Virus record (IMG/VR): IMGVR_UViG_3300008266_001625
Location: 1-21,222 of that record
Source: a virus
Length of the DNA stretch: 21,222 nt
Direction: 5' to 3' (one strand)
Positions 1 to 21,222 of this stretch are shown here, one piece after another (the first letter of the stretch is position 1; the number at the start of each line of letters is the position of its first letter). The translations under genes and the position numbers were made by a program. The notes below the pieces were generated by a model. The model had not been told where the DNA came from. It made no database searches and saw nothing but the letters and a program-made list of their open reading frames with translations.

Positions 1-901
1 AGCCTTCACGCTCGTAGCGAGCGTAGAGATCTGGGTTGTCCTGCCTGAACTGCTTTGAGTCGAACGATCTGCGTCCTGCTTGCTGCTTCCAAGTGATCAC
101 CTGCGTCCCGTTGAGCAGGCCGATCTCATTGTTGAGCATCAACCGTGCGAGCGCATCTTTGGCTTTGGCCTCCAAGTCCTCGCCTTGCTTCTGTAGGGCA
201 CGGCCTTCCTCGAGTTGTGCGAGCCATTCGCTGGCCTCTGAAGGCAACTCGATGGTGGTTGCTGTCGGCGTCCAGATGCGAGCGATGTCTGCTGCGCTGA
301 AGTTGTCGAGAGGCTCGTCAAGGGGTGCGATTCCGTCCACCCACGATCCGAATACCTCCGTCTCTTCTTTCAACACTTCAATCGCTGCCTCGTTCTCTGG
401 CAGTTCGACAAGGCTGATCCGCAAGTCACGATCCAACACGATGAACCAGACAGGAACTTTGAGTACCGCTTGCTGCGCCCACCCCTGCCACAACCACTCC
501 TGCGGAAGGTCGCTCGAGTCGTAGACGCTGTACCTCGTAGTCGTCTTGGCCTCGACCACTACGCTCGGCTGCTGCTCGTCATCGACACCGTCAAGGCTGA
601 TGCTCAAACGACCGTCCCTGTAGATCACCTCGGGTGTGATGATCGGCTTGCCGAGTAGGTGCGCTGCCTCTTTGAGTAGCGGTGCTTCGAGGATGTTGCC
701 TCGCCTGAACACTGCGTTCTCTTCTTGCACGATCGGTTCGCTGCGCTTGTCGGCAAACAACTCGCCTCGAGTCTTGTATGGGGACGCTCCCATCAACGCA
801 GGGATATCGGACGCACCGAACACGCATCGGCCTTCCTCGTCACGCCACCTTGCGAGCAGCCATTCTTTGCTTCCGTGTTGTGCTTTGCTGATCAGTCTCA
901 T
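1..901 (-). CDS. YqaJ-like viral recombinase / lambda-type exonuclease, 3' end cut by window edge
   Basis: An open frame of 300 complete codons runs from ATG at 901 off the left edge with no stop. It is probably a PD-(D/E)XK 5'-3' double-strand exonuclease that prepares ends for phage recombination. The N-terminal part reads FGASDIPALMGASPYKTRGELF (residues 28-49, split here as FGASDIPALMG then ASPYKTRGELF), as in YqaJ/lambda exonuclease proteins. GNILE (68-72), D104 in SLDGVD, and E117-x-K119 fit the nuclease core, and Q139/Q143 in WLWQGWAQQ fit the conserved Gln helix. A helical C-terminal part ends near FDSKQFRQDNPDLYARY. An AAGGAG ribosome site lies 6 nt before the ATG. It is the fourth gene behind the early promoter near 2230. 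A single-strand annealing partner (RecT/Erf type) would be expected beyond the edge. The family call is firm; the biochemical role is inferred. Confidence 0.85.
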   Translation of the reverse strand, partial: MRLISKAQHGSKEWLLARWRDEEGRCVFGASDIPALMGASPYKTRGELFADKRSEPIVQEENAVFRRGNILEAPLLKEAAHLLGKPIITPEVIYRDGRLSISLDGVDDEQQPSVVVEAKTTTRYSVYDSSDLPQEWLWQGWAQQAVLKVPVWFIVLDRDLRISLVELPENEAAIEVLKEETEVFGSWVDGIAPLDEPLDNFSAADIARIWTPTATTIELPSEASEWLAQLEEGRALQKQGEDLEAKAKDALARLMLNNEIGLLNGTQVITWKQQAGRRSFDSKQFRQDNPDLYARYEREG

Positions 902-924
902 GCCTTCTCCTTTGTCGGTTGCGA

Positions 925-1110
925 TCAGTTTGCTTCAGGGGTGTATCGGAGTTTCTTGGCGAGACAGAATGGGCAAGTGTGCTGCTCCCCGTTGGTATGC
1001 CAGCCTGCGCTCTCTACAAACTCCTGTGCGTACTCTGCTCGCCAATGGGTGAACAGATTGCTGAAGCCACAGGTATCGCACTGCACTCCATACATCGTTT
1101 GGATGGTCAT
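925..1110 (-). CDS. Small zinc-ribbon protein, 61 aa
   Basis: The protein has two CxxC knuckles, C11/C14 (CDTC) and C46/C49 (CPFC), about 31 residues apart, as in a compact treble-clef or zinc-ribbon fold. The start at 1110 was chosen over an upstream in-frame start because its ATG overlaps the TGA of the metalloprotease gene in an ATGA junction, which points to coupled translation. A longer version from 1161 would overlap the neighbour by over 50 nt. It lies between the zincin gene and the YqaJ nuclease, so a nucleic-acid-binding or adaptor role in the early module is plausible. No specific function can be assigned. Confidence 0.75.
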   Translation of the reverse strand: MTIQTMYGVQCDTCGFSNLFTHWRAEYAQEFVESAGWHTNGEQHTCPFCLAKKLRYTPEAN

Positions 1111-1832
1111 GCTGCGACCGTCCGATCGGACTCGCTGGCCTCGAGCGTTGGCAGCATCCAATCAATCAGATGCTCGGCCTGCCTCTGGATGATGTAGTCA
1201 ACCGAGTATCCCCAAGTTGAAACGCTGGCGAATGAGATCTCGCACTTCCATCTCTTCTGCCACGCATCTCGCAGGCAGTGGTAGAACTCCCGTGAGTGAA
1301 CATCCCATGAGCCGTTGCGGTAGATCGGTGGCACGGCCTTGTGGCACAACTCGTGTGCAAGCACCTCCCAGACTCGTCTGCTTCGGTTGGGCGATTGGTC
1401 ACGATCGACATTGACTTGTATGAGGTTCGAGTGGCGTTTTGCGAATCCGTGCTGGCTGCCGTGATTGCGTCCACGCCCAATCACGATCTTCGGGATCGGT
1501 TTCCCGTTGTGGTACGGCTGCATCAACTTCCAAATCCGCTCTGCTTCCTTCTCGATCATCATCGCACGACTCGCATTGATTCGTTGCTGCGCCTTGAGCG
1601 GTGCGGAGCGTTCAGCGATCCGTCTGCGCCTTGCGGTCGCCTTCTTCTTGCTCGCCTCCTTCCTCGCAGAGCGTTGCTTCTCCAGCGTTGGTGCGACTCG
1701 CTCGACCAGCACTCCCGTCTTGGATGAACAAGGCAGGCAGTACCTGCGCACATCGTTCTTGCGTGGACGCATCGGTGCGAGCAACCCGTGTTGGCACTGC
1801 TCGCACCTCCAGCGAACCTGCTTCGTGGTCAT
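1107..1832 (-). CDS. Zincin metalloprotease (SprT/WLM-like) with N-terminal zinc ribbon
   Basis: This 241-aa protein carries the zinc-protease signature HELCH at residues 160-164, preceded by hydrophobic residues (WEVLAHELCH). H179 in WDVHSREFYHCL is a candidate third ligand. The N-terminus has a CxxC pair at C10/C13 and another at C32/C35, a likely zinc ribbon. Residues about 50-90 are very basic (Lys/Arg/Ala-rich) and could bind DNA. The layout resembles SprT-type proteases that act on DNA-bound proteins, but phage zincins of this kind are poorly characterised. Its ATG overlaps the stop of the upstream winged-helix gene (ATGA at 1829-1832). It may remove proteins from phage or host DNA before recombination; that role is inference. 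Confidence 0.8.
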   Translation of the reverse strand: MTTKQVRWRCEQCQHGLLAPMRPRKNDVRRYCLPCSSKTGVLVERVAPTLEKQRSARKEASKKKATARRRRIAERSAPLKAQQRINASRAMMIEKEAERIWKLMQPYHNGKPIPKIVIGRGRNHGSQHGFAKRHSNLIQVNVDRDQSPNRSRRVWEVLAHELCHKAVPPIYRNGSWDVHSREFYHCLRDAWQKRWKCEISFASVSTWGYSVDYIIQRQAEHLIDWMLPTLEASESDRTVAA

Positions 1833-2191
1833 CGTTGATCCGCCTCTCGATCGGCTTTCGGATCACGCACTTCCCAAACGCCTCTCCGCAGTTTGCGGAA
1901 CACATCCATTCGACTCTCAATGAACTTGCGAACCGTTGGTGCGGATAGTCCTGACAACTCTTGCAGTTGCGTGAGCGTGACCTCTGCGAAGAGGTTGTGC
2001 TTGCACCAGTTGAGTATGTCTCCGTATTGGTCTTGTCGAGTGATCGTGTCTGGTGAGCGATGCGCTGTCGCTAGTTGCGATGCGAGCCACCTCGGATCAA
2101 CTTTCTCTCTGATGTTCGTTGGCACATGGGCGACCCAGAGTGGTCTGCCATGCGTAGCGATTGCTTCGCCAACTATCTCTGTTGGGTTCAT
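1829..2191 (-). CDS. Winged-helix / HTH DNA-binding protein, 120 aa, first early gene
   Basis: The start at 2191 is preceded by a very strong ribosome site (GGAGAAGGAGGA, 2195-2206) and begins MNPTEIVGEA. A 40-residue N-terminal extension to 2311 is open but would run through the promoter and is rejected. The C-terminal half has an HTH/winged-helix look: TLTQLQELSGLSAPTVRKFI is followed by a basic wing-like segment RKLRRGVWEVRDP. The N-terminal half is unassigned. It is the first gene after the near-consensus promoter at 2216-2244 and starts a four-gene early operon. Autoregulation at the inverted repeat in that promoter is possible but unproven. Its SD is perfectly complementary to a hairpin loop upstream (2347-2358). 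Confidence 0.75.
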   Translation of the reverse strand: MNPTEIVGEAIATHGRPLWVAHVPTNIREKVDPRWLASQLATAHRSPDTITRQDQYGDILNWCKHNLFAEVTLTQLQELSGLSAPTVRKFIESRMDVFRKLRRGVWEVRDPKADREADQR

Positions 2192-2194
2192 GTT

Positions 2195-2206
2195 TCCTCC
2201 TTCTCC
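2195..2206 (-). promoter_or_regulatory. Strong ribosome binding site of the winged-helix gene, complementary to an upstream hairpin loop
   Basis: The minus strand reads GGAGAAGGAGGA, followed by AAC and the ATG at 2191. It contains the consensus AAGGAGG core and fixes the start of the 120-aa gene. The same 12 bases are the exact reverse complement of the loop at 2347-2358. Confidence 0.85.
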
Positions 2207-2215
2207 CATAACAGA

Positions 2216-2244
2216 ATCATAGCCGATATCGAGGACGATATCAA
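2216..2244 (-). promoter_or_regulatory. Near-consensus sigma70 promoter of the early operon
   Basis: On the minus strand, TTGATA (2244-2239) and TATGAT (2221-2216) are separated by exactly 17 bp, one mismatch from consensus in each box. Transcription would start near 2209, leaving a leader of about 18 nt that contains only the ribosome site before the ATG at 2191. This is the only clearly recognisable promoter in the window. It faces the early module, as expected for a promoter read by host polymerase straight after infection. Confidence 0.8.
2225..2242. promoter_or_regulatory. Inverted-repeat operator candidate within the early promoter
   Basis: GATATCG and CGATATC flank a 4-bp centre (AGGA on the plus strand). 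The repeat fills the -35/-10 spacer and overlaps the end of the -35 box. Because GATATC is itself a palindrome, the two half sites are also direct repeats 12 bp apart. A repressor bound here would block polymerase. No classical repressor gene is visible nearby except the winged-helix gene itself. Confidence 0.55.
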
Positions 2245-2287
2245 GGACTATTATTATGGCGTAGTTACGGGCTTTCACGGGCAACGG

Positions 2288-2306
2288 GGTGGGGAGCAGC
2301 CCCACC
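2288..2306 (-). terminator. GC-rich hairpin upstream of the early promoter (possible late terminator)
   Basis: A perfect 7-bp stem GGTGGGG/CCCCACC encloses a 5-nt loop. No U-tract follows on the minus strand, so it is not a textbook intrinsic terminator, but a U-less hairpin at the end of the late operon could still slow or stop polymerase. Part of it (2295-2301) can alternatively pair with 2321-2327 (AGCAGCC with GGCTGCT), which competes with the adjoining nested hairpin. Confidence 0.45.
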
Positions 2307-2318
2307 GCCACCAGCAGT

Positions 2319-2376
2319 GAGGCTGCTCAACCCGAACAGCAGGTGCGGAGAAGGAGGACACACCTGCTGCAGCCTC
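2319..2376 (-). ncRNA. Nested hairpin with an anti-Shine-Dalgarno loop at the 3' end of the late operon
   Basis: This lies directly after the TAA of the 93-aa gene. The outer stem pairs GAGGCTG with CAGCCTC (2376-2370 with 2325-2319). The inner stem pairs CAGCAGGTG with CACCTGCTG (2369-2361 with 2345-2337). The 15-nt loop contains TCCTCCTTCTCC on the minus strand, the perfect complement of the SD at 2195-2206 and also similar to the 16S anti-SD (CCTCC). All pairings are exact. Whether it is a cis leader element, a 3'UTR-derived small RNA or only a terminator hairpin cannot be decided from sequence. Confidence 0.5.
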
Positions 2377-2658
2377 TTACCTTAGATGGCGTAAACCCTC
2401 TAAACCATTCTCAGATAGAACCTTCACCTCACGCACCATCCCAATCGGGATATGCATCGCATGGATTCCCTCATCCTCACAAAGCGTCTGCCACAGAGTC
2501 ACATGATCCTTCTTGCTTCCAGCCTCACCAACAGGAATCAGAAACCCAACCGTCTCAACAAGCGTCTCCCCATCGTCCTCGTACTCATCCAATTCGATCC
2601 AGCCTGAATCACTCATGTGCGCATCAGCCCAACGGATCAACACGATGCTGTAGCCCAT
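2377..2658 (-). CDS. Conserved-type phage protein of unknown function, 93 aa
   Basis: The protein reads as a compact alpha/beta protein with a pattern I associate with small phage proteins: an N-terminal IRWADAH...GWIELDE strand pair, a central TVGFLIPVG strand, then HVTLW...IPIGMVREVKVL at the C-terminus. No catalytic motif is visible. The ATG follows the metallophosphoesterase stop closely, with GGTGAG as a weak SD. It is the last gene of the late operon, and its TAA abuts the nested hairpin. It is unlikely to be structural by position, but this is open. Confidence 0.75.
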   Translation of the reverse strand: MGYSIVLIRWADAHMSDSGWIELDEYEDDGETLVETVGFLIPVGEAGSKKDHVTLWQTLCEDEGIHAMHIPIGMVREVKVLSENGLEGLRHLR

Positions 2659-2661
2659 CGC

Positions 2662-3717
2662 TCACCAGCCTTCACGCTTACGATCCGCACAGAACACTGG
2701 TGCTTGGAAGGTGATGTTCTTCTCAGGTGTGATCAACGCCAACGCCTGCTGAGGCTGCTCGAAACCGAACCCCATGATCAATGCGTACTCATCCACACCC
2801 TTGAGAGAGCCGTTGACGACCATCGAAGGGGTGGAGATGTATTGATGCCAGTGGCCAAGCCACAGCGTCTGGAACGATTTACCTGTTGCCATGTAACGCT
2901 GATGCTTCCTTGCTCGCATCCGCATGATCGGTGGATAGATACCACCGATACCGCCACCACCAGAAACTTGATCTCCGTGAGTGATCAGATGCCCGTGCTC
3001 ATAAATCTGAATCCACGCATCAGCAGACTCTGGGATCGTGAAGGTGACACGCTTGTCCTTGCTGAAGTGACGCTCCACCATCTTGGCGAGTAGCCAGTCG
3101 AAGTTAGTGCGTACTCGCTGCTTCATTCGAGGCTTGCGTGTCGTGCGACCGTGATTGCCGACCACGCTCACGACATGACACTTCTTGAACTCGTCCGTGA
3201 GCAACTGCACTGCTGCAGCAACCTGCTCAGACCAGAACAACAGTGAGCCGATCATTGTGTCCTCGTTGGTGATCTGGAGTTCCTCATGGATGTCGCCAGT
3301 GAATATGTCGCCACCAAGAATGACAACGACCCCGTCATAGGTGACACCCGACAGATAGTGCCTGCTGAGTTTGATCACATTCTGCGCCCACTTCTCCAGA
3401 CGCATCACAGCGATCTCACGGTTGTAGGCGTTCAGGCCTTCGAGTTCCTCTGGGTTCACCACCTCATCGAAGTGCGTATCGGACAGCATCACTACCAGCG
3501 TGGCTGCCGATCGCTTCGGTTTCGCTGGCACAAGCCACGATGGAGGATCGATGTGCTTTGTCTCTACCTGTTCAACGATAGAAAGTGTGCGCTCAAGTTC
3601 CTCAACACGCAGCGTGAGTCTGTCGTTGTTTGACTGCAGCAGGTTGTTCTGTTTGCGTATCCGTGACTCTTCGATCCTGTCGGGCTGCTCTTGTGCGATC
3701 TCGTCACGCAAGTTCAC
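2662..3717 (-). CDS. Calcineurin-like metallophosphoesterase, 351 aa
   Basis: All five metal-binding blocks of the calcineurin-like superfamily are present: D80-T-H82, GGD at 135-137, GNH at 187-189, HGD at 247-249 and GHWH at 288-291. Activity as a two-metal phosphodiesterase or phosphatase is therefore likely. Residues 1-60 form a predicted coiled coil, followed by a PPSWLVP linker also seen in other phage members. The start is a GTG at 3717 that overlaps the upstream HTH gene by 14 nt; the domain itself begins near residue 72, so the exact start is not critical. The substrate is unknown; candidates are DNA ends, nucleotides or a signalling dinucleotide. It lies late, after the lysis genes. 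Confidence 0.88.
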   Translation of the reverse strand: MNLRDEIAQEQPDRIEESRIRKQNNLLQSNNDRLTLRVEELERTLSIVEQVETKHIDPPSWLVPAKPKRSAATLVVMLSDTHFDEVVNPEELEGLNAYNREIAVMRLEKWAQNVIKLSRHYLSGVTYDGVVVILGGDIFTGDIHEELQITNEDTMIGSLLFWSEQVAAAVQLLTDEFKKCHVVSVVGNHGRTTRKPRMKQRVRTNFDWLLAKMVERHFSKDKRVTFTIPESADAWIQIYEHGHLITHGDQVSGGGGIGGIYPPIMRMRARKHQRYMATGKSFQTLWLGHWHQYISTPSMVVNGSLKGVDEYALIMGFGFEQPQQALALITPEKNITFQAPVFCADRKREGW

Positions 3718-3946
3718 GGTAGATACCTGTGCTGCGGTAACGGTAAACAGTTGCTTCTGAGATTTCGATGCCGTGACGCTTCAACACTTTTGCGATGCTT
3801 CGGCCTGTGATTAGCGGATCATCAAACGCTGCGACAAGGTCTTTGCGATCCTGCTCAGATAGCAGGTGTTTGATTTGGATGATTGCTGGTTTCCTTCCAG
3901 CCAACCCTGCTGGTTCAGACTTTATTTCGCTTAGGAGTTTGCTCAT
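3704..3946 (-). CDS. Small HTH protein, 80 aa
   Basis: A helical protein with a likely HTH in the C-terminal half: PLITGRSIAKVLKRHG, then SEATVYRYRSTG, which resembles a recognition helix. The N-terminal third is basic and flexible. It overlaps the preceding DUF2746-like gene by 32 nt in another frame and the following metallophosphoesterase by 14 nt. Similar small proteins are common in actinophages without assigned function. It could be a late regulator or a terminase-small-subunit-like DNA binder. The HTH is inferred from pattern only. Confidence 0.7.
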   Translation of the reverse strand: MSKLLSEIKSEPAGLAGRKPAIIQIKHLLSEQDRKDLVAAFDDPLITGRSIAKVLKRHGIEISEATVYRYRSTGIYRELA

Positions 3947-4172
3947 TAGGTAGCCCTTCTCTGTGCTGGTCTAAATGCTTCTCCAATTTATCATCAACCC
4001 TGTTGATTGTGCGATAGATACGCTGGAGTTGACCTTGCACGATCGCATGATCCTCAGCGTTCTCTTGACGCATGGCCTTCGCTTCTCGGCGCATCGTCTG
4101 TAGCAAGACTCCTAGAAGGCCACCAATGGTCGTGATGACAGCAACGACAATGGCAGCCCAACCCTGATCCAT
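3915..4172 (-). CDS. DUF2746-like one-TM protein with coiled coil (holin or lysis accessory), 85 aa
   Basis: There is one N-terminal transmembrane segment (about residues 5-25, AAIVVAVITTIGGLLGVLL). A charged helix follows (ENAEDHAIVQGQLQRIYRTINRVDDKLEKHLDQH) typical of the DUF2746 proteins encoded next to endolysins in actinophages. It starts 1 nt after the endolysin stop. A role as second holin, pinholin partner or spanin-like regulator is inferred from position and topology. Confidence 0.75.
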   Translation of the reverse strand: MDQGWAAIVVAVITTIGGLLGVLLQTMRREAKAMRQENAEDHAIVQGQLQRIYRTINRVDDKLEKHLDQHREGLPNEQTPKRNKV

Positions 4173-4173
4173 G

Positions 4174-4674
4174 TCACGCCTCGGTCACCGCAGGCGGTGG
4201 ATTCTGAGCGAAGAACTCTTTGATCTGCGGAGCAGATTTCTTTCCATCCACCTCATAATGAAACCAGTCACCGTTCGGCGCACCATGCACCTCAGGCTTG
4301 TCATAGTTCTTCCACGCATCACGATCGCACCTGTATGCACGACCGAACTTCTGTGGGAAATAATCAATCACCATCTCAATGCCTAAAGCATCAGCGTTCT
4401 TCACCAGATAATCCATCGCAGCCATCGCCTGCTTGCGACCACCTTTCGGTTTGCCACGCTTACCATCACCCATGTTTCTCCAAGAAATATCGCAGGCTCT
4501 TCCCGTTGCGTGAACGCTGAGCGATTCCTTCCCCCTCATATTTCTTACCCCGAAACCACCATTGAACCAGATCGCAGGATAAGCCTTCGTTAGTTCCTTC
4601 CACACAGCAGTGTTCTGAGGATGCTCAGACGCTGCAGCACCATCCTTGTTGCCTGTGTATGGTCGCTTGCTCAT
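4174..4674 (-). CDS. Endolysin, peptidase M15 (VanY/D-Ala-D-Ala carboxypeptidase-like), 166 aa
   Basis: The M15 zinc signature is present: H55-x3-GRA-x-D62 (SVHATGRACDISW) and WFHYE with H139 as third ligand and E141 nearby. This predicts cleavage of peptide bonds in cell-wall stem peptides. There is no signal peptide or SAR segment, so export would depend on a holin. No separate wall-binding domain is visible; the protein is about the size of a single catalytic domain. Its ATG overlaps the stop of the holin candidate by 4 nt (ATGA), placing it in the lysis cassette. Confidence 0.85.
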   Translation of the reverse strand: MSKRPYTGNKDGAAASEHPQNTAVWKELTKAYPAIWFNGGFGVRNMRGKESLSVHATGRACDISWRNMGDGKRGKPKGGRKQAMAAMDYLVKNADALGIEMVIDYFPQKFGRAYRCDRDAWKNYDKPEVHGAPNGDWFHYEVDGKKSAPQIKEFFAQNPPPAVTEA

Positions 4675-4931
4675 CGTGCAGCCTTCTTCTTGGCGATCTT
4701 CGCAGGTGACGCACCGAACGCTGCATCAATCTCATCACGAGTAAGAGTGCCATCCACCGATGCACGAGCCAACGACTCAACAACCTTGAACACGCTGACC
4801 GCACCAGCGAGCAGTGCGCTCTTCCAGATCTCCAGTTCGGGTGCGATCACTGCTGCACCAGTCACAACGCCGAGAGCGTTCGTGAGGAACAGAGCCAGAA
4901 TACGACCCAACACATCCTGCATCTTCTTCAT
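4671..4931 (-). CDS. Holin candidate, two TM segments, 86 aa
   Basis: Two hydrophobic helices (about residues 9-29 and 36-54) are separated by a short acidic turn (PELE). A charged tail rich in Lys/Ala ends in KKKAAR. Length, topology and the position just before the endolysin match small actinophage/r1t-type holins. The ATG overlaps the preceding 56-aa gene and the stop overlaps the endolysin start, so translation is probably coupled throughout. Confidence 0.78.
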   Translation of the reverse strand: MKKMQDVLGRILALFLTNALGVVTGAAVIAPELEIWKSALLAGAVSVFKVVESLARASVDGTLTRDEIDAAFGASPAKIAKKKAAR

Positions 4932-5098
4932 TGATCATCGCCTTTCTTCAGCATGGTCGCCAGAAAATGTATCAGCACAGTGAGGCAAGTAATCCACAGA
5001 GCCTGACGCAGCGTTGTGCCAGAGAGCGTGAGCAGAACCAGACCTGTGCCAGCCCACACCCATGCGTTCTCAATGAGATAATCGTGCAGTCGTTTCAT
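4928..5098 (-). CDS. Small two-TM membrane protein, 56 aa (holin or antiholin candidate)
   Basis: Translating the minus strand from ATG 5098 gives MKRLHDYLIENAWVWAG... ending in KKGDDQ and a TGA at 4928. Hydrophobic stretches at about 13-27 and 33-50 suggest two membrane helices with charged ends. Both junctions are ATGA overlaps, with the secreted-protein gene before and the holin candidate after, which strongly supports a real gene despite its size. It may be a second holin or an antiholin. No family was recognised. Confidence 0.78.
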   Translation of the reverse strand: MKRLHDYLIENAWVWAGTGLVLLTLSGTTLRQALWITCLTVLIHFLATMLKKGDDQ

Positions 5099-6255
5099 GT
5101 CTTGCGCCTCACAGGTGCTGGCAAAGTCATGAGGATTGTAGTTGCTGCAACAATCGTGCGCCGTTCCGCAACACTGATCGTTGATCCTGCAGGCACATAG
5201 TCCTCGTGCGCACCATCAAAGATATTCACCTGCTCCTCGTATGCCTCCTTCACTTCTTCTGGTGCATTGGCGACTGGCTCAGGAACGGCCTCAGGTGAAA
5301 GAAAAGTTGTGGGGGTTGACTGGGTTGGCATCGGGTTTTCTTTGGCGTCTGGGAGGCTCTGAGAGGCCTCTGGGAGGCTTGCGCTGGTAGTGGTCGTGGT
5401 TGGCCTCTGGCTGGTTGTTGTGGCCTGTGCGCTGGTGGTTGTTTCCTGAAGGTTTGTGGTGGTCAGGCTCGTGGTGGTTTCAGGGATCGTGGAAGTAGTC
5501 GTGGTGCTGGTGGTGGTCGTTGCTGGTGGAATCCACACCTGCTCTGTAGTCTGAACCGATGATGTTTGTGGGAGTGATGTTGATTCTTCTGGGATCGTTG
5601 TATGCGTCACTGTGCTGGTTGTGGGCTGCGGTTCGAGAACTGTTAGAGAAGGCTGACTAGATGAAGATGTTTCTGGCGTTGTTGATGGTGATGGTTCTTC
5701 TACCGTTGTGGATACTGGAACGCTGGTAGATGAAACTGCTGGTGTTTCTGTCGTTGTCGTTTCTTCTACTGGTGATAGCGGTTCTACTGTGATCAGCGCA
5801 TCATCCATCACCGTGCCATACCAGCCAGCCCAGAAACCGTTATCAACACCAGACAACGAGATCAGCACACTCTCATCAGTCGCAGCCTCATAAGACACCG
5901 ACACAGAACGAACACCATGTATCTCATTGGATACGAGCGCATTCTCACCAACCCCAACACGATACGAGTCAGCGATCGGCGCACCCCACCCGATGCTGTT
6001 GGTCTGACTGTTATCAACAGTGACAGTCAAAGTGATGAGCGATGGTTCAGATACAAGGATGCTTCTCACAACCTCACCCCACCCGTAAGAGAATCTCAAA
6101 GCACCGTTGGCGATAACACCGTTCCCACCGTTGCGAACAACAGTCCACTGCGACAGATCATCAAACGAGTCAGAGAACGAAACACCTTGCGCTGGAGAAG
6201 CGAACGCTAGAACAGCAACAGGTACAAAGATCAGCCAACTGGCAGACCTGCGCAC
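5095..6255 (-). CDS. Secreted mucin-like protein of the lysis cassette, 386 aa
   Basis: A GTG start at 6255 gives a clear Sec signal peptide (RR, then hydrophobic WLIFVPVAVLAFA, likely cut after AQG at about 24). Residues 25-160 form a beta-rich domain resembling a lectin or carbohydrate-binding jelly roll (FSDSFDD...WGWG-like Trp/Gly spacing). Residues about 162-325 are a low-complexity Thr/Ser/Pro-rich stalk. The C-terminus (328-386) is a separate conserved-looking segment with DYVPAGSTISVAERRTIVAATT and a short hydrophobic stretch before RRKT. No catalytic motif was seen. It precedes the holin/endolysin genes and joins the 56-aa gene by ATGA. It could act on the cell surface during lysis or infection; function unknown. 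Confidence 0.75.
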   Translation of the reverse strand: MRRSASWLIFVPVAVLAFASPAQGVSFSDSFDDLSQWTVVRNGGNGVIANGALRFSYGWGEVVRSILVSEPSLITLTVTVDNSQTNSIGWGAPIADSYRVGVGENALVSNEIHGVRSVSVSYEAATDESVLISLSGVDNGFWAGWYGTVMDDALITVEPLSPVEETTTTETPAVSSTSVPVSTTVEEPSPSTTPETSSSSQPSLTVLEPQPTTSTVTHTTIPEESTSLPQTSSVQTTEQVWIPPATTTTSTTTTSTIPETTTSLTTTNLQETTTSAQATTTSQRPTTTTTSASLPEASQSLPDAKENPMPTQSTPTTFLSPEAVPEPVANAPEEVKEAYEEQVNIFDGAHEDYVPAGSTISVAERRTIVAATTILMTLPAPVRRKT

Positions 6256-6261
6256 ATCAGA

Positions 6262-6489
6262 TCACTCAGGATCGGCTGGTGGCTCTGGTGTCACAGGAGC
6301 AGTGAAGTCCTCAGTGTCCTCGTCATAGGTGAATCCAACACCTGCGTAGGTTTTGCCTTCGGTGTCAAAGAAGGTCTCAACCCAGCGACCCTGATAGCGA
6401 TCTGGATTCTCTGCCATGAACTCTGCTGTCACAACAGCAACATGAGTCACGACATTGTTCTCATCTAGTTGTGCGAAATACTGCGACAT
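6262..6489 (-). CDS. Small phage protein (YFAQLDENN type), 75 aa
   Basis: The sequence opens with MSQYFAQLDENNVVTHVAVV, then PDRYQGRWVETFFD and KTYAGVGFTYDEDTEDF. I recognise this pattern from short proteins encoded among tail/fibre genes of cyanophages and other aquatic phages. The C-terminus is acidic and Pro-rich (PVTPEPPADPE). A good AAGGAG lies before the ATG. It follows the glycine-rich adhesin genes, so a fibre or tail-tip accessory role is plausible. Confidence 0.78.
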   Translation of the reverse strand: MSQYFAQLDENNVVTHVAVVTAEFMAENPDRYQGRWVETFFDTEGKTYAGVGFTYDEDTEDFTAPVTPEPPADPE

Positions 6490-6498
6490 AGTTTCTCC

Positions 6499-7344
6499 TT
6501 ATGCGTTATTGCGGAAACGAACATAAACGATGCCTGAACCACCAGTATTATTTGCACCACCGCCACCGCCAGAATTAGCCGTTCCAGCAGAACCACGATT
6601 GCCACCACCACCAGTGCCGCCAGTGCCACCAGAGTTCCCTGTGCCACCACCGCCACCAGCCTTGTAAGTAGTACCAGCAGACTGCCCTATCCATAGAGAA
6701 ATGTCACGACCAGCACCGCCAGTACCACCGACATATGAACCAGAAGCATTGCCACCGATTGCCCCTGCACCGCCACCGCCACCAGCCCCACCGCTACCAC
6801 CGCCAGTCCCACCTCGGAATCCATAACCGCAACCATCGGGAAGTCCATAGTTGCTGTCGTTGAAATACGCACGACCTCCGCCTGAGCCGCCGTTCCTTGC
6901 TTGCGGGCCTGTACCAGTTTCGGCAGAAGACGAGCCGCCACCGCCACCAGTGGCGAAGATTATTGAGCCAACTTTAGACACTCCACCGTTACAAGCAGCA
7001 TTCCCACCAGAACCACCGTTTATTGCGCCACCAGAACCGATAGTGATGGATTGGGTTCCTGCTGGAATATAGATCGTCGATTCAACTACTGCTCCACCAC
7101 CACCACCAGCACCGCCGTACTGAGCGTCTGAACTTGAACCACCTCCGCCACCACCACCAACAAGAAGAACATCGAACAAACCTGAACGGTTCACAGTCAA
7201 AGTGCCATCACTTGTGAAAGTAAGAAGCGTGTACGACTGACCAGATGAAGTGATCGTGGAAGAAGAACCACCCGATCCATTCCCGTAGGGCGTGTAAGCA
7301 ATCTGCTGCACCTGACCTGCACTCACATATCCACTTGGTCTCAT
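6499..7344 (-). CDS. Glycine-rich adhesin/fibre-tip protein, copy 2, 281 aa
   Basis: The start at 7344 (MRPSGYVSAG) was chosen because its ATG overlaps the TGA of copy 1 (ATGA); a start 5 codons upstream is also open. After about 60 residues with FTSDGTLTVN.SGLFDVLLVGGG, the protein becomes a Gly-rich array (long G, GGSGG and GGAGG runs) and ends GGSGIVYVRFRNNA. Such sequences form polyglycine II helices in T-even gp38-type adhesins and bind host receptors. The loops between Gly runs are where specificity would vary. It is a tandem paralogue of the next gene. Confidence 0.82.
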   Translation of the reverse strand: MRPSGYVSAGQVQQIAYTPYGNGSGGSSSTITSSGQSYTLLTFTSDGTLTVNRSGLFDVLLVGGGGGGGSSSDAQYGGAGGGGGAVVESTIYIPAGTQSITIGSGGAINGGSGGNAACNGGVSKVGSIIFATGGGGGSSSAETGTGPQARNGGSGGGRAYFNDSNYGLPDGCGYGFRGGTGGGSGGAGGGGGAGAIGGNASGSYVGGTGGAGRDISLWIGQSAGTTYKAGGGGGTGNSGGTGGTGGGGNRGSAGTANSGGGGGANNTGGSGIVYVRFRNNA

Positions 7345-8282
7345 GCGTTCACCGCCCATCTCACATAAACAATTCCCGAACCACCAGCACCACCAGCAGT
7401 AGAAGTGGAATTATTTGGATTGCCACCACCACCGCCACCAGACGCAGTATTAGCAGATGCTGCTCCACCTGCACCACTCAAGTTTCCACCAGCACCGCCG
7501 ATAGACGATCCGCCAGAACCACCAGTGTTACCACCACCACCGCCACCAGCACCCTTGTAAAGAGCAGAACCGCCAATGAACGCACTCACATCTGTTCCAG
7601 CACCACCAGCACCGCCAATTGCACCAGAAGTTGTTTGATTGCCACCTACTGCAGCCGTGCCACCACCACCACCAGCACCGCCATCTTGTGCGCCATCACC
7701 GCCAGCATAACCATAATTTGTGTTCTGATAGATAGACAATGCGCCCTGATGATAGGTGGTTGATCCACCACCGTTGTACGCAGCACCACCTCCACCACAA
7801 CCGCCCCTCACGGCGTTACGAGTATTCACACCGACAATAAATGGATTCATTCCAGAACCACCACCAGCCACTGAACAAACAGAGCCAATAATGCTTGATC
7901 CACCTTGTGTTCCCCACTGACTTCCAGCAGCACCAGCACCACCTGAACCGCCAGCACCGCCAGCACCAACAGTTACTGAATACGAACCTGCAGCAAGATA
8001 GATCGTGGTCTGCAATTTTCCACCAGCACCACCGCCACCGCCAGAACGATTAGTTCCATCCTGACCAGCAGAACCACCACCGCCACCACCGAACATCAAC
8101 ACATCAAACAAACCACCAGTGGTCACAGTGAGAGTGCCATCAGAAGTAAAGATCACACCGTTGTAAGTGAAGCCACCAGAAGTGAACGGGGTGATGCTGC
8201 TGTTACCGCCAGAAGCCCAACCGTAACGAGTCAAAGCCTGACTGCTCAGCGCACTCACATACCCAAGAAGCCTGCGAGACAT
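7341..8282 (-). CDS. Glycine-rich adhesin/fibre-tip protein, copy 1, 313 aa
   Basis: It begins MSRRLLGYVSALSSQ and shares with copy 2 the entry block FTSDGTLTV..GLFDVL.GGG, the beta segment TTIYLAAGSYSVTVGAGG, and the terminal GGSGIVYVRW. The body is polyglycine with short polar insertions containing Tyr, Asn and Thr (e.g. TTYHQGALSIYQNTNYGYAGG). A receptor-binding role is inferred from analogy with glycine-rich phage adhesins. Placement after the minor tail genes agrees. The plus strand of this region is rich in CCACCACCG repeats, a by-product of Gly codons. Confidence 0.82.
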   Translation of the reverse strand: MSRRLLGYVSALSSQALTRYGWASGGNSSITPFTSGGFTYNGVIFTSDGTLTVTTGGLFDVLMFGGGGGGSAGQDGTNRSGGGGGAGGKLQTTIYLAAGSYSVTVGAGGAGGSGGAGAAGSQWGTQGGSSIIGSVCSVAGGGSGMNPFIVGVNTRNAVRGGCGGGGAAYNGGGSTTYHQGALSIYQNTNYGYAGGDGAQDGGAGGGGGTAAVGGNQTTSGAIGGAGGAGTDVSAFIGGSALYKGAGGGGGGNTGGSGGSSIGGAGGNLSGAGGAASANTASGGGGGGNPNNSTSTAGGAGGSGIVYVRWAVNA

Positions 8283-8289
8283 AAAGCCC

Positions 8290-8652
8290 CTATGCCGTGA
8301 TCTGGTTCACGAAGCCATGAATGGTGATCACATTCGCAGTCGCTGCGAACGCACGAATCACAAGAGGAGTCGCATTGCCCTTGATCAGCAGACCAGTAGC
8401 AATCGCCACCAAGCCAGCCTCAGGCTGCACAGTCACTTCAATCAGATCGTCAGGTGCAGTAGTGCCACCCCACTCAATGGTGAGTTTCACTGCAGATGTG
8501 TCAGTGTTCTGTGCATACAGCCACACCTCATCGTAAGTGGTAGCAGTTGCCGATCCAGTGTGGATAGTTGTTCCTGCGGTTGCGGTCGCTGCAACCTTGA
8601 TGGCACGACCATCAGTGGATGCACTCAACTTTGTCTTTGTGTATGTTGCCAC
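8290..8652 (-). CDS. Beta-rich virion protein, probably tail-associated, 120 aa
   Basis: Start GTG at 8652 with AGGAG 6 nt upstream. The sequence is Thr/Ala/Val-rich and strand-like, with TDGRAIKVAATATAGTTIHTG, YDEVWLYAQNTDTSAVKLTIEWGG and ITIHGFVNQITA blocks, a pattern I have seen in phage structural proteins. No enzyme motif. It sits between the 88-aa protein and the adhesins and is likely part of the tail tip or fibre base. Assignment to a named family is not possible by eye. Confidence 0.75.
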   Translation of the reverse strand: MATYTKTKLSASTDGRAIKVAATATAGTTIHTGSATATTYDEVWLYAQNTDTSAVKLTIEWGGTTAPDDLIEVTVQPEAGLVAIATGLLIKGNATPLVIRAFAATANVITIHGFVNQITA

Positions 8653-8661
8653 TCTCTGCTC

Positions 8662-8928
8662 CTAACTGAAAACCTGAACTTGAAGAATATCTGCACCACC
8701 ACCGATAGCAACCCAAGCACTGCCGTTGTAAACCTGCACCTGCGCAACATCAACAAGGTAACTCATCATCCCTGATGCGAGTGTCGGCTCACCAGCACCG
8801 CCGAATGCTGCTGTTCGTGCAGCCTCGTCAGCGAACCGCATAACGGTTTGATCCATCAAGTAGGTATTGACCTGCGCTGCAGTCAGCACCGATCCACTAG
8901 TGAAGAGTTTTGCGCCTGCGCCTGCCAT
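8662..8928 (-). CDS. Small tail-associated protein, 88 aa
   Basis: The protein reads AGAGAKLFTSGSVLTAAQVNTYLMDQTVMRF, followed by a short Ala-rich helix and SYLVDVAQVQVYNGSAWVAIGG. The LTAAQVNTYLMDQ block and the VYNGSAWV strand recur in tail-region proteins of actinophages and other aquatic phages. GGAGG lies just before the ATG. It is probably a minor tail or fibre-attachment component. Confidence 0.78.
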   Translation of the reverse strand: MAGAGAKLFTSGSVLTAAQVNTYLMDQTVMRFADEAARTAAFGGAGEPTLASGMMSYLVDVAQVQVYNGSAWVAIGGGADILQVQVFS

Positions 8929-8948
8929 AGTGCCTCCGATTGTATCTG

Positions 8949-10235
8949 TTAGGTGAGAGCGTTTGTAGAGTCTAGAACCCCATACAGCGCATCATCCAGC
9001 GTGAACGGGAACACCAGATCGGCAACAGCCAACTCAATCTCAACCCGATGCTCTGTCGGGGTGATGCTATGACGCAACGCCTCAATACTGTAACTCTCCG
9101 TCACCGAAGCAGGAGAACCAGTTGGATAGGTACGAGTGATGGTGATTACATCAGCCAACTCCAAGCCTGTCACCGTCACCTGATCAGACGGATCAAGCGC
9201 ATTGTAAAGAGTCTGCAAACGGTCAAACCGATACTGCGGTTCCTTGTATCTGTCCAAAAGTTCGGCTGCGAGCGTGGCTGCAGCAGCATCATCCTCCAAC
9301 AGCAACCCAGACAGGTTCAGTGTGGAGATACCGTAGTTCGCTTGCGAGGTCGCATCATTGGCAGTCTGATCTGTGCCATCAACAATTGAGGTCACAACCT
9401 TGTTGTAAAGGAACTCCTGCCCATACAGAACAGACAAGGCTGTGTACGGCAGGTCAATACCGCCAGCATCAGAGAAGGTTGCTGAGATTGAAGCGAATGA
9501 GGCTGCGACACGATCCGTGAAAGTGAGATCACCGTTCGCTGCAATAAAGAAGTAACCCTGCTCTGCGGTGGCAACAGCCTGCAGATAGGTGAGAACATTC
9601 GTATTCGCAGCAATCTCAAAGGTTGCACCACCGCCCAGCGTGGCTGTTCCAGTGTCAATGTCTCGTGTCGCTGGATAGTTCACCTCAGTCAAATCAAGAA
9701 TGCTGGTCACTCGTGCGCCAGACAACTGCGAAGTTGGGGTGATGGCATTGCCGATGTAGGTGTTGGCGAGCAGCACGAAATCATCTGATGCGGTGATCGT
9801 CACCGTTGAATTGTCCTCTGTCGCTGTCGGCTGGTTCGGCTCATAGGAAATATCAATATCTGTGATGCGCCCAGTGAACAGTGCGACACCACCAGAAAGA
9901 ACCGTGACCTTCCTACGAGGAGTCACACCAGATTTGCCTGTGTCTGGATTCCAATACGGGCTGTCCTGATTCGTTGGATCAAACCTGCGATCAAAGTTGT
10001 TCAGCGTGATGCTGCAAGTTCCAGCGTTGAAGTTCTGCAACTGGTCTGGGCGACCACGACTGATAGTGACCTGACGACAGTATTCCGATACATCGTCACC
10101 GATCAGCGTTCCATCCAGCCTGCCCTCACCATCAAGAACGCCAAGCACAGGATCATCAAGCGTGAACTTATTGACCTCAAACCCCAACTCCATCAGAACG
10201 GTGATCTGCTCACCCCACGCAAGTGTTGTAGCCAT
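8949..10235 (-). CDS. Minor tail protein (tail-tip/hub type), 428 aa
   Basis: The ATG overlaps the tape-measure stop (TAATG at 10235). After an N-terminal FTLDDPVLGVLDG segment (24-36), a domain with CRQVTISRGRPDQ, ITLNNFDRRFDPTNQDSPYW and ALFTGRITDIDISY follows. This is characteristic of minor tail proteins encoded directly after the tape measure in actinophages. The rest is beta-rich, with an EIAANTNVLTYLQAVATAEQGYFF segment. The protein closes with a second FTLDDALYGVLDS motif (411-423). It probably forms part of the distal tail or baseplate. Confidence 0.85.
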   Translation of the reverse strand: MATTLAWGEQITVLMELGFEVNKFTLDDPVLGVLDGEGRLDGTLIGDDVSEYCRQVTISRGRPDQLQNFNAGTCSITLNNFDRRFDPTNQDSPYWNPDTGKSGVTPRRKVTVLSGGVALFTGRITDIDISYEPNQPTATEDNSTVTITASDDFVLLANTYIGNAITPTSQLSGARVTSILDLTEVNYPATRDIDTGTATLGGGATFEIAANTNVLTYLQAVATAEQGYFFIAANGDLTFTDRVAASFASISATFSDAGGIDLPYTALSVLYGQEFLYNKVVTSIVDGTDQTANDATSQANYGISTLNLSGLLLEDDAAAATLAAELLDRYKEPQYRFDRLQTLYNALDPSDQVTVTGLELADVITITRTYPTGSPASVTESYSIEALRHSITPTEHRVEIELAVADLVFPFTLDDALYGVLDSTNALT

Positions 10236-11134
10236 TATGCAACCTTCAGTGGCAACGCACCATTCCGTCTGTTGTAACGCTGCAACACATTCACGATCTC
10301 ATCACCAACCACAGCAGGATCAACACCCATTCCAGCATTGATGGTGACATTCACTGTCATGCCTGAACCCAGACGATCCAACGGAATGATTGCCTCGCTA
10401 CCTGCCTCGCCCACCAGACCGACAGTAGGTGCGGTCACGATGCCACCCTTAGCGAACGGGATGAGGTCAAGCATCCGATCTCGTATCGCAGAACCACCAC
10501 CAAAGAGGCTTGCTGGAATCGCCTGCCCACCGCCAGTTCGAATAACCAAACCACTGCCAGCATTCCCACTGGTCGTGCCACCAGAAAGTTGCGTCTCGGC
10601 CTGAGTGATAATCGCTGCAGGGGTGGTCTTGCGAACATCAGCCAACTTCTCTTCAGCCTCACGCAACCGATCAACCGCATCCTTCTCACGCTCCAACGCA
10701 TCCATCACACGCTCAGACGCATCCACTTGCGCAGCCTTAGCATCATTCAACCGATCCAACGCTTCCTTGTAACGGTCGCTACCTTCCTTTGCACCGTTCA
10801 CAGTTTCATCAAGGCTCTGCTGTGCTTCCTGCAAATCCCTTGTTGCTTCAGCCTGAGCATCATTCGCATCAGCCACACGCAACTTGGCTTCAGCCAGTTT
10901 GATTTCTGCTTCACGAATAGCCTGCGCAGAGGCGGTCGGATCTTTGCGCAGATCGGCAAGTTCCTTCTCCGCATCCTTAACGGCGTACACGGCTGCTTCG
11001 ACATCGTAACCAGAACGCTCCAGATTGCGTTGCGCTCGAGCCAACTTGGTCTGAGCGTCACGAGCCTCATCCGAGTCAGAACCAGTGCCTGAGATGACAC
11101 GGTTGAAGTATCCTGATCGGCCTTCTGGGTGGCT
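10235..11134 (-). CDS. Tape measure protein, C-terminal part (frame -1 relative to the N-terminal part)
   Basis: The frame is open from 11134 (after an in-frame TAA at 11137-11135) to the TAA at 10235. It has no good ATG start; the earliest start-like codon giving a clean protein is TTG at 11044. The content is a long Ala/Glu/Lys coiled coil followed by a typical tape-measure tail: AKGGIVTAPTVGLVGEAGSEAIIPLDRL and ending NVLQRYNRRNGALPLKVA. It continues the coiled coil at the end of the N-terminal part, so the two are one gene of about 807 residues interrupted by a -1 frame change near 11110. See the N-terminal entry. Confidence 0.8.
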   Translation of the reverse strand, partial: SHPEGRSGYFNRVISGTGSDSDEARDAQTKLARAQRNLERSGYDVEAAVYAVKDAEKELADLRKDPTASAQAIREAEIKLAEAKLRVADANDAQAEATRDLQEAQQSLDETVNGAKEGSDRYKEALDRLNDAKAAQVDASERVMDALEREKDAVDRLREAEEKLADVRKTTPAAIITQAETQLSGGTTSGNAGSGLVIRTGGGQAIPASLFGGGSAIRDRMLDLIPFAKGGIVTAPTVGLVGEAGSEAIIPLDRLGSGMTVNVTINAGMGVDPAVVGDEIVNVLQRYNRRNGALPLKVA

Positions 11135-12657
11135 TTATTAGCGTCACGCACACCACGCTGGGCAGAAGTCAAACCCTTCAGAGCATCCACATACTTCTGC
11201 AACTTCTCTTTAGCGGTCTCCACCGCCTTCGTCACGCCACCAGTAGAACCACCGAGTTCATTCATCGACTGCTTGGCGAGGTCTAACTTCTTAATCATCT
11301 GGCCTACGCCACCCTCCTTCTCCGCCATCGCACCAGCAACCTCAGCAACACCACCGATCTTCTTCTTGGCATTCGTGGCTGCAGCACCAATACGACCGAA
11401 CGCCAACTCACCAATCTCACCGATCTCTTCAATGTCTGCGCCGAAGAAGTTGGCTGCCTTAATCAGCAGGTTGATGCCCTTGATTGCGAGGTTGATGAAG
11501 TTGATCCACGCATTGAGGAAGTTCTGCACCATCCCGATCATGAAGTTGAATACCGAGTTCACCACCTTACGGACACCCTCGAACTTGATGTAGAGAGCAG
11601 CGACCGCCACACCGAGTGCGATAACCGAGGCCACAACAATTCCGATCGGGTTAGCCAATAGCGCAGTATTAAACATCGTCTGAGAGATAGTTGCTGCGAT
11701 AGCAACAAGACGAAGCGCAGTAAAGGCTGCAACAACCGTCAGAATCGTGTTCCCCAACGCACCCATATTCCCTGTGAACTTCAGGAAGTCCGAGGCCAGC
11801 ATCTTGATACCTGCACCAAGACCGTCCTCCCCGATCACATCTGCCAAACGGTTCATGTATGGAACGACACTGTCGATCACAAAGTTTGCGAAACGCTCAA
11901 TGTATGGGATGAGCAGCGCACCAAATCGCTCAGCCACATTGCCGACAGCGACACGCATCCGATCAAAGGCCGTAGCAGACGCTGCAGCAGTACCACCAAC
12001 CTGCGACTCAACCTCCGCCAGAATCAACTTCTGTGCTTCCAGCGTGTTACCTGACGCAACCAGTGTCTTGATCTGCTCCTTCTGAGACTCGGTAAAGTTG
12101 ATACCAGCCCTACGCAAAGCGGTGATGCCCTTCTCTGGATCGCTTAACGCCTTGCCCAACTGCATTGCTGCAGCGTCAGCAGAACCGAACACATTTCCCA
12201 AATCCTGTGCAGCAGTAACAGCCCTATTGAAAATCTGGTTACCTTCACCGACCTGATTTTGAACCTGCTTAAAGGTCAACAGAAGGTTCGCAGACTTTTG
12301 GATCAACTCGTCATCGACACCGATCTGCATCGACAACTGTTCCGACAGCGCAGCAACCTGCTTAGCGGTTACACCAGCAGCACCGCCCGTAGACTTAACA
12401 ATCGCCTCCGTCTGAGCCATAACCTTCTGCGACTCATACGCTGCAGCAGCCAACTTGTAACCGATCGCACCAGCAACAGCAGCACCAGCAGCAGCCACCT
12501 TCGCCAAACCGACAGCCATATTTGTGGCTGCCTTATCCAAAGTGCGCAACCCGTAGGTCGCCTTATTGCCTGCACCCTGAAGAGCCTTGAAATCCTTAAT
12601 CGCCTTAGTGATTCCCTTAGCGTCAAATTGACTGACAATATTTACGCCGACAGCCAT
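10798..12657 (-). CDS. Tape measure protein, N-terminal part (authentic to about residue 516)
   Basis: The ATG at 12657 is preceded by AAGGA. Recognisable blocks are the N-terminal VSQFDAKGITKAIKDF, then LGKALSDPEKGITALRRAGINFTESQKEQI at 168-196 (given here in pieces of one known TMP pattern), and a hydrophobic region at about 304-357. A coiled-coil part follows. After about residue 516 (near 11110) the frame turns into Arg/Met/Pro/Trp-rich sequence unlike TMP and ends at 10798, while the -1 frame carries the expected coiled coil and TMP C-terminus. Rejoined, the protein has about 807 aa, predicting a tail of roughly 120 nm at 1.5 angstrom per residue. It sets tail length and is ejected with the DNA. 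Confidence 0.85.
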   Translation of the reverse strand: MAVGVNIVSQFDAKGITKAIKDFKALQGAGNKATYGLRTLDKAATNMAVGLAKVAAAGAAVAGAIGYKLAAAAYESQKVMAQTEAIVKSTGGAAGVTAKQVAALSEQLSMQIGVDDELIQKSANLLLTFKQVQNQVGEGNQIFNRAVTAAQDLGNVFGSADAAAMQLGKALSDPEKGITALRRAGINFTESQKEQIKTLVASGNTLEAQKLILAEVESQVGGTAAASATAFDRMRVAVGNVAERFGALLIPYIERFANFVIDSVVPYMNRLADVIGEDGLGAGIKMLASDFLKFTGNMGALGNTILTVVAAFTALRLVAIAATISQTMFNTALLANPIGIVVASVIALGVAVAALYIKFEGVRKVVNSVFNFMIGMVQNFLNAWINFINLAIKGINLLIKAANFFGADIEEIGEIGELAFGRIGAAATNAKKKIGGVAEVAGAMAEKEGGVGQMIKKLDLAKQSMNELGGSTGGVTKAVETAKEKLQKYVDALKGLTSAQRGVRDANKATQKADQDTSTVSSQALVLTRMRLVTLRPSWLERNAIWSVLVTMSKQPCTPLRMRRRNLPICAKIRPPLRRLFVKQKSNWLKPSCVWLMRMMLRLKQQGICRKHSRALMKL

Positions 12658-12666
12658 CGCTCTTCC

Positions 12667-13218
12667 TTACTGGTTGATGTTTCGCTCAATGATTTTGCCA
12701 GTGCGATCCACAGACTCTTGAATAGCAGGGAGCAGCATTGGCAGATGTTTCTCTGTAGCAGGATACATCACACGAGAACGACTCCTGCCCTGCTTGCTCT
12801 TGGTGCGCAAATGCTTATCCAAGTTCATGATGAACTTTCCACCAACCGTCTCTTTGCTGGCTCTCGTAACCGATCCAGCCGAGTCATAGATTTGGCCTGC
12901 AGGACTCATCTGCTGAAGCCTCAAGATACCGTAGGTATTGGCTGCTCTCGGCTTGCGTGTTGAGACAGCAGGCTTAACCTGTGCCTTTGACTGGGCAGCG
13001 TTGTAGGAAGGAAACCTGTTCTTGCCTCGCTCACCAGTACCACCCCAGTTGAGCAGTGGCTCGTCAGGGAACTCGCTGCCGACCGCACGGGCAACAGGAA
13101 CAGCAGAAGTTCGCAGATCGCTAGTAAGCCGTTTGTAGGTTTCTGGCTCAAGGTTGCGTAGTTCTTTGATGGCTTCAGCCACACCATAAACCTCAATGCT
13201 GATGCGATCGCTAGCCAT
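12667..13218 (-). CDS. HK97 gp10-like / minor virion protein, 183 aa
   Basis: It opens ISIEVYGVAEAIKELRNLEPETYKRL with a following helix, as in HK97 gp10-like tail-completion or neck proteins. The C-terminal half is basic (KHLRTKSKQGRSRSRV) and ends with a helix LPAIQESVDRTGKIIERN, also typical. The position is odd: it lies after the tail chaperones and before the tape measure, whereas gp10-like genes usually lie before the tail tube. It could be a tail-completion protein or an actinophage-type minor protein. Confidence in a virion role is good, in the family only moderate. Confidence 0.65.
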   Translation of the reverse strand: MASDRISIEVYGVAEAIKELRNLEPETYKRLTSDLRTSAVPVARAVGSEFPDEPLLNWGGTGERGKNRFPSYNAAQSKAQVKPAVSTRKPRAANTYGILRLQQMSPAGQIYDSAGSVTRASKETVGGKFIMNLDKHLRTKSKQGRSRSRVMYPATEKHLPMLLPAIQESVDRTGKIIERNINQ

Positions 13219-13231
13219 AAGGCAAAGGATA

Positions 13232-13686
13232 CTATCCCCTGCGTTGCGCTCTCCTGATGCCTTCGTTGCGCTGCTTCAAATAGGCGAGCATCACCTGAAT
13301 CATCGCATCGCTCTCTTCGTAGAGAGACGAAGGTGGGATATGGAACTCATGCGCAAGATGCGCAATCAGCCAATGGGTGGAGTCTGCTCCGAGTTTGGGG
13401 TATCACGCCCCATCAACTGCTCAACCGTTTTCTCCTGAGGTTCTTCCTCACGGATCTCAACCGTCTCCACCGTGTTAATCCAGTCTGGATCGAACTTCAA
13501 AGCAGTCTTACGGGTGCGAGTAAGCGAATGCCAGCACAGCCAAGCCAGATCAGTGATCCTCAAGTCCTGCTCGAGTTTCGCAACGCTACGAGTCCATGTG
13601 CGCTCAAAAGCCACAAAGTCAGCGAACACAGCATCACAAGCCTGTGTAGTTCCGTCATTGAACACAACCTTCAACGCAATCTTCAT
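13232..13686 (-). CDS. Tail assembly chaperone, frameshifted long form (GT-like), 151 aa
   Basis: Translation follows the short chaperone to N98 (AAC at 13393), slips -1 at CCCAAAC and continues for 53 codons to TAG at 13232. The extension reads LGADSTHWLIAHLAHEF then HIPPSSLYEESDAMIQVMLAYLKQRNE, which has the W/H/P and MLAYL features of the second tail-chaperone domain (T). There is no start codon or SD for a separate T gene, and the extension ends 13 nt before the next ATG. The G/GT pair coats the tape measure during tail assembly in long-tailed phages. Confidence 0.85.
13366..13686 (-). CDS. Tail assembly chaperone, short form (G-like), 106 aa
   Basis: ATG at 13686 follows AAGGAGAAGCG. 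The protein begins MKIALKVVFNDGTTQ, with VAFERTWTRSVAKLEQDLRITDLAWLCWHSLTR, a pattern typical of actinophage tail assembly chaperones, and ends at TGA 13366. It lies between the tail tube and the gp10-like and tape measure genes, the expected chaperone position. The shift site near its 3' end also yields the 151-aa form. It is expected not to remain in the virion. Confidence 0.85.
   Translation of the reverse strand: MKIALKVVFNDGTTQACDAVFADFVAFERTWTRSVAKLEQDLRITDLAWLCWHSLTRTRKTALKFDPDWINTVETVEIREEEPQEKTVEQLMGRDTPNSEQTPPIG
13393..13399 (-). promoter_or_regulatory. Programmed -1 frameshift slippery heptamer CCCAAAC
   Basis: The site reads C-CCA-AAC in the chaperone frame, a canonical X-XXY-YYZ heptamer, 27 nt before the zero-frame TGA. 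The -1 frame is open for 53 further codons with chaperone-like content. The location matches conserved frameshifting in tail-chaperone genes of long-tailed phages. Confidence 0.85.
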
Positions 13687-13721
13687 GCGCTTCTCCTTCT
13701 AGTTGTTACTGAATGAAATTA

Positions 13722-14129
13722 TCAGGTGGTTGCCTTAGCGAGCGTTCCACCAGTGAACGACAGCGAGGTCATCGCCATCTCACCAACGGCTGCTGCCACA
13801 GGTGTGTGCGAGGCCAAGAATGCCCCAGTGATCGTGTAGGACGGATTCGTTGCCGAGACCGCACCAGAGTCAGCCTTGATGATAACGGTCGTGGTCGTGC
13901 CGACCAGAGGATAGATCGTTGCCTCGACCTTTGTGGCTGCGAAATCCTGCATCAGATCGATGTTGCAGGAGACATTCTGCAATCCACCAACGAAGGTGTG
14001 TCCGCCAGAACCGAACGCCGTTGACTCGACAGAATCGACTTCGTAGACCAACTCAACATTGTTGGCGTAGGTGCTGAGATCAACAGAGTTGATCGTGATG
14101 CTTGCGTTAGTGAGTACGACCTTTGCCAT
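13722..14129 (-). CDS. Major tail (tube) protein, 135 aa
   Basis: The protein is beta-rich, Ala/Thr/Val-heavy and lacks charged clusters. It starts MAKVVLTNASITINSVDLSTYANNVELVYEVDSVESTAFG and includes SCNIDLMQDF and SLSFTGGTLA at the end, as in small tail tube proteins of actinophages. The ATG comes 2 nt after the stop of the 56-aa gene, and the chaperone gene follows, which is the standard order tube, chaperones, tape measure. It would polymerise around the tape measure to make the tail tube. Confidence 0.85.
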   Translation of the reverse strand: MAKVVLTNASITINSVDLSTYANNVELVYEVDSVESTAFGSGGHTFVGGLQNVSCNIDLMQDFAATKVEATIYPLVGTTTTVIIKADSGAVSATNPSYTITGAFLASHTPVAAAVGEMAMTSLSFTGGTLAKATT

Positions 14130-14131
14130 GA

Positions 14132-14302
14132 TTACTTGTCCTGTTCGCTCGATGCTTGCTTAGAAACTTTACTTGCGACTTCAGCAAGATGACCTGCCTC
14201 AATCAACGCCTCAACATTACACCCGTCCAGCACCTTGCTGTCCACAGTTTCACCCTCTTTACCGAGAGAGAAGTTGTCACTCAGAACTTTGTAAGTTGCC
14301 AT
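14132..14302 (-). CDS. Small conserved-type protein before the tail tube, 56 aa
   Basis: Translation from ATG 14302 gives MATYKVLSDNFSLGKEG, then NVEALIEAGHLAEVASKVSK, ending at TAA 14132. AAGGA lies 6 nt upstream of the ATG, and the gene fills the space between two well-supported genes with no room to spare. The VLSDNFSLGKEGETV..NVEALIEAGHL pattern resembles short proteins encoded in head-tail regions of many actinophages. Function unknown; a connector or assembly role is suggested only by position. Confidence 0.75.
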   Translation of the reverse strand: MATYKVLSDNFSLGKEGETVDSKVLDGCNVEALIEAGHLAEVASKVSKQASSEQDK

Positions 14303-14311
14303 GTTGCTTCC

Positions 14312-14719
14312 TTATGCGTGAACGATGACCGAGAACTGGATCTGCAGGAACTCTGCCTCTCCAGCACTAAGGCTTGTTATGTCTGCACCAGATGGTACTA
14401 CCAAAGTCTGTGCCACGCCACCTAGCGTCAGGTCACCTTCCAATGCTGCACGAATACTAGTTGCACCACTGTAAGACAAATACCCATCCAACGCTGCGTG
14501 TGCCGTTCGATCCAGATAGCGACCGACAACCACATTCACAGTCCAGTCCATGACCACATCGCCACCCTGATACGCAGCGTGATAACGGACTCCGTTAAGC
14601 ACAGGGAAAGCGAAAGGTGGGTTGAGTTGCTCTGGCTGATAGGTAAAGGTGCGCAAGCCTGAGATCGTGCCAAGCCTCGCTGCCAGCCCTGTGGCGACCT
14701 GAGAGACGGTTGCTGCCAT
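14312..14719 (-). CDS. Tail terminator-like / head-tail joining protein, 135 aa
   Basis: The protein has an N-terminal helix (SQVATGLAARLGTISGLRTF), a PPFAFPVLNGVRYHAAYQGG loop, a strand DWTVNVVVG, and a C-terminal EAEFLQIQFSVIVHA strand. This fits actinophage tail-terminator or joining proteins. The ATG overlaps the gp6-like stop (TGATG). Order and length support a role closing the head-proximal end of the tail. Confident as a head-tail protein, less so for the exact ring. Confidence 0.75.
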   Translation of the reverse strand: MAATVSQVATGLAARLGTISGLRTFTYQPEQLNPPFAFPVLNGVRYHAAYQGGDVVMDWTVNVVVGRYLDRTAHAALDGYLSYSGATSIRAALEGDLTLGGVAQTLVVPSGADITSLSAGEAEFLQIQFSVIVHA

Positions 14720-15321
14720 CAGATCACACCGAACTTCACATACTGGTTGAGCAGGTCTCGCACATCGGGATCGACCGCACGAACGGTGATAGCCATGTCT
14801 GCGAAACCGACCACGCCGAGCGCAGCGTTGAGGCGAGCGAACTGTCGCATAGCGAGAAGGACGCAGGCCTGATTTACATCAGATGGCACAGCATTCCAAC
14901 CCCACTGCGCTGTGACCTGAACCGTTGGGAAAGACGGAGTTACTTCCAGAGGGAAGGTCTGACCGCCAACCATGCGAGCGTGAGTGTATGGGTAGCCTCG
15001 CAGCGCAGCATCAGTTGGTTCAAGAATGTAATCAACACCCTGCGTCAGAGTCGTGGCATAAGTGCCATCAGCGTTCGTATCAATCTTGATCGTGATGCTT
15101 GTGTTGGAAACATCGTCAGGAAACGCAACGAGATACTCGTTGATTGGGTAGATGTTCACTGCTGTGGCAGAGGTCTTGTAGAACCAGCGACCACAGTATC
15201 CATCAATTCGGCGTGAAGCAGATTCAATGGCTCGTTCCAGAAGCGAGTCATCCACGCTGTCAGTGAGGCGCAGAGCAGCCTTCACCTCAGCAAGAGTCGC
15301 ATACCCATTTGTAATCGCCAT
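14719..15321 (-). CDS. Head-tail connector / adaptor, HK97 gp6-like, 200 aa
   Basis: The first 50 residues (YATLAEVKAALRLTDSVDDSLLERAIESASRRIDGYCGRWF, here as one known helical block) match the gp6-like DNA-packaging/connector fold: two helices followed by CGRWFY. The middle is beta-rich, and the C-terminal VNQACVLLAMRQFARLN helix is typical of the longer actinophage versions. It should form a ring below the portal. It starts 1 nt after the stop of the 68-aa gene. Confidence 0.85.
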   Translation of the reverse strand: MAITNGYATLAEVKAALRLTDSVDDSLLERAIESASRRIDGYCGRWFYKTSATAVNIYPINEYLVAFPDDVSNTSITIKIDTNADGTYATTLTQGVDYILEPTDAALRGYPYTHARMVGGQTFPLEVTPSFPTVQVTAQWGWNAVPSDVNQACVLLAMRQFARLNAALGVVGFADMAITVRAVDPDVRDLLNQYVKFGVI

Positions 15322-15322
15322 C

Positions 15323-15529
15323 TCACACCTTGCGCTTTCTCACAGCCTTCTTCACAACAGCCCTCTCCTCAGGCTCAACAGCAGCAACCTCAACAGGCTC
15401 AGACTCACGCACAGCAGAGCCATACCCCAACTGGCGCAACGCCTCATCCACAGACTTCACCCGATCCTGTCTGCCTCTGCGCACATAGCCTTCACGCTCA
15501 ATCAGTAACGCTTCAATCTGCTTGTTCAT
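15323..15529 (-). CDS. Small basic protein after the capsid gene, 68 aa
   Basis: An N-terminal helix (MNKQIEALLIEREGYVRRGRQDRVKSVDEALRQLG) is followed by an acidic/Val stretch and a very basic tail (KKAVRKRKV). Short proteins of this form are often found between capsid and connector genes of actinophages. AGGAG lies 8 nt before the ATG. The gene sits just beyond the terminator behind the capsid gene. Function unknown. Confidence 0.75.
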   Translation of the reverse strand: MNKQIEALLIEREGYVRRGRQDRVKSVDEALRQLGYGSAVRESEPVEVAAVEPEERAVVKKAVRKRKV

Positions 15530-15543
15530 CTAAACATCTCCTG

Positions 15544-15584
15544 AAATGCAAATGGTGCTGGCAGTCCAGAGACTACCAGCACCA
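15544..15584 (-). terminator. Intrinsic terminator (or attenuator) behind the major capsid gene
   Basis: The stem TGGTGCTGG/CCAGCACCA (9 bp) continues after one mismatch into AGTC/GACT, closing a 4-nt loop (15553-15584). On the minus strand it is followed by TTTGCATTT. It lies 24 bp after the capsid stop. This would end or attenuate transcripts so that the capsid mRNA is more abundant than the downstream tail genes. Confidence 0.75.
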
Positions 15585-15608
15585 CTGCAATTGTTTTCTG
15601 AATCAGAT

Positions 15609-16913
15609 TCAGAAGGTCGGGGTGACGAGTCCAGTTCCACCGATCAATGCGAAGGCATTGGGGTAGCGGTTCGCAGTGAAGGCTGCGTAACCATAGACAA
15701 TCATCTGAACATCAAGTTCAGCACCCTTTGGCTGCTCAAAGCGCAGCATCATTGGCTCGCCAGAACCCTGCTCCCAGAGGTGCAGTTCCTGCGTGTTACC
15801 GATGATGATGACATCCTCGTTGCTGCCTGCACCGTTGGTCGTGGTGACATTGGCATCGGTGACGACAGGCAGACCTGCGATCGTGTAACCGCTGTTGCCA
15901 TAGACAACCGAACCCTGACCCACTGCAACAGCATTGAAAGCACCGTTGCCAACTGGGAGAGCCAGTGGGCGGTTCGTGCTATCAACCGCTGCAAGGATGA
16001 ACGCCAGACGGCGTGGGTGCATGATGATGAAGTTCGGACCTCCGAAGAAGTTGGTCTGAATGCGCTGAACGCCATCCAACAACTTGGGGTACAACTCAGC
16101 AACCGATGGCGAGGCATCGGTGTAGGTGATGACCTGCGTGATCGTGTTGGTCGTTGCCGTGACGAGTGCAGCATCAAGTGCAGTGTGGTAAGCCGACACG
16201 AGGTCTGCCATCACAAGTGCATCCACACCCGTGCCACGCTCCAGAGCCTGACGGCTCACATTCTGCTGACCAGCGTAGGTGTTCACCGAAATGTCCAACT
16301 TGGTGTCATCCATGTTGGTTTCGGAAACGGCTGCGCCTTCCGTCTGGGCTGCGACTGACGAACCAGTCGTGACCTTGCTGATGCTCAGCGTCAAGCCAGA
16401 GGCAGGAAGTTGGTGCTTACGAGCAACATCTGCAACTGGGCGACCTGCACGAGCGAACGGTGCAGCGAGATCGGTGAGGAACTGCGGAACGATCAAACCA
16501 GCAAAGTTTGCGCTGGTCACATCACGGCGCTCCACACGCTCTTCATTCATGTGACGGGCGATGCGCTCACGAGCGGAGAAGTCTCCGTTGATCTGCGCAG
16601 CGTATGCGTCAGCGATGAACGAGTGATCGCTGTTCGGGGAGTAGGTGCGAGCCTCAGACTTTACGACTGCTGGCGAAGCAACCTGCTCAAACTTCTTCTC
16701 CTTGCGGAGTTCTGCAGCCTCAGCCGAACGCTTTTCAAGTTCGGTGTGGGTTGCGATCTGCTCGTCAAGCGAACGAACCTCGTCAAGCGATGCAGCGATT
16801 GCAGCATCCTCTTCTTTGGTGAGTTCACGAGCCTCAGCCTGCGCAGCCTCAACAATGGCTTCCGCCGATGCGAGAGCAGCGTCACGCTTTTCAATGAGTG
16901 ACTTACTGAACAT
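15609..16913 (-). CDS. Major capsid protein, HK97 fold, 434 aa
   Basis: The ATG at 16913 (MFSKSLIEKR) is used because GGAGG lies 5 nt upstream; a TTG 4 codons earlier is open but would include the SD. Residues 1 to about 95 form an Ala/Glu-rich coiled coil (delta/scaffold domain) likely removed by the prohead protease. The shell domain follows, with ANFAGLIVPQFLTDL, the E-loop/P-domain region QNVSRQALERG, NFIIMHPRRLAFI, and near the end PKGAELDVQMIVYGYAAFTANRYPNAFALIGG, as in actinophage HK97-type capsids. The upstream protease and downstream connectors agree. Confidence 0.92.
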   Translation of the reverse strand: MFSKSLIEKRDAALASAEAIVEAAQAEARELTKEEDAAIAASLDEVRSLDEQIATHTELEKRSAEAAELRKEKKFEQVASPAVVKSEARTYSPNSDHSFIADAYAAQINGDFSARERIARHMNEERVERRDVTSANFAGLIVPQFLTDLAAPFARAGRPVADVARKHQLPASGLTLSISKVTTGSSVAAQTEGAAVSETNMDDTKLDISVNTYAGQQNVSRQALERGTGVDALVMADLVSAYHTALDAALVTATTNTITQVITYTDASPSVAELYPKLLDGVQRIQTNFFGGPNFIIMHPRRLAFILAAVDSTNRPLALPVGNGAFNAVAVGQGSVVYGNSGYTIAGLPVVTDANVTTTNGAGSNEDVIIIGNTQELHLWEQGSGEPMMLRFEQPKGAELDVQMIVYGYAAFTANRYPNAFALIGGTGLVTPTF

Positions 16914-16915
16914 GA

Positions 16916-16972
16916 TGACCTCCAATGGTCGTCAATAGATGATTGTTGTTGTCCTTCAGTGTTAGGAGGTCA
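16916..16972 (-). promoter_or_regulatory. Inverted repeat that can sequester the capsid ribosome site
   Basis: The capsid SD region GGAGGTCA (16923-16916) has a perfect 8-nt complement TGACCTCC (16972-16965) 41 nt upstream on the same strand. Pairing would hide the SD. A short GATCC/GGATC hairpin (16975-16989) lies just before it. The pairing is exact; regulation is inferred. Confidence 0.4.
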
Positions 16973-16995
16973 GTGATCCTGCAGGGATCGGCTGT

Positions 16996-17592
16996 CTAAC
17001 GGCTGCGAAGTTTCTGCACAGCGATCTGCGACTTGCGCAGAGCGAGCGTAGAAACCGTCTCTACCGTAACAGTGTCTTGACGCTTGCGCAACTCTGCCAC
17101 CGTCTGCTCATACGCAGGGAAGGTCACAACGCTCACATCGTAGAGTTGCACCTCTCGAAGTTCACGCACAGTGCGATCGTTGTTCCACGAGTCCTTGACG
17201 GTACGGAATGCGAAAGACATCTGTGAGAGATCGCCACGCTTCATAGCGGAGATGATGCGAGCAGCGTCAGGGTTGGCTGGATCAAGTTCAGCCTCAACAC
17301 GCAGGCCACGCTCATCTTCCTCAAGGGCAAGAGTGCCACTCTTCGAACGGGCAAGCGGAACACCCTCATGGTCGATCAGAAGGCGCACATCAGCACCGTC
17401 ATTGAGCGTCTTAGAGAAAGCACCACGCTTCACATATTCGGTGAAGCCCATGAACTCTGATGGAGAGTCCCACACTGCTGCGTAACCGACAATGGTGCGA
17501 CCTTCGTTCTCTGCACGAACCTCAAGGTTGGAGTAAGCGATAGTGCGCTTCTCGTCAACTGGTGCGGAAATCCACTGAATCACATCGGTCAT
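16996..17592 (-). CDS. Prohead protease, HK97 type (peptidase S78/U35), 198 aa
   Basis: The protein has the order of the family: IVGYAAVWDSPSEF, FTEYVKRGAFSKTL, LLIDHEG with catalytic H75, DLSQMSFAF with catalytic S126, and YDVSVVTFPAYEQT. The length of about 200 aa is normal. It cleaves the capsid delta domain during prohead maturation. It lies directly before the capsid gene and after the Cys-motif head protein. The C-terminal tail (after about 170) is helical and basic and probably removed by self-cleavage. Confidence 0.92.
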   Translation of the reverse strand: MTDVIQWISAPVDEKRTIAYSNLEVRAENEGRTIVGYAAVWDSPSEFMGFTEYVKRGAFSKTLNDGADVRLLIDHEGVPLARSKSGTLALEEDERGLRVEAELDPANPDAARIISAMKRGDLSQMSFAFRTVKDSWNNDRTVRELREVQLYDVSVVTFPAYEQTVAELRKRQDTVTVETVSTLALRKSQIAVQKLRSR

Positions 17593-17604
17593 AATCGCCT
17601 CACA

Positions 17605-18507
17605 CTACTCGCCAGAATCTAATCTTTCCACAACTCTCTCAGCATACGCTTGCGCTCGTCTTGCTGATTCTTTAGTGCTGCCACCACCCCACAGAAGCAT
17701 TGCCACTAAACCAGCAGTGATTTCATCACCCTGCACAGCGTCAAGGTCATCAATATGGCGAGCGATCCACGGAGCGATCTTCCTCCACTTGCCTTCCGAT
17801 ATCTGTCCTGCAGCCATCTTGCGAGCATCCTCAACGGTCTGTGGCATAAGGCCGTCACCCGACTCGCCTTGCTCATGCAGCGCAACGCCACGCTTTGCTG
17901 AGGCTCGCATGAACGCTGGTGCAGATAGATCAACCTTTCGAACCTCAACACGCTGCCCAACCTCGACAGGTTCGGTTTGGATCAGGCTTTCTCGAATAAC
18001 CCAAAGTTTACAGATAGCAGTCGGAGCAATATCCCCTTCAACGATCTCACACTTGCGACCACCCTCATAGAACACACAGTTGGCGCAGTTCATGCCCTCG
18101 CTGGCAAATGGGTTCTCTGCCATGTAGTGCGCACCATCTGCACCTGCACCCTGATTCCACATACCAAACTCTTCAGCGATCTGCTCAAGCGTCTCGTACA
18201 TAACGAATTGCCGAGGGTTCAGTCCCATCTCTTGCATCTCTGCCAAGCCCTCGATCATCTCTTGTGTCTCGTCAGACTCTTCTTCTTCCTCTTCTTCTGG
18301 CATCTCAGGCATCTCATGCATCTGACGAGCAGTACCAACCTCGCCCAATGGATCAAGTTCCTCCGCCAAAGACTGCGCAATCATTCGGTCGATCGCTTCC
18401 TGCTTGGTGATGTAGCAGGCAAGCGTGGTGTACGAGCCGTCAGACTCTTGTTTGACCGCAGCCCAGTTCGGGCAGTCGTTCTGGTTCTCTGAGATTCCGT
18501 AAGGCAT
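17605..18507 (-). CDS. Head-associated protein with four-Cys (HiPIP-like) motif and acidic tract, 300 aa
   Basis: Three parts are visible. Residues 1-50 (CPNWAAVKQ...LACYITKQEAIDRMI) resemble a short N-terminal domain found in actinophage head proteins. Residues 60-95 are very acidic (EEEEEEE at 71-77). Residues 138-172 contain C141-x2-C144-x8-C153-x12-C166-x2-W169, with EIVEGDIAPTAICKLW, close to the spacing of short high-potential iron-sulfur proteins. Residues about 198-297 form a helical domain (RGVALHEQGESGDGL...KIAPWIARHIDDLDAV...LLWGGG) seen beside or fused to phage proteases. It lies 12 nt before the protease start. It may bind Fe-S or Zn and may take part in head assembly. Confidence 0.75.
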   Translation of the reverse strand: MPYGISENQNDCPNWAAVKQESDGSYTTLACYITKQEAIDRMIAQSLAEELDPLGEVGTARQMHEMPEMPEEEEEEESDETQEMIEGLAEMQEMGLNPRQFVMYETLEQIAEEFGMWNQGAGADGAHYMAENPFASEGMNCANCVFYEGGRKCEIVEGDIAPTAICKLWVIRESLIQTEPVEVGQRVEVRKVDLSAPAFMRASAKRGVALHEQGESGDGLMPQTVEDARKMAAGQISEGKWRKIAPWIARHIDDLDAVQGDEITAGLVAMLLWGGGSTKESARRAQAYAERVVERLDSGE

Positions 18508-18509
18508 CG

Positions 18510-18776
18510 TTAGTCCACATCTGGTGTCATGACTCGAAGATCGGCAGTGCCAACCTGCGAAGTAACTACCGCATACATCGTCTGCTTAAGGGGAAGAAAG
18601 AACTCATGTGGAGAAGTGTGCTTCTCTAATGGCAGACCATTAGAAGTTGTCACTGTGCTGTCACCGATGTAGATAGTTGCGCTGGTAACGATCTGCACAT
18701 AGATGTAGCGGTTCTGGTCATCTGGATTCACCACAATTGTTGGAGTTGTTCCGACTGTTACAACGGTTGATTTCAT
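18510..18776 (-). CDS. Small beta-rich structural protein, 88 aa
   Basis: The start at 18776 (MKSTVVTVGTTPT) was chosen because its ATG overlaps the TGA of the repeat protein (ATGA); a 14-codon upstream extension would overlap that gene further. Strand-rich sequence with IYVQIVTSATIYIGDSTVTTSNGLPL and MYAVVTSQVGTADLRVM, a pattern typical of small phage decoration or tail-associated beta sandwiches. Probably a virion protein. Confidence 0.75.
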   Translation of the reverse strand: MKSTVVTVGTTPTIVVNPDDQNRYIYVQIVTSATIYIGDSTVTTSNGLPLEKHTSPHEFFLPLKQTMYAVVTSQVGTADLRVMTPDVD

Positions 18777-19609
18777 ATCAGTTCCAACACTTCCAGATCG
18801 TCTAGTTCGGCAACCCACGAGATGTTAGCGAACGCACCAGAAGTGAGCGCACCAAACTCCGCAGAGGCTGCACTAGAGACTACACGCACAGGGCTGGGTT
18901 TCGGTTTGAGAACTGGTTTCGGTTCTTCAACCTTGACTGGTTCAGGTTGAACAATCGGTTCTGGTTTGGGTTGTGGTCGTTGCTGAACATCAACCCATCT
19001 GATTCCTCCGCCACCTCCAGCAGGCTTGACGACTGGTGTGACGATCGCTGTGGCGGTTGCAGTTATTTCACCTAGCGGAGCGAAGCCTGCATTGACCGAT
19101 CCAACGATTGCGCTGGCTGTAGAAGTGAGATCGGCTGATGTGATAGCAGTAGCGGTATGGATGACTGTGGCTGTTGCGTCTGCACTAATGACGCCAAGAC
19201 TGCTGGCTGCACTAGCAGTGACTGTTACTGCTGCTGTGCTGGTTGCGGAGAGCGATCCAAGCGGAGCGTCCCCTACTGCAAAGTTTGTGATTGCGGTTGT
19301 TGCTGTAGCGGTTGCGCTTGCGGTGGCTGTGGCTGTGACGGTGTGTGCGACCGTTGCGCTTCCAGTGGCTGTCGCTGCTCCTAGTTCTGCGACACCGATT
19401 GATTGGATAACAACAGTTACATCTGCTTCTGCTGTAGCAGTAAGCGAAGCCGAGGCCGTTGCGACACCGATGGTTGTGAAGTCTGTGCCGTCTAGAACAC
19501 CCTGATCCAGCGAATTTGTATCAAGCGTGAACGCTGGCGATGCGCCATCCAGCCCATAGGCTTCGTCATCTAACGGTGACTGGTCAAGCGTGAAGCGTTG
19601 AACGCTCAT
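18773..19609 (-). CDS. Ala/Thr repeat protein with FTLD motifs and Pro/Lys linker, 278 aa
   Basis: The N-terminus carries two FTLD...LDG motifs (from residues 6 and 27). Residues 46-195 consist of imperfect repeats of the type LGxxxATATAxVT, high in Ala, Thr, Val and Ser. Then come a Gly run (198-202), a Pro/Lys/Glu linker (211-240, PKPEP and KPKP units), and a C-terminal partial repeat SAASAEFGALTSGAFANISW. No signal peptide or enzyme motif. The composition suggests a fibrous beta virion protein, possibly a head or collar fibre, given its place next to the Gp80-like gene and the portal. Function unknown. Confidence 0.72.
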   Translation of the reverse strand: MSVQRFTLDQSPLDDEAYGLDGASPAFTLDTNSLDQGVLDGTDFTTIGVATASASLTATAEADVTVVIQSIGVAELGAATATGSATVAHTVTATATASATATATTAITNFAVGDAPLGSLSATSTAAVTVTASAASSLGVISADATATVIHTATAITSADLTSTASAIVGSVNAGFAPLGEITATATAIVTPVVKPAGGGGGIRWVDVQQRPQPKPEPIVQPEPVKVEEPKPVLKPKPSPVRVVSSAASAEFGALTSGAFANISWVAELDDLEVLELI

Positions 19610-19617
19610 CGCTTATC

Positions 19618-20001
19618 TCAACTTGCGAGCGTCAGTGAAACAGACAGAGAGCCTGAAGGGATCGTGTAGGTATCGCCTGCCGTGTACGGGTTACCTGAGA
19701 TCGTTCCCGAGAACAGGAAGTTGCCCGAGGTGCTGTTATCCCAAGCGGAGAAGAAGGTGGCGTCTTGCGATCCAGCGATGTTCGTCCAAGTCACATCCGC
19801 ATCTGATGCGAGCGCACCAGACGAGGCTGCGGAGAATGATGCGCTCTTGCGAGTCGTCTCAGTAGCAGTATTTGCTGTGCCAGTAGATGACGGGTCACCA
19901 ACATGAAGTTGCACATAGACCGTTGTTACAGCGAACGAAGTGTTGTTGCCAAGCGCATCAAGCCAAGCGTTAGCAAGATAGGAACTCAAACCAGCAGCCA
20001 T
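19618..20001 (-). CDS. Gp80-like phage tail fibre protein, 127 aa
   Basis: It begins MAAGLSSYLANAWLDALGNNTSF and continues VYVQLHVGDPSSTGTANTATETTRKSASF (one known block), then WTNIAGSQDATFFSAWDNSTSGNFLFSGTI. The LHVGDPG/ST-A-N-A...R and FSAWDNSTSGNFLF blocks are characteristic of the Gp80-like family of actinophages. The ATG overlaps the portal stop (TAATG). Its place between portal and protease, far from the tail genes, is unusual. Confidence 0.8.
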   Translation of the reverse strand: MAAGLSSYLANAWLDALGNNTSFAVTTVYVQLHVGDPSSTGTANTATETTRKSASFSAASSGALASDADVTWTNIAGSQDATFFSAWDNSTSGNFLFSGTISGNPYTAGDTYTIPSGSLSVSLTLAS

Positions 20002-21222
20002 TACTCATCAACCCTTTCCTCGATGATCGTCATGATGCGACCATCAGCGTCACGCTCTAACTTCCTGCGCACGATCTTCGGTTCAGGAAGGTTTAAGTTC
20101 ACTACAGTCTCAGGCACATTGATGGTTTGCGGTTGCAGAGTGACCATCGGTGCTTCCACATTCACACGCTGCTCAGGCAGGTTGATCGAGATATCTTGCG
20201 GAGTTTCGTTGATAACAACGGGCTGAATCGTTTGCATATTCCGCAGGCTGCGCTCTGGTGGCAGGTCATCCGTTCCCAGAGTTGGCAGGTCTCCACCCTC
20301 AACGCCTGCGATCGGTGCGCCAGCAACACCCATAACGAACTGGTCGCCACCCTGATATGGCTCACGGTTCTCGATCTCTCGAGCCTCGTTCGGGGTCATC
20401 GTGCCAGACATGATCTGCGCTTGCTGCGCACGAACACGGGTCATCAGGTCTGCTCGCAGGAATTCCTCTGGGTTGAATCGCACCTGCTGTGACGCTGGAA
20501 GCATCTCACTGAAGCAGGACTCCAGTCTGCGCACCCATCCAAGAAGCGAATACTTAAAGAACGCTGAACCCAACGCTTCGATGTTCTGATAGGTCTGCGA
20601 GTCTCCGCCAGTACCGATGATGAGGTGCAGTGGGATTCGATAGACACGAGCGATATCACGAATGATGGACTCTTTGTGTTCGAGCATCTGCATATCTGCT
20701 GCGCTCGTAGTGATGGATCGCCACTTCAATCCACCCTGCAACACGGCTGGCTTGCGATGCTTGTTGTGCGCTTCCATCCATGCGTCACGGATTTGCTGCG
20801 CCTGCTCTTTAGTCAGAGAACCGTCAGTCTCAAGTACTGAGGATGGGGTTGCACCTTCACCGTAGAACTGTGCAAGGAAGCGATCCATTGCGATACCAGT
20901 TCCGACAGTGTTGCGCATCGCTTCGAGTGGCGAAATACCGATGCGCTGATTCGGGAGAAGCATCCAGTGAATCGCTCGAACATCCTTCGAGGAATATTTG
21001 ACCTTGCCCATGTCGTAGAGCAACTCGCCCGTGTCGGTCTCTACGATTCCTCTGACCGATCGGGGGTGAATATTGCGCATCTCAACTGGAAGCCCGTCAG
21101 ATCCTTGTGGTGCGTAGATGTATGCGTTGCCATGTAACGCAAGAGTGAGCATGGTCTGGTGAACGAACTCAAACATATTCTGGTGGTCGTTTGGTTTCTG
21201 CAAGACGGATGGAGTTGGCAAC
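20001..21222 (-). CDS. Portal protein, HK97 type (5' end cut by window edge)
   Basis: At least 406 codons are open to the right edge; the true start lies outside. Family blocks are ALHGNAYIY, VRAIHWMLLPNQRIGISPLEAMRN, ETDGSLTKEQAQQIRDAW, RIPLHLIIGTGGDSQTYQNIEALGSAFF, FNPEEFLRADLMTR, GTMTPNEAREIENREPYQGGDQF. It forms the dodecameric DNA gate at the head vertex. The last 130 residues are an extended Pro/Val/Glu-rich tail with repeated short motifs (INLPEQRVNVEAP, INVPETVVNLNLPEP), ending in RRKLERDADGRIMTIIEE, seen in other actinophage portals. The terminase genes are probably just beyond this edge. Confidence 0.92.
   Translation of the reverse strand, partial: LPTPSVLQKPNDHQNMFEFVHQTMLTLALHGNAYIYAPQGSDGLPVEMRNIHPRSVRGIVETDTGELLYDMGKVKYSSKDVRAIHWMLLPNQRIGISPLEAMRNTVGTGIAMDRFLAQFYGEGATPSSVLETDGSLTKEQAQQIRDAWMEAHNKHRKPAVLQGGLKWRSITTSAADMQMLEHKESIIRDIARVYRIPLHLIIGTGGDSQTYQNIEALGSAFFKYSLLGWVRRLESCFSEMLPASQQVRFNPEEFLRADLMTRVRAQQAQIMSGTMTPNEAREIENREPYQGGDQFVMGVAGAPIAGVEGGDLPTLGTDDLPPERSLRNMQTIQPVVINETPQDISINLPEQRVNVEAPMVTLQPQTINVPETVVNLNLPEPKIVRRKLERDADGRIMTIIEERVDE

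Follow-up and report, generated by a model that had tools for sequence, protein, structure and literature searches.

The window analysed here is the entire linear IMG/VR record IMGVR_UViG_3300008266_001625, a stretch of 21,222 bases whose genes lie on the minus strand. Portal and capsid genes occupy its right side, and tail and lysis-type genes follow towards the element described below. We use the labels "late" and "early" for the two gene blocks on the basis of their gene content. Around the boundary between these blocks, the following genes are found:

3704-3946, minus strand: HTH_32-like gene, between the tail and lysis-type genes and the phosphoesterase/exonuclease gene
2662-3717, minus strand: phosphoesterase/exonuclease gene, before the 93-aa gene
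2377-2658, minus strand: 93-aa gene, directly preceding the element; predicted small beta-barrel (model pLDDT 80.7)
1829-2191, minus strand: first early gene of the window lineage, 120 aa, with homologs found and no family match; its ATG is at 2191

The early block of the window consists of this 120-aa gene, a SprT-like gene and a YqaJ/RecE-like exonuclease gene. The capsid protein (15609-16925) matches mycobacteriophage capsids only, namely those of Bipper- and Minerva-like phages, at 34-37% identity, which makes an actinobacterial host likely. For the 93-aa protein, no match was obtained in Pfam, NCBIfam or PHROGs, and no DUF1127 was detected; look-alikes exist among uncharacterised Caudovirales proteins. 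Its AlphaFold model gave weak, non-significant matches to solved structures of GatD, ribosomal L19-type proteins and Gemin6. A role as an RNA chaperone was considered with this small beta-barrel model in hand, and from matches of that quality no conclusion was drawn.

Between the 93-aa gene and the first early gene lies the structure that an earlier, sequence-only reading of this DNA had singled out, a hairpin whose loop is complementary to the Shine-Dalgarno sequence (SD) of the first early gene:

2336-2370, minus strand: hairpin I, with a covarying stem (9 of 10 modelled pairs changed on both sides; 99.6% of cells paired)
2347-2359, minus strand: loop of hairpin I, which reads GUCCUCCUUCUCC here and follows the invariant form GUNC(U)CCUUCUCC (across 58 sequences, 12 of its 13 positions do not change, save one U deleted in 3)
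2195-2206, minus strand: SD of the first early gene, complementary to 12 nt of the loop in the window lineage only

The hairpin, the loop and the 12-nt complement all proved to be where that reading had placed them. On the minus strand of 2336-2370, hairpin I reads GCAGCAGGTGTG-TCCTCCTTCTC-CGCACCTGCTGT and contains 12 pairs, 10 of them Watson-Crick and two G-U. Its loop, TCCTCCTTCTCC at 2347-2358, can pair without a mismatch with GGAGAAGGAGGA, which stands at 2195-2206 just ahead of the ATG, and within the window the 12-mer has no exact copies other than the loop and the SD. The region folds far better than its shuffled versions (z = -5.1; 0 of 200 shuffles), and the structure goes beyond chance because relatives show covariation. 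A 7-bp outer stem pairing 2319-2325 with 2370-2376, which had also been proposed, was abandoned in favour of a second hairpin: positions 2321-2328 form the 5' arm of this competing, covarying hairpin II, and the outer stem is also missing from the alignment and the consensus fold of the relatives.

Hairpin I belongs to a larger RNA of two hairpins, not described before, which is located between the late and early genes in an entire group of uncultured phages that are probably actinobacterial. Relatives were retrieved through protein homology (phosphoesterase, first early gene and 93-aa gene, and later a phosphoesterase profile) and not through the motif. In nearly all near relatives, the region after the 93-aa gene holds this loop unchanged although the stem beneath it differs in sequence, and next to it another hairpin that has a bulge of two bases. 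The complete element of the window comprises the following parts in addition to hairpin I:

2288-2374, minus strand: whole two-hairpin RNA, matched by covariance model R1 at 77.4 bits (E 5e-17)
2289-2333, minus strand: hairpin II, GGGUUGAGCAGCC...GGCUGCUCCCC, terminator-like and lacking a U tract (17 of 20 pairs changed on both sides)
2329-2330, minus strand: bulge low in the stem of hairpin II, here UU (UU in 56 of 58 sequences, UG in two of 58)

Several lines of evidence establish the structure. Firstly, in a structure-independent alignment, 94.4% of cells pair, and 188 cells are double-changed, compared with 51 in shuffles. Secondly, 58 distinct sequences were taken solely from loci selected by protein, and in these the share of paired cells is 95.2% and 26 of 30 pairs have changed on both sides; this alignment, which was fitted to the model and hence leans towards it, has 369 double-changed cells against 114.5, a value that none of 500 shuffles and no slid version came close to. 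Thirdly, the protein-selected loci contain 61 covariance-model matches, and the element is found by covariance model in 47 of the 52 phosphoesterase-selected loci. Furthermore, G-U cells outnumber A-C cells by 281 to 14 in the 58 sequences, and the structure therefore belongs to the RNA read from the minus strand of the window. A chance inverted repeat without function could be argued from how often pyrimidine runs of anti-SD type and GC-rich repeats occur, but the covariation described above refutes this explanation, to which we assign next to no probability. We conclude that this is a real, new and conserved phage RNA, whose structure is as good as certain. On this point the earlier reading was right: the hairpin is a functional RNA structure, its loop is anti-SD-like, and it stands where one gene block ends, ahead of a candidate early promoter.

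The loop is almost frozen while the stems change in step, and the element is therefore a working RNA. In the 58 sequences it reads G-U-N-C-(U)-C-C-U-U-C-U-C-C, and N alone varies (U in 47, C in six and A in five); loci found by loop pattern were excluded from these counts because they had been selected for the loop. The suggestion that the loop imitates the 16S anti-SD was upheld as far as its anti-SD-like character is concerned, but what all copies share is the core CCUUCUCC, and the U needed for CUCCUU is missing from some of them. A C-rich loop is confined to hairpin I; that of hairpin II is variable. An apparent related form, with the loop GUACCCUUCUCC and a UA bulge, was read by eye at a more distant locus (L036).

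The element has a strict position and, in the searches we made, a narrow distribution. Among 87 copies selected by pattern, 79 have enough sequence upstream for a check, and each of these comes directly after a member of the 93-aa gene family. In some related phages, the 93-aa gene is followed at once by the exonuclease gene, and the element is absent. A pattern scan of 84,980 prokaryote genomes gave 87 matches spread across unrelated taxa, with no convincing stem among the matches listed, and these matches look like chance. When two copies of the element were compared by blastn with 50,697 phage records (INPHARED), no copy was recovered, the one match being a 27-nt chance match in a terminase gene. 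A scan with variant loops gave one true match, which was known already. Searches against Rfam returned no match for the window, either at the gathering threshold or at E up to 5, and none for five relatives.

The location of the element could point to a terminator that also stabilises the 3' end of the late transcript, with the loop kept for processing or for factor-dependent termination. Such a role would be in line with the position right after a stop codon (in many relatives that of the 93-aa gene lies 13-17 nt ahead of the loop), with the GC-rich hairpin II and with the promoter that follows. However, most copies have no U tract or long T run, a terminator scan of the element strand of the window found nothing, and the GC hairpin followed by a U tract that characterises intrinsic terminators is not seen. 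Moreover, a plain terminator requires neither the invariant 12-nt loop nor the invariant bulge. A plain terminator is therefore less likely, and we consider this explanation as a whole rather unlikely.

Downstream of the element lies the signal with which early transcription may begin:

2216-2244, minus strand: candidate early promoter, TTGATA-17-TATGAT (10 of 12 positions match), with its -10 hexamer at 2221-2216

In relatives, -10-like hexamers are found 29-32 nt ahead of the SD in 15 of 20 clear cases, and a -35/-10 scan by itself gave no clear excess there. The early promoter proposed by the sequence-only reading has a good match and a -10 position that is kept in relatives in its favour; the RNA start near 2209 is a putative one. 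A sigma-70 promoter just upstream of the element, which would serve an independent small RNA, was also sought and showed no clear excess over shuffles.

Early leaders have structures of their own. At early gene starts in relatives, the SD is held in a small hairpin of the form arm-YC-AAGAGGA-GG-arm (117 unique sites, for example in L025 downstream of 6320, in L058 and in L035), with arms of at least 5 bp in 81 of the 117 sites, compared with about 31 when the flanks are shuffled. In the 40 nt before the first early SD of relatives, a further short hairpin is present between the -10 hexamer and the SD; hairpins with at least five Watson-Crick pairs occur there in 74% of cases versus 23% in shuffles. 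It therefore seems that two hairpins stand at the start of early mRNA, one at the 5' end and then the one that holds the SD. At its early gene starts, another lineage has CCCTGAGGAGGG.

The 12-nt complementarity had led to the proposal that late read-through RNA, in which loop and SD are joined, keeps the adjacent early gene silent. In the window, folding agrees with this: the loop-SD pairing is predicted to beat hairpin I in the read-through RNA, with a probability of about 0.76, which would bury the early SD, and the SD is mostly free in the short early mRNA. The match is not conserved in relatives, however, where the loop stays constant while the neighbouring SD changes, so that most first early genes (17 of 22) share only 5 nt with the loop. 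The 12-nt match is also a smaller surprise than it seems at first, given that SDs are rich in purines and the loop resembles an anti-SD: across the 987 gene starts of contigs with the element, the match to the loop reaches 12 nt in three and at least 8 nt in 60. Nor is the loop tuned to its own leader, as a test in which loops were swapped against leaders was negative: if the C-type loop took the place of the T-type, pairing would become stronger, at -14.0 instead of -12.6 kcal/mol (47 leaders), and this swap has not happened. Finally, the 10-nt complement GGAGAAGGAG was found nowhere else in the 22 element-bearing contigs. Together, the sharing of 5 nt, a loop that is not the best for its own leader and the absence of GGAGAAGGAG elsewhere imply that the constancy of the loop cannot be due to the adjacent SD. 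Compensatory changes in related phages, which would have tied the loop to this SD, did not appear, and no target covaries with the loop, including when loop variants were compared with AGGAGNAC in ribosome sites. Judged from these comparisons, silencing of the early gene through the 12-nt match is not a conserved function, and as the function for which the loop was selected we hold it to be very improbable.

The reading that we favour, with a probability of roughly 40%, is that the element is an RNA of the late transcript whose C-rich loop would block early ribosome sites. Its trans-acting version, in which the loop may act as an antisense RNA against ribosome sites in general, is our leading hypothesis. 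The two-hairpin RNA would be made with the late transcript and would either be left as its stable 3' end or be cut free as a short RNA. The open C-rich loop, CUCCUUCUCC, could then pair with purine-rich ribosome sites of early phage mRNAs, and possibly of host mRNAs. Pairing would block initiation, and early translation would fall as soon as enough late transcription has accumulated; for the window lineage, the early gene next to the element would happen to be a near-perfect target both in cis and in trans. A frozen loop would fit such a mode of action because the pairing would extend over 6-9 nt with many sites and not over one exact target.

The predicted energies of loop-site duplexes are consistent with pairing to many sites. 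In related contigs, with gene starts called partly by their SD, they are -9.2 kcal/mol for early and -6.6 kcal/mol for late gene starts (p = 3e-18). The early-late difference of the real loop, -2.83, was reached by two of 250 permuted loops in a comparison that ignores kinship, and it is larger than the difference given by the 16S anti-SD, which is -1.58 with one stretch of it and -2.18 with another. In three relatives that lack the element, the difference is -1.43, similar to that of the anti-SD and reached by seven of 250 permutations, and is hence weaker but present; this control includes few relatives, and G024 was left out because the gene is on the other strand. The separation between early and late sites is therefore suggestive, and not decisive, support for pairing with many sites.

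Individual sites of potential pairing in the window include the following:

3955-3961, minus strand: GAGAAGG, ribosome site of the HTH_32-like gene, a recurrent candidate target chosen post hoc
903-910, minus strand: GGAGAAGG, ribosome site of the YqaJ/RecE-like exonuclease gene, an 8-nt complement of the loop core that is not present in all relatives

The strongest recurrent single sites precede the HTH_32-like gene, a tail gene and a lysozyme-like gene (post hoc, among 50 gene groups). At the ribosome site of a lysozyme-like secreted protein gene we also observed GAGAAGGAGGAC, another 12-nt complement of the window-type loop (L124 8521, a near-identical contig; G018 and G021). As for host rRNA, the 10-nt loop complement is absent from that of one Streptomyces genome; the 8-mer GGAGAAGG occurs once in a 23S locus there, and pairing of the loop with rRNA was dropped as it gained no further support. 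Hairpin II also has short matches to the sarcin-ricin region of 23S rRNA, but only in lineages with the loop CUAGUAC, and these were judged to be chance.

Several observations count against the leading hypothesis. The adjacent SD is usually a poor match to the loop, which is not tuned to it; the 10-nt loop complement is missing from relatives that bear the element; no target shows the compensatory changes looked for above; two of the best recurrent targets, those of the HTH_32 gene and the tail gene, lie upstream of the element and outside the early block; and strict invariance of the loop would also be expected from contact with a protein or with RNA polymerase. The main competitor is an element that acts in cis and is bound by a protein or by RNA polymerase. 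It could be an antiterminator of the putRNA kind or some other regulatory site where the early block begins, and the loop and the UU bulge would be its contacts. The build of the RNA would suit it, with two neighbouring hairpins that span about 85 nt, a loop that does not vary and a constant bulge in the lower stem II, as would the position ahead of a long operon, the likeness in layout to the two-stem HK022 putRNA of about 70 nt, which has an unpaired wedge U in its lower stem II (PMC9378689), the strict synteny upstream of the early block, and a loop that remains invariant without a matching change in any ribosome site. On the other hand, the candidate early promoter is downstream of the element, so that early mRNA from that promoter would lack it; the element is unrelated to any Rfam family; and contact with a protein or polymerase would leave the complementarity of the loop to ribosome sites and the early/late separation unexplained. 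We regard such a bound element as a credible though unlikely alternative to the blocking of early ribosome sites.

The blocking of ribosome sites could extend to a general switch of translation from early to late genes by a new phage RNA family, in which a late-made RNA with one fixed anti-SD loop would compete with ribosomes for the strong sites of early mRNAs, whose SDs are in many cases held in small hairpins, and late genes with weaker sites would escape; we put this forward as a tentative and speculative extension. If true, these phages would switch translation from early to late by means of one RNA instead of a protein. Whatever its function, the element is a strongly supported structured RNA without an Rfam family, from phages that are known only through metagenomes, and its invariant loop and bulge provide a concrete handle for finding the partner molecule.

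Compared with known systems, the two-hairpin element is, on the searches described above, a new RNA without match to a known Rfam family. The actinobacterial small RNA B11 (6C) represses by means of C-rich loops that pair with ribosome sites (PMC10470900). It resembles the element in having a C-rich hairpin loop able to pair with such sites, in a setting that is probably actinobacterial here as well, and the element may repress in the same manner, as its predicted pairing potential would allow. However, 6C is encoded by bacteria and carries a pair of C-rich loops, whereas the element is found in phages only and has one such loop, its second hairpin carrying a 2-nt bulge and a variable loop; neither a match to the Rfam family nor two hairpins with C-rich loops were found. 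In the case of the CcsR ("cuckoo") small RNAs of alphaproteobacteria, whose hairpins come directly after the gene of a small protein and are released by cutting of the shared ccaF1 transcript, which has a terminator hairpin at its end (PMC10253847), the layout of small gene, C-rich-loop hairpin and terminator-like hairpin is alike, but the element here has no DUF1127 protein, a single copy of the loop and a hairpin II that lacks a U tract. The c4 RNA of phages P1 and P7 is likewise a phage RNA with loops that pair at a ribosome-site region (PMC12197685); its target is a single mRNA of a temperate phage, whereas the loop described here is invariant and has no single conserved exact target. The HK022 putRNA, compared by layout, is similar in its general plan of two adjacent stems, about 70-85 nt and unpaired bases in the lower stem II (PMC9378689); put sits downstream of early promoters, whereas the element is located upstream of the best candidate early promoter, and another promoter may lie upstream of it. 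Finally, the Start-Associated Sequences of cluster K mycobacteriophages (PMC3203893) are, like those at early gene starts of the relatives studied here, repeated sequences that contain an SD. The repeats in our relatives are separate from the two-hairpin element, and their flanks covary as a hairpin. These SD hairpins offer a testable answer to the role of the mycobacteriophage start-associated sequences.
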